In this document: piece after piece, positions 1-64,000 of the stretch
Layout of the letters: each line of letters begins with the position of its first letter
Position numbering within the stretch: position 1 is the first letter of the stretch
NCBI RefSeq assembly: GCF_029910235.1
Contig: NZ_CP112874.1
Location: forward strand, 3,038,001 to 3,102,000
From: Pseudanabaena galeata CCNP1313
Lineage (GTDB): Bacteria; Cyanobacteriota; Cyanobacteriia; Pseudanabaenales; Pseudanabaenaceae
Length of the DNA: 64,000 bases
Direction of reading: 5' to 3'
Made by a program: the position numbers and the translations under genes
The notes under the pieces: model-generated
The model's input: only the letters and a program-made list of their open reading frames with translations
What the model was told of the DNA's origin: nothing
The model's database searches: none

Positions 1-1
1 T

Positions 2-427
2 CTGAAGTCACAACCTGTGACCATTTGGACGAAGCTCTCAGCTAGTGATAACTTCGCGGTGTCAGGGAACGTCGCGGCAGCCCATACTCAAACCAAAGAT
101 TATGTGTATCTATCTAATTCACTACCAATTTTAGAATCAGCGTTAACACTCAAAAATAATGACTCGATCGCTGCAACCAAGAGTTTTAAAACTATTTTGG
201 CGAAGTTACCTAGCGATCGCTTCACCTACGCATATTTTGACAACAATATTGATCTGTCTTGGTTACAAACAAGCCTGTTGAATCTCAAGGTTGTGAGTGA
301 AACTTCTGAAAACATAGGCAATTCACCCATTGCACAAATTTTTCAACATGTTAAAGTAGCTGGATTTGCTAGCAATAGTAGTGATGCAGTTACGCAAAAT
401 GGTGAACTTTTCTTAATCCTAAAGTGA
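2..427 (+). CDS. DUF3352-like protein, C-terminal part (cut by left edge)
   Basis: The reading frame is open to the first base of the window, so the true start lies outside; the GTG at 17 is not needed as a start. The visible ~141 residues (VTIWTKLSAS, DYVYLSNSLPIL, SDRFTYAYFD) resemble the C-terminal part of cyanobacterial DUF3352 proteins, secreted or membrane-attached proteins of unknown function. No catalytic motif is visible. A hairpin follows the stop at 457-493. The family assignment is from memory of the pattern and is moderate only. Confidence 0.5.
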   Translation: MKSQPVTIWTKLSASDNFAVSGNVAAAHTQTKDYVYLSNSLPILESALTLKNNDSIAATKSFKTILAKLPSDRFTYAYFDNNIDLSWLQTSLLNLKVVSETSENIGNSPIAQIFQHVKVAGFASNSSDAVTQNGELFLILK

Positions 428-456
428 TTAAGGCTTTGCCGCAAAATATGGAACCA

Positions 457-493
457 ATTCTTAATGGGGCGGCGATGCCGCTCCATTAAGAAT
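457..493. terminator. Hairpin after the DUF3352-like gene
   Basis: Inverted repeat with arms ATTCTTAATGG and CCATTAAGAAT around a GC-rich centre (GGCGGCGATGCCGC). It is followed by TTTTTTATT-like sequence, so it could end transcription of the upstream gene. The centre resembles the other GC-rich hairpins in this window. Confidence 0.5.
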
Positions 494-596
494 CTAGTTT
501 TTTATTAAATTACAGCACCCTTAGGGGTAAGCACAGTACAATCAAGTCCTTATTAAATCTCAGAATCCTAAACTTGCATTTGCTAGTCTTTAATCA

Positions 597-2546
597 ATGC
601 CTGTCAAATCCTTTTTATCCTATGAGCATTTTCGTAGCATCCCTCTGCAATTGATGATGATATTGCCGTTTGTGGTTCAAGCCCTGATGATTGTCGGACT
701 GATTAATAATCTGTCTGATGGTGACTGGGGAATCTGGATGTATGGATGGGTTTTGGTGCTATCGATTGGGTTTGGTCTGATCATGGCATATTGGGTAAAT
801 CAGTCCTATGAAGCAGTCGAAATCGCTCTTAAAGAATCACAAGAAAAATATAAAGTTCTTTTTCAAACACTACCAATTGGAGTTTCGATAACCGATAAGG
901 AAGCTCGCATTCTCGAAAGCAATGCTATCTCTGAAAGGTGGTTAGGAATCCCAAGTCCCTCAGAAATCGAATGTCTTCAGCAACGCAAAATTAATCCTAA
1001 TGTGCTTCGTGCCGATGGCTCACCCATGCCTGTCGAAGAATATCCCTGTGTTAGGGCTTTGAAAAGCAATCAATCTGTTTATGATGTGGAAATAGGTATT
1101 GTCTGCGCTGATGGAATTTTACGATGGTTTAATGTCAGTGCAAGTCCCATCCCTTTAGAGCGGTATGGGGTGGTGTTAGTTCATATCAATATTAGCGATC
1201 GCAAGTTTGCTGAACAAGCGATGCGCCGCAGTGAATTGAAATTACAAGCTTTTTTAGATAACGCTCCGACATTGATTGCTATTAAGGATTTAGAAGGTAA
1301 ATATCTCTCGGTTAATCAGGAACTTGCATATTTTATGCAAGTTCCTGAAGCAGAAATTCTAGGCAAATATGACTATAACTTCTTTTCTGCTGAAGATGTC
1401 AAAAATATCCGTCGCCATGAACTACAGGCGATTTTTGAAGGTTTAGCAATTGATTTTGAGCAAAGTTTACAACTTCCTAATGGAATGAGGACTTTTTTTG
1501 TCACTAAATTTCCAATAATGGATAATCATGATAAGCCCTGTGCGATCGCCTCAATTTCCATAGATATCAGCGATCGCAAACTTACTGAGGCTGCACTCAA
1601 GGAGAGCGAAGCCAGATTTCAAAAAATTGCAACTATTTCTCCTGAAGCTATTTACATTTTGGTGCGTCATCATGATGGTAGTACACTTTTTGAATATGCC
1701 AGTCCCGCTAGTGAAGCATTGCTAGGTGTAAGTATTGATTATTTAAGACATAATCCAGATCTTCGCTATGTGATATTCCATCCCGATGATTTGGCTGGCT
1801 ATGAGCAAGCGATGGAAAAAAGCATCAAAACGATGCAATTGTTCCAGCATGAGTGGCGGATTGTCTCACAAGGACAAATAAAATGGATTAAATCTCAAGC
1901 TATGCCTGAGCGCCGAGCAAATGGTGATGTGGCTTGGTATGGCTTTGCCATTGACGTTAGCGATCGCAAACAAGCAGAACTTGATCTCGCTCAAGTAGAA
2001 AAAGACCTCAAAGCAGCTAATCAGGAACTTCAAAGATTAGTGAATCTGGATGGACTGACACAAATAGCTAATCGCCGTTGTTTTGATGAGCGGATTATCT
2101 ATGAATGGCAAAGACTCCATCGAGAGAAACAGCCCTTGTCTTTACTAATGTTTGATGTTGATTATTTCAAACGATATAACGATCACTATGGACATCAATT
2201 GGGAGACGAATGTTTGCTCAGAATTGCCCAAGCTGTAGATCAGGTAGTTTACCGACCTGCCGATCTGGTGGCGCGGTACGGTGGAGAAGAGTTTATTGTG
2301 ATTTTGCCGAATACTAATCTCGAAGGGTCGATCGCTGTTGCTAAAAACCTGCATGAAGCGATCGCTGATTTACAAATTCCGCACCAAGATTCAGATGTGA
2401 GTGATATAGTCACAATCAGTATGGGTATAACTTCTGACATTCCTAATCTAGAGCGATCGCCATATGTCTTGATCAATCAAGCCGATCAAGCCCTCTATTA
2501 TGCAAAACAGCAAGGACGTAATCAATTGGTGATATTCACTGATTAG
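597..2546 (+). CDS. Membrane PAS-GGDEF diguanylate cyclase
   Basis: 649 aa. Two hydrophobic segments (about 18-40 and 46-67) anchor it in the membrane. Three PAS/PAC modules follow (about 86-201, 214-326, 337-456), each ending in an ISDRK-type motif. A coiled linker leads to a C-terminal GGDEF domain (about 482-648). The active-site loop is GGEEF at 562-566, so cyclase activity making cyclic di-GMP is expected. The product-inhibition I-site RxxD is present as RPAD at 553-556. No EAL domain is seen. The first PAS domain and the FRSIPLQ N-terminus are closely related to the kinase at 2744, suggesting module exchange. The stop codon lies in the target duplication of a MITE. The ligand sensed is unknown. 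Confidence 0.9.
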   Translation: MPVKSFLSYEHFRSIPLQLMMILPFVVQALMIVGLINNLSDGDWGIWMYGWVLVLSIGFGLIMAYWVNQSYEAVEIALKESQEKYKVLFQTLPIGVSITDKEARILESNAISERWLGIPSPSEIECLQQRKINPNVLRADGSPMPVEEYPCVRALKSNQSVYDVEIGIVCADGILRWFNVSASPIPLERYGVVLVHINISDRKFAEQAMRRSELKLQAFLDNAPTLIAIKDLEGKYLSVNQELAYFMQVPEAEILGKYDYNFFSAEDVKNIRRHELQAIFEGLAIDFEQSLQLPNGMRTFFVTKFPIMDNHDKPCAIASISIDISDRKLTEAALKESEARFQKIATISPEAIYILVRHHDGSTLFEYASPASEALLGVSIDYLRHNPDLRYVIFHPDDLAGYEQAMEKSIKTMQLFQHEWRIVSQGQIKWIKSQAMPERRANGDVAWYGFAIDVSDRKQAELDLAQVEKDLKAANQELQRLVNLDGLTQIANRRCFDERIIYEWQRLHREKQPLSLLMFDVDYFKRYNDHYGHQLGDECLLRIAQAVDQVVYRPADLVARYGGEEFIVILPNTNLEGSIAVAKNLHEAIADLQIPHQDSDVSDIVTISMGITSDIPNLERSPYVLINQADQALYYAKQQGRNQLVIFTD

Positions 2547-2548
2547 TA

Positions 2549-2713
2549 ACTGATGTTACGTGGATAGAATTCCTACGATCATCTAAGTCTAGGGCTTGCC
2601 CTGTGGCACAGCCCCTAAAAATTTAAATTATTGGGGTAGGGGCAATCCCCCCGTGGTTGCCCTGTCTTGCTAGCAGCAAAAGATTCATCATCTGAGTTCC
2701 ACGTAACATCAGT
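2549..2713 (+). mobile_element. MITE family 1, copy 1 (165 bp)
   Basis: Non-coding element bounded by perfect inverted termini ACTGATGTTACGTGGA / TCCACGTAACATCAGT. It is flanked by 5-bp direct repeats TAGTA at 2544-2548 and 2714-2718, the mark of transposition. The left duplication contains the TAG stop of the upstream gene. Same orientation as the copy at 29994; the copies at 18790 and 61065 are reversed. The interior carries a GC-rich imperfect inverted repeat (AGGGGCAATCCCCCCG region). No transposase is inside, so it needs one encoded elsewhere. Confidence 0.85.
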
Positions 2714-2743
2714 TAGTAAATATCTTCAAAATAATGCGAAAAT

Positions 2744-5700
2744 ATGACAGATCTGCAATTAGCTCCAATGATTATTGACCGCAAAAAGGTTTCTTTTCGT
2801 AGCATTCCTCTGCAATGGCTGATGTTATTTGCCTTTGCGGTACAAGTTTTTGGGGCTGTGGGACTAGTTGCTTATTTATCTGGACAAGAATCGATTCATA
2901 AGCTAGCGAATAGACTTAACACAGAAATAAGTACCAGTGTTACAGAGAAGACGAAAACTTATCTGCAAACCATTGACCAAGTTAATAAGAACAATATTAG
3001 TGCCTTACGTCGAAATATATGGAACTTTGATGACTTCTCTAGCCAAGAGCGACAGGCTTGGGAACAGATGCAACTTAATTCCTTGTCACCAATTACGATC
3101 ATTGGATTTGGAACTCCTTCGGGAGGACATCGGGCGGTAGAACTGCTTACAGATGGCACATTTAGCATTCGGGCTGCTCCCAATGGTGGCGGTAAATACA
3201 GAACCTTCACCACAAATCCAGACGGCTCACCAGCGCAAGTAACCGAAACATCCGTTATGTTTGATTCGCGTCAGCGTCCTTGGTATCAAGTAGCTGTGCA
3301 ATCAAAACAAGCAACTTGGACTCCTGTATATCCCCATATTTACACAGGAGAACTATTAGTCGCCCTTGCAGAACCAATCTACGATCTCAACAATGGAAAT
3401 TTATTGGGTGTCACCTATGGGATTCGATCCCTTGAAGCCATTAGTAAATTTTTACGAAGCATTGATATTAAGGCTGGTTCAGTTTCTATCATGGAGCGTG
3501 ATGAGACTCTGGTGGCAACTTCATCAATGGTTCAAAAACCATACCAACTTTCTCAAAATGAAACTGAACAGAAGTTACTGAAAGCAAGTGATAGCCAAAA
3601 TCCTCAGATCCATAATTCAGTCAAATATTTGCGTGATCGCTTTGGGAGTTTAGCGAATATTCGTCAATTAGAGCAATTTGAATTTGATATTAACGGCGAT
3701 CGCCAAATTGCTCAAGTATTACCCATATTTGATCGCAATGGTTTGGATTGGTTCATTGTAGTGGTTATACCTGAGTCGGAATTGATCGCCGATATTCAAG
3801 CGAACCAAGTTTGGACTATTCTGCTATGTGGAATCACACTAATTGTCGCGACAGGGATTAGCGTAATCACAAATCGATGGATTGCCAAGCCGATTTTACG
3901 ATTGAGTCGGGCTAGCAAGGCGATCGCCAATGGCGAGTGGCAGGAAACCTTACCAGAAAATCATGCGATCGCCGAGATTAGCACCTTAGCTACGTCTTTT
4001 AATCAAATGACAAAACAGGTGCAGCAATCCTTTGATCGCGTGGAAATAGCCCTTAAAGAATCAGAGGAAAAGTACAAGGTTCTTTTTAAAACAGCACCAA
4101 TCAGTATTTCCATTACCGATAAAAATGGTTATATCCTTGAGGGCAATGACATTGCGAAAGACTGGTTTGGAGAATCACAGCCATTGCAGCAAGAAGAATG
4201 TGAAGAGCGTAAGCCAAGTCCTAACGTAATCCGTCCTGATGGCTCAGTGATGCCAGTCGAAGAATATGCTTGTATTCAAGCTTTAAGAAATCAAGTTCCT
4301 ATTTACGATGTAGAAACGGGAATTGTATGTGCTGATGAGGTTTTACGTTGGTTTAGCGTCAGTGCTGCGCCGATCGCTTCAGAGCTTTATGGAGTGGTGT
4401 TGATCCATATTGATATTAGCGATCGCAAGCTTTCTGAGTTAGCTGTAAATGCAGAGATGTTGCGCCGTAAAGCTCTATTTGATGCATCCCTAGATGGGAT
4501 TGTGATGCTGGATCAAGAGTGTAATGTTATAGAAGCTAATGCTAGTTTTGCGAGAATGCTAGGCTATTCTTTAGAAGAAATAGTTAATCTAAATGTTAAA
4601 GATTTTGATGCTCATTGGACAATAGAAGAACTTGATCAGAAAATCGAAACTAACAATCTCTGTCTCGATACCTTTGTAACCCGTCATCTTCGCAAAGATG
4701 GATCGATCTATGATGTGGAAATTAGTACAAATTCAGTGGATTGGTATGGTCAATCTGTTAATTTTTGTATTTGTCGCGATATTAGCGATCGCAAGCAAGC
4801 TGAAATTGTCTTGCAGCAAACTCTTAATGAATTAAACTATCACATTGAAAATTCACCACTAGCAACTATCCGATGGGATCAAGAATTTCGAGTCGTCTAT
4901 TGGTCAAAACAAGCCGAGGATATATTTGGTTGGAGTGCCGCCGAAGTTTTGGGTAAAACTATGCAGGATTGGCAATTCATTCATGAAGATGATTTAGAGA
5001 GCGTCATGCTGAAAGCCGCGAAACTAGTGAGTGGAATCAGCGTCACCTGTCAGAATCGCAACTATCACAAAGATGGCTCTATCATCTATTGTGAATGGTA
5101 TAACACGGCACTAGCTGATGAGTCTGGGAATTTGATATCGATTCTGTCCCTTGCCCATAACATTAGCGATCGCCAGCACCTTGAAAAAGAACTAATTCAT
5201 AGCCGAAATCTGCGAGAAGCAATCTTTAATGAATCTAGTGATGCACTATTTTTAGTTGATAGTGAGACTCGGCTTACCATCGATTGCAATCAGCAAGCAG
5301 TGAAACTATTTGAAGTAGATTGCAAAGACGATCTGATTAATATTGAAGGTCATATTCTCCAAAAACGGCTATTTACTCCACAAGAAAGTGCCCAAATTAT
5401 CCAAGAAGTAAATCAAAAAGGATTCTGGAGCTTAGAAGTTGAATATATCACTCGTAAGGGACGCGAATTTTGGGGAGATCTTTCTGCCAAACAAATTACC
5501 TTTGAAGATCAGCGTTTTCACCTAGTGCGCGTAGTGGATATCACCAACCGCAAACACACCGAAATCGCCTTAGCTGAAGCAAAAACTGCCGCAGAGGAAG
5601 CTACTAGAGCAAAGAGTTCATTTTTGGCAAGCATGAGTCATGAAATTCGCACACCGATGAATGGGGTGATTGGCATGACGCAACTTCTGGAAATGACCGA

Positions 5701-6826
5701 GATGACAACCGAGCAAGAGGAATTTGTCAAAATAATCAAAGATAGTGGTGAAGCTCTCCTGACAATTATCAATGACATTCTCGATTTCTCAAAGATCGAA
5801 TCAGGAATGTTGGAAATAGAAGCTAAAGATTTTGTCCTAGAAGAAGTGATCAAAGGCGTTTGCAATTTATTGAAAAATCAAGCGATCGCCAGACAAGTCG
5901 ATCTCCAATATGCGATCGCCACTGATATCCCTCAGCGTCTAATCGGCGATCATGCCCGTTTACGTCAAATCCTTCTCAATCTAGTCGGAAATGCCGTTAA
6001 ATTCACTCAAAATGGTCAGGTTATGATCTCAGTTAGTGGGAAAGTTCGCCCCCCCAGCCCCTCTTCCAGAGAGCCAGCGCAACAAGAGATGGGAAGAGAT
6101 AGGGAAGACTATGAGCTAAGTTTTGCGATCGCTGATACAGGTATTGGCATTCAAAGCGATCGCCTTGATCGCTTATTTCAACCCTTCACCCAAGCCGATC
6201 CTTCGATTAGTCGCAACTATGGAGGTACTGGATTAGGCTTAGCCATCAGTAAACGTCTCGCCGAACTAATGGGTGGCACAATTTGGGTAGAGAGCCTTGG
6301 TCAAATTGGGGGCAGTCCACCTCTCGTTTGGAAGTCACAGCCGCGCTCACCTCAAGGGGCAACTTTCTACTTTAATGTCACTTTATCAATTTACAAAACA
6401 GTCAACAACACCCAAGCAGTTTCGGCGCAACTGTTTGAGATTGACAACAAAATGGCAGAAAGACATCCCTTACGAATTCTGGTAGTAGATGACAATCTCG
6501 TTAACCAAAAGATTGCAAAATTAATGTTTGCCAGACTGGGCTATCACTCAATGGAGATCGCTAACAATGGATTAGAAGCAGTGCAAGCAGTGAAAAATCA
6601 TGACTATGATTTAGTCTTGATGGATGTTCAAATGCCTATTATGGATGGATTAACAGCTACAAAGGCGATTCGCACAGAGCTAAGAAGTAATGTGCGGATT
6701 ATCGCGATGACGGCTGATGCTATGCCCGAAGATCGCCAAGCTTGTTTTGATGCAGGTATGGATGATTACATCAGTAAACCCGTTAATATCCAAGCAATTA
6801 TGAATCTAGTTTCCTCTATATGCTAA
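2744..6826 (+). CDS. Cache-HAMP-PAS hybrid sensor histidine kinase with receiver
   Basis: 1360 aa. Order: membrane helix (~22-44), extracytoplasmic Cache-type domain with an RPWYQVA motif, second helix (~356-378), HAMP (~378-429), four PAS domains (~440-562, 571-682, 698-810, 821-939), HisKA with phospho-acceptor His966 in SHEIRTPMNG, HATPase with ADTGIGI and GGTGLGLAISKRL, then a receiver with Asp1294 in LMDVQMP. It should sense an external ligand through Cache plus cytoplasmic cues through PAS, and phosphorylate its own receiver or a partner. A proline/serine-rich insertion lies in the ATPase domain just before the G1 box. The stop codon sits inside the left arm of a 17-bp inverted repeat. 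The output partner is unknown; the next gene is a paralogue. Confidence 0.92.
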   Translation: MTDLQLAPMIIDRKKVSFRSIPLQWLMLFAFAVQVFGAVGLVAYLSGQESIHKLANRLNTEISTSVTEKTKTYLQTIDQVNKNNISALRRNIWNFDDFSSQERQAWEQMQLNSLSPITIIGFGTPSGGHRAVELLTDGTFSIRAAPNGGGKYRTFTTNPDGSPAQVTETSVMFDSRQRPWYQVAVQSKQATWTPVYPHIYTGELLVALAEPIYDLNNGNLLGVTYGIRSLEAISKFLRSIDIKAGSVSIMERDETLVATSSMVQKPYQLSQNETEQKLLKASDSQNPQIHNSVKYLRDRFGSLANIRQLEQFEFDINGDRQIAQVLPIFDRNGLDWFIVVVIPESELIADIQANQVWTILLCGITLIVATGISVITNRWIAKPILRLSRASKAIANGEWQETLPENHAIAEISTLATSFNQMTKQVQQSFDRVEIALKESEEKYKVLFKTAPISISITDKNGYILEGNDIAKDWFGESQPLQQEECEERKPSPNVIRPDGSVMPVEEYACIQALRNQVPIYDVETGIVCADEVLRWFSVSAAPIASELYGVVLIHIDISDRKLSELAVNAEMLRRKALFDASLDGIVMLDQECNVIEANASFARMLGYSLEEIVNLNVKDFDAHWTIEELDQKIETNNLCLDTFVTRHLRKDGSIYDVEISTNSVDWYGQSVNFCICRDISDRKQAEIVLQQTLNELNYHIENSPLATIRWDQEFRVVYWSKQAEDIFGWSAAEVLGKTMQDWQFIHEDDLESVMLKAAKLVSGISVTCQNRNYHKDGSIIYCEWYNTALADESGNLISILSLAHNISDRQHLEKELIHSRNLREAIFNESSDALFLVDSETRLTIDCNQQAVKLFEVDCKDDLINIEGHILQKRLFTPQESAQIIQEVNQKGFWSLEVEYITRKGREFWGDLSAKQITFEDQRFHLVRVVDITNRKHTEIALAEAKTAAEEATRAKSSFLASMSHEIRTPMNGVIGMTQLLEMTEMTTEQEEFVKIIKDSGEALLTIINDILDFSKIESGMLEIEAKDFVLEEVIKGVCNLLKNQAIARQVDLQYAIATDIPQRLIGDHARLRQILLNLVGNAVKFTQNGQVMISVSGKVRPPSPSSREPAQQEMGRDREDYELSFAIADTGIGIQSDRLDRLFQPFTQADPSISRNYGGTGLGLAISKRLAELMGGTIWVESLGQIGGSPPLVWKSQPRSPQGATFYFNVTLSIYKTVNNTQAVSAQLFEIDNKMAERHPLRILVVDDNLVNQKIAKLMFARLGYHSMEIANNGLEAVQAVKNHDYDLVLMDVQMPIMDGLTATKAIRTELRSNVRIIAMTADAMPEDRQACFDAGMDDYISKPVNIQAIMNLVSSIC

Positions 6827-6866
6827 AAGCTTTAATTAGCTAGGTATAGAAAGCTTTTAGCATATA
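6817..6866 (+). terminator. 17-bp hairpin spanning the kinase stop codon
   Basis: Perfect arms TATATGCTAAAAGCTTT (6817-6833) and AAAGCTTTTAGCATATA (6850-6866). The TAA stop of the upstream kinase is in the left arm. The right arm overlaps the left end of the repeat at 6863. Confidence 0.55.
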
Positions 6867-6965
6867 GCAACTCAAGAGATAGCTAGCAAGAAGATGAGTG
6901 GCGGCGCTTCGCGCCGCCACTCATCTTCTTGGTTTTATGTCCTAAGCAAAACTTACATTGCTATA
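6863..6965. repeat. TATAGC-ended hairpin element (family 2), copy 1
   Basis: Ends TATAGCAA and CATTGCTATA enclose a perfect 21-bp stem (6887-6907 with 6911-6931, loop TTC) of the GGCGGCGCTTCGCGCCGCC type. Its left flank (CTCAAGAGATAG) and right flank (TTATGTCCTAAGCAAAACTTACATTGC) match, in opposite orientation, those of the copy at 35750-35867. It is therefore a dispersed element rather than a simple terminator. Confidence 0.7.
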
Positions 6966-7024
6966 GTTTAAAGAAAAATTTGTGGTAGCGCAGTGAAATC
7001 GTCCCACCAAAAAACGGCGGAAAC

Positions 7025-7052
7025 TTTACACAAGGCTGTTTTGCGATACAAT
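7025..7052 (+). promoter_or_regulatory. Candidate sigma70-type promoter for the second hybrid kinase
   Basis: TTTACA, 16 bp, then TACAAT, close to the -35/-10 consensus. It would start transcripts near 7059, about 15 bases before ATG 7074. It lies inside the coding extension that begins at GTG 6993, so it argues for the ATG as the start. Prediction from sequence only. Confidence 0.35.
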
Positions 7053-7073
7053 AATGATTTTAAAACTGTCTTA

Positions 7074-10000
7074 ATGAGCATCTCCCCCAAGCGATCGCTA
7101 TTCTCCAAAGTTCCACTTAGCTTGGTGCTAATTGTTCCATTTGTAACATTAGTTGTGGGGACTGTTACATTAGTTAGCTATTTGTCTTATCAGAGTGGAC
7201 AGCAAGCGATCGCAAATTTAGCTAATCAGCTACTGCGCCAAACCTCAGAACGGGTAAGCGATCGCCTCGATACCTATTTACAGCGATCGCAGCAGATTGT
7301 CGCAGCTAATCAATTAGCAGTGAAACAAGGAACCCTAAATCTTGATGACAAAGAACAACTACGACAACAACTTTGGCAACAAATTCTTTTAAATCCATCA
7401 CTGCCAGCAAGTAGTTTTTGGAGCGAAGAAGGTACAGTGGTTGGCTATTTGCGAGTTGATTCCCAAGAGGTACAACAACTTGCTGAAAAAGCCACAGGTA
7501 AACCTATTCCTCGTGGCTCCATTTTCTTTAACGAAGTCACCCCTAATCAGCGACGATATTATACTGTTGACCCGCAAGGTAAGCCATTTCAACTATTTTT
7601 ACAATCTAACGATGACTTTCGCAATATTACTTGGTACAAGCAAGCAAGAGCGATCGGGAAACAAGCATGGACACCCATATCTTTAGCAAGAGTTATCCCC
7701 ACCCTGCAAACAGTTGCGGTTGCTCCAGTCATTGATACCACTGGCAAATTTTATGGTTTTTTTACTGCTAACTATCTCTTGTCAGATATCAGCCTATTTC
7801 TCTCTCAGTTAAAATTTACACCCACTGGACAAATATTTATCATCGAGAGATCGGGCGAGCTTGTGGCAACATCTGTAGCTGAGGAAGCTTCGGGATTAAA
7901 AAAGATTGATGGACAGGTTATGCGACTCACGGCGATCGGCAGTCAAGATAAATTGACAAGGGAAGTTTCTAAACAACTACTTCAGCAACTTGATAGTTTC
8001 GATCAACTCAAGGAATCCAGACAGTTTGATCTAAATATTGAAGGATATCGTCAATTTGTGCAGATTACTCCTTATCGGGACAAATATGGATTGAACTGGC
8101 AGTTAGTGACCGTGATTCCAGAATCTGACTTCATCACCGAAATTCAGGAAAATGCTTATCGTACAGGACTTTTATGCATTTCTGCTCTAATAGTTTCTGT
8201 GGGAATAGGGATTTGGACATCTCGACGTATTGGGCGATCGCTGTCTTATCTTACTAAAGCCACCAAATCTTTTTCTGAACATCGTCTTGAGCAACCAATC
8301 CCCAATACAACTATTACTGAAGTGCAAGCTTTAAAAGAAGCTTTACATCAAATGATGGTTGATCTCCGAGATGCCGATCAAATGCGCTTGAATTATCAGC
8401 AAGATTTGGAGCGACAGGTTGCAGAAAAAACAGATGCTCTGATTGAAGCCCAACGCATCGCCCGCGTGGGGAGTTGGGAGTTGGATGTCAAGACTGGGCT
8501 AATCACTTGGTCGGCTGAAATATACCGTATTCTTGGAGTTGATCCCACAGCAGACTCACCTAGATATCCAAATGTTATTGACCGTATTATTCCAGAAGAC
8601 CGATTTAGACTTTGTACAGCCATAGATGATGCAATCACCAACGGCACGCCCTACAGTATTGAATATGGCAACTTTCTCCCCGATCGCTCCATCTGTTATC
8701 TTCTTAGCCGTGGAGAGCCAGTATTTGATGAACAGGGAAAAGTAATTAAACTCCGTGGTACGGCTCAAGATATTAGCGATCGCAAACAAGCCGAAATTGC
8801 CCTAAAACAAACACTAAAAGAACTAAATTATCATATTGAAAACTCTCCTTTGGCAACTATTCGATGGAATCACGAATTTCGGGTGGAATATTGGTCAAGT
8901 CAAGCAGAATTAATATTTGGGTGGAAATCGGCAGAAGTTCTGGGCAAAAAAATTACTGATTGGAAATTTATCCATGAAGATGATCAAGAAATAGTTAATC
9001 AAGATATCCTCATATTGATGAGCGGGATAGGTGTTACCTGTGCAAATCGCAATTATCACAAAGATGGCACAATTCTTTACTGCGAATGGCACAATTCGGC
9101 GCTATCTGATGATTCAGGAAATTTGATATCAATGTTGTCGCTAGCTCAAGATGTAACCGATCGCAAACAAGCAGAATTTGCTTTAGCCGAAGCTAAGGAG
9201 ATCGCAGAAACAGCAACTAAAGCTAAAAGTGCATTTTTAGCAAATATGAGTCATGAAATCCGTACACCTATGAATGGTGTGATCGGTATGACGCAGCTTC
9301 TAGAGACTACTGACCTTACAGAAGAACAAGCAGATTTTGTGAAAACCATTAAAGACAGTGGTGAAACTCTGTTAACCGTGATCAACGACATTCTAGACTT
9401 CTCTAAAATCGAATCAGGAAGATTAGAAATCGAAGAATGGGAATTTGTATTAGAAGATGTGGTGAGTGGAGTTTGTAAGTTACTAGAAACCCAAGCGAAG
9501 AATAAAAATATTAGGCTCCAATATGCGATCGCCCCTGTAGTTCCAGACATTGTGATCAGCGATTATTCTCGTTTGCGTCAAATCTTGCTAAACCTTGTTG
9601 GCAATGCGGTGAAATTTACCCATCAGGGGCAGGTCTCAATTTTAGTCAGTGGTACCCCCCTAGGTTTCCAGACCTCGTTCCCAGAAGCAAAGAAGGACAA
9701 ATCTCTTGATTCCCCAGAGTCAAAGGAATTAGGTTTGAAGGATCGGTATCAGCTAAAGTTTACGATCGCAGATACAGGTATTGGCATCAAAGGCGATCGC
9801 CTTAATCACCTATTTCAACCCTTCACTCAAGCTGATGCTTCCGTTAGTCGGAAATTTGGTGGAACTGGCTTAGGACTGGCGATCAGCAAACGCCTCGTCG
9901 ATTTGATGCATGGCACTATTTGGGTGGAAAGCTGTGGTCAAGTTGGTGGTTATCCTCCCGCAGGCTGGCAACCTTTACTAGAGCCTCAAGGATCAACATT

Positions 10001-10526
10001 TCACTTTGAGATCGTAGTCTCAACTAGTGAAAAAATTAAACAACCCCTAGATTCTTCTATCAAGAAAGTAGCGATCGATAAACAGATTGCCGAGAAATTA
10101 CCGTTAAAAATTCTTTTAGTAGAAGACAATCAAGTTAATCAAATGGTTGTTTGTTCACTGCTCAAAAAACTTGGTTATGAAGTCGCTGATATTGCTAATA
10201 ATGGATTAGAAGCAGTCCAAGCTGTTAAAGATCATAACTATGATTTGGTATTAATGGATTTGCAAATGCCAGAAATGGATGGATTAACAGCCACAAAGAT
10301 TATTCGTACTGAATTAATGAGTCAAGTCAGGATTGTCGCTATGACTGCTGATGTGCTACCTGATGATCGTCAAGCCTGTGTTGATGTAGGCATGAATGAT
10401 TACGTCAGCAAACCGATTAACATCGAAGAAATTATGCGTGTAATTTCGAGCCAAAAAAACTATCTCCCTACGAATCATCCTAATTCACAAAAGTATGACG
10501 ATACTTTTACCAATTGGGATAAGTGA
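7074..10526 (+). CDS. Cache-HAMP-PAS hybrid sensor histidine kinase with receiver (paralogue)
   Basis: 1150 aa from ATG 7074; an in-frame GTG at 6993 would add 27 residues, but the ATG gives an N-terminus matching the paralogue at 2744 (short lead, then membrane helix). Order: helix (~13-36), Cache-like external domain, helix (~361-381), HAMP (~381-432), coiled stretch, two PAS domains (~456-569, ~583-697), HisKA with His727 in SHEIRTPMNG, HATPase with ADTGIGI and GGTGLGLAISKRL, and a receiver with Asp1062 in LMDLQMP. The second PAS domain and everything C-terminal to it are strongly similar to the upstream kinase. Signal and output are unknown. Probably expressed separately, given the intervening hairpins and candidate promoter. 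Confidence 0.9.
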   Translation: MSISPKRSLFSKVPLSLVLIVPFVTLVVGTVTLVSYLSYQSGQQAIANLANQLLRQTSERVSDRLDTYLQRSQQIVAANQLAVKQGTLNLDDKEQLRQQLWQQILLNPSLPASSFWSEEGTVVGYLRVDSQEVQQLAEKATGKPIPRGSIFFNEVTPNQRRYYTVDPQGKPFQLFLQSNDDFRNITWYKQARAIGKQAWTPISLARVIPTLQTVAVAPVIDTTGKFYGFFTANYLLSDISLFLSQLKFTPTGQIFIIERSGELVATSVAEEASGLKKIDGQVMRLTAIGSQDKLTREVSKQLLQQLDSFDQLKESRQFDLNIEGYRQFVQITPYRDKYGLNWQLVTVIPESDFITEIQENAYRTGLLCISALIVSVGIGIWTSRRIGRSLSYLTKATKSFSEHRLEQPIPNTTITEVQALKEALHQMMVDLRDADQMRLNYQQDLERQVAEKTDALIEAQRIARVGSWELDVKTGLITWSAEIYRILGVDPTADSPRYPNVIDRIIPEDRFRLCTAIDDAITNGTPYSIEYGNFLPDRSICYLLSRGEPVFDEQGKVIKLRGTAQDISDRKQAEIALKQTLKELNYHIENSPLATIRWNHEFRVEYWSSQAELIFGWKSAEVLGKKITDWKFIHEDDQEIVNQDILILMSGIGVTCANRNYHKDGTILYCEWHNSALSDDSGNLISMLSLAQDVTDRKQAEFALAEAKEIAETATKAKSAFLANMSHEIRTPMNGVIGMTQLLETTDLTEEQADFVKTIKDSGETLLTVINDILDFSKIESGRLEIEEWEFVLEDVVSGVCKLLETQAKNKNIRLQYAIAPVVPDIVISDYSRLRQILLNLVGNAVKFTHQGQVSILVSGTPLGFQTSFPEAKKDKSLDSPESKELGLKDRYQLKFTIADTGIGIKGDRLNHLFQPFTQADASVSRKFGGTGLGLAISKRLVDLMHGTIWVESCGQVGGYPPAGWQPLLEPQGSTFHFEIVVSTSEKIKQPLDSSIKKVAIDKQIAEKLPLKILLVEDNQVNQMVVCSLLKKLGYEVADIANNGLEAVQAVKDHNYDLVLMDLQMPEMDGLTATKIIRTELMSQVRIVAMTADVLPDDRQACVDVGMNDYVSKPINIEEIMRVISSQKNYLPTNHPNSQKYDDTFTNWDK

Positions 10527-10554
10527 CAGAAAGAACCTATTTAATGTGCGATCG

Positions 10555-10652
10555 ACAAAAGCGAAAAATGGTAAGAATCGCTAAGCGATTCTTACCATTT
10601 TTCGCCATTTACGTCGTGCAAAGCACGACGCAAATGGCTATATTGAAATCAC
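10555..10652. repeat. Double-hairpin repeat (family 3), copy 1
   Basis: First hairpin: perfect 21-bp arms 10561-10581 and 10585-10605 (GCGAAAAATGGTAAGAATCGC and complement), loop TAA. Second hairpin: GCCATTTACGTCGTGC / GCACGACGCAAATGGC with one mismatch, about 10603-10638. A near-identical ~98-bp copy lies at 30216-30313. It sits between the convergent ends of a kinase gene and apcE and may also work as a two-way terminator. Confidence 0.65.
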
Positions 10653-10676
10653 GTTTTTTAAGCTAGAAGCTAGTCT

Positions 10677-13445
<2,769 letters not shown>

Positions 13446-13609
13446 TTAAAGGGTATGTAAAAAGTCGAAATAATAACTACCCAGTATAGGGTTTTCCAAC
13501 TAAATATCTAACTCTATCTCATCAGAAAATGCTGCATTTACAGGTATTTCAACCAAAAACTAACGATAAGTTTTGTAAAGCAAGCACCTTGGTGATGCTG
13601 TGTATTCAT

Positions 13610-13659
13610 ATATAGGTGTATGTAGGACATAAGCGCGATCGCCCTGCATACACCTATAT
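13610..13659. repeat. Inverted repeat upstream of apcE
   Basis: Arms ATATAGGTGTATG (13610-13622) and CATACACCTATAT (13647-13659), 13 bp and perfect, separated by 24 bases containing a GCGATCGC site. It lies ~190 bases before the apcE start. It could be a regulator site or a small mobile repeat. Confidence 0.45.
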
Positions 13660-13833
13660 TTTAGATTTTGTTAAGCTGGATCTAAATTTTAGTCGCCAAA
13701 TTAGTTGTCGGGCAACCAAATCAACAAGACAGGTAAAACGAAATTTCAAGCATTGCATCATCGATTGAACAAACCAGACCAATATCTGAAAATCGGGGCT
13801 TGCTATTAAGTAGATGGGCATAATTAATTACAA

Positions 13834-13886
13834 ACCCAAACCCGTAAAGTTGCGCCCCTGCGGGGCGCAACTTTACGGGTTTGGGT
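13834..13886. repeat. 25-bp perfect hairpin (AAGTTGCGCCCC family), copy 1
   Basis: Perfect arms 13834-13858 and 13862-13886 with loop TGC; the core reads GTAAAGTTGCGCCCC. A second copy with one G-T wobble is at 36657-36709, and both have AATTAC-like flanks. It directly abuts a Uma2 gene remnant, so it may mark where that gene was broken. Confidence 0.7.
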
Positions 13887-13887
13887 A

Positions 13888-13998
13888 ATTTATTCTGCAC
13901 AGGTACATATCACCAATCCTAGCGATCGCCGTTTACCGATCTATGCACTTCTCGGTGTACCTGAAGTCTGGAGTTACAGCACTTTGCACTCTAAGTAA
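13888..13998 (+). pseudogene. Uma2 (DUF820) C-terminal remnant
   Basis: A 36-codon stretch with no start reads ...HITNPSDRRLPIYALLG then VPEVWSYSTLHSK and a TAA stop. The series ITN..DRR.PIYA.LGVPEVW is the conserved end of the Uma2 nuclease domain. The rest of the gene is missing; the left break coincides with the 25-bp hairpin ending at 13886. Too short for a functional domain. Confidence 0.6.
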
Positions 13999-14002
13999 AC
14001 TA

Positions 14003-14057
14003 AAAATCTAGAAAGCTGTCTCGCCCGCTACGCGGGCGAGACAGCTTTCTAGATTTT
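14003..14057. terminator. 26-bp perfect hairpin at the end of the GT4 gene
   Basis: Arms 14003-14028 and 14032-14057 (core AAGCTGTCTCGCCCGC), loop TAC. It ends two bases before the stop of the minus-strand glycosyltransferase, and on that strand the arm is followed by TTTTTAG. It is likely a terminator, although its form resembles the dispersed hairpins of this genome. Confidence 0.55.
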
Positions 14058-14059
14058 AA

Positions 14060-15223
14060 TTATGGCGAGCTACTTAGATATTTTAAATCGCGCCAAGCCT
14101 GTTCTACAAATTCCAAAAACTCTGCTTGAAATCTCTCCGTTGAGAAGCGCATCGCATTTTCGTGACAGGTTGTAGGTGATATGCGATCGCTATTTCGCTC
14201 AAATTCAAGCACTGCCGCACGGATACTCACCACCGTCTGCTCCGCAAAAAATACACCCGTGGGGCGATCGCAGTCTAAGCCACATATTGACTCACATACA
14301 CCACCACGTCCATAGGCAATCACTGGTGTACCGCAGGCTTGTGCCTCTACAGGTGTAATCCCAAAATCCTCCTCAGCCGCAAACACAAAGGCTCTCGCCT
14401 TTTGCATATATTCGCGCAAAGCCTCTGGTTCTAGATGACCAAGAAATTTGATGTTACTGCTTGCCTTCGCCCGAATCTTTGCCATTTGTTCTCCATCACC
14501 AATGACGATCAAGGAGCGATCGCCCATCTGCGAAAAAGCTTCCACAATCAGATCAATGCGCTTATAGGGAACTAATCGGGAAGCGGTGAGATAGAATTCC
14601 TGCTTTTGTTCATAAAGTGTGTAATTTCGCAAATCTACGGGTGGATAGATCACTGTCGCCGATCGCCGATAAACCTTCTGAATCCGACGGGCAATAAATT
14701 CGGAATTTGCGACAAATAGATCGACTCCGTTGGCTGTGCGCGTATCCCAAATTCTGATTTGATGCAAGATCCATCTCGCAATCCAGCTTTTAATTCCCCG
14801 TTCTAAGTTTGATTCTTTAAGATATTGGTGTTGCAAGTCCCAAGCATAACGAATCGGGGAATGCACATAGGAAATATGTAATTGGTGGGGCGAAGTTAGT
14901 ACTCCTTTGGCGACGGCATGGGAACTAGAAATAATTAGGTCGTATGCCGATAGATCAAGCTGCTCGATCGCTAAGGGCATAAGTGGCAAATATTGGCGAA
15001 ACTTAGTTTTGGCGAAGGGTAATTTTTGAATAAAAGTTGTCTTAACTGGTTTATTTTGAATAAAGCCCCGTTGCGAATCATTGAGAAAATCTACGACTGC
15101 AAACAGATCAGCATGGGGAAATAAATTTAAAATCTGTTCAACCACGCGCTCCGATCCTGCGTAGGTCACAAACCATTCATGAACGATCGCAACCTTGAGA
15201 TTTTCTAAGTTTGGCATAATCAA
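14060..15223 (-). CDS. GT4-family glycosyltransferase
   Basis: 387 aa. The N-terminal half begins KVAIVHEWFVTYAGSERVVE, a cyanobacterial glycosyltransferase-4 start with the glycine loop for the acceptor side. The C-terminal half has the nucleotide-sugar part: YLTASRLVPYKRIDLIVEA, then IKFLGHLEPEALREYMQKA, then FAAEEDFGITPVEAQACGTP, in which the E-x7-E motif holds donor contacts. It should transfer a sugar from a nucleotide donor to a lipid or polysaccharide acceptor at the cytoplasmic membrane. Substrate unknown. It stands alone, not in an operon. Start may be the first Met or the Met two residues on. Confidence 0.88.
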   Translation of the reverse strand: MIMPNLENLKVAIVHEWFVTYAGSERVVEQILNLFPHADLFAVVDFLNDSQRGFIQNKPVKTTFIQKLPFAKTKFRQYLPLMPLAIEQLDLSAYDLIISSSHAVAKGVLTSPHQLHISYVHSPIRYAWDLQHQYLKESNLERGIKSWIARWILHQIRIWDTRTANGVDLFVANSEFIARRIQKVYRRSATVIYPPVDLRNYTLYEQKQEFYLTASRLVPYKRIDLIVEAFSQMGDRSLIVIGDGEQMAKIRAKASSNIKFLGHLEPEALREYMQKARAFVFAAEEDFGITPVEAQACGTPVIAYGRGGVCESICGLDCDRPTGVFFAEQTVVSIRAAVLEFERNSDRISPTTCHENAMRFSTERFQAEFLEFVEQAWRDLKYLSSSP

Positions 15224-15277
15224 TTTCTAAGGTAGGGTGGGCAAAGCCCACCTTATTAATTTTTGGTGTGGGTGTTC

Positions 15278-15306
15278 AGCATTGCGGCGCGAAGCGCCGC
15301 AATGCT
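15278..15306. repeat. 13-bp GC-rich hairpin
   Basis: Arms AGCATTGCGGCGC (15278-15290) and GCGCCGCAATGCT (15294-15306), loop GAA. A smaller GGTGGGC/GCCCACC hairpin lies at 15236-15252. Both are in the divergent intergenic region between the GT4 gene and the thioredoxin-like gene. Confidence 0.5.
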
Positions 15307-15385
15307 AATTCTTCTCTGGGAAGGGAGTAACCTACTCAGTGTTAATAATTATGGTTAAAATAGCAACGTTGAACGGGTCTACTTT

Positions 15386-15823
15386 ATGAAGTTTCACAGA
15401 TTATCTTCAGCATTGGCATCTGTTGGTCTAGCGATCGCTAGTATCACAGGGTTTTCCGTTGTGACATTTTCTTCGCAAAGGCCTGAGGCGGCGATCGCTC
15501 AAGAAGCTGCACCGACTGTAACGACATCATCAAGCGCCAACAAGATCGCCCTAGCCAAACATTTACGAAAAATTGGCGCAAAGCTCTATACCGCCTACTG
15601 GTGTCCCCATTGCCACAATCAAAAACAACGATTTGGTAAGGAAGCTGTAAAACACTTAGAAGTGATTGAATGCGATCGGCGCGGTGTCAAGCCTCAAACC
15701 CAACTTTGCCGAGACAAAAAAATTCGAGCTTATCCCACATGGGAAATTAACGGCAAGCTGTACCCTGGAAATCACTCCCTAGAAAGCATTGCCAACTTTT
15801 CTCAATATCGTGGCAATTTATAG
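15386..15823 (+). CDS. Secreted thioredoxin-like protein with CPHC motif
   Basis: 145 aa. The N-terminus (MKFHRLSSALASVGLAIAS, then ITGFSVV) looks like a signal peptide or anchor, so the protein should act in the periplasm or thylakoid lumen. The body has AYWCPHCHNQKQRFG, IRAYPTWEING and a GNHSLESIA tail. This is the thioredoxin-like domain usually fused to the C-terminus of cyanobacterial VKOR proteins; here it is a separate secreted domain without the four-helix VKOR part. The CPHC pair suggests disulfide exchange with lumenal proteins. Flanked by glycosyltransferase and topA, so context adds little. Confidence 0.8.
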   Translation: MKFHRLSSALASVGLAIASITGFSVVTFSSQRPEAAIAQEAAPTVTTSSSANKIALAKHLRKIGAKLYTAYWCPHCHNQKQRFGKEAVKHLEVIECDRRGVKPQTQLCRDKKIRAYPTWEINGKLYPGNHSLESIANFSQYRGNL

Positions 15824-16078
15824 GTTGTTGGCAACAAGCGATCTTGCAAGATATGGCTTTACATGCATTAATTGAGTCCTATGCATTAAATTGCTGAATT
15901 TGCAACTAGTAGTTGCGGGTAACTTGATAGTGTAGTTACCATCCTACTAAAAAATAGCAATTTTCTGCATAAACATTGTATATAGGTTAAGAAGGTATTT
16001 GATAAGCCATTAATTTTGATAATTAATAGTTTATTGATCTTCCCTTTATTTTGATTACCGCGAACCTTGCAGGCTAAT

Positions 16079-18790
16079 ATGTCTACCCTTGTTATTGTCG
16101 AATCGCCCACTAAAGCCCGCACCATTCGCAACTTTTTGCCTGCTGGATATCGAGTAGAGGCATCTATGGGTCATGTGCGCGATTTGCCACAATCAGCTAG
16201 TGATATTCCTGCCGACCTAAAGGGTACGGAATGGGCTAAGCTCGGCGTGAATGTTGATGCCGACTTTGAGCCACTCTACATCGTGCCAGACGACAAGAAA
16301 AAGATTGTCCGCGAACTCAAGTCAGCGTTAAAAGGTGTCAAGGAATTGATCCTAGCGACTGACGAAGACCGTGAAGGGGAAAGTATTTCTTGGCATTTAT
16401 TGCAAATCTTGCAACCCAAAGTACCAATTAAGCGCATGGTTTTCCATGAGATCACCTCTGAGGCAATTAAGGGCGCATTAAAAAATTGTCGCCAGATTGA
16501 CGATCGCCTTGTCCATGCCCAAGAAACGCGCCGCATTCTCGATCGCCTTGTGGGTTACACCCTCTCACCTTTGCTATGGAAAAAAATCGCATGGGGCTTG
16601 TCGGCTGGGCGCGTGCAGTCCGTAGCTGTGCGGTTAATCGTCAATCGTGAACGTGAACGCCGCGCTTTTAAATCTGGTAGCTATTGGGATTTGAAGGCAA
16701 ATCTCTATGCTCCGAAACAGGAATTTCCTGTGCAGCTAGTCTCGGTCGGCGGCACAAATGTGGCTACGGGTAAAGACTTTGACGAATCGACGGGCAAAAT
16801 TGCCAGAGGTCGCAAGGTTTTATTGTTGGATGAAGCGGCGGCGATCGCATTGCAACAGCGTTTAAATGGCAAAGTCTGGTCAGTGAGCAATCTGGATGAA
16901 CGCCCCACCACCCGCAAGCCTTCACCACCTTTCACCACCTCGACCTTACAACAAGAAGCCAACCGTAAATTGCGACTATCAGCACGGGACGCGATGCGCG
17001 TAGCTCAAGCCCTGTATGAGCAAGGCTTTATTACTTACATGCGTACTGACTCGGTGCATCTCTCACAACAGGCGATCGCCGCAGCGCGTACCTGTGTGAC
17101 CACGATGTACGGCAGTAACTTCCTCAGCAAAGAGCCGCGCCAGTATGTGACTAAATCTAAAGGCGCACAGGAAGCCCACGAAGCCATCCGTCCCGCAGGT
17201 GAAACTTTTCGCACACCGCAAGAAACAGGGTTGTCAGGACGGGAATTAGCGCTCTATGACCTAATTTGGAAGCGCACCGTTGCCTCACAAATGGCGGATG
17301 CTCAGCTAACCATGCTCAGTGTGCAGCTAACCGTTGAAGACGCAATTTTCCGAGCTTCAGGCAAACGTATTGATTTTGCAGGATTTTTCCGCGCCTACGT
17401 CGAAGGCTCCGACGATCCCGATGCCGCCCTTGAAGAAAAAGAGGTAATGTTGCCTCCGCTAAAAATTGGCGATCATCCTGTTTGCCGTGAGTTAAATACG
17501 GTCGGACATGAAACTCAACCTCCCGCCCGCTATACCGAAGCTGCCCTCGTAAAAATGCTCGAAAGTGAAGGCATCGGTCGTCCTAGTACCTATGCCAGCA
17601 TTATCGGTACAATCTGCGATCGCGGCTATGTGCAGCTTGTGAATAATGCGTTGATTCCCACCTTCACGGCTTTTGCTGTTACCAGTTTATTAGAGGAGCA
17701 TTTCCCCAACTTAGTCGATCCTAGTTTCACTTCTAAAATGGAACAAACCCTCGATGATATTTCTACAGGCAGCGTGGAATGGCTACCCTATCTCAAGAAA
17801 TTTTATTCGGGTGAACAAGGCTTAAGCGGACAGGTAAAGTCTCGCGATAGTCTCATTGATGGCGAAGCGGCGCGAACAGTACGTCTTGAAGGCTTAGATG
17901 ATGATGTCAAAGTCAAAATCGGTAAGTTTGGTGCTTACATTCAAGTTGGAGAAGGCGATCGCACTGTTAATTCTTCCATTCCTCAGAACCTCACTCCTTC
18001 CGATTTAGTGCCTGAAAAGATTGAACTCTTACTTAAACAGAAACTGGAAGGTCCCGATCAAGTCGGCATTCATCCAGACCTGAATGAGCCAATCTTTATG
18101 ATGATGGGGCAGTATGGTCCCTATGTGCAGCTAGGTCAAGCGACAGAAGCTGTTCCCAAACCTAAACGCGCTTCATTGCCAAAGGGAATGCAACCAGAAA
18201 ATGTCACCGTTGATATTGCTGTCAAGTTATTGGCTTTGCCACGTACATTAGGCGCTCATCCTGATACTGGTAATCGTGTGTTTGTGAATACGGGACGATT
18301 TGGACCCTATGTTTGTCATACCAAAGGTAATGGCGACAAGGATGACAACCGATCGCTAAAATCGACTGATGATCCCTACAGCATCACCTTTGAACGCGCC
18401 TTAGAACTACTAGCGCAACCCAAAACTCTGCGAGGAGCGGCGGCAGCAAAAGTATTGAAATCCCTTGGCAAACATCCCAGTGATGATGAAGCGATCGAAA
18501 TTCTCGATGGTAAGTATGGTGCATACGTGAAGCATGGCAAGGTCAATGTATCTCTAACTAAGGAGCAGACTGTGGAAGGGCTGACCTTAGAAGAGGCCTT
18601 ATCGATGCTAGCAAGTAAGTCTGGCAAAAGCACTAGTAAGCGCACTAAGTCCGCGTCTAGCGAAACTAAGAAGACTACTACAAAAAAGACTACTACCAAG
18701 TCCACCGCAACTAAAGCTACAACGACTAAGACCGCCGCTAAAACTACTAAAAAAGCCACAACCACCAAAAAGGCTGCTGCAACTAAATAA
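16079..18790 (+). CDS. topA: DNA topoisomerase I (type IA)
   Basis: 903 aa from ATG 16079 (an in-frame TTG at 16067 adds four residues and is less likely, because the family starts STLVIVESPTKA). TOPRIM motifs VIVESPTKA and DEDREGE bind magnesium; the catalytic tyrosine is Tyr320 in FITYMRTDS. It relaxes negative supercoils by single-strand passage. The C-terminal part has repeated KFGAYIQ/QYGPYVQ/RFGPYVC/KYGAYVK units, followed by a ~55-residue Lys/Thr/Ala-rich basic tail in place of zinc ribbons, as common in cyanobacteria. A MITE has inserted at the stop codon without changing the protein. Confidence 0.97.
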   Translation: MSTLVIVESPTKARTIRNFLPAGYRVEASMGHVRDLPQSASDIPADLKGTEWAKLGVNVDADFEPLYIVPDDKKKIVRELKSALKGVKELILATDEDREGESISWHLLQILQPKVPIKRMVFHEITSEAIKGALKNCRQIDDRLVHAQETRRILDRLVGYTLSPLLWKKIAWGLSAGRVQSVAVRLIVNRERERRAFKSGSYWDLKANLYAPKQEFPVQLVSVGGTNVATGKDFDESTGKIARGRKVLLLDEAAAIALQQRLNGKVWSVSNLDERPTTRKPSPPFTTSTLQQEANRKLRLSARDAMRVAQALYEQGFITYMRTDSVHLSQQAIAAARTCVTTMYGSNFLSKEPRQYVTKSKGAQEAHEAIRPAGETFRTPQETGLSGRELALYDLIWKRTVASQMADAQLTMLSVQLTVEDAIFRASGKRIDFAGFFRAYVEGSDDPDAALEEKEVMLPPLKIGDHPVCRELNTVGHETQPPARYTEAALVKMLESEGIGRPSTYASIIGTICDRGYVQLVNNALIPTFTAFAVTSLLEEHFPNLVDPSFTSKMEQTLDDISTGSVEWLPYLKKFYSGEQGLSGQVKSRDSLIDGEAARTVRLEGLDDDVKVKIGKFGAYIQVGEGDRTVNSSIPQNLTPSDLVPEKIELLLKQKLEGPDQVGIHPDLNEPIFMMMGQYGPYVQLGQATEAVPKPKRASLPKGMQPENVTVDIAVKLLALPRTLGAHPDTGNRVFVNTGRFGPYVCHTKGNGDKDDNRSLKSTDDPYSITFERALELLAQPKTLRGAAAAKVLKSLGKHPSDDEAIEILDGKYGAYVKHGKVNVSLTKEQTVEGLTLEEALSMLASKSGKSTSKRTKSASSETKKTTTKKTTTKSTATKATTTKTAAKTTKKATTTKKAAATK

Positions 18791-18955
18791 CTGATGTTAC
18801 GTGGAACGCAGATGATGAATCTCTTGCTACTAGCGTCATAGGGCAAGCACGGGGGCATTGCCCCTACCTGAATAATTCATGTCCTGTAGGGGCTGCGCCC
18901 CCGTGCCAGCCCTCAATATTGAGGATCGCAAGAATTCCTTCCACGTAACATCAGT
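18790..18955 (-). mobile_element. MITE family 1, copy 2 (166 bp), at the topA stop
   Basis: Termini ACTGATGTTACGTGGA and TCCACGTAACATCAGT, flanked by 5-bp duplications AAATA (18785-18789 and 18956-18960). The last A of the topA TAA stop is the first base of the element. Removing the element and one AAATA restores AAATAAAAG, also with a TAA stop. Reverse orientation relative to copy 1. The interior contains GGGCAAGCACGGGGGCATTG. Confidence 0.85.
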
Positions 18956-18960
18956 AAATA

Positions 18961-18993
18961 AAAGAAAAGCGGCGCGATGCGCCGCTTTTCTTT
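18961..18993. terminator. 15-bp hairpin after topA
   Basis: Arms AAAGAAAAGCGGCGC (18961-18975) and GCGCCGCTTTTCTTT (18979-18993), loop GAT. The A-rich/T-rich outer arms let it end transcription in both directions between convergent topA and por. Confidence 0.6.
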
Positions 18994-18997
18994 GGCC

Positions 18998-19037
18998 AGA
19001 GTGATGGCGGCGCGAAGCGCCGCCATCACTCTTTTTT

Positions 19038-19039
<2 letters not shown>
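18998..19039 (+). terminator. 16-bp hairpin with T-run, topA terminator
   Basis: Arms AGAGTGATGGCGGCGC (18998-19013) and GCGCCGCCATCACTCT (19017-19032), loop GAA, followed directly by seven T. A classic factor-independent terminator for + strand transcripts. It ends at the stop of por on the other strand. Confidence 0.75.
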
Positions 19040-20009
<970 letters not shown>

Positions 20010-20152
20010 TTAATCTATAGACTTTGACTAGAATTTTACAGCGATTTGGGATTAAGCGACAAATGGGAGTCAAAGCTTTACGCTGAGAGTATTTGTAGAA
20101 TATTAATGGCGATCGCTTAGCGTAGCTCATACCTCTAAGATGGTGTTATATC

Positions 20153-20242
20153 TATAGCTACCTATATCAAGTGTGAGGCGGCGCTTCGCACCGCCTCACA
20201 CTATTTGGGTTTTATGTCCTAACAAGAAAGGCGACAGCTATA
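20153..20242. repeat. TATAGC-ended hairpin element (family 2), copy 2
   Basis: Ends TATAGCT (20153-20159) and AGCTATA (20236-20242). The body has the stem GTGTGAGGCGGCGC / GCACCGCCTCACAC (20171-20201, one mismatch, loop TTC). It is followed by TTTGGGTTTTATGTCCTAA, which also follows the stem in other family-2 copies. Confidence 0.6.
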
Positions 20243-20256
20243 AGTAGCTATGCATA

Positions 20257-20324
20257 GCAAGCAAAGGCAATTTGCAAATTCACAAAAAAAGTCGGAGATC
20301 TACGCATCTACAGGTTTCTTTTGA
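20257..20324. repeat. AAAGTCGGRGATCT repeat, copy 1
   Basis: AGCAAAGGCAATTTGCAAAT, then TCACAAAAAAAGTCGGAGATCT and CAGGTTTCTTTTGA. Both parts recur at 24272-24362, where the element forms an inverted repeat. The two copies flank the disrupted CHAT locus. Confidence 0.55.
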
Positions 20325-20342
20325 TGTTTAAGCAAAAAAATC

Positions 20343-21641
20343 TTACAATCCATTACCGATCGCAAAAAATGCTGACCAATAATTAGGATGATTGTATTGT
20401 GGCGATTTGATCAAGGCAATTTGCGATCGACGTAATGCTTCCGTAACCGTGACATCCCCTTTTTGAAGTTCACCATAAAAAGCACTCATGAGTGCTTGTG
20501 TGCCTGCATCATCAACTTTCCAAAGAGAGGCGATCGCATTTTTTGCACCTGCTTTCTGAACTTGATAACCAAAGCCTAAGATTTCCACCCCATCGCCCAG
20601 CTTACCAACTCCAGTCTGACAAGCACTCAGCACAATCAAATCGATATTTGGGATTTGCCAATCGGTGATTTCATTGAGACGGATTTTGTCGCCGTTGCCA
20701 AAAATGATGAAGGAGTTATCTGGTACACCAATGTTAAATTCGGCATGGGTGGCGAGATGCAGAATATTATGGTTTTTAAATTTTGATTCGATCGCTTGGC
20801 GGCTGAATTGATCTTCGATAAGTGTGACTGAGTTATTAAAAGAGTTGGCGATCGCTTGAACTTCCTTAAGGGTTGCGGGTAAAGCTGTTTGTCCATGCTT
20901 TTGCTCTCCTGCTTTACCGCCAAATGCTCCTGCTAGGATATTGGGTTGTATATTTTGATTTGGGGTAAAGTCGAAGAGGCTATAGGCAATCAGATTACTA
21001 ATGCGATATTTCTCAGCTAACCATTGTTTGTCGTCATAGAGTGCGGCAATGGGAATATAGCGCAAGATGCCATCGGGTGCATAGAGGATTGTGGTAGCTT
21101 TGGCTTGGATGAGTTCGGCTTCGATGGGTTTGATCAGCAATTGGTAGAGTTGTGTGGCAGGTTCTTTGACATCTTCAGAGCCAGCATCAAGGAGTCCAGC
21201 CCTAAAATCAGTTACTAGGGTTTCTAGTTCTTTTTGAGAGATTTTGACGGTGCGACTGATGGGGATGGTGTTGGGTGAGAAGAGGATGATTTCTATGCGA
21301 TCGCTTAAAATCAGAGGATAAAGTAAGGCAGTTCCTTGAGGGATTTTTTGGAGATAGTCGGGTACTTTGTTGATTTCTGATTTGGGAAGTTGTTGGATCT
21401 GCTTAGCAAGTTGGCTGTTAATTTCAGAACTATTCTCAAAGCTAACCGCTAATAGCTTATCGCTAATCGCTTTCTCTGGTGATAAAAGTCTCACTCCTTG
21501 AGCCGATCTGTCACTGCCTTTGATGTTTTTGAGATAGTCTTCGAGTTCTTGAACTTTGAGCAGGTCAAGGACTTGCAGGGCTTCGATGATCCGACCTTGT
21601 TGGAGCAGAATATCTGCGAGGTTACGATAGGTCTTTTCAAT
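20343..21641 (-). pseudogene. CHAT protease-domain half of a TPR-CHAT gene split by an IS
   Basis: The frame 20343-21665 encodes a CHAT (caspase-like) domain: AGAFGGKAG, the catalytic-His motif ILHLATHAEF and catalytic-Cys motif LSACQTGVG, then NAIASLWKVDD and HPNYWSAFFAIGNG. Its first codons lie inside the insertion sequence, so only the part up to 21641 is original. With the IS and one 8-bp duplication removed, this frame joins that of 23020-24017 without a shift (junction TIEKTYRNLAD), giving a 762-residue secreted or membrane TPR-CHAT protein. The isolated half has no native start; an ATG in the IS end could allow some expression. CHAT proteins are putative peptidases in stress, death or defence pathways. 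Confidence 0.85.
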
Positions 21642-23019
21642 GGGTGCGACCTCAATACAATACAATTATTAGACAGCAGCAGGAAACCCATACTGATTGA
21701 GATTGTCCCAGAATTGCTCCCAACGAGTAGAAGTTAAAACTAAAGCTCTTAAACTCAAAATTATGCTCGCCCCCTTGTCCTTCCAACGCATCCCAGAGCA
21801 ACATAATCGTTGCTTTATTAAAGTCTTGCAAGCAGCTTCGGTCACACCAGAGCCAATCGGATAGGTTTTCTGTTGGAATTGAGCATAGTCCATTTGCCAC
21901 AAATGATTGTTAAAGTAAGTAATCGAAGCTTGGAGCTTTTCCCTCATGGTTTCGGTTAGCTTATTTTCAGTCATCGCCAGTACCATCTGGTTGTAGAATT
22001 TTTCGGCACTTCCGATTTCATGTTTGAGTTGATGACAACTATTTTTAAGCCATTCTTTTTGTTCGGGAATTTGCTTAGGATGTAGAACTTCGGCTAGTAT
22101 TCCCAAATAACCTGAAGCATGATAAAAATCGAGGATCTGCTCTTCTGTGTGTTCATTTAAGAATTTCCAGTTGGATTCGGCTCCATCAGCAATTCCTACA
22201 TAGGTTGCATTAGGATATCGATCTTTTGTTTGTCTGATTTCTCGCTCTAATCGTTCTAAAAATCGCTTCCTACCATATTCTGGTGTTGCTCCCAGATAGA
22301 TCGTGTGCTGACGTTCTCCTTCACTATCATATAATGATATCGTCCCTACCATAGCTTCTCGCCAGCCATCTTCACACATCAGCATACAGGTTCCATCTAA
22401 CCCTATACCAACCGATTCAATCTTGACATCTATCTCTGGCGGCTCATAATTGTCACTTTCTTCTTTTGCTTGCACAATGCTGCCAACCGCTTCGCTCAAT
22501 CTCTGAATATAGGATACTGCTACCTCACGCCCATGATTATCACGCAAATCTCGTTGTACTTCTCTTGCTACCCCATTAGCCATTTTCGATGATATTTGTT
22601 TGGCGAACTTTGGTGTTGATGTCACAACTATTCGTGCGTTTCTTTCCATGGGGCAATAAGTTTTTCCCCCACCCGCACTTTGATATACATGCCTTGCTAC
22701 TACTACCTCGCCGTAAGGAGTTTGATATGCTTTCTCTTCCTCTCCCTTTGTTCGCCATGTTTTCTCTCCTAGCTTTATTGCTGAACCATCTGTATCTAAA
22801 TGTTTCATTGCTTCCTTAGCTGCTATACACCCTGCTTCGTTCAATCCTTCTTGAATATTACCTTCACTATCTAACATCGATTCACTCAATTCAATTGTAA
22901 GTTCGATTTTTACTTTTGTGCCTTCTACACTTATTAACTTTGCCGACATTTTCTTTCTTGATCTCCTTCGTTATTCTTTCATTGTTCTACAATCTTCGTA
23001 TTATGTCAAGGTCGCACCC
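21642..23019 (-). mobile_element. Complete ISKra4-family insertion sequence (1378 bp)
   Basis: Terminal inverted repeats begin GGGTGCGACCT (21642-21652) and end AGGTCGCACCC (23009-23019); 11 bp perfect, about 18 of 22 with extension. Flanked by 8-bp direct repeats TTTTCAAT (21634-21641 and 23020-23027). It contains one transposase frame. The perfect duplications and intact transposase suggest a recent insertion. It interrupts a TPR-CHAT gene. Confidence 0.93.
21669..22949 (-). CDS. ISKra4-family transposase
   Basis: 426 aa. C-terminal hallmark GVTEAACKTLIKQRLC, then SGMRWKDKGA and RWEQFW, as in ISKra4 transposases. Probable DDE residues: Asp in GIGLDGTCM, Asp in GIADGAESNW, Glu in SGVTEAACK. 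The first ~170 residues include Cys and basic residues likely to bind the terminal repeats. AAGGAG sits about 11 bases before the ATG at 22949, an unusually clear ribosome-binding site here. The frame is intact, so the element could be active. Confidence 0.92.
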   Translation of the reverse strand: MSAKLISVEGTKVKIELTIELSESMLDSEGNIQEGLNEAGCIAAKEAMKHLDTDGSAIKLGEKTWRTKGEEEKAYQTPYGEVVVARHVYQSAGGGKTYCPMERNARIVVTSTPKFAKQISSKMANGVAREVQRDLRDNHGREVAVSYIQRLSEAVGSIVQAKEESDNYEPPEIDVKIESVGIGLDGTCMLMCEDGWREAMVGTISLYDSEGERQHTIYLGATPEYGRKRFLERLEREIRQTKDRYPNATYVGIADGAESNWKFLNEHTEEQILDFYHASGYLGILAEVLHPKQIPEQKEWLKNSCHQLKHEIGSAEKFYNQMVLAMTENKLTETMREKLQASITYFNNHLWQMDYAQFQQKTYPIGSGVTEAACKTLIKQRLCCSGMRWKDKGASIILSLRALVLTSTRWEQFWDNLNQYGFPAAV

Positions 23020-24017
23020 TTTTCAATAGTGTCTAAATAAGATTTTTGAATATCTTTATCGAGTCTTTTGATGTCTTTGCGAATTGCCTCACGGACGTTG
23101 ATTGATTGCTTGTAAAAGAGAATTGCGAGTTCGGGTTGATTAAGGTTATTAAAAGATTCTCCTAGATTATTGAGCGAGATCCCCTCCCCTTGACGATCTT
23201 TGATTTCCCGTGCGATCGCTAAATATTGCAGATGGTAATCGATCGCTTGGTCATATTTGCCGAGGGAATCGTAAGTGGCTCCCAGATTCCCCAGTGACTG
23301 ACCCTCTCCAAGACGGTCTTTGATTTCCCGTGCGATCGCTAAATATTGCAGATGGAACTTGATCGCTTGGTCATATTTGCCGAGGGAATCGTAAGCGTTT
23401 CCCAGATTCCCCAGTGACTGTCCTTCACTGAGACGGTCTTTTCTTTCCCGAAAGATTTCTAGAGCTTGTAGATGGAACTCAATCGCTTTGTCATGTTTAC
23501 CGAGGGAATCATAAGTGGCTCCCAGATTTCCCAGAGACTTTCCCTCACCGAGACGGTCTTTAGTTTTCCGATTGATTGCTAAGCTTTGCAATTGAAACTC
23601 GATTGCCTTGTCATATTTACCGAGAAAAAGGTAAGTGCTACCCAGATTTCCCAACGCAATGCCCTCACCATGAAGGTCTTTAATTTCCCTTGCGATCGCC
23701 AATCTTTGCAGATAGGAATCGTTCGCTTTGTTATACTGCCCTAAATAAAAGTATGCCAGTCCTAGTCCATTGTGAGCACGAGCCTCACATTCACGGTCTT
23801 TTATTTCGAGACAAATATCAAGAGCCATCAGAGCAAACTGTACTGCCTTTTGATATTGGCTATCCCGTATCGCCCTAATTCCTAAGTTATAGCGCCAATC
23901 TGCTTCTGCTGCGCGTTGTTCAATTGTTCGTGCTTGGACGCTTTCACTCATTACTATCTGCACTTGCCCACAAGCCAAAAAAGTCAACATTGCAAGACCA
24001 ACAAACTTATTATTCAT
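23020..24017 (-). pseudogene. TPR half of the IS-split TPR-CHAT gene
   Basis: The frame 23001-24017 (338 codons) starts with a signal-like peptide (MNNKFVGLAMLTFLACGQV) and then has about seven tetratricopeptide units of 40 residues (GEGQSLGNLGATYDSLGKYD type). It ends with five codons supplied by the IS (GATLT). Its native reading continued into the CHAT half at 21641. The TPR units are nearly identical at DNA level with 120-bp spacing from about 23190 to 23770, so unequal recombination could change repeat number. TPRs in such proteins usually bind the partner or ligand that controls the CHAT domain. A secreted TPR fragment might still be made. Confidence 0.85.
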
Positions 24018-24076
24018 TGCTTACATCCTCACATTTATATCCAAGCTATATCCAAGCCCGCAGTACTTCTCCAACA

Positions 24077-24173
24077 CACAAAATGGCGTAGCTATTTTGT
24101 GTATTTAAAACCCTTATGGAGTTTGGTTTTTAATTCACAAAAGTGTTGTTTCACTTTCGTGAATTGGTATTAC
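24077..24173. repeat. Dispersed repeat (family 4), intact copy
   Basis: Two hairpins, ACACAAAAT...ATTTTGTGT (24077-24102) and AATTCACAAAAGTG...CACTTTCGTGAATT (24132-24165), joined by TTAAAACCCTTATGGAGTTTG. The same order occurs at 30171-30387, where a foreign 108-bp segment splits it. Part of the 486-base gene-free stretch 24018-24503, which holds only repeats as far as I can see. Confidence 0.6.
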
Positions 24174-24271
24174 ACCAGCCAGCATAAAGCGATATTCCCA
24201 GAAATAGGTATTCGTTACAAAAAACACAACCAACCCAAAATCGAAACTATCTACTAAGTGATATAAGTAGA

Positions 24272-24362
24272 TCGTCAAAAGAAACCTGTAAATGTACAGA
24301 TCCCCGACTTTTTCTAAGCTAGCAAAGGCTATTTGCAAATTCACAAAAAAAGTCGGGGATCT
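24272..24362. repeat. AAAGTCGGRGATCT repeat, copy 2 (inverted repeat)
   Basis: Left arm AGATCCCCGACTTTTT and right arm AAAAAGTCGGGGATCT. Between them lies GCTAGCAAAGGCTATTTGCA. It shares flanks and body with 20257-20324. Probably a small non-autonomous element. Confidence 0.55.
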
Positions 24363-24503
24363 CAACCTAAGCTTTTTAAGTTTTCTTATGCCTAGCTACT
24401 TAATTCTTGTGAAATGATCAAACCCTGCAATGAAAGAGTTGTCAAGGCGATCGCGCTCAAACCTTTATTCATTAAATGTCTAGCTACTTACATAGGATTA
24501 ATG

Positions 24504-25166
24504 CTAGTGCAGAATCTTGATAGTTGTACCTCGCTGTAATAACGAATAAATTTCTTCAACATCCTTATTTTTTAAAGAGACACAACCCAAAGTCCAATTG
24601 ATTTTGCGATCGATTAACCAATCTTGTCCCTTCTCCACTCCATGAATGCCGATCTCGCCACCAATGCTATCCTTAGCGGTTACTTCGCCTCTAATCTTCG
24701 CCTGCGAAAATTTGCGCCAAGAATCTTGAGTGGGATAGTCCAACAATATAAACTTTGACCATTCCGAATGGTAATAAAGCTCCTTTACACGAAATAGCCC
24801 CTCTGGTGTGCGCTTATCGCCTTGACGTAATTTGTCATCCTTAGGATTGCCACCCAAAACGATCGCATAGGACTTGATTGGCTTGTTTTGATAATAAACC
24901 GTTAGCTTATATTTAGACTTTTCTACAACGATCGCGATCGCCTTTTTATCGAGCTTTTTGAGATTAATTAAATCCGCGATCGCCTTATCTTGGTTAAGTA
25001 ACTCATTGGCGGCTCTCGCGGCACAGTCGGTAAAGCATGGCAAATGGTTAGCAAGATTAGGATTAGCGATCGCATAAATTCCTAATGAACTCGCAATCAA
25101 AGTCAGATAAATCGAAATTTTTAGTAATTTTAGCGATCGGCGATCATCTGTTTTTTGTTGTGACAT
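24504..25166 (-). CDS. L,D-transpeptidase (YkuD domain), membrane anchored
   Basis: 220 aa. A hydrophobic segment at about 16-33 should hold it in the inner membrane with the domain outside. The YkuD domain spans about 80-219, with the conserved GIHG histidine and catalytic Cys195 in NWTLGCVSLKN. Such enzymes form 3-3 crosslinks in peptidoglycan or attach proteins to it. The usual motif HX14-17(S/T)HGCh is altered at the residue before Gly-Cys (TLGC), still within family range. Monocistronic; a repeat element lies upstream. Confidence 0.9.
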   Translation of the reverse strand: MSQQKTDDRRSLKLLKISIYLTLIASSLGIYAIANPNLANHLPCFTDCAARAANELLNQDKAIADLINLKKLDKKAIAIVVEKSKYKLTVYYQNKPIKSYAIVLGGNPKDDKLRQGDKRTPEGLFRVKELYYHSEWSKFILLDYPTQDSWRKFSQAKIRGEVTAKDSIGGEIGIHGVEKGQDWLIDRKINWTLGCVSLKNKDVEEIYSLLQRGTTIKILH

Positions 25167-25180
25167 ATTGACTCCAGAAT

Positions 25181-25327
25181 CTTAGAAACCATTTAAGAAT
25201 TATCTAGATCCCCCCAGCCCCCTTAAAAAGGGGGGAGAATTAAATTCTTCCGCCTTTTTAAGGGGGATTGAGGGGGATCTTTTAGAGCTTTTAACCGCAG
25301 AAAGTAATTCTTAAATGGGTTCTTAAG
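25181..25327. repeat. Long inverted-repeat element (CCCCCTTAAAAAGG type)
   Basis: Outer arms AGAAACCATTTAAGAATTA (25184-25202) and TAATTCTTAAATGGGTTCT (25305-25323), one mismatch. Inner arms AGATCCCCCCAGCCCCCTTA and complement-like AAGGGGGATTGAGGGGGATCT (about 25206-25280). It fills most of the gap between the transpeptidase and permease genes. MITE-like; no target duplication recognised. Confidence 0.6.
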
Positions 25328-25356
25328 TTAAAAAAATTGCGAAGCCATTTCTTTAA

Positions 25357-26304
25357 CTATTTAGTTTTGGCAAATGCTTTTTGCGTAGTCTGGCTACACC
25401 ATTTTAAAAACTCTGGAGTAATGATCCCTTTAGGATAAAAAATTGTTCCAACCACAATCAAAATACCAAAGATAATTAAGCGTCCATCCTTAAGAAATTG
25501 TCCCAACCATAGAGGCACACCATTAACACTGGAAAGCCCCCGCAGTACCTCAGGCAAAGCCGTTAGCAAAATCCCCCCTACGACTGGGCCCCAAAATGTA
25601 CGCGAACCACCGATTAAGACAAAAGCCAAGAAGATAATACTGGCATCAAAGGTTCCCTGACGAGCATTCCATGTATTCAAAAAATGAGCGCTTACTGCTC
25701 CCACCATACCCGCCAAAATCGCCGCTAAGACAAAGGCTAACACCTTGTAATAAGTGGGATTAATTCCCATCGAATCGGCAGCTAACTCATCTTCACGAAT
25801 GGCAATCAACGCTCGTCCCACCCGAATCTTTTCTAGACGATACATAAAAGCCATACTCAAGCCTAGCAAAGGCAAAGCAATCCACAGATATTCCAAAGGT
25901 GACTGAAACGGCTGTGGAATGCCAAAAATACCAACTGCACCGCCTGTAATATCGAGATTAAGCGCAACCACTCGCAGAATCTCTACAAAGGCAATGGTCG
26001 CGATCGCCAAATAAATTCCCCGTAACCTCAATACAGGAATCCCTAAAACTACTGCCAATAAACCTGATATCACCCCCCCCGCTAACATTTCCAGCAATAC
26101 CCACCAGACTGGTACAGATCCCGTCGTTGTCGTTAAAATCTTGGTAGAGGCGATCGCGGCAATATATCCACCTAAGGCATAAAATCCTGGGGTTGCCAAG
26201 GATAGCTGTCCCGCCATTAAGGGCAAATATACGGATATTCCTAGAATTGCCCCAAAAACTGCCGAGACAATCAAGAAGCCATAGGTATTAAAAAATTCAG
26301 CCAT
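25357..26304 (-). CDS. livM: Branched-chain/neutral amino-acid ABC transporter permease, LivM type
   Basis: 315 aa, about nine hydrophobic segments. Family marks: MAGQLSLATPGFYALGGYIA near the start, LRGIYLAIATIAFVEILR, the EAA-like coupling region VGRALIAIREDELAADSMGI contacting the ATPase, and FDASIIFLAFVLIGGSRTFW. It forms a heterodimeric channel with a LivH-type partner in the inner membrane. Partner permease, ATPases and binding protein are not next to it, which occurs in cyanobacteria (for example the dispersed nat genes). Substrate cannot be fixed from sequence: neutral amino acids or related compounds. Confidence 0.88.
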   Translation of the reverse strand: MAEFFNTYGFLIVSAVFGAILGISVYLPLMAGQLSLATPGFYALGGYIAAIASTKILTTTTGSVPVWWVLLEMLAGGVISGLLAVVLGIPVLRLRGIYLAIATIAFVEILRVVALNLDITGGAVGIFGIPQPFQSPLEYLWIALPLLGLSMAFMYRLEKIRVGRALIAIREDELAADSMGINPTYYKVLAFVLAAILAGMVGAVSAHFLNTWNARQGTFDASIIFLAFVLIGGSRTFWGPVVGGILLTALPEVLRGLSSVNGVPLWLGQFLKDGRLIIFGILIVVGTIFYPKGIITPEFLKWCSQTTQKAFAKTK

Positions 26305-26577
26305 TATTTAGACTTTGATTACTTTTTTTGATTGTTTTTGAAGATCAGAGCTTGGCTCAACTCTGAAAAAATAACTTCCTATCACACTAATTAGCTATCA
26401 TTAGTCAATAAGTAACAGTATCTTAAGAGATTATTAAGATTGTCTGTAAACATAATCACAACTCAAACAGCAATGATCGTGTGATCGTCGCTTAAAACAT
26501 TAACCCTTAACGTAGATCTTCAATACAAGATTTTTACGCACATCTTTTTCACTATCAAATTCTAGAGAGTACAAACA

Positions 26578-27741
26578 GTGGACATTCAAATTGGGCGCGG
26601 TAAAACTGCACGCAGAGCCTATGGCATCGACGAAATTGCATTAGTACCAGGAGGGAAAACCCTCGATCCCAACGTTGCCGATACATTTTGGGAAGTTGGG
26701 GGAATTCGTCGTGAAATTCCGATCATTGCTAGTGCAATGGATGGGGTTGTCGATGTAGATATGGCTGTGAAACTTTCAGATTTAGGTGCATTGGGTGTCA
26801 TCAACCTTGATGGTATCCAAACCCGCTATGACGATCCCACACCAATCTTAGAAAAAATTGCCTCTGTGGGTGTGACTGAATTTGTCTCACTAATGCAAGA
26901 GCTTTACGCCGAACCTGTAAAGCCAGAACTTATCCAAAAACGCATCCGTGAAATCAAAGAAAAAGGTGGTATTGCTTGCGCTAGCAGCATTCCTGTAAAT
27001 GCCTTTAAATATGGGGCGATCGCTGCCGAAGCTGGTTGTGACCTCTTCTTTTTGCAGTCCACAGTAGTTTCCACCACTCACATCGCCGCCGAAGGACTAG
27101 TCTCCCTCGACCTTGCAAAATTCTGCCAAGAGATGCCGATTCCTGTCCTCATGGGTAATTGCGTTACTTACGATGTCACCCTCGAACTTTTAAGAGCAGG
27201 AGCCGCAGGTGTACTTGTCGGTATTGGTCCTGGAGCCGCCTGTACATCCAGAGGTGTACTTGGTGTGGGTATTCCTCAAGCCACAGCCGTTGCTGACTGC
27301 GCCGCCGCCCGTGAAGAATTTTTTAAAGAAACTGGCAAATATGTGCCAATCATTGCCGATGGTGGCTTGATTACAGGCGGTGACATCTGTAAATCGATCG
27401 CCTGTGGTGCTGATGCCGTAATGATCGGCTCACCCTTTGCAAGAGCCAAAGAAGCTCCTGGTCGTGGCTTTCACTGGGGAATGGCAACACCTAGCCCCGT
27501 CCTACCTCGTGGAACCAGAATCCGCGTCGGTACAACAGGCTCCCTAGAGCAAATTTTGCGCGGACCTGCGGGACTAGATGATGGGACTCATAACCTTTTG
27601 GGCGCTCTCAAAACCAGCATGGGAACTCTGGGAGCCGCAACGATTCGAGAAATGCAACAGGTTGAAGTCGTTATCGCACCTTCGCTATTAACTGAAGGCA
27701 AGGTTTACCAAAAAGCACAACAGCTTGGTATGGGTAAATAA
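26578..27741 (+). CDS. guaB3: GuaB3-family IMP dehydrogenase
   Basis: 387 aa from GTG 26578 (GAGAG about 10 bases upstream). A TIM-barrel IMPDH-like enzyme lacking the CBS pair. Visible: SAMDGVVDVDMA, the catalytic loop GPGAACTSRGVLG with the Cys that attacks IMP, IIADGGLITGGDICK and GADAVMIGSPFARA phosphate-binding segments. It converts IMP to XMP with NAD, the first step to GMP; GuaB3 from Synechocystis is known to have this activity. A strong terminator follows at 27753, so it is probably transcribed alone. Confidence 0.93.
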   Translation: MDIQIGRGKTARRAYGIDEIALVPGGKTLDPNVADTFWEVGGIRREIPIIASAMDGVVDVDMAVKLSDLGALGVINLDGIQTRYDDPTPILEKIASVGVTEFVSLMQELYAEPVKPELIQKRIREIKEKGGIACASSIPVNAFKYGAIAAEAGCDLFFLQSTVVSTTHIAAEGLVSLDLAKFCQEMPIPVLMGNCVTYDVTLELLRAGAAGVLVGIGPGAACTSRGVLGVGIPQATAVADCAAAREEFFKETGKYVPIIADGGLITGGDICKSIACGADAVMIGSPFARAKEAPGRGFHWGMATPSPVLPRGTRIRVGTTGSLEQILRGPAGLDDGTHNLLGALKTSMGTLGAATIREMQQVEVVIAPSLLTEGKVYQKAQQLGMGK

Positions 27742-27752
27742 AAAATAAAAAA

Positions 27753-27789
27753 AATAATAAAAGGCTCGCTTTGCGAGCCTTTTATTATT
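27753..27789 (+). terminator. guaB3 terminator
   Basis: Perfect 17-bp arms AATAATAAAAGGCTCGC (27753-27769) and GCGAGCCTTTTATTATT (27773-27789), loop TTT. The stem is GC-rich at the top with a T-rich descending arm 12 bases after the stop. Confidence 0.85.
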
Positions 27790-27829
27790 TAGCAAATTAC
27801 TATAATTTAGGTACTATCAAAAAACCTAT

Positions 27830-28207
27830 ATGCCAAAAATCTTACTGGTAGAGGATAATGAAATGAATCGCGATATGTTGTCGCGAAGACTAGTGCGTCG
27901 AGGTTTTGAAGTTATAGTGGCTATCGATGGTGTTGAGGGGGTAAAGATAGCAGCAACAGAGCTGCCTGACTTGATCGTAATGGATATGAGTTTACCAATT
28001 CTAGATGGATGGGAAGCAACAAAACGCTTGAAGCAAATAGCTACAACTCAAAATATTCCGATTATTGGTTGTTCAGCCCATGCAATGGTAGGCGATCGCG
28101 AAAGAGGGCTCGAAGCAGGTTGCGATGATTACGATACTAAGCCGATTGAATTTGCAAGATTATTGGGGAAAATTGAAAATCTGTTGAAAATATATGCCAG
28201 AACCTAA
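27830..28207 (+). CDS. Single-domain response regulator (CheY/DivK-like)
   Basis: 125 aa, a bare receiver. ILLVEDNEMN supplies the acidic pocket; the phosphorylation site is Asp52 (IVMDMSLP); Ser82 and Lys104 (DTKP) complete the switch residues. No output domain, so it must signal through partners. First gene of a three-gene set: its 3' end overlaps the following cyclase by 14 bases, showing co-transcription and probably coupled translation. It starts about 40 bases after the guaB3 terminator. Confidence 0.92.
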   Translation: MPKILLVEDNEMNRDMLSRRLVRRGFEVIVAIDGVEGVKIAATELPDLIVMDMSLPILDGWEATKRLKQIATTQNIPIIGCSAHAMVGDRERGLEAGCDDYDTKPIEFARLLGKIENLLKIYART

Positions 28208-29204
28208 TGAATCTAATGTATTAATTGTTGACGATGATCAAATGAATCGCGAAATTCTTTGTCGTCATTTAAAGAATTTAGGATATACAAATATAACTTT
28301 GGCGGAAAGTGGACAAGTCGGGCTAGAAATAGTTGCTTCACAGCCAATTGATTTGATCCTGCTGGATATGATGATGCCAGTCATGAATGGGTTAGAAATG
28401 CTGAATCATCTTAAAGAAAATTATCAATGGCGTGTAATTCCCGTCATCATTATTTCGGCATTAGATGAAAAAGAAATGATGTTAGCTTGTATTCAAAAGG
28501 GAGCCGAAGATTATTTAATCAAGCCCTATGATCGAGTTCTACTCAAAGCCAGAGTAAGCGCTTGTCTGGAGAAGAAAATATTACACGATCGCGAAATCTT
28601 AAATAACCAGAAACTAGAAGCTGCGTATAAAGAGCTAGCAATTGCTTATCACGAACTAGAAGTTGTTAAAAATGAGTTGGAAGCATTGTCCCATCGAGAT
28701 GGATTAACGGGTATAGCCAATCGTCGCTACTTTGATACAGTGCTAGAAAGAGAATGGAATGCAGCCTATAGAGAAAAGAAATGTCTCTCACTCATATTAT
28801 TTGATATAGACTATTTTAAGAAATATAATGATACCTATGGGCATCTAGCGGGAGATGACTGTCTATGTCAGGTGGCGATCGCTGCTTCAGTGGCGATCAA
28901 GCGACCAAGAGATACATTAGCAAGGTATGGAGGTGAAGAGTTTGCGGTAATTTTGCCTGATACTGATGTGCAAGGAGCGGAGTTTTGTGCAAACCAAATT
29001 CGTTTTGCTATTGAAAGTCTTCATATAAACCATATCTCTTCTCAAATCAATTCCTATGTAACGGCTAGTTTAGGACTTACAACTATCAGCCCTCACACCC
29101 AGATCTCCTCATCTCAACAACTAATTAAAGAAGCTGATTTAGCACTGTATCAGGCAAAGCACGAGGGTAGAAATCGCGTTAAAGTATGGTCAACAAACGG
29201 ATAA
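28194..29204 (+). CDS. Response regulator with GGDEF output (PleD/WspR-like)
   Basis: 336 aa. Receiver (1-125) with Asp58 in LILLDMMMP and Lys in YLIKP. A helical coiled linker (about 130-165) follows, then a GGDEF domain (170-335) with active-site GGEEF at 246-250 and I-site RPRD at 237-240. It should make cyclic di-GMP when phosphorylated and dimerised, with product feedback. Overlaps the upstream receiver and is 10 bases before the next gene. The cognate kinase is not beside it; the hybrid kinases at 2.7-10.5 kb are possible but unproven donors. Confidence 0.93.
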   Translation: MPEPNESNVLIVDDDQMNREILCRHLKNLGYTNITLAESGQVGLEIVASQPIDLILLDMMMPVMNGLEMLNHLKENYQWRVIPVIIISALDEKEMMLACIQKGAEDYLIKPYDRVLLKARVSACLEKKILHDREILNNQKLEAAYKELAIAYHELEVVKNELEALSHRDGLTGIANRRYFDTVLEREWNAAYREKKCLSLILFDIDYFKKYNDTYGHLAGDDCLCQVAIAASVAIKRPRDTLARYGGEEFAVILPDTDVQGAEFCANQIRFAIESLHINHISSQINSYVTASLGLTTISPHTQISSSQQLIKEADLALYQAKHEGRNRVKVWSTNG

Positions 29205-29214
29205 TCAACAACGG

Positions 29215-29949
29215 GTGGCAAAAATGGGAAGTCAAAATTTTCAAGTATTGATCGTCGATGATAACGAAATAAATCGCGATATGCTTGCCCGACGCTTGCA
29301 TAGAAGAGATTTCAATTTATCAATGGCTACAAATGGGCGAGAAGCTTTGTCAATGATTCAGGCTAATCTCTATGATTTGATTTTACTGGACATCATGATG
29401 CCTGAATTAGATGGATATGCAGTTCTCAAATTCTTGAAACAGGACTCACGATTGCGCGGTATTCCTGTAATCATGATTTCGGCTCTCGAAGAAATGGATA
29501 GCGTCATGAAATGTATGGAAATTGGTGCTGATGACTATCTTACCAAGCCATTTGATCCTGAGATGTTGAAAGCAGCCGTTAATCGTTGTCTGCCTAATGA
29601 GGGGCAACAGTTAAATGCGCCAAAAGTTCCCAATAGTCAAGTTTCTGGATTATCTAGTCCAAGTTTTTCAGATTCTAGTAAACAAATATCCGAGTTCAAA
29701 TTACCTGAAGATACAACCCGTGGCACATCCACTAATTCAATTAGTCTTGATGATGTTGTCCATCGCATTATGCAGACAGGGATGATTAGTCGTAAAGGTT
29801 ATTTATATTTTAGCAAGGCGATTTTTAATTCTTTATTTGAGAATGCGGGGTTAACCGATCAAGAAGTCTATCAAATTCACTCTGTATTTGACGCAATTCA
29901 ATCAGGAAGAATTAAGGTAGTTGATTCAAATCTTCCTAGCAAACTTTAA
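29215..29949 (+). CDS. Response regulator with uncharacterised helical C-terminal domain
   Basis: 244 aa from GTG 29215 (ATG 29224 is an alternative three codons on). Receiver with Asp59 (LILLDIMMPELDGY) and Lys in YLTKPFD. A Ser-rich linker (about 140-170) is followed by a compact predicted-helical domain: ISLDDVVHRIMQTGMISRKG, then LYFSKAIFNSLFEN and VYQIHSVFDAIQSGRIKVVD. I do not recognise that domain; it has no HTH pattern I can support. Third gene of the receiver/cyclase operon, so it may read the same phosphorelay. Confidence 0.85.
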   Translation: MAKMGSQNFQVLIVDDNEINRDMLARRLHRRDFNLSMATNGREALSMIQANLYDLILLDIMMPELDGYAVLKFLKQDSRLRGIPVIMISALEEMDSVMKCMEIGADDYLTKPFDPEMLKAAVNRCLPNEGQQLNAPKVPNSQVSGLSSPSFSDSSKQISEFKLPEDTTRGTSTNSISLDDVVHRIMQTGMISRKGYLYFSKAIFNSLFENAGLTDQEVYQIHSVFDAIQSGRIKVVDSNLPSKL

Positions 29950-29993
29950 TAATTGATGTTACACCCTCACTCCCCAGATTAAAACAATTTATT

Positions 29994-30160
29994 ATTGATG
30001 TTACGCGGATAGAATTCCTACGATCATCTAAGTCTAGAGCTTGCCCTGTGGCACAGCCCCTACAAAAATCTAAATTATTGGAGTAGGGGCAATCCCCCCG
30101 TGGTTGCCCTGTCGTGCTAGAAACAAGAGATTCATCATCTGAGTTCCACGTAACATCAGT
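29994..30160 (+). mobile_element. MITE family 1, copy 3 (about 167 bp)
   Basis: Left end ATTGATGTTACGCGGA (two changes from consensus), right end TCCACGTAACATCAGT. Same orientation and interior as copy 1. Right flank is TATTA; left flank reads TATTA only if one element base was lost, so the duplication is less certain. A second degenerate terminus-like string AATTGATGTTACA lies at 29950-29963, just after the stop of the response regulator. Confidence 0.8.
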
Positions 30161-30170
30161 TATTAAACCA

Positions 30171-30387
30171 AATCACAAAATAGCGTAGCCATTTTGTGAT
30201 TTTAACATCAGTTCAACGAAAGCGAAAAATGGTAAGAATCCCTAAGCGATTCTCACCATTTTTCGCCATTTGTGGCGTGCTTTGCACGCCGCAAATGGCT
30301 ATATCGAATTCACGTGATTTTAAAACCATTACTGGGTTTGGTCTTTAATACACAAAAGTGTTGTCACACTTTCGTAAATTGGCATTA
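30171..30387. repeat. Dispersed repeat (family 4) split by a nested insertion
   Basis: The left part 30171-30205 (CACAAAATAGCGTAGCCATT...) and right part 30314-30387 (TTAAAACCATTACTGGGTTTG, then CACAAAAGTGTTGTCACAC) match the intact repeat at 24077-24173. The 108 bases between are foreign and flanked by a 10-bp direct repeat GTGATTTTAA (30196-30205 and 30314-30323). Confidence 0.6.
30216..30313. repeat. Double-hairpin repeat (family 3), copy 2, nested
   Basis: About 90% identical to 10555-10652: hairpin GCGAAAAATGGTAAGAATCC with its imperfect partner, then GCCATTTGTGGCGTGC / GCACGCCGCAAATGGC, ending GAATTCAC. It lies inside the family-4 repeat between direct repeats, which indicates that it moves. 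Confidence 0.65.
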
Positions 30388-30462
30388 GCTAGGACAAATC
30401 AAAACCCAAAAGATGAGTGGCGGCGCTTCGCGCCGCCACTCATCTTTTGGGTTTAAGCGCAA
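30386..30462. repeat. Hairpin element related to family 2, copy 3 (partial)
   Basis: Perfect 25-bp arms 30402-30426 and 30430-30454, loop TTC; the stem differs by one base from that at 35780-35832. The left flank TAGCTAGGACAAATC matches family 2, while the right flank diverges. It lies before the stop of the minus-strand ATPase-like gene and may also end its transcript. Confidence 0.55.
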
Positions 30463-30500
30463 AGCGCTGTAAGAAAAACTTGCTTTGTGCTTGCTATGTG

Positions 30501-32462
30501 TTAACTCGTTTTAATTAGCTCTTGTACCCAAAATACAGCAGTAGCACTGAGAATTGAGATCATCCATTCAATGCCATTTAAAGGAACAGTTGACATCAGA
30601 TCGCCAAACCAAGGAACTTGCACAAAGGCTATTTGACAAATAGTAATAAAGGATATGCCAAGAATCAGTGGCAAGTTGCTAAATACACTTTGACGAGCGA
30701 TCGCACAGGCATGAAAAACCTGACTGAAACCAAGGCTGACAAAAGCCATAGATCGCGCTTGGGAAAATAGCGAAGGTTGACCTTGATACTTTAGCCAAAA
30801 GACTAGGGAAATGGCGGTAATCGTGGCGGTGACAGTGAGCAAAATGCGGAGGTAATTACTAGGACGCAACATGGTTTGAAAACGATGTGCTGGTTGAGAT
30901 AGCAGACTCTCATGGGTAGGCTCAAGAGCGAGAGGAAAAGCCACAAGTGGTGTCGCGATCGCCCCGACCCAGATTAATTGCAATGGCGGTATGGAGAATC
31001 CTGCGGCGGTATCCATCAAAGTTAGGACTGCCAACGTAAAGGAACTTGTAGCCGTAAGTAAGGCTATGCGTTGCAGCCGATCAAAGGTAGCTCTTCCTTC
31101 AAGAATCGCGATCGGTAAATAATGGAAGTCTTCCTTCGGCAAAATTAGTGCTGAACTATCTTGTAATTCTTTGCGACAGGTGCGATCGCAGATTCCGACA
31201 TCAGCGGCTCTGAGCAGAGGAATATCTTCAATATCATTGCCAATTACGGCAACTGCCTTTAAAGGCTTTTGGCTAGATTTGGAGGCTTCTCTTTGCCATT
31301 GGCGAATCCGCTCTTGAGGTGCATCAAAATAACTATGGGTTTCAATACCAATCACTTCACTAAATGCGGCTGCATCATCTTCAGAAGCTCTGATCAGTCC
31401 TCTCCACTCAATGCCAGCCCGACTTAAATTGTCAAAGCTCAACACCACATCCGACTCAACTATTGGCACAATTTTAGTTACTCTCGCGATCGCATCTAAG
31501 ACAGAAGGAAACCGCACCCATATTCTCTGTTTGGCAAGATCGCACATCCCCAATAATTGGACTTGTGTAGCAATGCGTAATAAATTTTGAGGATAGGTGC
31601 TAACAATTAAAGCGGCAGCAGTCATCGCATTGATCGTAATTCCGCGTTGCCATGCAAAGCCGACCGCCGTAGTTGTAACTAACAGCAACATCCCAATCCA
31701 GACTTGGCGTAGTTGACGTAATTCAGAATGGATAACTGAAAATGGCTTCTCTTTGATTAAAGCTGCTTGTTCTTGGGTGAAACGACTTGTTGCAATCACA
31801 ATACCTTTCACGGTTCCTGTGGAAATTTCTGTTCCCGCATAGATCATATTGCTGCATTCAAGGGGTGGAGTTTTTTCCTCAAAGGTAAGCTCAGCTCGCT
31901 TAGCACAAATTGCTTCACCGCCTAAATTTGTCTGATTTACCAGTAAATCTTCTGATGTCTCTAGTACACGCAAATCCACATTCGGGCGATCGCCTTCTCG
32001 CAGCACTAAAATATCACCTAATACCAAATCCCGCGATGGCAGTTCCATCTCTTCACAATCGCGCAATACAATCACTGAATTGGATGGAGCATTTTGACGG
32101 CGTTGGGGGCGATCGCGACTGACCTTCTCTTTGGTTTTAATAGACCATATGGAAATAATAAGCCCTGTTACGCTATGCAATATCCCTACGGAAATTAGCG
32201 CCCATCCTTCAGCTCTATTCCATTGCAAATAAATTGCCGATCCTAATAAAAGATAAGTTAAAGGATTGATTAAAGGTTGTAAGAGAACCTTGCCGATGGG
32301 ACGCGATCGCGGTAGTTTATTGGCTCCCAAATACCGCAATCTTTGCCGCGCATTTACATATGATAAACCTCCCATCGAAGATTCCAAAGCTGCCAATACT
32401 TGCTCTACGTCCATGTAGTGCCAAGGTTTTTGAATATCCGATAGAAAGTCAAATTTTGTCAT
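30501..32462 (-). CDS. Catalytically dead P-type ATPase homologue
   Basis: 653 aa from ATG 32462; an upstream frame extension to 32540 contains a TATAAT-like box and is probably not translated. It aligns in order with P2-type cation ATPases: N-terminal WHYMDVEQVLAALES, the actuator region with NLGGEA where TGES is expected, membrane segments, the P-domain end GNDIEDIPLLRAADVGI for GDGxNDxPAL, and C-terminal helices. The phosphorylated Asp of DKTGT is absent (region reads ESDVVLSFDNLSR), the nucleotide-binding domain is mostly missing, and the M4 PEGL motif is PQNL. ATP-driven transport is therefore unlikely. The frame is intact and ordered, suggesting a retained pseudoenzyme, perhaps regulatory. 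About ten membrane segments remain. Confidence 0.8.
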   Translation of the reverse strand: MTKFDFLSDIQKPWHYMDVEQVLAALESSMGGLSYVNARQRLRYLGANKLPRSRPIGKVLLQPLINPLTYLLLGSAIYLQWNRAEGWALISVGILHSVTGLIISIWSIKTKEKVSRDRPQRRQNAPSNSVIVLRDCEEMELPSRDLVLGDILVLREGDRPNVDLRVLETSEDLLVNQTNLGGEAICAKRAELTFEEKTPPLECSNMIYAGTEISTGTVKGIVIATSRFTQEQAALIKEKPFSVIHSELRQLRQVWIGMLLLVTTTAVGFAWQRGITINAMTAAALIVSTYPQNLLRIATQVQLLGMCDLAKQRIWVRFPSVLDAIARVTKIVPIVESDVVLSFDNLSRAGIEWRGLIRASEDDAAAFSEVIGIETHSYFDAPQERIRQWQREASKSSQKPLKAVAVIGNDIEDIPLLRAADVGICDRTCRKELQDSSALILPKEDFHYLPIAILEGRATFDRLQRIALLTATSSFTLAVLTLMDTAAGFSIPPLQLIWVGAIATPLVAFPLALEPTHESLLSQPAHRFQTMLRPSNYLRILLTVTATITAISLVFWLKYQGQPSLFSQARSMAFVSLGFSQVFHACAIARQSVFSNLPLILGISFITICQIAFVQVPWFGDLMSTVPLNGIEWMISILSATAVFWVQELIKTS

Positions 32463-32560
32463 AGTTTGATTTTGGGGCTTCCTTAATCTAGATGTGGCTA
32501 TTATAGAGTGGAGATTTGAGTTTTTAAAATTTGCTAGCAATCACGATATATCGCTTATGG

Positions 32561-32601
32561 AGTTTAGGATGTGTAGCGTGAAGCGCCACCCATCCTAAAC
32601 T
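32561..32601. repeat. Inverted repeat upstream of the ATPase-like gene
   Basis: Arms AGTTTAGGATG (32561-32571) and CATCCTAAACT (32591-32601), with further partial pairing of GTGTAGCG/CGCCACC inside. One of several ATCCTAAAC-type repeats. Confidence 0.45.
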
Positions 32602-32672
32602 TAAAATTCCACCATCTTTAGTAATACTAGAATTACACAATACTTACAGTTTATTGAGGTTTTAAGTAGTAC

Positions 32673-32724
32673 AGAAATAATTTTGAAAGCGGCACGGATT
32701 CGTGCCGCTTTCAAAATTATTTCT
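32673..32724. repeat. 24-bp perfect hairpin before a Uma2 gene
   Basis: Arms 32673-32696 and 32701-32724, core TTTTGAAAGCGGCACG, loop GATT. It lies between divergent genes (ATPase-like and Uma2), where a terminator is not needed. That supports it being a dispersed hairpin repeat or an mRNA structure. Confidence 0.6.
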
Positions 32725-32830
32725 AGTTTTTTAAATCAGCGAAAAGCTCTGTAGATGGCAAATGCGATAAACATCTTTCCACCATTAGACTTTGCTACAA
32801 TTCTGTCATGCGTAATAGAGGACTTAAATT

Positions 32831-33421
32831 ATGACTTTAGCTACAGCTAGCCCCTCTACCTTAATGACCATAGAAGGGTATCTCAACTATAACGATGGGA
32901 CAGATACACGCTATGAGCTAGTCAACGGAGAATTAGTCAAAATGCCCACCGAATCGCCTCTAAATTGCCAGATTGCGAAATTGCTAATGTTTGAATTGGC
33001 AAAATATTTTCCAATTTCACTAATTTGCCATAAAGACATAGAGCTTGTAGTTAGTGGTAGAAGGGCAAAGGTCAGACTCCCTGATTTAGTTGTACTCAGT
33101 GAAGATGGTTATGTGGCGATAACTGGTCAACGCAGTAATACGATCACCCAAGAAATGCCAGCACCTGTTTTGGTGGTCGAAGTTGTTTCCCCTGGGCAGG
33201 AGAATCGCGATCGCGACTATCGCTATAAGCGTACAGAGTATGCAGCTAGAGGCATTAACGAATATTGGATTATCGATCCTGAAATGCGCCAAATTACCAT
33301 ATGCCTATGGGTGGAAGGGCAATATGAGGACAAGATTTATACAGGTGAAATGCAAATTTCATCAACAGTAGTTGAGGGCTTTGCTCTAACTGTCGAGCAA
33401 GTTTTAGCGTTTGGAGCATAA
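32831..33421 (+). CDS. Uma2-family putative endonuclease
   Basis: 196 aa, full length for Uma2 (DUF820), a PD-(D/E)XK-fold family greatly expanded in cyanobacteria. Visible: YELVNGELVKMPTES (first acidic residue), VRLPDLVVLSED (PD motif), VLVVEVVSPGQENRDRDY, then the KRTEYAARGINEYWIIDPE core and a C-terminal strand. Nuclease activity is predicted from the fold; the cellular role is unknown. It ends in a terminator at 33420 shared with the convergent aminotransferase. Confidence 0.88.
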   Translation: MTLATASPSTLMTIEGYLNYNDGTDTRYELVNGELVKMPTESPLNCQIAKLLMFELAKYFPISLICHKDIELVVSGRRAKVRLPDLVVLSEDGYVAITGQRSNTITQEMPAPVLVVEVVSPGQENRDRDYRYKRTEYAARGINEYWIIDPEMRQITICLWVEGQYEDKIYTGEMQISSTVVEGFALTVEQVLAFGA

Positions 33422-33448
33422 AAAAGCGGTGCAATACACCGCTTTTTT
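33420..33448. terminator. Bidirectional terminator
   Basis: Arms AAAAAAGCGGTG (33420-33431) and CACCGCTTTTTT (33437-33448), loop CAATA. A-run and T-run on opposite sides serve both convergent genes. Confidence 0.85.
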
Positions 33449-33455
33449 ATTGAGA

Positions 33456-34568
33456 TTATTTGAGAATGTCTTTTAACGTACTGACGACTCGCTCCTGTTG
33501 CTCTGCGCTTAGTTCAGGAAACATTGGTAAAGATAGTACGCGATCGCAGATATCTTCGGTAACAGGGAAATCACCTTTTTTATAGCCAAGATGCTTGTAG
33601 ACCGATTGCAAATGTAAGGGCAAAGGGTAGTAAATCATCGTAATGATATTTTGCTCTCGCAGTTGTGTCTGTACATAATCTCGCTTGCCTGATCCAATAC
33701 AAACTGTATATTGATTCCAGACACTGCCTGTGCAATGGTGAGGAGTTACAAGATGAGGAATATTTGCCTCCTTGAGCAAATCTGTATAGCGATCGCTAAT
33801 TTCGCGACGTTGATCGTTCCACTTGTCGAGATAGGGTAATTTCACTTGCAAGAGAGCCGCCTGTAATGAATCCAGACGAGAGTTCATGCCGATATATTCG
33901 TGGTAATAGCGCTTAGGACTACCATGTTCACGCAAAATTTTTAATTTCTCAGCAACTTCAGCACTTTTGGTTGTCATCATGCCACCATCACCACAGCCAC
34001 CGAGATTTTTGGTTGGATAAAAACTAAAACAACCGATATCCCCAATATTTCCTACTTTCTGGCCGTTGAAAGTTGCACCTGTTGCTTGAGCGCAGTCTTC
34101 GATCACATAAAGATTATGCTTTTGGGCGATCGCCATCAAACTCGTCATATCAACCGATCGTCCAAACAAATGTACAGGCATGATTGCTCTGGTGCGATCA
34201 GTGATGGCGGCTTCGATGAGATCCATATTGATATTGAAACTATGTGCTTCTATATCCACAAATACTGGTTTTGCCCCAGTCATGCTGATCGTTTCCGCAC
34301 TCGCAAAAAAAGTAAATGGTGAAGTAATTACTTCATCGCCCTCCCCAATATCCAAGGCTCGCATTGCTAAATACAGAGCATCAGTACCTGAGTTGCAAGC
34401 AATACCATAATCAGAGCCAATATAATTGGCAAACTCATTCTCAAACTGACTTACAGTCTGTCCGCCAATGTATTGCCCTGATGCTAGTACTTCTAAGGCA
34501 GCTTTGTTGAGGCGATCGCCAATTTGTTGATACTGCTGCGATACATCAAAGGGAGGAATTTTATTCAC
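33456..34568 (-). CDS. DegT/DnrJ/EryC1/StrS-family sugar aminotransferase
   Basis: 370 aa, PLP-dependent, full length. SGTDALYLAMRALDIGEGDE binds the cofactor phosphate, the PLP-contacting acid is in VIEDCAQATGA, and the Schiff-base lysine is in FSFYPTKNLGGCGDGG. NSRLDSLQAALL and QYTVCIGSGKRD are typical. It transfers an amino group (usually from glutamate) to a keto-sugar nucleotide, for lipopolysaccharide or capsule. Near the pse island but on the opposite strand and 5 kb away, so a shared pathway is not shown. The substrate is open. Confidence 0.88.
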   Translation of the reverse strand: MNKIPPFDVSQQYQQIGDRLNKAALEVLASGQYIGGQTVSQFENEFANYIGSDYGIACNSGTDALYLAMRALDIGEGDEVITSPFTFFASAETISMTGAKPVFVDIEAHSFNINMDLIEAAITDRTRAIMPVHLFGRSVDMTSLMAIAQKHNLYVIEDCAQATGATFNGQKVGNIGDIGCFSFYPTKNLGGCGDGGMMTTKSAEVAEKLKILREHGSPKRYYHEYIGMNSRLDSLQAALLQVKLPYLDKWNDQRREISDRYTDLLKEANIPHLVTPHHCTGSVWNQYTVCIGSGKRDYVQTQLREQNIITMIYYPLPLHLQSVYKHLGYKKGDFPVTEDICDRVLSLPMFPELSAEQQERVVSTLKDILK

Positions 34569-34636
34569 GTTGAAACGATTCTAGATTGCCTCAACTATTT
34601 TAAACGCGATCGCCATTGCTTGTTATCAAAAAAAAG

Positions 34637-34658
34637 ACAAGGGGCTTAAGCCCCTTGT
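34637..34658 (-). terminator. Terminator of the cupin gene
   Basis: Arms ACAAGGGGCTT (34637-34647) and AAGCCCCTTGT (34648-34658) with no real loop except the central bases. On the minus strand it is followed by CTTTTTTTTG. Just after the cupin stop. Confidence 0.8.
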
Positions 34659-34663
34659 TGTAA

Positions 34664-35089
34664 TTATTTCTTTTCGTGACGTGCGTAGTCATCTTGGAAG
34701 CGAATAATGTCATCTTCACCCAAGTACTCGCCATTCTGTACCTCGATCAGGATCAAAGGGATGACCCCCGGATTTTCTAGGCGGTGTGCTGTACATTTAG
34801 GTACATAGGTCGATTGATTGGTGCTAATCATCGTTTCTTGGTCGCCACAGGTCACTTTTGCCGTACCTGAAACTACAATCCAATGTTCGCTGCGATGGTG
34901 GTGCATTTGCAAACTCAGACGATGCCCTGATTTCACTTCGATGCGCTTGATTTTGTAACCTCGTCCTTCTTCGAGTGTGGTAAAAGAACCCCAAGGACGT
35001 TCTACAGTTGGGCCATGGTGTCCATGGATTGATTCCCCATTTAACGCAATGCTGGCGATCGCCGAAGGAGCTTCTTTTACTGGTGACAT
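34664..35089 (-). CDS. Cupin, mannose-6-phosphate isomerase type II C-terminal-like
   Basis: 141 aa, a single cupin domain. VERPWGSFTTLEEGRGYKIK, then HRLSLQMHHHRSEHWIVVSG with the metal-binding histidines, YVPKCTAHRLENPG, and LILIEVQNGEYLGEDDIIR. This matches the isomerase part of bifunctional mannose-1-phosphate guanylyltransferase/isomerase enzymes, without the transferase. It may interconvert fructose-6-P and mannose-6-P, supplying GDP-mannose for glycans. Activity is inferred from the family. Confidence 0.85.
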   Translation of the reverse strand: MSPVKEAPSAIASIALNGESIHGHHGPTVERPWGSFTTLEEGRGYKIKRIEVKSGHRLSLQMHHHRSEHWIVVSGTAKVTCGDQETMISTNQSTYVPKCTAHRLENPGVIPLILIEVQNGEYLGEDDIIRFQDDYARHEKK

Positions 35090-35173
35090 AACTGCAATTT
35101 AGAAAGCTGGTTGGTTATTAGGATAACATTAAGCCCAAGAATCGCGATTGAATTTTATTAGGTTAGATAAGTT

Positions 35174-35749
35174 ATGTCAGAATTCTTGCGCGTGGGTTGT
35201 CCTGCTCCAGATTTTGAGGCTGATGCTGTAGTTGATCAGGAATTTACAAAAATTAAGCTTTCTAGTTACCAAAAAAATCAAAAAAACAAATATGTTGTTC
35301 TCTTCTTTTATCCCCTAGACTTTACTTTTGTTTGTCCTACAGAAGTAATCGCCTTTAGCGATCGCTATGAAGAGTTTGCCAAACTAAACACTGAAGTAAT
35401 TGGCATTTCTGTAGATAGTCAATACGCGCATCTAGCTTGGATTCAAACACCGCTTGCGGATGGTGGACTGGGTGGTGACATTAAGTGTCCGCTTGTTTCG
35501 GATTTGACCAAGGCGATCGCCACCTCTTTTAATGTGCTTGATCCTATTGCAGGTATAGCTTTACGCGGTTTATTTATCATTGATAAAGCAGGTATTGTGC
35601 AACATGCCACCATTAATAATCTTGCCTTTGGACGTAGTATTGACGAAACCCTGCGTACTCTTAAAGCGATTCAGCATACTCAGATCCATGATGATGAAGT
35701 TTGTCCTGTGGATTGGCAGCAAGGTATGGCGACCATCAAAGTCAAATAA
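35174..35749 (+). CDS. Typical 2-Cys peroxiredoxin
   Basis: 191 aa. Reduces hydrogen peroxide and organic peroxides with thioredoxin. Peroxidatic Cys54 in FTFVCPTE, resolving Cys177 in DEVCPVDW, and the GGLG motif in ADGGLGGD. The C-terminal YF motif expected in sensitive eukaryotic-type enzymes is absent: the chain stops 14 residues after the resolving Cys (MATIKVK), so a robust, over-oxidation-resistant form is likely. The stop lies at the edge of a hairpin element (35750), raising the possibility that the original tail was lost. Cytoplasmic, monocistronic. Confidence 0.93.
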
Positions 35750-35867
35750 TATAGCAATGTAAGTTTTGCTTAGGACATCAAACCCAAAAGAAGAGTGGCG
35801 GCGCTTCGCGCCGCCACTCTTCTTTTGGGTTTTGATTTTTGTCCGAACTATCTCTTGCATTGCTATA
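35750..35867. repeat. TATAGC-ended hairpin element (family 2), complete copy
   Basis: 118 bp with ends TATAGCAATG and CATTGCTATA. Central perfect 25-bp stem 35780-35804 / 35808-35832 with loop TTC (GCTTCGC centre). The same flanks in opposite orientation occur at 6863-6965. An outer inverted repeat, AAAGTCAAATAATA (35738-35751) and TATTATTTGACTTT (35891-35904), encloses the element. Confidence 0.75.
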
Positions 35868-35893
35868 GAGATAGCGCAGAGCGCTATCTCTAT
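35865..35893 (+). terminator. Hairpin after the peroxiredoxin gene
   Basis: Arms ATAGAGATAGCGC (35865-35877) and GCGCTATCTCTAT (35881-35893), loop AGA, followed by TATTTGACTTT. It may be the native terminator, now separated from the gene by the family-2 element. Confidence 0.5.
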
Positions 35894-36004
35894 TATTTGA
35901 CTTTGGTTAACTACAGTACAAAATATCCTTGTAAAATCGGTTAAGTTTTTCTTAATCAAAACTTAAATTGCACAACTCATCTCCATGGGGGAACCGAATA
36001 AGCA

Positions 36005-36628
36005 ATGGCTGAACAAAAAAAAGCTGTTTTAATGATGCACACCGATCAAGCACAAGGGGAATTGTGGCAGACAGCTTTGGCAACTCAGCAATTAGAAGTA
36101 ATTTGGGAAAATATTTCCTTAGATTTAGTGCAGTATTTAGAAAAATGCGATCGCCAACAGTTACCAGATCTATTGATTATGGACATGGCAATCAAAAGCC
36201 CTACTTCCGAGACATTGCAATCATCATCGGTTTGTCAATGGATATCTAAGCAACAAGCTCCGACCAAAGTTGTGTTATTTAATCCTAGACAAGAAAAAAT
36301 CAAAGATATCGAACATAGTTGGGCTTTGAGACGAGGAGCCTCTGATGTGTTACCACGACTATCGCCTGAAAATTTAATGGCTGAAGTTGCCAGAGTAACA
36401 GCTTTGATTGGCTGTTCCTTGATTTCCCAGCCCTTAGAAAAAATTGCTAAAAGCATAGGAGCTAAAACTGGAGCTACACAACCTAGAGCGAGTGAGTTAG
36501 CAGTTAAGTCAGAAGTTGATGCTCTCAAACCAAGTTCAAAATCTGAAACTAAAAATAATTCTAAAGCTAACCAAAAGTCGAATGCTGGGGAAGTAGTTAT
36601 GTATCGGGGAGTAAGAATTAGGCGATAG
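36005..36628 (+). CDS. Degenerate receiver-domain protein with C-terminal YRG tail
   Basis: 207 aa. Residues 1-130 fold like a receiver: KAVLMMHTDQ, Asp60 in LLIMDMAI, and GASDVLPRLSPE at the end. The acidic pair is reduced (MHTD instead of xDD) and the conserved Lys is replaced by Pro-Arg, so normal phosphotransfer is doubtful. A Lys/Ser/Asn-rich linker (about 150-190) leads to VVMYRGVRIRR, resembling the first strand of DUF4278 proteins. Cyanobacterial hypothetical. Next gene is separated by a long hairpin. Confidence 0.7.
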   Translation: MAEQKKAVLMMHTDQAQGELWQTALATQQLEVIWENISLDLVQYLEKCDRQQLPDLLIMDMAIKSPTSETLQSSSVCQWISKQQAPTKVVLFNPRQEKIKDIEHSWALRRGASDVLPRLSPENLMAEVARVTALIGCSLISQPLEKIAKSIGAKTGATQPRASELAVKSEVDALKPSSKSETKNNSKANQKSNAGEVVMYRGVRIRR

Positions 36629-36656
36629 AATTATCATAAGTGCTTGTGCAAAAATT

Positions 36657-36709
36657 ACCCAAAACCGTAAAGTTGCGCCCCTGCGGGGTGCAACTTTACG
36701 GTTTTGGGT
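36657..36709. repeat. 25-bp hairpin (AAGTTGCGCCCC family), copy 2
   Basis: Arms 36657-36681 and 36685-36709 with loop TGC and one G-T pair; same core as 13834-13886. It lies directly before the hydrolase start and could pair in the leader of that mRNA. Confidence 0.7.
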
Positions 36710-36736
36710 TTTGTAATTGACTATGTTGATCTACCT

Positions 36737-37648
36737 ATGCCTAACAATTTACCGCCGCAAAACTCACAGGAAGCTCAAGACTTTATTTTGTTTGCACAGC
36801 ATGGCTGGGCGGATACGTACCATGATATTGCTCAATTAGCCCGATCGCTTGCAAACTCAAACACCGTTACCTATACCCCAGATCTAGGCTGGATCAATAC
36901 TTGGCTAGAGATCGCCCCATTAATTAATAAAGTTGAAAAAGTCGCCCTAGAAGCGATCGCCACACATCCTCAATTACCGTGGCGAATTGTTGCCCATTCG
37001 ATGGGTGGGCTAATCTGGCTAGAGGTTTTAAATCGCCATCCTGAATGGTTGCCGAAGATCCATAGCCTCTGTTTAGTCGCGTCACCCGTCGGCGGCTCCG
37101 ATCTCGGCAGATTATTTGATCCATTCCGTTGGTTTCCCTTGATGGCGCGTGACCTTGGCACAAATCGCCGCCCCATTGCCGAAGTGATCGCCTCAAAAAT
37201 TCCCACGCTTTCTGTTGTTGGTGATATTGGTCATCATACCGATGGCACAGTGCCTGTGGGTTGTTCCCAGTTTGCCCATGCTAGCTTTGTGCGTTTAGAA
37301 AATATTCGCCATGCCCCTCTTAAAAATCATCCGAGAGTTGCTGATGCTGTGCGTCAGTTTTGGGGAAATCCTATAATTGCACCGCTCCCAACTGACCCTA
37401 CATCACAGTTAATCTCTAAACTGCGATCGCTTGATCTCACCGAGACTGATAATCAAAATTTTGCCAAGGCGAAGTTAATTCAAACTGGTTTAGAAGGGAC
37501 AAAAATCTGGATTTGGACAAATGCTTTGCAGGTTATGCATGTATTTGTCAGTGTGGGCGATCGCTGTGTTTATAGCGCTTACGCTAGTTGGCAAGCCAAA
37601 GAAAAACTTGCCATAATGCTCAAAACTTTAATGCTCAAAACTGTATGA
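36737..37648 (+). CDS. Alpha/beta-hydrolase (lipase/esterase-like)
   Basis: 303 aa from ATG 36737; a TTG at 36704 lies within the hairpin and is unlikely. The nucleophile elbow is VAHSMGGL with Ser88; AQHGWAD near the start forms the oxyanion region; a C-terminal histidine (ENIRHAPLKNHP) may complete the triad. Similar in outline to PGAP1/DUF676-like hydrolases of cyanobacteria. A ~70-residue C-terminal extension after GNPIIAPLP has no recognised domain. No signal peptide, so cytoplasmic. Substrate unknown; the tail-to-tail neighbour is SirB1-like. Confidence 0.78.
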   Translation: MPNNLPPQNSQEAQDFILFAQHGWADTYHDIAQLARSLANSNTVTYTPDLGWINTWLEIAPLINKVEKVALEAIATHPQLPWRIVAHSMGGLIWLEVLNRHPEWLPKIHSLCLVASPVGGSDLGRLFDPFRWFPLMARDLGTNRRPIAEVIASKIPTLSVVGDIGHHTDGTVPVGCSQFAHASFVRLENIRHAPLKNHPRVADAVRQFWGNPIIAPLPTDPTSQLISKLRSLDLTETDNQNFAKAKLIQTGLEGTKIWIWTNALQVMHVFVSVGDRCVYSAYASWQAKEKLAIMLKTLMLKTV

Positions 37649-37665
37649 GGCGAGCTTTGTTCACA

Positions 37666-38505
37666 TCACAAAGTCTTAGGTTTGATTTCTTCGATTAATT
37701 GTAAAATCACCCGACCATCCTCTGCATAGGGGACACTTTGCAAATAGTTTTCCAGATCAATCCTTGCTTCGGTAAAGCGATCTAACTGATAGCAAATTAA
37801 ACCACGATCGCGCCATTGGGTTGGCACATCAGGATTGAGCATCAGCGATCGCTCGATAGCGGCTAAGGCTTTGTCTGGCTCACGGCGGCGGAGATAGATC
37901 AGTTTGAGATTAGTGAGTAACCGATCTAAAATGCGGCGAATACTAACAGGTTCGAGATATTCGGGCTGAAGCGGGATCTCATAGCCATATAGCTGTGTCA
38001 ACTTGGCAGCACAGTCTTCAGGAAATAAAATTTCGCCCTTATTGTAGGGATCAATGAAAATCTCCAGATCAGGATGCCGAGGACGAATAATAAAATGGGC
38101 TGGGAAACTAATTCCATCCATCGGAAATCCAAGGCGATCGCAAATCACCATATAAACCAGTGATAGCGACAGGGGAATACCTAAACGACGCTCTAAAACA
38201 TCCGTGATGAAACTATTGCGGGGATCGTAATAATCGCCGTCATTGCCACGAAAACCTTGTTCGGCAAATAAATATTGATTAATTTCCTGCACCACCTTGA
38301 GCGGGTAATGCATTTTGGCAATTCGTGGTTGCAAATCATCAACCATGCGATCAAAAATTTCTCGATAATAACCGAGATCCATACGAGGATATTCTTCCCA
38401 TGCGATCGCCAATGCTCCTTCGAGCAAATGGTCAATCGACATGTCTTGATCAGGTGTATGGGCAATTTGCCAAAACTTTTGCCGCGCTGGGGAAAGAGTC
38501 AACAC
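37666..38505 (-). CDS. SirB1/transglutaminase-like protein with TPR tail
   Basis: 279 aa. The N-terminal ~180 residues match SirB1 family proteins (transglutaminase-like fold): YYDPRNSFITDVLERRLGIP, LSLSLVYMVICDRLGFPMDG, FPAHFIIR, and FIDPYNKGEILFPEDC. The canonical Cys of active transglutaminases is not obvious at the expected Ser/Leu-rich helix. The C-terminal ~85 residues are two to three tetratricopeptide units (EPDKALAAIERSLMLNPDVP). Function unknown; common and conserved in cyanobacteria. Confidence 0.82.
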   Translation of the reverse strand: MLTLSPARQKFWQIAHTPDQDMSIDHLLEGALAIAWEEYPRMDLGYYREIFDRMVDDLQPRIAKMHYPLKVVQEINQYLFAEQGFRGNDGDYYDPRNSFITDVLERRLGIPLSLSLVYMVICDRLGFPMDGISFPAHFIIRPRHPDLEIFIDPYNKGEILFPEDCAAKLTQLYGYEIPLQPEYLEPVSIRRILDRLLTNLKLIYLRRREPDKALAAIERSLMLNPDVPTQWRDRGLICYQLDRFTEARIDLENYLQSVPYAEDGRVILQLIEEIKPKTL

Positions 38506-38539
38506 TAGATTCGCCTTTTCTTTTTTACTTTATTTTTAC

Positions 38540-38560
38540 TTTTGCCTTTTGCCTTTTGCC
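38540..38560. repeat. Heptamer tandem repeat (TTTTGCC x3)
   Basis: Three units of TTTTGCC (GGCAAAA on the minus strand) within a T-rich tract between two minus-strand genes. This is a short tandem repeated repetitive sequence of the cyanobacterial STRR type; copy number may vary between strains. Confidence 0.7.
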
Positions 38561-38567
38561 TTTTTAC

Positions 38568-39428
38568 TTAACTTAACGTATACACCTGACCACTAAATAG
38601 GATGCGCGTAATGCCCTTTTGAACAAGTTTAGGACGGGTGATATGAATCAAATCGCTAGGAAACTTAATCACACGCTGATTGTGATGGGAAAACCGTCTT
38701 GCTACCCGATGATTATCAAAAATTGGAATTGTTTTTGACAGTGACTCCTCAGGTGGAATTGCACCGAGATCTTTAAAGTCCTTAAGGGGGCGAGTAATAA
38801 TTTCGGCAATGCGATCGACAACGATATAGCAAATTAAAGGTAAATCAGCTCTGTCTAGGGGCAAGATTTCAAGGCGATCGCCGATACTATGACCACCACT
38901 GAGGTCAGCAAACATTGGTAAGCCAGAATCAGCATCATCTTCATCGGTGAAGTCTTGATCTAGCTCATCCTCATCTAGATCAAGATTATCTTCATCAACC
39001 AAGTCATCTTCATCTTCGTCTTCATCGTCCTCTAGATCTTCGTCATCGAGGTCGCTTTCTTCAATATTCAGAGTTTCATCTAGATTGTCATCCATCGCGA
39101 TCGCCGTTTCATCACCTTGGTCAAAATTTGTTTCACAATCAGGGTTACTAGCTTCAGGAGTTAGTGGCAAATCGTCAGGAATCAAAGCAAGCTGATTTAC
39201 CTGAAAACCGCCAATATCATAATTGATCCGCGATCCTCTTTTTCCTTCAGCCTTTTTTTGACCTACCAATTGTCGATACTCGTCAGCAGGTATTAGCTCT
39301 TGTAGCAGTCGCAAGACCGTACTCGTACTAATGCCAAACTGCTTCGCCAACTGGGTCGTGGTCGCATCGGACTCACGATAGAGGCGAAGTATTTCTTGTT
39401 TATCATCCAGCGCAAGTTTAACAGCCAT
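38568..39428 (-). CDS. HTH protein with acidic low-complexity middle
   Basis: 286 aa. Residues 8-46 form a helix-turn-helix of the transposase/resolvase kind (ATTTQLAKQFGISTSTVLRL). Residues ~105-170 are almost entirely Asp/Glu/Leu in short repeats (DEDEDEDDLVDEDNLDLDED). The last ~115 residues (LPLDRADLPLICYIVVDRIA ... RILFSGQVYTL) are compact and conserved-looking but unfamiliar. A DNA-binding regulator whose acidic arm contacts other proteins or mimics DNA is one reading. I do not recognise a named family. No insertion-sequence ends were seen around it. Confidence 0.7.
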   Translation of the reverse strand: MAVKLALDDKQEILRLYRESDATTTQLAKQFGISTSTVLRLLQELIPADEYRQLVGQKKAEGKRGSRINYDIGGFQVNQLALIPDDLPLTPEASNPDCETNFDQGDETAIAMDDNLDETLNIEESDLDDEDLEDDEDEDEDDLVDEDNLDLDEDELDQDFTDEDDADSGLPMFADLSGGHSIGDRLEILPLDRADLPLICYIVVDRIAEIITRPLKDFKDLGAIPPEESLSKTIPIFDNHRVARRFSHHNQRVIKFPSDLIHITRPKLVQKGITRILFSGQVYTLS

Positions 39429-39564
39429 TGATTTGGGATACCCCGAAACCGCATCTACGAACCAATCAATATCTTAACGCTTGAGCGTATGGGTTAGAGT
39501 TTTAATAAGTAAACTATTTGCAAAACTATTTGCTGAAGTATGGTTTTCACGAGTAATAATTCCT

Positions 39565-40575
39565 ATGCCAATTAATGAAAAAAGCTCAATCCTAGTTACG
39601 GGTGGTACTGGTTCTTTTGGTAAAAAGTTTGTAGAACTGCTTCTCCAAAAATTCCCTAATATTCAGCGTCTAGTCATTTATTCGCGAGATGAATTAAAAC
39701 AGTTTGAAATGTCTCAACAGTTTTCTGAAACAAAACATTTAGGATTGCGTTATTTCATCGGTGATATTCGCGATGTACGACGCTTAACTCGCGCCTGTGA
39801 AGGAATTGATATTGTGGTTCATGCAGCGGCCCTCAAACAAGTCCCTGCTGCTGAGTACAATCCAATCGAGTTTATTCGTACCAATATCTTGGGTTCTGAG
39901 AATGTCATTGAAGCTGCTCTAGACTGCGGGGTAAAGAGAGTTGTGGCTTTGTCTACCGATAAGGCGGCGGCTCCGATTAATTTGTATGGGGCGACAAAGT
40001 TATGTGCTGACAAGTTGTTCGTTGCAGCTAACAATATCAAGGGTTCACGGGATCTACGTTTTAGTGTGGTGCGTTACGGCAATGTGATGGGTTCAAGAGG
40101 ATCGGTGATTCCCTTTTTCTTGCAAAAGCGTCATGAAGGAGTTTTACCAATTACTGATCCACAAATGACGCGCTTTAATATCACCCTAGAAGAAGGTGTA
40201 AACATGGTGATCTGGGCGATTGAGAATGCTTGGGGTGGCGAGATTTTTGTGCCACGAATTCCGTCCTATCGAATTACCGATGTTGCCACGGCGATCGCCC
40301 CTGATTGTGAGCAGCGCATTGTGGGCATTAGAGCGGGAGAAAAAGTGCATGAAGAAATGATTACGACTTCAGATTCTTTTACAACCGTTGATTGCGGTGA
40401 ATATTTCGCGATCTTGCCAGTGAATGGCGATCTGATTGATCGCTATTGTGAGAGTGGCGCAAAAATGGTTGAGGCTGGCTTTAGCTATAATTCTGGTCAG
40501 AATAAGCAATTTTTGAATGTTGATGAATTGAGGGAATTGATTAAAGTCCATGTCGATCAGAGCTTTGCAGTATGA
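39565..40575 (+). CDS. pseB: UDP-GlcNAc 4,6-dehydratase (inverting)
   Basis: 336 aa from ATG 39565 (a TTG-started extension from 39481 adds 28 unlikely residues). Extended SDR: cofactor loop VTGGTGSFGKKF, ALSTDKAAAPINLYGATK with the PseB-type Asp-Lys pair and Tyr-x3-Lys, VVRYGNVMGSRGSVIPFF. It converts UDP-GlcNAc to the 4-keto-6-deoxy-L-altro sugar, step one of pseudaminic acid synthesis. First gene of the glycan island; its stop overlaps pseC by four bases (ATGA), so the two are coupled. Confidence 0.93.
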   Translation: MPINEKSSILVTGGTGSFGKKFVELLLQKFPNIQRLVIYSRDELKQFEMSQQFSETKHLGLRYFIGDIRDVRRLTRACEGIDIVVHAAALKQVPAAEYNPIEFIRTNILGSENVIEAALDCGVKRVVALSTDKAAAPINLYGATKLCADKLFVAANNIKGSRDLRFSVVRYGNVMGSRGSVIPFFLQKRHEGVLPITDPQMTRFNITLEEGVNMVIWAIENAWGGEIFVPRIPSYRITDVATAIAPDCEQRIVGIRAGEKVHEEMITTSDSFTTVDCGEYFAILPVNGDLIDRYCESGAKMVEAGFSYNSGQNKQFLNVDELRELIKVHVDQSFAV

Positions 40576-41738
40576 CCTCTTATATCCCTTACGGTAGGCA
40601 AGATATCAACCAACAAGATATTGATGCAGTAGTAGAGATATTGCATTCTGATTGGTTAACTCAAGGCAAAGCTGTTGAACGTTTTGAACAGACCGTTGCT
40701 GATTATTGTGGAGTTAAGTATGCGATCGCTGTTTCTAGTGCTACAGCAGCCTTGCATATTGCTTGCTTAGCCATTGGATTAGGCAAGCAAGATCATCTCT
40801 GGACTTCACCAAATACCTTTGTAGCTTCAGCAAATTGTGGGTTATATTGCGGTGCTAAAGTCGATTTTGTGGATATTGATCCCCATACCTATAACTTGAG
40901 TATTGACGAATTGACGCACAAGTTAAATGGGGCTGAACAGCAAGGACGGTTGCCTAAAGTTTTAGTACCTGTACATTTTGCGGGACAATCCTGCGAGATG
41001 CAGAAAATCTCGGCTTTATCTCAACAATATGGATTTCAGGTACTAGAAGATGCTTCCCATGCGATTGGGGGGAAATATCAAGGCAAAGCGATCGGCTGTT
41101 GTGAATTTTCTGATTTAGCCGTATTTAGTTTTCATCCTGTGAAAATAATTACTACAGGTGAGGGGGGAATGGTGTTAACTAATCGTGATGATTTGTATGA
41201 AAAATTAATCAGACTGAGATCGCATGGCATCACTCGCAATCCTGATTTAATGCAAGGGGAATCTCATGGCGCATGGTATTACCAGCAACTAGAGCTAGGT
41301 TTTAATTACCGCATGACTGATATCCAAGCTGCTTTGGGCTTAAGTCAGATGAAACGTTTGGATGAATTTATTGCTAGAAGGCAGTTTTTAGCACAACGCT
41401 ATAATCATCTATTAAAAGATTTACCGATTACTTTGCCCTATCAACATCCTGACACCGAATCTAGTTGGCACTTATATGTAATTCGCTTGCATCTTGACAA
41501 AATTCATAAAACTCATAGACAGGTATTTGAAGAGTTGCGTCAAGTTGGTATTGGTGTAAATTTGCACTATATTCCAGTCCATACTCAGCCTTATTATCAA
41601 AGTATTGGATTTAGGTGGGGGGATTTTCCTAAATCAGAGACATACTATGCCAGCGCTATTAGTATTCCTTTGTATTATGGACTGAACAAAGAAAATCAAA
41701 ATCGTGTGGTTGACAATTTACGAAAGAGTTTGACTTAA
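40572..41738 (+). CDS. pseC: UDP-4-keto-6-deoxy-sugar aminotransferase PseC
   Basis: 388 aa PLP aminotransferase of the DegT family. SYIPYGRQDINQQDIDAVVE is a PseC-type start; VSSATAALHIACLAIGLG, LEDASHAIGG and FSFHPVKIITTGEGG (Schiff-base Lys) are present. It adds the 4-amino group with glutamate as donor. Overlaps pseB and precedes the DUF29 remnant; together pseB and pseC give UDP-4-amino-4,6-dideoxy-L-AltNAc. Confidence 0.93.
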   Translation: MTSYIPYGRQDINQQDIDAVVEILHSDWLTQGKAVERFEQTVADYCGVKYAIAVSSATAALHIACLAIGLGKQDHLWTSPNTFVASANCGLYCGAKVDFVDIDPHTYNLSIDELTHKLNGAEQQGRLPKVLVPVHFAGQSCEMQKISALSQQYGFQVLEDASHAIGGKYQGKAIGCCEFSDLAVFSFHPVKIITTGEGGMVLTNRDDLYEKLIRLRSHGITRNPDLMQGESHGAWYYQQLELGFNYRMTDIQAALGLSQMKRLDEFIARRQFLAQRYNHLLKDLPITLPYQHPDTESSWHLYVIRLHLDKIHKTHRQVFEELRQVGIGVNLHYIPVHTQPYYQSIGFRWGDFPKSETYYASAISIPLYYGLNKENQNRVVDNLRKSLT

Positions 41739-41751
41739 TGGAGAGCAAATA

Positions 41752-41934
41752 TTGAGTGACACATTATATGAATTTGACTTTTATAGCTGGGCGCATCAAC
41801 AATCAGATTTACTGCGTCAGGGGCAGTTTGATCAAGCGGAGACTGATTTACCCGACGAGAACGTCCCTGAGATTTGCCCCTTTATTTTAGAAGAGATCAT
41901 CAATCAAGATTTCTGTCCAGAACCTAAAAATTAG
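41752..41934 (+). pseudogene. Internally deleted DUF29 remnant
   Basis: 60 codons from TTG 41752 with GGAGAG eight bases before. The start (YEFDFYSWAHQQSDLLRQGQ) is the beginning of a DUF29 protein and the end (PEICPFILEEIINQDFCPEP) is its end; the ~80-residue middle, including the usual LIEEIESLGRSE part, is missing. It may still be translated as a small protein, but it lacks the family core. A second DUF29 scrap lies at 45879-46036. Confidence 0.6.
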
Positions 41935-41955
41935 CGCTTTAATACTGATAATTTA

Positions 41956-42681
41956 ATGAAAGTTATAATTATAAACCAAGCAAGAATGACCTCTACTCGT
42001 CTACCTGCCAAAGTAATGAAGCAAGTGTTGGGAAAGCCTTTGCTGGAATATCAAATTGAGAGATTAAAACGAGTTAAATTAGCTGATCAAATTGTCGTAG
42101 CGACTACCATCAATGATACTGATCAACCAATTATTGACCTATGCGATCGCCTATCTATTACTAGCTATCGTGGCTCTGAAGATGATGTTTTAGCTCGTTA
42201 TCATGGAGCAGCGATCGCCCATCAAGCTGATGCTGTAGTTCGAGTTACTTCCGATTGCCCCATAATTGATCCTCAAGTAATCGATCAAGTTATCCAGTTT
42301 TATTCAGATGAATATCCTAAATACGACTATGTTTCTAACGGTCTAGAAAGGACTTATCCTCGCGGCATGGATACTGAGATATTTGCTTTCAAGGTCTTAG
42401 ATGAAGCCTTTTATCAATCAACTGCTCAGTCAGACAGAGAACATGTCACCCCCTTTATTTATCGGCAGCATAATCGGTATAAACTAGGAAAAGTTAAGTA
42501 CCTCGAGAATCAAGGTGATTATCGATGGACAGTAGATATGCCAGAAGATTTTGAATTAATAAAGAAGATAATTGAAAATTTATATCCATTCAAACCAGAT
42601 TTCACACTAGAAGATTGCCTTGCTCTACTATTCCAAAATCCTGAGTGGAATATGATTAATAAACATATCAAGCAAAAATAG
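41956..42681 (+). CDS. SpsF/PseF-like cytidylyltransferase
   Basis: 241 aa. N-terminal nucleotide-binding signature INQARMTSTRLPAKVM, then GSEDDVLARYHGAA and VVRVTSDCPIIDPQVID. SpsF-family proteins are nucleotidyltransferase-fold enzymes found with nonulosonic acid genes. By position it is expected to make CMP-pseudaminic acid (the PseF step), though it has the SpsF rather than the classic NeuA-like signature. Directly followed by the methylase gene. Confidence 0.82.
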   Translation: MKVIIINQARMTSTRLPAKVMKQVLGKPLLEYQIERLKRVKLADQIVVATTINDTDQPIIDLCDRLSITSYRGSEDDVLARYHGAAIAHQADAVVRVTSDCPIIDPQVIDQVIQFYSDEYPKYDYVSNGLERTYPRGMDTEIFAFKVLDEAFYQSTAQSDREHVTPFIYRQHNRYKLGKVKYLENQGDYRWTVDMPEDFELIKKIIENLYPFKPDFTLEDCLALLFQNPEWNMINKHIKQK

Positions 42682-42694
42682 TATGGAGATTAAG

Positions 42695-43330
42695 ATGGAA
42701 GAATACACAACAGAACAAGAAAACTTTTGGGCAGGAATTTTTGGTACTGACTATATTAAGCGAAATAATAGTCAAGAATTGCTCGCATCAAATTTAGCTT
42801 TTTTTAGTCGTACTTTATCAAAAGCTGGGACTTTAACATCTTGTATTGAATTTGGGGCGAATATTGGCATGAACTTAAGGGCTATTAAGTTGCTCTACCC
42901 AAATATCAAGTTGAGTGCGGTAGAGATTAATCAAGATGCAGCAAGAGAACTCAGTAACTTTATTGGTGATAATTCAGTATTCACGGGTTCAATATTTGAC
43001 TATCATGTTGAGAAACAATCGGATATAGTTCTAATTAAAGGTGTTCTGATTCATATCAATCCAGATAAGTTAGAAGCTACTTACAAGAAAATATATGATG
43101 CATCAAGTCGGAATATTCTCATTTGTGAATATTACAATCCTTCACCAGTTGCTATCCCCTATCGTGGTCATAGCGATCGCCTATTCAAACGTGACTTTGC
43201 AGGCGAGATGTTGGATATGTACAAAGATTTAAAGTTGATTGATTACGGATTTGCTTATCATCGAGATCCTGCATTTCCTCAAGACGACATCAACTGGTTT
43301 CTAATGGAAAAGAGAGATAAAAATGCTTAA
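42695..43330 (+). CDS. Pseudaminic-acid-biosynthesis-associated methylase
   Basis: 211 aa from ATG 42695, chosen because GGAGAT lies six bases upstream; ATG 42683 is an in-frame alternative. Class I methyltransferase: CIEFGANIGMNLRAIKLLYP is the SAM-binding motif I, LSAVEINQDAA follows, IVLIKGVLIHINPDKLE is the motif IV region, and NILICEYYNPSPVAIPYRGH is typical of the family linked to pse clusters. It may methylate the sugar or its acyl group. Its stop overlaps the amidotransferase by eight bases. Confidence 0.85.
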   Translation: MEEYTTEQENFWAGIFGTDYIKRNNSQELLASNLAFFSRTLSKAGTLTSCIEFGANIGMNLRAIKLLYPNIKLSAVEINQDAARELSNFIGDNSVFTGSIFDYHVEKQSDIVLIKGVLIHINPDKLEATYKKIYDASSRNILICEYYNPSPVAIPYRGHSDRLFKRDFAGEMLDMYKDLKLIDYGFAYHRDPAFPQDDINWFLMEKRDKNA

Positions 43331-44471
43331 ATACTGTACCCGATGTGTAATGCCTTACACAAGACCAGATCTTCATTTAGACGAAGAAGGCGTATGTAAT
43401 GCTTGTCGGTCTTATGAAAGTAGAAAATTAGTAAATTGGGACTTACGTCGTCAAGAATTACTAACAATTTTAGACCGATATCAAAGCAATGGAAGTAATT
43501 GGGATTGTATTGTACCTGTAAGTGGAGGAAAGGATAGTACATATCAGGTGGTTAGAATGCTACAGCTTGGGATGAATCCTCTGTGTGTAACATCTACCAC
43601 ATGCGATCTTTCTGCGATTGGTAGAAAAAATATTGATAACGTTAAGCGTCTCGGTGTTGACTATATGGAGTTTTCCCCAAATCCATTAGTCCGAGTAAAA
43701 CTTAACCGTATTGGACTAACAGAGGTAGGTGATATTTCATGGCCAGAGCATGTTGGTATATTTACAATTCCTGTTCGTGCTGCTGTGCAGTTTAATGTCC
43801 CTCTAATCATTTGGGGGGAAAATTCTCAAAATGAATATGGCGGTCCTGCTGGTGCTGCTGAAAATAATATTCTTACCCGCAGGTGGCTCGAAGAGTTTGG
43901 TGGACTATTAGGTTTACGTGTTAGCGATCTATCAACTACATATGCTATTGAGCAAAAGCATTTGTTACCATACCAATATCCAACTGATGAAGAATTACAG
44001 AGGGTAGGAGTCACTGGCTTGTTTCTTGGTCATTATATTCCTTGGGATGGACTTTCAAACGCGCTAATTGCTCAAGCTAATGGATTGACAACTTTTGCTC
44101 AAGCAGTTGAGGGATCGATGGTAAATTATGAAAACCTTGACAACCATCAAACTGGAATTCATGACTACTTTAAGTTCTTAAAATTTGGATTCGCTCGCTC
44201 TACTGATATTGCTTGCCTACATGTACGTAGAGGAAGAATCACCCGTCAAGATGCTTTGGATATAGTCTTAGCAAGAGATGGAAAATTTCCTTGGACTTAT
44301 CTAGGAAAGCCCTTGAAAGATATTCTCGATCCACTAGATCTATCTATTGATGAATTTATTAAAATCTGCGATCGCTTCACTAATAAAAAAATATTTAAAC
44401 GCAACACAGCAGGAATGCTAATTAAAGATAAACACGGCAACCTTGAGAAATTGAATAATGATAATTTGTAA
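43323..44471 (+). CDS. pseA: N-acetyl sugar amidotransferase (PseA/WbpG/LegX family)
   Basis: 382 aa. A zinc-binding-like quartet Cys5/Cys8/Cys25/Cys28 (CTRC, CNAC) and the ATP-pyrophosphatase loop SGGKDS at 67-72. IIWGENSQNEYGGP is characteristic. It adenylates an N-acetyl amide and replaces oxygen by ammonia, giving an acetamidino group. Ammonia comes from the HisH/HisF-like pair encoded next. In Campylobacter, PseA makes the acetamidino form of pseudaminic acid. Confidence 0.88.
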   Translation: MLKYCTRCVMPYTRPDLHLDEEGVCNACRSYESRKLVNWDLRRQELLTILDRYQSNGSNWDCIVPVSGGKDSTYQVVRMLQLGMNPLCVTSTTCDLSAIGRKNIDNVKRLGVDYMEFSPNPLVRVKLNRIGLTEVGDISWPEHVGIFTIPVRAAVQFNVPLIIWGENSQNEYGGPAGAAENNILTRRWLEEFGGLLGLRVSDLSTTYAIEQKHLLPYQYPTDEELQRVGVTGLFLGHYIPWDGLSNALIAQANGLTTFAQAVEGSMVNYENLDNHQTGIHDYFKFLKFGFARSTDIACLHVRRGRITRQDALDIVLARDGKFPWTYLGKPLKDILDPLDLSIDEFIKICDRFTNKKIFKRNTAGMLIKDKHGNLEKLNNDNL

Positions 44472-44504
44472 TTGCTTTTATAGAGTTCTAAAGTCTATAC
44501 ATGT

Positions 44505-45128
44505 ATGAAAGTTGCCGTCATTAACTATGGTATGGGAAACTTGGGTTCAGTTCGACGCTCTCTAGAAAATCTTGGTGCAGATGTTATTGTTGCTGAACAC
44601 CCCATACAACTATTAGACGTTAACCGCATCATTCTTCCTGGTGTTGGATCTTTTGGCGAAGGAATGAAAAAATTATCTACCAAAGGCTGGATTGAGTCTT
44701 TGCAAAAGCAAGTTATAGAAGAAGGTAAGCCTCTTCTTGGAATTTGTCTTGGTATGCAAATGCTCTCTAGCTCGAGTGAAGAAAATGGGCTTAATGAAGG
44801 ACTCAACTTTATTTCAGGTAAAGTTCTCCGTCTTGATAAATTGGGTTGTAGGCTTCGTATACCCCATGTTGGTTGGAATGAAGTAAATCATCAGGAAAGT
44901 ACACCTCTATTTAAAAATATACCTCAATCAATAGACTTCTATTTTGTTCATAGTTATGCTTTGATAGCAGATGATACATCTAATGTAATTGCTACTTCAA
45001 ATTATGATATCTCTATTACATCTTCGGTTAGCAAAAATCATATATTCGGAACGCAATTTCATCCAGAAAAAAGTTCAAAAGCTGGACAGCAAATCTTGAA
45101 AAATTTTATTGAGTTTGCATCATGCTGA
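44505..45128 (+). CDS. HisH-like glutaminase subunit of the amidotransferase
   Basis: 207 aa class I glutamine amidotransferase. Catalytic Cys81 in LLGICLGMQ, with His186 and Glu188 in TQFHPEKS. It releases ammonia from glutamine and passes it to the HisF-like partner, whose start overlaps by seven bases. Although HisH-like, its place after pseA marks it as the specialised copy (as HisH2 with WbpG in Pseudomonas), not the histidine enzyme. Confidence 0.88.
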   Translation: MKVAVINYGMGNLGSVRRSLENLGADVIVAEHPIQLLDVNRIILPGVGSFGEGMKKLSTKGWIESLQKQVIEEGKPLLGICLGMQMLSSSSEENGLNEGLNFISGKVLRLDKLGCRLRIPHVGWNEVNHQESTPLFKNIPQSIDFYFVHSYALIADDTSNVIATSNYDISITSSVSKNHIFGTQFHPEKSSKAGQQILKNFIEFASC

Positions 45129-45886
45129 AAGTCCGTGTGATTCCTACATTACTATGGAAAGACTTCGGTTTAGTCAAAGGGGTCAGTTTTGATAGTTGGC
45201 GCAGAATTGGACCGTTACTGCCAGCTATTAAGGTGTATAACTCTCGTGAAGTCGATGAATTAATATTGGTAGATATTATGGCTTCAAGAGAAGGAAATAT
45301 CCCAGATTATGAATCCTTAGATGATTTTGCAGATGAATGCTTTATTCCATTGACAGTTGGTGGTGGAATTACCAATCTATCTCAAATTATCTCATTACTT
45401 AATTCTGGGGCTGATAAAATATCCCTAAATTCAGCGCTTTTTGATAATCCCTGCTTAGTTGATAAAGCATCATATCAGTTTGGGGTACAGTGTATTGTTG
45501 TGAGTATAGATGTACGTCGATTAGGTGATCGCTTTATTTGCTTTAGTCATGCAGGGACGCAAAATACTCAACGTGAAACTGTTTCTTGGGCTAGAGAATT
45601 AGCCGATCGCGGAGCGGGCGAAATACTTTTAACCTCAATTGATCGCGACGGAACAATGCAGGGATATGACTTAGAATTAATAGAGAAAGTAGTATCTGCG
45701 GTTAATATTCCAGTTATCGCTTCAGGTGGTGCTGGTAATTATCAACATATGATCGATGCTGTCAAACAGGCAGGAGCTTCATCTGTAGCCGCAGCTAGCA
45801 TTTTTCACTTTACTGAGCAAACACCATCTGGCGCAAAAGTAGCCATGAGAGATGAGGGAATTCCCGTGCGTCAGAATTTAAGCTAA
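45122..45886 (+). CDS. HisF-like ammonia-channel subunit (WbuZ/HisF2 type)
   Basis: 254 aa TIM barrel. Numbering matches HisF exactly: Asp130 is kept in VVSIDVRR, but the general acid Asp11 of true HisF (CLDVKDG) is Leu11 here (TLLWKDFG). Loss of that residue should abolish imidazole-glycerol-phosphate cyclisation while keeping the barrel that channels ammonia. Together with the preceding HisH-like subunit it should feed the PseA-type amidotransferase. Phosphate-binding stretches GGGI and SGGAGN remain. Confidence 0.88.
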   Translation: MLKVRVIPTLLWKDFGLVKGVSFDSWRRIGPLLPAIKVYNSREVDELILVDIMASREGNIPDYESLDDFADECFIPLTVGGGITNLSQIISLLNSGADKISLNSALFDNPCLVDKASYQFGVQCIVVSIDVRRLGDRFICFSHAGTQNTQRETVSWARELADRGAGEILLTSIDRDGTMQGYDLELIEKVVSAVNIPVIASGGAGNYQHMIDAVKQAGASSVAAASIFHFTEQTPSGAKVAMRDEGIPVRQNLS

Positions 45887-46036
45887 AAAAGTGCAACTTA
45901 AAATAAATCTCCAAGCTTGGCTTATATCACAGACAAAACTATTAGCAATGAACTGTTCAAACTCGTAGGGACAAATTTCTGGAAAGGTTCGCAATGGTAA
46001 ATCTATTTCTTGCAGAGTCAAAACGTCTATGACAAT
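45879..46036 (-). pseudogene. DUF29 C-terminal remnant
   Basis: On the minus strand an open stretch reads LTLQEIDLPLRTFPEICPYE, then FEQFIANSFV. The LP..TFPE.CPY..EQ pattern is the conserved end of DUF29 proteins. There is no start and no core domain, and it overlaps the ends of hisF-like and pseG frames. It shows that a DUF29 gene once stood here. Confidence 0.45.
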
Positions 46037-46042
46037 CAAAAT

Positions 46043-47077
46043 ATGCAAAGTACAAATCTAATTATTCGTGCCGATGCCTCCGCGACTATAGGGACAGGGC
46101 ATATTATGCGGTGCATAGCGTTAGCGCAAGCGTGGCAAGATCAAGGAGGCAAAGTTGTATTTTTATTAGCCCATAAACCTTCTGTCCTAGAAAATAAATT
46201 ACGATCGCAGGGAATAGAGGTTAGTTATTTATCAGTTGAGGCTGGCAGCGATGAGGATGCTTATCAGACAGTAGACTTTATTCGACAATTTGCAGCGCAA
46301 TGGGTGGTTGTGGATGGCTACCATTTTGGAACAGAATATCAAAAAATTATCAAGGATTCTGGGACTAGGTTGCTATTTATTGATGATTTCGGTCATGCAG
46401 ATCATTACTATGCCGATCTAGTCTTAAATCAAAATATTTCGGCAAATCAAGAGCTATATATCAATCGAGAACCATATACAAAATTGTTATTGGGTACAGA
46501 ATATACTTTGCTCAGGCGCGAGTTTTGGCAATGGCGAGATTGGCAAAGAGAAGTAAACCCGATCGCTTCTAAAATATTAATAACTTTAGGAGGCAGTGAT
46601 CCAGACAATGTAACGCTTAAAGTAATTCAAGCTTTGAATCTCTTAAATAAAGATAAATTAGAAACCATTGTGGTAATTGGCGGCAGCAATCCCCATTATG
46701 AATGTTTACAGAGAGAAGTCACCGATGCAAGCCTAGCAATCTCTTTACAACGTAATGTTAGTAATATGCCTGAGTTGATGGCTTGGGCTGATCTGGCGAT
46801 CGCCGCAGGTGGCTCGACAAATTGGGAACTCGCTTTTATGGGCTTGCCCAGTCTGGTAATCACTATTGCTGATAATCAACAAGCGATCGCCGTAGAGCTA
46901 GATCGACAAGGCGTGATCATTAATCTGGGTTGGCATCAGGATGTGACCATTGAGCAGATTAGTTTGGTATTGCGGGAATTGATCGGCGATCGCCATAAGC
47001 GCGAAGACATGAGCAAAAAAGGACGCAAGTTAGTTGATGGAAACGGCGCGAGTCGCGTTGCGTCGCAAAAATGTTAA
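46043..47077 (+). CDS. pseG: UDP-6-deoxy-AltdiNAc hydrolase PseG
   Basis: 344 aa from ATG 46043; the upstream TTG at 46010 is in the DUF29 scrap. GT-B fold: IIRADASATIGTGHIMRC at the start (Gly-rich loop and catalytic His), LFIDDFGHADHYYADLVLNQ, LITLGGSDPDN-like turn, and MPELMAWADLAIAAGGSTNW with the UDP-binding end. It removes UDP to give 2,4-diacetamido-2,4,6-trideoxy-L-altrose for PseI. The last residues (RVASQKC) depart from the usual ending and may reflect a small rearrangement. Confidence 0.9.
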   Translation: MQSTNLIIRADASATIGTGHIMRCIALAQAWQDQGGKVVFLLAHKPSVLENKLRSQGIEVSYLSVEAGSDEDAYQTVDFIRQFAAQWVVVDGYHFGTEYQKIIKDSGTRLLFIDDFGHADHYYADLVLNQNISANQELYINREPYTKLLLGTEYTLLRREFWQWRDWQREVNPIASKILITLGGSDPDNVTLKVIQALNLLNKDKLETIVVIGGSNPHYECLQREVTDASLAISLQRNVSNMPELMAWADLAIAAGGSTNWELAFMGLPSLVITIADNQQAIAVELDRQGVIINLGWHQDVTIEQISLVLRELIGDRHKREDMSKKGRKLVDGNGASRVASQKC

Positions 47078-47203
47078 ATATGTTAGCCTAGTCTTGTATC
47101 GGGTTGTATGCAGCCTTTTGGTTACAATCTGAACAAGCTCAATATCAAGCTGAGTAAAGATCCGTATTCACACCAGATTGATGATATTAGTGATTGATAT
47201 ACA

Positions 47204-47791
47204 ATGACTACAACTATAGAAAAAAGCAAAATAAACGACACAAACTGCACTATTCAAGGCGTTAGCTGGGTGCAATTTGAAAGTATAGAAGCATCCTTTT
47301 CTGATATTGAAGGTGTAAGGTTTGTTTATTTAGATGGCATATTAGAAATCATGACCTTGAGTTCGGAACATGAGGATGTTAAAAGTACAATTGGATTGCT
47401 ACTAGAAGCTTATATGCGCCATTTGGGGATTCGCTTTTATAAACGCGGGAGTGCCACTTTAGGTAATAAGGAATTAGGGGGGCGTAAAGAACCTGATGAG
47501 TCTTACAATTTTGATATTAAAAAAAATATTCCTGATTTGGTCGTAGAAGTCATTTTAACTAGTGGAAATATTAATGTATTAGATTTATATTTGCGTCTTG
47601 GAATTTCCGAGGTTTGGTATTGGGAAGATGGATTATTGAATGTCTATTGTTTAGTCAAGGAAAAACAAATCTATGAAAATTTAAACTCAAGTCAATTTTT
47701 TCCTGATTTAAGTCTAAATACTTTCGCAAAGTATATTATTTACTATGATCAGTATGAGGCGATCACTGATTTTATTAAGGAACTTCAGTAA
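47204..47791 (+). CDS. Uma2-family putative endonuclease
   Basis: 195 aa. Visible family points: VRFVYLDGILEIMTLSSEHE, KEPDESYNFD (PD motif variant), IPDLVVEVILTSGNINVLDL, LRLGISEVWYWEDGLLNVYC. Belongs to the Uma2 branch with the PDE.Y signature. It interrupts the pse gene order between pseG and pseH and has no expected role in the pathway, so it is probably a later insertion. Confidence 0.83.
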   Translation: MTTTIEKSKINDTNCTIQGVSWVQFESIEASFSDIEGVRFVYLDGILEIMTLSSEHEDVKSTIGLLLEAYMRHLGIRFYKRGSATLGNKELGGRKEPDESYNFDIKKNIPDLVVEVILTSGNINVLDLYLRLGISEVWYWEDGLLNVYCLVKEKQIYENLNSSQFFPDLSLNTFAKYIIYYDQYEAITDFIKELQ

Positions 47792-47818
47792 ACTATATCA
47801 ATATGTAATAGAGAGGTC

Positions 47819-47938
47819 ATGAAAATGTTAACTCAAGAGAATTTTTTATCTAAAACGCTCGCAACTTTCCTTCAGCAATTTCCCCGAAAAGGCGATCGCT
47901 AGTCTTGAGCAAGTATTAGATGAAAACCGGTTTAGCTA
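47819..47938 (+). pseudogene. Short frameshifted ORF before pseH
   Basis: ATG 47819 (GAGAGG just before) opens a 27-codon frame, MKMLTQENFLSKTLATFLQQ then FPRKGDR, stopping at 47902. A one-base change in the TTTCCCC run would join it to EKAIASLEQVLDENRFS, ending at 47938. It looks like a small gene broken by a frameshift. No family recognised. Confidence 0.3.
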
Positions 47939-47941
47939 GTC

Positions 47942-48421
47942 ATGAATTTAACTGACAAACAATTAAAGTTAAGAGACGCTAAGTATGAGGATTGCGAACT
48001 CTTATGGAAATGGGCTAACGATCCGATATCAAGAGCAGCATCTTTTAGTTCTGATTATATTTTATGGGAAGACCATCTTAAATGGTTTAATGAGAAACTG
48101 AATTCTGTTGACTGTTATTATTTTATAGCTGTTAATAAACTAAAACAGCCAGTAGGTCAAATTAGATTTGATATTGATAAGGAACTGCAGGCTTTGGTAA
48201 GCATTAGTGTTGATCATAAATACCGTGGTCAAGGTTATGGGAAATTAATTCTGCAAATGGCGATCAGTAAGCTTTTTCAGCATATCTCAGTCATTAAAAT
48301 TCGAGCGTTAATAAAATCAGGTAATGTTTCATCAATAAAGCTTTTTGAGAGTGGGGGATTTAAAAAGGTAAATTGTATCCCAACTCATTCAGCACTAGAG
48401 TACATATATGAAAACAATTGA
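47942..48421 (+). CDS. pseH: Amino-sugar N-acetyltransferase PseH (GNAT)
   Basis: 159 aa GNAT fold. LKLRDAKYEDCELLWKWAND at the start, GQIRFDI strand, and the acetyl-CoA loop VDHKYRGQGYGKLIL; NVSSIKLFESGGFKKV near the end. It acetylates the 4-amino group of the PseC product to give the diacetamido sugar. Overlaps pseI by 14 bases. Confidence 0.88.
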   Translation: MNLTDKQLKLRDAKYEDCELLWKWANDPISRAASFSSDYILWEDHLKWFNEKLNSVDCYYFIAVNKLKQPVGQIRFDIDKELQALVSISVDHKYRGQGYGKLILQMAISKLFQHISVIKIRALIKSGNVSSIKLFESGGFKKVNCIPTHSALEYIYENN

Positions 48422-49457
48422 AATTCAGGGTCAAAAAATTGGGGTGGATTACGTACCCTTTGTAATTGCGGAGATGTCGGGCAATCATAATCAATCCTTA
48501 GAAAGAGCATTAGAAATTGTGGAGGCAGCGGCACGATCAGGAGCGCAAGGCTTAAAAATTCAGACCTACACCGCTGACACGATGACCCTTGATCTTAGCG
48601 AAGGAGAATTTTTCATTAATGATTCTCAAAGCCTTTGGCAAGGTACTTCTCTTTATAAACTATATCAACAGGCTTATACACCTTGGGAATGGCATGAACC
48701 GATCTTTAAACGTTGTAAAGAACTCGGTATTGTCGGCTTTAGTACCCCCTTTGATGCTACTGCAGTTGACTTCCTCGAATCCCTAGATATGCCTTGCTAT
48801 AAAATCGCTTCCTTTGAGAATACAGATTTACCGTTAATCCGAAAGGTTGCAAGTACTGGTAAGCCGTTAATTATATCGACGGGGATGGCAACGATCGCCG
48901 AATTAGATGAAACAGTCAGAACTGCACGGGAAGCAGGTTGTGAGGATCTAATTTTGCTCAAGTGTACTAGCACTTACCCAGCAACACCAGAAAATACCAA
49001 TATTTTGACAATTCCCCACTTGCGAGACTTGTTTGATGTGCAGGTGGGACTGTCAGATCACACAATGGGAATTGGGGTGGCTGTGGCGAGTGTTGCATTA
49101 GGCGCAACGGTAATCGAGAAGCACTTCACCCTAGCCCGTGCTGATGGTGGCGTAGATTCTGCTTTTTCTATGGAGTCAGAAGAAATGCGGCAGTTGGTAA
49201 TTGAATCGAAACGAGCTTGGCAAGCTCTAGGGAAGATTAGTTACGGCGCAACGGAAGCGGAAAAAAAATCACTAGTATTTAGGCGATCGCTTTACATTTC
49301 ACAAGACATGAAAGTTGGTGATGTCTTCACGAAAGAGAACTTAAGATCAGTTCGTCCAGGGTTAGGTTTGCCAACTAAATACTATAATATTTTGCTTGGT
49401 AAGAAGATTGTAAGGAATGCAAAAGCAGGTCAGCCAATGACTTGGGATTTAATATGA
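48408..49457 (+). CDS. pseI: Pseudaminic acid synthase PseI (NeuB family)
   Basis: 349 aa. TIM barrel with VIAEMSGNHNQSLERALEIV, GAQGLKIQTYTADTMTLD, KIASFENTDLPLIRKVASTG, LSDHTMGIGVAVASVALGAT, VIEKHFTLARADGGVDSAFS, and a C-terminal SAF antifreeze-like domain (about 290-349). Condenses the PseG product with phosphoenolpyruvate to pseudaminic acid. The ADTM/PseI-like details favour pseudaminic over sialic acid. Overlaps the ABC exporter start. Confidence 0.92.
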   Translation: MKTIEIQGQKIGVDYVPFVIAEMSGNHNQSLERALEIVEAAARSGAQGLKIQTYTADTMTLDLSEGEFFINDSQSLWQGTSLYKLYQQAYTPWEWHEPIFKRCKELGIVGFSTPFDATAVDFLESLDMPCYKIASFENTDLPLIRKVASTGKPLIISTGMATIAELDETVRTAREAGCEDLILLKCTSTYPATPENTNILTIPHLRDLFDVQVGLSDHTMGIGVAVASVALGATVIEKHFTLARADGGVDSAFSMESEEMRQLVIESKRAWQALGKISYGATEAEKKSLVFRRSLYISQDMKVGDVFTKENLRSVRPGLGLPTKYYNILLGKKIVRNAKAGQPMTWDLI

Positions 49458-51247
49458 ATAAATTGCTTCGTAAGTTACTTTACATATTTAATTCCCAAGA
49501 GAAGTGGCAGATTGCTACAATTTTTTTGCTTATGCTGGTGGGGGCAGGATTAGAAACAATAGGAGTTGGATTGATTCCTCCTTTTGTATCCTTATTAGGA
49601 AATCCTGAAATTATTGAACAGCAAGAAATACTAAGTTGGCTTTATACCCAACTAGGAGCAAATTCTCATCAGTTATTCTTATTATTAATGAGTCTCATTC
49701 TTTTAATTGTTTACCTATTTAAAAATACATACCTAGCTATTCTTACCTATTTTCAGTATCGATTTTTGTATCAAAAGCAGATGTCTCTTTCTGCTCGTCT
49801 TTTAAAACTATATTTAAATAGTCCTTATACATTTCACCTTCAACGTAATTCAGCAGAGTTGGTTCGTAATGTTACCTCTGAAGTCCCATTGATTTTTTCA
49901 GGGGTACTAATACCAATGCTGATTTTAATTACGGAAATGATGGTGATGGTCTGTATCACAGTTTTACTTCTGATCGCGGAACCATTATCATCAGCGATCG
50001 CTGCCATATTTCTATGTGTATCGATATTTTGGCTCAATAAAACCATCCGCAATCAAATGAATGGACAGGGATTAATTCGCCAAGAGCAAAGCAGTCAAAT
50101 GATTAAATGGGTCAATCAAGGCTTAGGTGGAATTAAAGAAACTAAAGTATTGGGTAGAGAAATGTTCTTTATTGATACTTTTGCAAAAAGTACACAAGCT
50201 TATAGTAAAGCCAATCTAATTGTAGGATTAGCAACTCAATTACCTAACCTATTTATAGATACAGTTTTGATTGCATCTGTATTATTAATTGTCATTTTTA
50301 GCTTAATTCAAGGTAGACAAATTCAGTCGATTTTACCAATGCTGTCTTTATTTGCGATAGCGGCTGTACGTTTGATGCCTTCTGCTAAGCGTATTATTTC
50401 TACAATTACAACTATTCGTTATTCAAAAGACTCCGTTGATGTGATTCATTATGATCTTGTGTCTTTAGAGACCACATCAACTCAAACATCATTAATTAAA
50501 TCTACTCAAGCCCCGTCACATCTATTCCAAAACTCAATTGAGCTAAAAGATATCAATTACAAGTATCCCAATGCTTCTAAACTTTCGTTACTAGGGATTT
50601 CTCTATCAATAACTAAGGGTCAATCGATCGCCTTTGTGGGAGCCTCAGGATCTGGTAAAACTACACTTATTGATGTTCTTTTAGGGTTACTAATCCCTAG
50701 CCAAGGTGAAGTACTTGTAGACGGTAAAAATATCCTATCTAATCTTGAAAGCTGGCAGCAAAAAATTGGGTATATTCCTCAAAGCATCTATCTTTCTGAC
50801 GACACGATTCGCAATAATATCGCCTTTGGTCTGGTCGCTGACGAAATCAAAGAAGAGCAAGTATGGGATGCAATTAGAGCGGCTCAGTTAGAAGAGTTGG
50901 TAAATAGCTTGCCAGAACAGCTAAATACTCTGGTGGGTGAGCATGGAATTCGTCTATCAGGAGGTCAGCGTCAGCGCATTGGTATTGCACGGGCTTTGTA
51001 TCATAATCCTGAAATAATTATCATGGACGAGGCAACTGCCGCACTAGACAATACCACCGAACGAGAGTTTATGCAGGCTTTAGAAGCCATGAGTGGACAC
51101 AAAACTATGATTATGATTGCTCATCGCTTAAGTACTGTAAAGAACTGTGATCGGCTTTATTTGGTGAAAGAAGGAAAAGTTGTTGACTCAGGAACTTATG
51201 AAGAGCTAATTCAAGAAAATTTAGAGTTTAGACAGATAAATATATGA
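49454..51247 (+). CDS. ABC exporter (fused permease-ATPase), glycan flippase-like
   Basis: 597 aa from ATG 49454, giving an ATGA overlap with pseI; the ORF extends to 49442. Six membrane helices (to about residue 320) and an ATPase domain: Walker A GASGSGKTT near residue 396, signature LSGGQRQRIGIARAL, Walker B IIIMDEATAALD, H-loop MIAHRLST. Like PglK/MsbA-type exporters, it probably flips a lipid-linked sugar carrying the products of this island. The substrate is inferred from context only. Confidence 0.88.
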   Translation: MNKLLRKLLYIFNSQEKWQIATIFLLMLVGAGLETIGVGLIPPFVSLLGNPEIIEQQEILSWLYTQLGANSHQLFLLLMSLILLIVYLFKNTYLAILTYFQYRFLYQKQMSLSARLLKLYLNSPYTFHLQRNSAELVRNVTSEVPLIFSGVLIPMLILITEMMVMVCITVLLLIAEPLSSAIAAIFLCVSIFWLNKTIRNQMNGQGLIRQEQSSQMIKWVNQGLGGIKETKVLGREMFFIDTFAKSTQAYSKANLIVGLATQLPNLFIDTVLIASVLLIVIFSLIQGRQIQSILPMLSLFAIAAVRLMPSAKRIISTITTIRYSKDSVDVIHYDLVSLETTSTQTSLIKSTQAPSHLFQNSIELKDINYKYPNASKLSLLGISLSITKGQSIAFVGASGSGKTTLIDVLLGLLIPSQGEVLVDGKNILSNLESWQQKIGYIPQSIYLSDDTIRNNIAFGLVADEIKEEQVWDAIRAAQLEELVNSLPEQLNTLVGEHGIRLSGGQRQRIGIARALYHNPEIIIMDEATAALDNTTEREFMQALEAMSGHKTMIMIAHRLSTVKNCDRLYLVKEGKVVDSGTYEELIQENLEFRQINI

Positions 51248-52128
51248 ATACCAGAGACAAATATAACTTTGTAAAATCCATAAAGGATGTTTGTAGGATT
51301 ATTACTCCTAAATCATTTCGCAGACTGGCTAATCGTTACTTTTACTGGAAAAAGTTTGGTTTAGAAGAGATTAAGAACTTAGAACTCAAAGATAAACACA
51401 TAGGCAAGAGGGCTTTCATTATTGGTAATGGCCCCTCTATTCTTAAGCAAGATTTGACGAGGCTTTCAAATGAAGTTACTTTTGTTCTAAATAGTTTTTT
51501 TCATCATCCTCAATATGAACAAATTAATCCTACTTATTTATGCAACTGTGATCCAGTAGCTAATAATATTGATTTTAGAAAAAATTGGTATGAGTTACAG
51601 AAAGACAAAACAAAAAATACTATTAAGTTGTTCTCAAAATCTGCACAACTAGTCGATCGTGAGAATAAACTTTTTCAGGAACATTCAGTATACTATCTTC
51701 ACACTCCTGTCCCATTTCTAAAGCCACTATCTAGTTTAAAGTATTGTCCAACTGATCTAAGTAAGCCTTTATCTAATCACGGGCTTGTTTTTATAGATAT
51801 TGCACTTTTGTCAGCTTTCTATATGGGTATTAAAGAAATTTATCTCTTGGGAATGGACGGAGGTACTATTAATTCTTTAGAAGACTACTTAAATTACAAT
51901 TTTTATGGATTAGATCCACTCTTTTCTATGGAGGAACATATTGATTTTTATAATCAATATTTTGTCAATCAGAACCATCAATCTTCTAGAGTAGGACTTT
52001 ATGAAAAGTCTATTGATTGTATAACTAGAACTTTTAGTAAAGATGATGTCAAAATATTTAATGCCACTTTAAAGGGAGACGAATCTGGATTTGAGCGAAT
52101 CAAGTTTGAAGATGTTCTAAATTCATAA
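51244..52128 (+). CDS. DUF115/GT42-like protein, candidate nonulosonic acid transferase
   Basis: 294 aa. KRAFIIGNGPSILKQDLTRL is the nucleotide-binding start shared by Maf/DUF115 proteins and CstII-type (GT42) sialyltransferases; later LVFIDIALLSAFYMGIKEIY LLGMDGG matches the second shared block (given in two parts). Maf proteins transfer pseudaminic or legionaminic acid to flagellin, and GT42 enzymes use CMP-sialic acid. In this place, after pseI and the exporter (4-base overlap), it is the best candidate for the pseudaminic acid transferase. MptE pterin kinases share the fold but not the context. Confidence 0.6.
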   Translation: MNTRDKYNFVKSIKDVCRIITPKSFRRLANRYFYWKKFGLEEIKNLELKDKHIGKRAFIIGNGPSILKQDLTRLSNEVTFVLNSFFHHPQYEQINPTYLCNCDPVANNIDFRKNWYELQKDKTKNTIKLFSKSAQLVDRENKLFQEHSVYYLHTPVPFLKPLSSLKYCPTDLSKPLSNHGLVFIDIALLSAFYMGIKEIYLLGMDGGTINSLEDYLNYNFYGLDPLFSMEEHIDFYNQYFVNQNHQSSRVGLYEKSIDCITRTFSKDDVKIFNATLKGDESGFERIKFEDVLNS

Positions 52129-52183
52129 TTACCACTAAAATGGATTTCTATCACAAATTTTATCAATATTTTAATTGAATTAA

Positions 52184-53086
52184 ATGAAAGAACTTTATTC
52201 TGGCATAGATTATTATGGTCTAGGAGAAATTATTAAAGAATATGCAAATTTTCCTAAGTTTTTACCCTTACCTGTAGGCATTCAACATGGATGGACTAGC
52301 CTAATTCATACTCATGATGTCCGTTATGATGCTGCGGAAAACTGGTTTTGGACACGAGATTTGGAGATAAAATATCAAATTAAATTTAAAGGCTTAAATA
52401 CTCGTACCGTAGGATCACCATTTCTATATTTACTAAAGAATTTACGCTATGTTGAGCCAATTGAAAAACAAGGTTCTATTGTTTTTCCAGCCCATTCCTC
52501 TAAATTATGCAGGGTAGAGTATGATTATGAAGAATATGCTCTTATGCTAGACTCTCTTCCAGATGAGTATAAACCTATTACTGTATGTATGTATCACTTA
52601 GATATGGATCTAAAAAAAGAAACTCCATTTCTGAAAAGAGGATTTGAAATTGTTAATAATGGAAATAGTTTATACGACAACAATTTTCTGAAAAATTTTG
52701 TTGCAAACGCACATGGGAAGAAATATGCATTCTCAAATCAAGTTACATCAGCTTTGGTATTTGCTTCTGCAATGGGACTTACTTCTTTTTTTTATGAAAC
52801 ACAACTTGTAATTGCAGAAGAAGATCCAGAATGTAAAACATTGGAATTTCTAGGAAATTTAAGAGCTTGGGAAGATAACGCATCTCAGTACTTTCAATTT
52901 AACGATTGTAATTCTCAACAGCAAAAACAATTTGCATTTAGTGAGTTAGGACAAGATTTTCTTCTTTCCCCACGTGACATGAATATAATATTGTATAGAT
53001 GTTTATTCAGTAAATATTATTTCTATAAATTAATCAGACGATTACTTAAAAACTTAGTAAATTTTTTTGTTCCTATAAACTCTTGA
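52184..53086 (+). CDS. Putative glycan-island glycosyltransferase (GT-B-like), unassigned
   Basis: 300 aa. FLPLPVGIQHGWTSLIHTHD, GSIVFPAHSSKLCRVEYDYE, LPDEYKPITVCMYHLDMDLK, and YAFSNQVTSALVFASAMGLT recall uncharacterised proteins found in O-antigen clusters with a GT-B-like outline (sugar donor end SN..TSAL). No named family is certain. A basic, hydrophobic C-terminus (YKLIRRLLKNLVNFFV) may touch the membrane. Low-GC coding compared with the core genes, suggesting transfer. Confidence 0.55.
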   Translation: MKELYSGIDYYGLGEIIKEYANFPKFLPLPVGIQHGWTSLIHTHDVRYDAAENWFWTRDLEIKYQIKFKGLNTRTVGSPFLYLLKNLRYVEPIEKQGSIVFPAHSSKLCRVEYDYEEYALMLDSLPDEYKPITVCMYHLDMDLKKETPFLKRGFEIVNNGNSLYDNNFLKNFVANAHGKKYAFSNQVTSALVFASAMGLTSFFYETQLVIAEEDPECKTLEFLGNLRAWEDNASQYFQFNDCNSQQQKQFAFSELGQDFLLSPRDMNIILYRCLFSKYYFYKLIRRLLKNLVNFFVPINS

Positions 53087-53131
53087 TCAAATATAATCAT
53101 AATTAATAGTTAGATATAAGTGATTTATAGT

Positions 53132-54100
53132 ATGTTAAAAAAAATTCCAGATTATATTTTTACTCTTTGGTATAAGTTAAAGCTTAAATTAAATTTTTTT
53201 GAGGGTATTAAAGAAATTAGATCTGATTTGATTAAAATACGCGAATCTTTGGGAAGGATTGAGAGCAGGCAAAACTATAGAACACATTATAGTTTGCTTG
53301 ATATTTTCCATCAAACTGATTTTCAATATAACGAATTTAGAGTCTTTTCTCAGTGGGGAGAAGATGGCATTATTCAATCATTAATTAATTCAATAGAGAT
53401 TGAAAATAAAATATTTGTAGAATTTGGAGTGCAGAACTACACCGAATCTAATACTAGGTTTTTATTGATTAATAATAATTGGTCAGGGCTAGTTATAGAT
53501 AACTCTCCAGATAATATTCATTATATCAAGCAAGATCAAATATATTGGAAGTATAACCTCAAAGCAGAATGTGCTTTTATTGATAAAGATAATATCAACA
53601 AATTGCTAATTGACTGTGGCATGATAGGTGATATTGGCTTGCTATCTGTCGATATTGATGGCAATGACTACTGGGTTTGGGAAGCAATTAACTGCATTAC
53701 TCCAAGAATTGTGATATGTGAATACAACGGTTTATTTGGCAATTATAGAAAAGTAACAATTCCCTATGACAAATCATTTTCTAGAGACAAAGCTCATTTT
53801 TCCTGTCTTTATTATGGTGCTTCTATAGCTGCTTTAAGCCATTTAGCAGCATCCAAAGGTTATGTGCTGCTTGGCTCTAATAGTGCTGGGAATAATCTGT
53901 TCTTTCTCAGGAAAGACTTAGTTGGTGATCGTTCTATCTGTTCACCTGAAACAGCTTATAGAAAACCGCAATTTAGAGAATCGCGTGACATAAGTGGAAA
54001 TTTATCCTATCTGGATTTTGATGCTCGATTAACACAAATTTCAGAAATGCCTTTGTATGATCTAGAACTGGGTGCATTAATCCAAGTGAAGGATTTATGA
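53132..54100 (+). CDS. FkbM-type methyltransferase-like protein
   Basis: 322 aa from ATG 53132 (GTG 53120 also in frame). A coiled N-terminal part (about 20-50), then EFRVFSQWGEDGIIQSLINS, FVEFGVQNYTESNTRFLLIN as a motif I-like loop, GLLSVDIDGNDYWVWEAINC, and VICEYNGLFG. This pattern occurs in SAM-dependent methyltransferase-like proteins of polysaccharide clusters. Acceptor unknown. The four-base overlap with the epimerase shows co-transcription. Confidence 0.65.
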   Translation: MLKKIPDYIFTLWYKLKLKLNFFEGIKEIRSDLIKIRESLGRIESRQNYRTHYSLLDIFHQTDFQYNEFRVFSQWGEDGIIQSLINSIEIENKIFVEFGVQNYTESNTRFLLINNNWSGLVIDNSPDNIHYIKQDQIYWKYNLKAECAFIDKDNINKLLIDCGMIGDIGLLSVDIDGNDYWVWEAINCITPRIVICEYNGLFGNYRKVTIPYDKSFSRDKAHFSCLYYGASIAALSHLAASKGYVLLGSNSAGNNLFFLRKDLVGDRSICSPETAYRKPQFRESRDISGNLSYLDFDARLTQISEMPLYDLELGALIQVKDL

Positions 54101-55020
54101 AAATAGTCTTAATTACAGGTGTTACAGGGTTTCTTGGTCGATATATTGCTCGCCAGTTTAGTCAAGCAGGATGGTTAGTAGCAGGTATTGGCACTCGTCC
54201 TCCCGAAAATGCACCTCGACAAGACTTATCGCATTATTACCAAATTATTCTGCCTTCACCAGATCTAGTCGCGATCGCCCAGCAATTACAACCAACTGTT
54301 TGCGTACATTGTGCGGGTAGAGCTTCGGTAGAGCTTTCGGTCAGCGATCCTGCTTCTGACTTTCAGGCTAGTGTGGCGATGACATTTCATCTTTTAGATA
54401 CGCTGCGGCTATATGTACCTAAATGTCATCTTATTTATCTCTCTAGTGCGGCTGTATATGGCAACCCCAACTCCATTCCCATCTCTGAATCACAGGTCAC
54501 TGCGCCCATATCTCCCTATGGATTTCATAAATTGATGGGAGAACAACTTTGTCTAGAGTTCTCTCGGGTTTATCAATTGCCAACCACGATCGCACGAATT
54601 TTTTCAGCCTATGGCGCAGGTTTACGACGACAAGTGGTTTGGGATATTTGCCAAAAAGTCTTGACCCAAAATAGGATTAAATTATATGGAACTGGGCAAG
54701 AAAGCCGTGATTTTATTCATGGTATCGATGTGGCTACGGCAATGCTAGTTTTAGCAGAAAATAGTATTGGTCAAGCAGATATTTTCAATCTTTCAACTGG
54801 TATGGAAACCAAAATTGAAGATTTAGTAAGATTAATTGTTGCGAAACTAAATCCTGAAATAGAGATTGAATTTGTGGGAAATCTACCATCAGGAGTTCCT
54901 TGTAATTGGCAAGCGAATATTACCAAAATTCAACAACTCGGTTTTGAGCCAAAAGTTGATTTAGAGAAGGGTTTAGATTCTTTTATGCAATGGTGTCGTG
55001 GAGAAATTATCGGATGGTAA
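54097..55020 (+). CDS. NAD-dependent sugar epimerase/dehydratase (extended SDR)
   Basis: 307 aa. Cofactor loop LITGVTGFLGRYIA, HCAGRASVELS, LSSAAVYGNP, catalytic Tyr-x3-Lys in SPYGFHKLMGEQ, and YGTGQESRDFIHGIDVATA for the substrate part. It changes a nucleotide sugar (4-epimerisation or dehydration). Overlaps the next glycosyltransferase by a few bases. Confidence 0.87.
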   Translation: MKIVLITGVTGFLGRYIARQFSQAGWLVAGIGTRPPENAPRQDLSHYYQIILPSPDLVAIAQQLQPTVCVHCAGRASVELSVSDPASDFQASVAMTFHLLDTLRLYVPKCHLIYLSSAAVYGNPNSIPISESQVTAPISPYGFHKLMGEQLCLEFSRVYQLPTTIARIFSAYGAGLRRQVVWDICQKVLTQNRIKLYGTGQESRDFIHGIDVATAMLVLAENSIGQADIFNLSTGMETKIEDLVRLIVAKLNPEIEIEFVGNLPSGVPCNWQANITKIQQLGFEPKVDLEKGLDSFMQWCRGEIIGW

Positions 55021-56201
55021 ATAAGTCACTGAATAAATCACAAGATAAATTACATATTTGCTTGAATATGGTGCATGATCCGACTTGGTTAGGTGGGGTT
55101 TTATATATTCAAAATTTGATTAAGGCGATCGCGCAATTACCATCTGAAGAAACTGAACATATCCGATTAAGCTTGGCTTTATTTAAAAGAAATGAAGGGT
55201 TAGCAGAGCCAGTCAGGGATTTGGTATCTCAAGTATACGCAGGTACTACTGCGGAATATATTTATTTAAAAGCTTGTAAACTATTAGCGGAATATGTCCC
55301 ATTTGTGCCATTAAAGATACTCAATCCACGCTCCTGTGATTTTGTATATCCAGATTTATTAGGTGTAAGATCAGCTTATAAATGGGGCGCATGGGTCGCC
55401 GATCTGCAACATTGCCATTTACCACATTTATTCTCGCAAAAGCAACTAGATGCTCGTAATGCTGAGCTACAAAGGATAGCGGATAATGCACCTGTGATCG
55501 TTGTTAGTAGTGAGATGGCTGGTGCTGATTTTAGAGATCGCTATCCTCAATCACGAGATCGCACAATGGTGATGCATTTTGCTAGTTTTATTGATCCTCA
55601 ATGGTATAAACCAGATCCCCAAATTACGCAAGCCAAATATCAACTACCAGATCGCTTTTTTTTAGTCAGTAATCAGTTTTGGAAGCATAAAGATTATGGT
55701 GTCATTATCGATGCTTTAGCAATTCTTAAACAAAGACATATTGATGCCACCATCGTATGTACTGGTACTTTATCTGATTATCGAAATCCTGATTATTTCA
55801 ACCAATTATTAGCAAAAGTTGAAAGACTAGAACTTAAACAGCAATTTATTGTTTTAGGATCTATTCCTCGCAACGATCAAGTTCAATTGATGCGAAGATG
55901 TTTAGCTGTAATTCAACCTTCTTTGTTTGAAGGATGGAGTTCCGTAATCGAGGATGCTCGGAGTTTAGGTAAGCCAGTAATTGCCTCTGATTTTCCTGTG
56001 CATCTTGAGCAAAATCCCCCTAATTCCTATTTCTTTGAGCGAAGTAATCCTGAAGAACTTGCTGAATTAATCTCTCAAGCACTAACAACTTTAGAAGCAG
56101 GTGTAAATCCCCAATTAGAAGCTTTGGCGCGACAAGACAACCAAGAACGAGTCAGAGCATATGGAAGACGCTTTTTAGAAATTGTTCATCATGTAGTTTA
56201 G
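55014..56201 (+). CDS. GT4-family glycosyltransferase
   Basis: 395 aa from ATG 55014, overlapping the epimerase stop (ATG 54990 would overlap 31 bases). LNMVHDPTWLGGVLYIQNLI at the N-terminus; YQLPDRFFLVSNQFWKHKDY in the hinge; IQPSLFEGWSSVIEDARSLG is the donor-binding E-x7-E motif; PVIASDFPVHLEQNPPNSYF follows. Adds a sugar in the island's glycan. Donor and linkage unknown. Confidence 0.88.
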   Translation: MVNKSLNKSQDKLHICLNMVHDPTWLGGVLYIQNLIKAIAQLPSEETEHIRLSLALFKRNEGLAEPVRDLVSQVYAGTTAEYIYLKACKLLAEYVPFVPLKILNPRSCDFVYPDLLGVRSAYKWGAWVADLQHCHLPHLFSQKQLDARNAELQRIADNAPVIVVSSEMAGADFRDRYPQSRDRTMVMHFASFIDPQWYKPDPQITQAKYQLPDRFFLVSNQFWKHKDYGVIIDALAILKQRHIDATIVCTGTLSDYRNPDYFNQLLAKVERLELKQQFIVLGSIPRNDQVQLMRRCLAVIQPSLFEGWSSVIEDARSLGKPVIASDFPVHLEQNPPNSYFFERSNPEELAELISQALTTLEAGVNPQLEALARQDNQERVRAYGRRFLEIVHHVV

Positions 56202-56203
56202 TT

Positions 56204-57025
56204 ATGCAACCCATCTACATTATTATTCCTGTTCATAATCGCAAGGTGCTTACTTTAGCTTGTCTAGACAACTTAAAAGCTAATGGCGACTTGCAAAAAT
56301 ATCATGTGATTGTTGTCGATGATGGCTCTAGCGATCTCACTGCTACAGAAGTAAAAGAAAACTACCCTGAAGTCATTGTCTTACAAGGTGACGGGAATCT
56401 TTGGTGGACTGGGGCGATCGCATTAGGAATGGAATATGCTAATCAACAAGGAGCAACACATTTTATTTGGTTAAATGATGATTGTCTTACTGAGTTAAAC
56501 ACTCTAGAGCTATTAGTAGATTTCCTACAAGAACATCCTAATTCAATTGTGGGGGCTGCTTGCAATGAGGCAGAATCAGGACTATTAGTAGAAACTGGAT
56601 TTAAGGGTAAAAGACGAGTAAAAGCATTAGAGCATGAAGTTGTCGAAGTGGATGGCTTGAGTGGTTATTGTGTTGCAATATCAGCATCAGTATTTAAGCA
56701 GATTAGCGCTCCTGATGCTAATAAATTTCGACAATATGCTGGTGATGGAATGTATACTTTAAAGGCGACTAGAGCAGGTTTTAAAGTATATATTTTAGGC
56801 AAAGCAAAGGTGACTTTAGTTGAAGAAAAAGACCCCATTCATAACTTTACTAACTACGTCCAGAAAGCAAAATATCGCACCTTCCAATCAATATTCTGGG
56901 ATTATAAATCTCCCTATCATTTACCAACTCAATTTTATTACCATACTTATAAATATGGTGCTTTAATTGGCTTTCCAATGTTTATCACTAAGTTATTTTC
57001 TTGGTTAGGTCGCTTTTATGTTTAA
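56204..57025 (+). CDS. GT2-family glycosyltransferase (rhamnosyltransferase-like)
   Basis: 273 aa. IIPVHNRKVLTLACLDNLKA and VIVVDDGSSD bind the nucleotide; VLQGDGNLWWTGAIALGMEY is typical of rhamnosyltransferase-like GT2 proteins; WLNDDC is the DxD-type metal site; FRQYAGDGMYTLKA is the GD catalytic region. Cytoplasmic face of the membrane. Overlaps the next gene by eight bases. Confidence 0.87.
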   Translation: MQPIYIIIPVHNRKVLTLACLDNLKANGDLQKYHVIVVDDGSSDLTATEVKENYPEVIVLQGDGNLWWTGAIALGMEYANQQGATHFIWLNDDCLTELNTLELLVDFLQEHPNSIVGAACNEAESGLLVETGFKGKRRVKALEHEVVEVDGLSGYCVAISASVFKQISAPDANKFRQYAGDGMYTLKATRAGFKVYILGKAKVTLVEEKDPIHNFTNYVQKAKYRTFQSIFWDYKSPYHLPTQFYYHTYKYGALIGFPMFITKLFSWLGRFYV

Positions 57026-58229
57026 GCCACTACATATTGTGATGCTTCATAATCGTTATCAATATGCGGGAGGTGAAGATGTCTCAACCGATGCGGATGT
57101 AGAACTATTACGCGAATATGGTCATCGGGTCACTTTGATCGAGACTCATAATGATCTGATTAAGGGCTATTCCCAGTTCGATAAACTCAAGCTTTTTGTA
57201 GAGACAGCTTGGAATTTTAAGGTCTATCACCAGATGCGATCGCAATTTCAAAAACTCAAGCCCGATCTCGTCCATGTCCAAAATTTCTTTCCATTATTCT
57301 CACCATCTGTCCATGCTGCTGCGCGATCGCTAAACATTCCGACCATACAACACCTGCATAATTTTCGTCTGGGCTGTCTGAATGGATATTTATTAAAAGA
57401 TGGCAAAATTTGTGAAGCTTGTGTGGGGCGAAATCCTTGGCGCGGCGTTGGCTATGGCTGTTATCGAGATTCTCCTATTGCGTCTTTAGCAGTGTGGGCA
57501 ATGATCTCATTCAATCGGTGGCGACGCACTTGGTGGCAAGATGTGGATGCATTTATTACACCCAGTCACTTTGCTGCGAAGAAACTCCAAGAAATAGGCG
57601 TTAGCGGAGATCGCCTGTATGTGAAACCCTATGTGATTAATCCTCCAAACAGTACAGGAGATTTCTCTTCTTCCTTGATTCATCCCAATTTTTTATTTGT
57701 TGGAAGATTATCTCCAGAAAAAGGAGTAATTACCCTTCTGAAAGCATGGGCTGAACTGAATAAAGCAGAATGGCAACTAAATATTGTTGGTGATGGTTCC
57801 GAGAAAGCAAATTTACAACGCTTTGTTGATGAAATGAGCTTAAGAAATGTACATTTTCTTGGATATTTACCACCATTGCAAATTACATCCGTCATGCAGT
57901 CTGCCACTGCGATTGTAGTTCCTTCACAATGGTATGAAACCTTTGGGCGGGTTGTAGTTGAAGCTTTTGTGTGCAGTAAACCTGTAATAGCCTCAGATTT
58001 AGGAGCTTTATCGGAATTAATCACCTCGGAATATAACGGATTTTTAGTTCCTAGCGATCGCATTAACGATTGGACAGAAAAATTATATTGGTGTGGCACA
58101 AATCCTGAAGCTATGCAAATTATGGGCAACAATGCCTATAAAACTTACAAAGAAAGCTATACCCGTTCTGCTAACTATCATCAATTGATGAAAATCTATG
58201 ATTCTGTTTTATCCATAGCTACCAAATAA
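57018..58229 (+). CDS. GT4-family glycosyltransferase
   Basis: 403 aa. MLHNRYQYAGGEDVSTDADV is a known GT4 start; HLHNFRLGCLNGYLLKDGKI, CEACVGRNPWRGVGYGCYRD has a four-Cys-like cluster seen in this subgroup; FVGRLSPEKGVITLLKAWAE; and VPSQWYETFGRVVVEAFVCS is the E-x7-E region. Last gene of the glycan island; a weak hairpin and the convergent Uma2 gene follow. Confidence 0.9.
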   Translation: MFKPLHIVMLHNRYQYAGGEDVSTDADVELLREYGHRVTLIETHNDLIKGYSQFDKLKLFVETAWNFKVYHQMRSQFQKLKPDLVHVQNFFPLFSPSVHAAARSLNIPTIQHLHNFRLGCLNGYLLKDGKICEACVGRNPWRGVGYGCYRDSPIASLAVWAMISFNRWRRTWWQDVDAFITPSHFAAKKLQEIGVSGDRLYVKPYVINPPNSTGDFSSSLIHPNFLFVGRLSPEKGVITLLKAWAELNKAEWQLNIVGDGSEKANLQRFVDEMSLRNVHFLGYLPPLQITSVMQSATAIVVPSQWYETFGRVVVEAFVCSKPVIASDLGALSELITSEYNGFLVPSDRINDWTEKLYWCGTNPEAMQIMGNNAYKTYKESYTRSANYHQLMKIYDSVLSIATK

Positions 58230-58264
58230 TAGGCAGCGCTTCGCTCCATCTATTATTTTTTTAC

Positions 58265-58759
58265 TTACTCATCAGCAATACCCAGCGATCGCATTTTCTC
58301 TTGTAACTCTTGTAACTTCGACTCAGCTAACTCCGCTCGATGTATTTGTTGCTCGGCTTTAATACGCTCTTGATTAGCTTTTTGAATTTCTCTTTGGGCT
58401 GTTTCTTGAGGTGTCGGTAATAATGCTCCCTCTAGAGAAAAATAGCGCAGTTGCCGCTCATGAATTCCTAAAAATGCACCGATTACCTCACTCCATAACC
58501 AGCCTTGAGCATTAGCAGTAATCGGTTTGTATTGATTAATATCTAACCGAAATCCAGCAAATTCTAAGGTGTCAGGTGAAAAATAAAAATATTCTGGCGT
58601 GTGAAATCTCTCAGCATACAAGTTACGCTTGATTGTGCGATCAACGTTGGCGGTTGAGTCAGATAGTAGCTCAATAATTAGATCAGGATAGCGTCCATCT
58701 TCTTCCCAAACTACCCAAGAATTACGCGGTTCTCTGAAAGATAGAAACGCCGCAAACAC
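58265..58759 (-). pseudogene. N-terminally truncated Uma2 gene
   Basis: 164 codons from a GTG at 58759. It keeps the second half of a Uma2 nuclease (SFREPRNSWVVWEEDGRYPD, LIIELLSDSTANVDR, FHTPEYFYFSPDTLEFAGFR) and the coiled ETAQREIQKANQERIKAEQQ tail. In-frame codons LIIKNPK continue upstream to a TAG, so the homology extends before the GTG and the first ~80-90 residues were deleted. A truncated protein may be made. The divergent neighbour is another Uma2 gene. Confidence 0.7.
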
Positions 58760-58837
58760 TTTGGGATTTTTGATAATGAGCTAAAATTATTGAGTTTGTG
58801 CAGACTCAATGCGTACATTTGTGCAGAAGGAAAAAAC

Positions 58838-59602
58838 ATGACTTTTACCTTAGATCCATCTAGCGATCGCGTCACACTTCCCGACCATACGCAACTTCCC
58901 GAATCTGATGGTACTTTTGAGAAAAATTTTCAAGAGCATCCGCAAAGTATCCTGCTCACAGATTCGATTGAGCCGATTTTGCAACAATGTCATCCCGATG
59001 GACAATATGCGATCGGGCAAGATTCGGGAATATATTGGCGGATGACAGCCCCCCCTGAGAAAGGTGCAGAGGCTCCTGATTGGTTTTATGTGCCGAATGT
59101 CCCACCGACATTAGATGGTCAGTCTCGCCGATCCTATGTGCTGTGGCAAGAATTTATTGCACCGCTGATCATTTTAGAATTTGTGTCTGGTACTGGCAAA
59201 GAAGAACGCGATCGCACACCTTGGACAGGTAAATTTTTTATTTATGAGCAGGTGATTCGTCCTGCTTTTTATGGCATTTATGAGGTGCAGAAATCCAGCA
59301 TTGAATTATATCGCCATGTGACAAATCACTTTGAATTGGTTCCTGCAAATGAGAGAGGGCATTTTCCCATTGAGGAGCTAGGTGTGGAGATTGGCATTTG
59401 GCAAGGTGTTTACCAAAATTTGGAACTGCCTTGGCTGCGTTGGTGGGATGCTAACGGCAATTTGCTGTTAACAGGCTGGGAAACTTCTGAACAAGAAAAG
59501 TTAATCGCGCAACAGGAAAGGTTAATTGCCGAGCAAGAGCGTCAAAAAAATGAGATCTTGATTGCCCAACTGCGTGCGGCGGGGATTGAACCTCAGCTAT
59601 AA
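58838..59602 (+). CDS. Uma2-family putative endonuclease
   Basis: 254 aa from ATG 58838, with AGAAGGA nine bases upstream (a TTG at 58790 is less likely). WRMTAPPEKGAEAPDWFYVP, VLWQEFIAPLIILEFVSGTG, KEERDRTPWTGKFFIYEQVI, YGIYEVQKSSIELYRH, GVEIGIWQGVYQNLELPWLR, ending in a coiled QEKLIAQQERLIAEQERQ tail. The longer Uma2 type found in cyanobacteria. Its end overlaps cobT by six bases on the opposite strand. Confidence 0.86.
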   Translation: MTFTLDPSSDRVTLPDHTQLPESDGTFEKNFQEHPQSILLTDSIEPILQQCHPDGQYAIGQDSGIYWRMTAPPEKGAEAPDWFYVPNVPPTLDGQSRRSYVLWQEFIAPLIILEFVSGTGKEERDRTPWTGKFFIYEQVIRPAFYGIYEVQKSSIELYRHVTNHFELVPANERGHFPIEELGVEIGIWQGVYQNLELPWLRWWDANGNLLLTGWETSEQEKLIAQQERLIAEQERQKNEILIAQLRAAGIEPQL

Positions 59603-60661
59603 CTGCGATTCGATCGCGCTCAGCAACTTCTCTTGCGTCCAATTTTGGTACAAATGAGCAGCGATCGCCGCCGCACCAGCGCCAACACCTTCTTTAACAA
59701 AGCCTTGTTCATAGGCGCGTAGCTGTAGAAACTTAGATTTGGCAAAACTTAGCTGTGTAGCGAGCAATGGTACATCGCGCACCGCTAAAGCCAGCTCAAC
59801 GGTGTGACCTGTGGGATCTTCAGCAACCCATCGGGTTGTGCCGATCGCGATCGCCTCAGGATTCCAGACTAAATGTTGCTCATTAGCGATCGCCCTTGCG
59901 AGAGCATAAACAGCTAACATTTGGGTTCCGCCCGCCAGCAATACACCTCCATGACGACTTGCAGCGATCGCCATTCCTGCCACTGCAATTTGCATGGGAT
60001 CGCCTACTGCTGAAACGATTTCAAAGGGCGTGGCTGGTTGCTCCAGATGCTGCAATCCTGCTTGGACGATTCCCCATTTTTGAGCATGGTTACAGGTGGG
60101 ATGAGAGCTATTGACTTTATCTTTTGCATCTATTCCTAACGCAGTCAGCACGGCAAGAGCTGTAGTCGTCCCACCAACTACACATTCACTCAAGATTACA
60201 TAGGCTTCCGCTTGGGCTAACTTCTCTCCCCACACTAAGCCCTGTACAAATAATTGCAGCACTGTTTCAATGGGTAAAGCTTTCCCTGTACTCAGACACT
60301 TGGCTGGTGATCCACCGAGGGCGATCGCCTTGGTTTCAACTGTCGGTGCGATCGCTAAGCCTGCATCAAAAATAAAAAGCGGTAACTCTTGCGCGGCAAC
60401 AACGGCGCGGGAAATTAAGACGGGGGAAGCGCCTGCAACAAGAGGCGGCAAAGGGAAGTTGATATTTAATCCCGTGGCAAGAAATTCGGCATCGGCGATC
60501 GCGGTATATTTGCGATCTTCAGGCGTTGCTCCCGCAGCAGAGATATTAGGAATTAGTCCTGTTTCCGTAAAGCCCAACACACAGGCAAATACTGGACGTT
60601 TACCACGATAGTTTTTGAGCCAAGCTTTCGCTTTTTTACGTTGTGTGTAGGTCGTGATCAT
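59597..60661 (-). CDS. cobT: Nicotinate-nucleotide-DMB phosphoribosyltransferase, TIGR00303 type
   Basis: 354 aa from ATG 60661 (TTG 60676 adds five residues). Cyanobacterial CobT-like form: FACVLGFTETGLIPNISAAG, LPPLVAGASPVLISRAVVAA, LSECVVGGTTTALAVLTALG, VNSSHPTCNHAQKWGIVQAG, HGGVLLAGGTQMLAVYALAR. It makes the lower-ligand nucleotide for cobalamin (pseudocobalamin uses adenine in many cyanobacteria). Monocistronic. Confidence 0.88.
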   Translation of the reverse strand: MITTYTQRKKAKAWLKNYRGKRPVFACVLGFTETGLIPNISAAGATPEDRKYTAIADAEFLATGLNINFPLPPLVAGASPVLISRAVVAAQELPLFIFDAGLAIAPTVETKAIALGGSPAKCLSTGKALPIETVLQLFVQGLVWGEKLAQAEAYVILSECVVGGTTTALAVLTALGIDAKDKVNSSHPTCNHAQKWGIVQAGLQHLEQPATPFEIVSAVGDPMQIAVAGMAIAASRHGGVLLAGGTQMLAVYALARAIANEQHLVWNPEAIAIGTTRWVAEDPTGHTVELALAVRDVPLLATQLSFAKSKFLQLRAYEQGFVKEGVGAGAAAIAAHLYQNWTQEKLLSAIESQL

Positions 60662-60817
60662 TAAACTTATTTGCAAAAGTTATTGAAAGTAAATATTTCT
60701 GCGGTGCTTTCGTTAAGACAGTTAAAGATTATCTGAAGAAGTAGCCAAAAGGTCACATTTAGGTTCTTACAATGAACGTAACCCATACAGCAATCCTAAG
60801 TAAGTTGTTGAATTAAA

Positions 60818-60907
60818 TGTAGGATGGGTTAGCGATAGCGTAACCCATAATTGATAACTAATTGATGCGTTACGTCGCAGTTCATCCTTGAACTGGCGCA
60901 TCCTACA
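60818..60907. repeat. GTAGGATGGGTTA-type inverted repeat
   Basis: Outer arms TGTAGGAT (60818-60825) and ATCCTACA (60900-60907); inner GGGTTAGCG/AGCGTAACCC stem (about 60826-60846); right part GATGCGTTACGTCGCAGTTC ... GAACTGGCGCATC forms another hairpin. Part of the 632-base gene-free region 60662-61293, which holds only repeats and the pnt leader. Confidence 0.5.
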
Positions 60908-60943
60908 AGTAATTGAACCTTCCTACTTATTTGATTTGTGGAA

Positions 60944-61038
60944 TATAGCGTTTATCAGTCTAGTGAAGTACGGGTTTGTTTCCCCGCCGAAGGCGGGGAA
61001 ACAAACCTATGTACCTCGCTTGCTTGAAAAGCGCTATA
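60944..61038. repeat. TATAGC-ended hairpin element (family 2), copy 4
   Basis: Ends TATAGCG (60944-60950) and CGCTATA (61032-61038), partly complementary flanks, and a perfect 16-bp stem 60973-60988 / 60992-61007 (GGTTTGTTTCCCCGCC, loop GAA). Same architecture as the copies at 6863, 20153 and 35750 but with a different stem sequence. Confidence 0.6.
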
Positions 61039-61064
61039 AGAGCAGTGATGAATTGCCCTTAATT

Positions 61065-61232
61065 ACTGATGTTACGTGGAACTTAGATGTTAGACCTCTT
61101 GCTGCTAGCGAAGCAGGGCAAGCACGGGGGCATTGCCCCTACCTCAAAATTTAGAGGTTACTGTAGGGGCTGTGCCCCCGTGCCAGCCCTAGACCTTTGC
61201 TATAACAGGAATTCCTTCCACGTAACATCAGT
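61065..61232 (-). mobile_element. MITE family 1, copy 4 (168 bp)
   Basis: Termini ACTGATGTTACGTGGA and TCCACGTAACATCAGT with exact 5-bp duplications TAATT (61060-61064 and 61233-61237). Reverse orientation, like the topA copy. It lies 62 bases before the pntA1 start, so it may have displaced or supplied promoter elements. Confidence 0.87.
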
Positions 61233-61293
61233 TAATTAATGGTTGCGAGATCACAAATTTGGGTAAGTGAAGATAATTGAATAAGGTGCATGA

Positions 61294-62439
61294 ATGAAGA
61301 TAGGCGTTATCAAGGAAATAGAATTTGGTGAACGTAGAGTAGCGCTAATTCCTGAAGTTGTTAGCCGCTTAACTAAAAGTGGATTGGAAGTCTTAATTGA
61401 AAGTCATGCGGGTGAGTTGTCCTTTTTTGCAGACTCCACTTATGTGGAAGCAGGAGCCAAAATTATCACTGACAAAAGCGCTCTGATTAATGAAGCAGAA
61501 ATTTTGCTCAAGGTCGGTGCGCCCCGTGAAGAGGAAGTGAGTATGTTCAAGCAAGGACAGATTACCATCGGTTTTCTTAATCCCTTGGGGAGACCAGAAC
61601 TAATTCGCCGTCTTGCCCATCAGGGTGTAACGGCGATGAGCATGGAGATGATCCCGCGCAGTAGTCGGGCGCAAAGTATGGATGCGCTCTCTTCACAAGC
61701 TTCGATCGCTGGTTACAAAGCCGTACTAATCGCAGCAGCAGCTTTGCCTAAGTATTTGCCGATGTTGACCACGGCCGCAGGCACGATCCCGCCAGCAAAA
61801 GTGGTGGTACTCGGTGCTGGTGTCGCAGGGCTTCAGGCGATCGCCACGGCGCGTCGTCTGGGCGCACAGGTGGAAGCCTATGATATCCGTCCTGCGGTAC
61901 GCGAAGAAGTGCAGAGCCTTGGCGCGAAATTCATTAATGTCACTTTGGAAGAAGATACAACAGCCGCAGGTGGCTATGCAAAAGAGATTTCGGAAGCCGC
62001 CAAACAACATGCTCAAGTGATCCTCGCTAAGCATATTAAAGATGCAGACATTGTGATTACCACCGCCCAAGTGCCTGGGCGTAAAGCACCTGTGATGGTT
62101 ACTGATGACATGATCGCCCAAATGAAACGTGGGTCAATCATTGTCGATATGGCAGGTGAACAAGGAGGTAATTGTGAAGGAACTATTGCTGGTAAAGATG
62201 TGCTTTGTCACGGGGCAACAATTATTTCGCCAATTAATTTACCGTCATCTATGCCAATCCATGCTTCGCAAAAATATGCCAAAAATCTACTCAATTTACT
62301 CAATCACCTGATCAAGAAGGGTGAACTAAACCTTGATTTTGACGATGATATTATCAGCAGCACCTGTATCACTCATGCTGGTGAGATTCGCAATCAGCGA
62401 GTTAAAGATGCACTTTCTCAATTAGCAGTCACCGTTTAA
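61294..62439 (+). CDS. pntA: NAD(P) transhydrogenase alpha subunit part 1
   Basis: 381 aa, soluble NAD(H)-binding subunit. KIGVIKEIEFGERRVALIPE at the start; VVVLGAGVAGLQAIATARRL is the Rossmann loop; AYDIRPAVREEVQSLGAKFI; KRGSIIVDMAGEQGGNCEGT. Cyanobacteria split PntA into this soluble part and a small membrane part, encoded next. The complex couples hydride transfer between NADH and NADP to proton flow across the membrane. AAGG lies seven bases upstream of the ATG. Confidence 0.94.
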   Translation: MKIGVIKEIEFGERRVALIPEVVSRLTKSGLEVLIESHAGELSFFADSTYVEAGAKIITDKSALINEAEILLKVGAPREEEVSMFKQGQITIGFLNPLGRPELIRRLAHQGVTAMSMEMIPRSSRAQSMDALSSQASIAGYKAVLIAAAALPKYLPMLTTAAGTIPPAKVVVLGAGVAGLQAIATARRLGAQVEAYDIRPAVREEVQSLGAKFINVTLEEDTTAAGGYAKEISEAAKQHAQVILAKHIKDADIVITTAQVPGRKAPVMVTDDMIAQMKRGSIIVDMAGEQGGNCEGTIAGKDVLCHGATIISPINLPSSMPIHASQKYAKNLLNLLNHLIKKGELNLDFDDDIISSTCITHAGEIRNQRVKDALSQLAVTV

Positions 62440-62446
62440 AGAACCA

Positions 62447-62485
62447 GATTTTTTGTGGCGCGGCGAAGCCACGCCACAAAAAATC
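62447..62485. repeat. Hairpin between pntA parts
   Basis: Arms GATTTTTTGTGGCGCGGC (62447-62464) and GCCACGCCACAAAAAATC (62468-62485), one mismatch, loop GAA. Its place inside an operon suggests partial termination or mRNA protection. Confidence 0.55.
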
Positions 62486-62543
62486 CGTTCCTTAGTCCAC
62501 ATTCAATTGCATTGTCGGTACTTAGTGCCGACAGAAATTAACT

Positions 62544-62834
62544 ATGAACGAATCATTAATTAGCGCTCTATTTGTCTTTGTACTGGCTTCATTTGCAGGG
62601 TTTGAAGTAATTAATAAAGTTCCCCCGACATTACACACACCACTAATGTCTGGCTCCAATGCCATTTCAGGAATATCGGTAATTGGGGCTTTGATTGTGG
62701 CGGGTAGCGATGTCAATCCCAATCTCTCAGTAATTCTGGGACTAATCTCGGTTGTCTGCGCCACAATTAACGTTGTTGGTGGCTTTCTCGTCACCGATCG
62801 CATGTTGCAAATGTTCAAAAAGAAAGAGGCGTAA
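62544..62834 (+). CDS. NAD(P) transhydrogenase alpha subunit part 2 (membrane)
   Basis: 96 aa, three hydrophobic helices. FVLASFAGFEVINKVPPTLH, TPLMSGSNAISGISVIGALI and VVGGFLVTDRMLQMF are conserved membrane parts of the proton channel domain. Six bases separate its stop from pntB, so they are co-translated. A minus-strand frame over it is a shadow. Confidence 0.93.
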   Translation: MNESLISALFVFVLASFAGFEVINKVPPTLHTPLMSGSNAISGISVIGALIVAGSDVNPNLSVILGLISVVCATINVVGGFLVTDRMLQMFKKKEA

Positions 62835-62840
62835 AGCACC

Positions 62841-64000
62841 ATGCTAGAAAATATCTTGGGCTATGTGCCGACAGGGATTCAGCTTACCTATTTGGTAGCA
62901 GCGACCCTCTTTATGATTGGTCTCAAACAGATGGGATCACCTGCTACGGCGCGTAAGGGGAATTTGCTCGGCGCGATCGCCATGTTATTAGCAGTTGTGG
63001 CAACATTGCTCGACAAGCAAGTATTGAGTTATGGATTGATTTTAGTGGCGATCGCAATTGGATCGGCGATCGGTTCTCTGATTGCTTACAAAGTCGCCAT
63101 GACCGATATGCCCCAAATGGTGGGCTTACTCAATGGTTTAGGCGGTTTGGCTTCTTCGTTAGTTGCTGTGGGCGAATATTGGCGCGTGACTAGTCATGGT
63201 TTAACATTGCCCCTAGTCGATAATCTCTCAATTATTGCTAGCGTGCTGATTGGCAATATCACCTTTACGGGCAGCATGATCGCCTTTGCAAAATTGCAAG
63301 GGATCATGAAAGGCGCACCGATTCGCTTTGCCTATCAGCAAACCGTTAATATCCTGCTGTTAGTTACCTTTGCCGTTGGTGCAGCCATGCTAATTGCTAA
63401 TCCTACTGATGTTGTGGGATTCATTGGCATTAATATCATTTCCCTTTTAGTGGGCGTATTATTCGTGATTCCCATTGGTGGCGGCGACATGCCTGTGGTG
63501 ATCTCGCTGCTGAACTCCTTGTCAGGTGTTGCCGCTAGCGCCGCAGGTTTTGTGGTGATGAATAATGTATTGATTATTGCTGGAGCATTAGTTGGTGCTT
63601 CAGGCTTGATCCTCACCCAGATCATGTGTAAAGCCATGAACCGTACTCTTCCCAACGTCTTGTTTAGTGGCTTTGGTGAAGCCTTAGTTGTAGAAGGTGA
63701 CGCAGGGGACAGTAGCAACAAAACTGTGAAAACTATAGATCCCGAAGAATGCGCGATGATGTTGGGCTATGCGCGATCGGTAGTAATCGTCCCTGGTTAT
63801 GGTATGGCAGTCGCTCAAGCACAGCACGCTGTCCGTGAGTTATCGGACATGCTCGAACGCAAAGGTGTGGAAGTGAAGTTTGCCATTCACCCTGTCGCAG
63901 GTCGGATGCCTGGGCATATGAATGTATTGCTTGCTGAGGCAAATGTGCCTTATTCGCAACTCTATGACATGGACGATATCAATACCCAGTTTGAAAATAC
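62841..64000 (+). CDS. pntB: NAD(P) transhydrogenase beta subunit (cut by right edge)
   Basis: Starts at ATG 62841 and stays open to the end of the window (386 codons visible of about 460-470). Membrane part: about eight helices with ARKGNLLGAIAMLLAVVATL, MTDMPQMVGLLNGLGGLAS, and PIGGGDMPVVISLLNSLSGV. The NADP-binding domain begins with VVIVPGYGMAVAQAQHAVRE and KFAIHPVAGRMPGHMNVLLA. The C-terminus lies beyond the window. Third gene of the pnt operon. Confidence 0.96.
   Translation, partial: MLENILGYVPTGIQLTYLVAATLFMIGLKQMGSPATARKGNLLGAIAMLLAVVATLLDKQVLSYGLILVAIAIGSAIGSLIAYKVAMTDMPQMVGLLNGLGGLASSLVAVGEYWRVTSHGLTLPLVDNLSIIASVLIGNITFTGSMIAFAKLQGIMKGAPIRFAYQQTVNILLLVTFAVGAAMLIANPTDVVGFIGINIISLLVGVLFVIPIGGGDMPVVISLLNSLSGVAASAAGFVVMNNVLIIAGALVGASGLILTQIMCKAMNRTLPNVLFSGFGEALVVEGDAGDSSNKTVKTIDPEECAMMLGYARSVVIVPGYGMAVAQAQHAVRELSDMLERKGVEVKFAIHPVAGRMPGHMNVLLAEANVPYSQLYDMDDINTQFEN

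Follow-up and report, generated by a model that had tools for sequence, protein, structure and literature searches.

The window, a 64,000-nucleotide stretch of the Pseudanabaena galeata CCNP1313 genome (contig NZ_CP112874.1), carries on its minus strand a reading frame that is open throughout from 30501 to 32540. Within this frame, the ATG at 32462 begins 653 codons for a protein related to P2A-type ATPases, termed here the pseudo-ATPase (Table 1). The start codon at the corresponding place is ATG in all 25 copies from the genus, the window's own counted. REC and GGDEF genes lie on one side of the gene, a Uma2 gene and a DegT aminotransferase gene lie on the other, and none of the Pfam-scanned neighbours in the window is a pump gene. 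The two flanking inverted repeats differ in sequence, and the core of the upstream repeat occurs once in the window. These hairpins suggest that the gene may be transcribed as a unit alone; promoter-like sites near it are at chance level (6 found, 6.1 expected). Elsewhere in the window, two other frames have no Pfam match at 0.001: one at 21669-22949 (426 residues) and one at 36005-36628 (207 residues), the latter beside a peroxiredoxin gene, a position it also has in several relatives.

Table 1. Coordinates of the pseudo-ATPase gene, its protein regions and its flanking repeats in the window
Feature	Coordinates	Strand	Evidence or remark
Pseudo-P2A-ATPase gene, 653 aa, ATG start	30501..32462	-	Orthologues in 34/38 family genomes
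Cation_ATPase_N region, aa 14-77	32232..32423	-	PF00690, E 2.2e-11
PF00122 region (A domain + M3-M4), aa 128-312	31527..32081	-	PF00122, E 4.5e-19
GGEA in place of TGES, aa 181-184, inside PF00122 region		-	Motif alignment
M4 motif YPQNLLR, aa 290-296	31575..31595	-	xPEGLPA in active pumps; Arg296 invariant
P-domain remnant, aa 313-470	31053..31526	-	DKTGT absent, N domain deleted
Cation_ATPase_C region, aa 493-651	30510..30986	-	PF00689, E 8.8e-24
Perfect 25-nt inverted repeat directly 3ʹ of gene	30402..30454		Terminator-like on the minus strand
Perfect 24-nt inverted repeat upstream of gene	32673..32724		

By homology, the window protein belongs to the P-type ATPase superfamily, as is evident from its Pfam domains, its match to the general P-type model and its predicted fold. 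PF00690, PF00122 and PF00689 match in order, each above the Pfam cut-off, which bears out an earlier note on this DNA that had described an open frame with its membrane part and domain order kept. The N-domain model (PF13246) and the hydrolase model have no match in the protein at E ≤ 10, in a search whose HMMER filters remove most matches above 0.1. The genome contains 11 genes with a PF00122 match, and the pseudo-ATPase gene is the weakest of them. The general model TIGR01494 is passed by the window protein (66.5 bits, cut-off 62.3), and three members from other genera fall below that cut-off (40.7, 33.7 and 29.5 bits). The best NCBIfam match by E-value is the PMR1-type model TIGR01522, at 114.4 bits well under its cut-off of 798.3. 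The best sequence matches in the PDB are SPCA1 and LMCA1, and the sequence profile agrees with a P-type fold.

Structure prediction, proposed earlier as a check, likewise returned a P-type fold without an N domain. With P-type pumps in the alignment (19 of 42 sequences), the AlphaFold model reached a mean pLDDT of 85.8 and a pTM of 0.82; with close relatives only, pLDDT was 54.1. The best fold match is SPCA1a (Z 40.1 over 617 residues, rmsd 8.1), and further matches are SERCA, MgtA and the Na,K-ATPase. Because the added pumps steer the model, these values indicate compatibility with the P-type fold and are less than independent proof of it.

Two larger losses interrupt an otherwise collinear alignment of the window protein with an active paralogue from its own genome. 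The main loss lies between the Asp of DKTGT and TGD, an interval of 25 residues in the window protein versus 238 and 239 in two active pumps (238 in the paralogue L039), and it takes out both the N domain and DKTGT. Together with the missing PF13246 match, this agrees with the earlier description of an N domain largely deleted. A second, smaller loss ahead of the P-domain Lys leaves 27 residues versus 56 in L039. The tripeptide ESD at residues 336-338 comes after the former phosphorylation strand, which spans residues 328-335 in the AlphaFold model. Motif alignment also shows the previously noted changes of PEGLP to PQNLL and of TGES to GGEA, though the Glu of TGES is still present, and losses that had not been listed come in addition: TGD to RAS, GDGVND to GNDIED, and the ion ligands of M5 and M6.

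These losses are shared across the family. DKTG is found in none of 33 valid family rows, and the frame of a further genome (G303), read by eye, is also without it. As a control, all 25 of the other P-type ATPases that were read keep DKTGT; they comprise 7 of the 10 others of this genome plus those of relatives. The residues expected to hold ions are likewise replaced: the ligands of M4 (the PEGLP Glu), M5 (Asn and Glu) and M6 (Asn and Asp), named after the SERCA sites, were compared over 30 valid family rows. The M4 Glu is Gln in 29 rows, Lys in one and Glu in none; the M5 Asn has become Ser, Ala or Leu and the M5 Glu Leu, Ile or Thr; the M6 Asn is Gly in 30/30 and Asn in none; and the M6 Asp is Thr in 29 and Met in one. 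D703 occurs in 0/30 rows outside genus g2. At the five ion-ligand positions, taken in the above order, the 21 active rows have E in 21, N in 20, E in 16, N in 18 and D in 10, the last of which means that the final ion ligand is not universal in pumps either. (A truncated pump, L112, was excluded from these active sets together with L108, L109 and L114.) The loss of motifs is not total, as the P-domain Lys is retained in 7/30 family rows and the final Asp of GDGVND in 27/30; the Glu of TGES is retained in 23/30. Judged by DKTGT, the N domain, the ion ligands and the TIGR01522 cut-off, the window protein would not qualify as a functional P2A-type Ca2+-ATPase, and from its sequence it is predicted to be incapable of a phosphorylation-driven E1/E2 cycle.

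That the main deletion corresponds to one structural unit, with a P-domain remnant retained, could be taken to mean that the protein belongs to a split pump, with another gene supplying the N and P parts in trans. No orphan N-domain gene was detected in the window's genome at PF13246 sensitivity, however, where all six PF13246 matches fall in frames of 907-983 residues, that is, in full-length pumps; in other family genomes, a few matches fall in shorter frames of 257-738 residues. At this sensitivity, which an N domain too diverged for the model would escape, a split pump is contradicted in this genome, and the ion ligands have been lost as well, making this explanation highly improbable.

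In addition to what has been lost, the family has invariant residues of its own. Comparison of nine pseudo-ATPases with 21 active pumps identified 54 positions that are invariant in the former and present in fewer than 30% of the latter, and 15 of these are Arg or Trp. In the larger set of 30 rows, 14 of the 15 remain invariant, namely ten Arg (R39, R43, R121, R252, R296, R358, R427, R465, R533 and R590) and four Trp (W315, W353, W389 and W645), all rare in active pumps. R159, a candidate from the nine rows, was removed because it is His in 1/30. R296 lies in M4, at the position where most pumps carry Ala after PEGLP.

Orthologues are present in 34 of 38 genomes and seven of eight genera of this cyanobacterial family, including 25 of the 26 genomes of the genus, G006 being the exception. 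Among the named relatives are Pseudanabaena sp. SR411, P. biceps PCC 7429, P. mucicola FACHB-723 and Phormidium tenue FACHB-1050 (97% identical). Three of the four family genomes without the gene are 77-85% complete, and the fourth (G027) is 99% complete. G027 is the only family genome more than 90% complete that has no pseudo-ATPase; an active-type P-type ATPase there (L046:656-3367) is divided between two frames, one of 544 and one of 342 residues. Among 388 genomes of the class, full-length or clearly specific matches were obtained in 31 genomes with profile A1 (at 1e-60) and in 34 with profile A3, all of the family, the members in genus g2 being missed by the first profile and found by the second. 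No full-length match was detected in the 350 sampled genomes of the class outside the family, with at most three candidates scored per genome, so that diverged members there could be missed. Seven of these 350 genomes pass 1e-43, each with a match confined to the first half (ending by position 327 of 641); the frames concerned are at least 900 residues long in six cases and 369 in one (G167). Plasmid records gave no match at 1e-60.

In a tree of ten pseudo-ATPases and 24 active pumps, from which the truncated L112 was excluded, the active set is separated at 100% support, in line with a single origin of the pseudo-ATPases. The member from genus g2 has a very long branch and is weakly placed (71%). 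This genus (G033, G026 and G298; genomes of 2.4-2.7 Mb) encodes a shorter version, about 580 residues in the two unbroken copies, with an identity of only 25% in the copy that was aligned. The g2 copies (L045:6213-7949, L201 and L202) have lost the N domain, TGES and TGD, and all three carry Asp at the D703 position. All three also have Asp at the place of the DKTGT Asp when the strand is read ungapped, an alignment that is not firm since MAFFT places DKTGT in a gap; this Asp hints that the N domain may have been lost earlier than the Asp. A one-time conversion in the family ancestor, from a pump scaffold to a membrane protein that is no longer an ATPase and has a predicted binding site of its own on M4, once the ion-gate helix, and on the new invariant Arg and Trp residues, is plausible at somewhat under even odds.

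Frame breaks occur in 2 of 34 members, both in draft assemblies (G298, L202; G303, L200), and represent either assembly error or early decay; the remaining 32 have none. In G001, the copy has a stop four codons early. These irregularities, along with the shorter, diverged version of g2, are what can be said for a decaying pseudogene that is open by chance, the possibility for which the earlier note had named a dN/dS near 1 or frequent frame breaks as the mark. No ratio near 1 was obtained, and frame breaks are not frequent. Over 53 of the 300 genus pairs, pairwise Nei-Gojobori dN/dS has a median of 0.082 and a maximum of 0.115; the pairs used have 0.02 < dS < 1.2, and 247 were dropped for dS outside 0.02-1.2 or undefined. 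One left-out pair, L031/L032, is very close (dS 0.004) and has a ratio of 0.47. Low ratios are found along the whole protein, with segment medians (49-53 pairs each) of 0.095 for the N-terminus, 0.098 for M1-M2, 0.084 for the A domain, 0.039 for M3-M4, 0.085 for the P remnant and 0.083 for M5-M10. In the same genome pairs, the pseudo-ATPase has a median of 0.082 versus 0.075 for the active P2A paralogue of the L042 type, with a median dN of 0.064 versus 0.065; this comparison covers 33 of 210 pairs, the other 177 having been dropped. Neutral simulation at 0.1 substitutions per site left 1 of 300 runs with an unbroken frame, and at 0.3, 0.6 and 1.0 none of the 300 runs made at each level kept it open.

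The presence of the gene in most genomes and genera of the family, with a dN/dS close to that of the active paralogue, argues that it is not a decaying pseudogene. All six segment medians are near that of the active pump, most members are unbroken, and decay has very little probability. Selection guards the sequence of the pseudo-ATPase to nearly the degree seen in a working pump. With its catalytic residues lost and purifying selection acting on what is left, the protein is most likely a pseudoenzyme; since the machinery for ATP and ions is gone and pump-like constraint persists, some other job is likely.

One such job would be that of a ligand sensor or a passive conduit acting by itself: its membrane bundle, never phosphorylated, would stay in a single state and would bind a solute, or let it leak through, at a rebuilt M4 site. 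M3-M4 is indeed the most constrained segment (0.039, versus 0.083-0.098 elsewhere), and the changes at the former ion site are close to uniform, with Gln for the M4 Glu in all but one row and both the new Arg296 and the M6 Gly in 30/30. However, the cation ligands have been removed without an evident substitute site, and a conduit or sensor is unlikely.

Gene neighbourhood was also considered as a guide to function. Among the loci compared, no neighbouring gene is kept from one genus to another, other genera showing different neighbours, and ten genes scanned near pseudo-ATPase copies in other genomes have no common theme; a DnaJ gene upstream in L079/L080 is local only. Within the genus, the gene directly upstream on the same strand encodes, in 14 genomes (e.g., L059:4600-5934), a protein of about 445 residues; in G011 and G007, 3 nt separate the two genes. 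Reading of the sequence by eye shows a single hydrophobic stretch in this protein, and a Pfam scan of two copies gave no match. Adjacency on the same strand holds in 14/14 genus genomes with a strong match to the gene, which favours a complex of which the pseudo-ATPase is a subunit together with the protein encoded upstream. Set against this, the pseudo-ATPase occurs without a strong match to the upstream gene in 11 genomes of the genus, that of the window among them, which rules out an obligate partnership; G017 and G020 retain no more than the first 10 codons of that gene (L012 and L013; tblastn); and the gene is present in other cyanobacterial families without the pseudo-ATPase. A like 10-codon stretch lies in the upstream sequence of G010. 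A complex of this kind is improbable, and the gene may be an operon partner but is not a required one.

Active pumps were searched for as possible partners. A pump of the L042 type (at least 78% identity) is present in 22 of the 26 genus genomes, and pumps at 60-62% identity, the band with L043, are present in 25; G009 is without the latter, whereas the pseudo-ATPase is missing in G006. Neither type was found at 1e-250 in genera g2 and g7, both of which have the pseudo-ATPase, and in the L039 search, 6 of 26 genus genomes pass 1e-250. Strict co-occurrence with the pseudo-ATPase was not found for the two active P2A types searched. Regulation of an active paralogue, as the earlier note proposed, may fit as a candidate role, with neither an active paralogue searched for nor a neighbouring gene following the pseudo-ATPase strictly.

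The most likely reading of the protein encoded in the window is that of a membrane pseudoenzyme passed on by vertical inheritance. The earlier characterisation as a membrane pseudoenzyme is well supported, as catalytic and ion-site residues are lost family-wide and purifying selection resembles that on an active pump. In its full form, the preferred explanation holds that this pseudoenzyme descends from a P2A-type Ca2+-ATPase and acts by binding, as a membrane scaffold or modulator, with a probability of roughly 0.5. The sequences show that the ATP-binding domain, phosphorylation loop and ion ligands are gone and that the membrane part and A domain, together with half the P domain, have stayed under strong purifying selection. 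That a folded, non-pumping membrane protein is made is very probable. Its binding role is put forward more tentatively: the M3-M4 hairpin, formerly the ion gate, and the A/P remnant may form the surfaces through which it contacts a second membrane protein, perhaps an active P-type pump, with the pseudo-ATPase as an embedded scaffold or modulator, an assignment held at well below even odds.

The phosphorylated Asp is the defining feature of P-type ATPases. A family that has discarded this residue, the ATP domain and the ion site, and whose remainder is constrained like a pump, suggests that the scaffold of membrane part and A domain is useful by itself. The pseudo-ATPase family is a natural system in which to ask what this scaffold does. 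Among the open-licence papers listed by literature searches (12 of 327 in one of them), none describes by title or abstract a bacterial P-type pseudoenzyme family of this kind, family-wide and under selection.

The nearest known systems are the P2A Ca2+-ATPases, that is, PMR1/SPCA, SERCA and the bacterial LMCA1; PacL is the cyanobacterial name for such enzymes of the PMR1/SPCA and SERCA type. The window protein has the domain order and membrane fold of these pumps in common but differs from them in being without the N domain, DKTGT, TGES, TGD, GDGVND and PEGLP. A plant homologue of P-type ATPases is described in a footnote as unlikely to be functional, with TGES changed to TASD, PEGL to PVGL and part of DKTGT missing (PMC3355532). 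By that footnote, the same core set of motifs has been lost as in the window protein; the plant case appears there as one protein with splice variants, whereas here a bacterial family with measured constraint is at hand. A second likeness is offered by the P4-ATPase-like domain of Plasmodium guanylyl cyclase alpha, which is reported to keep the Asp, a residue that could not be replaced (PMC7858053). As that account has it, a P-type fold is tied to the control of another activity, to which the window protein may be likened; the Asp that the Plasmodium domain keeps is gone from the window protein, where the surrounding scaffold has been retained.
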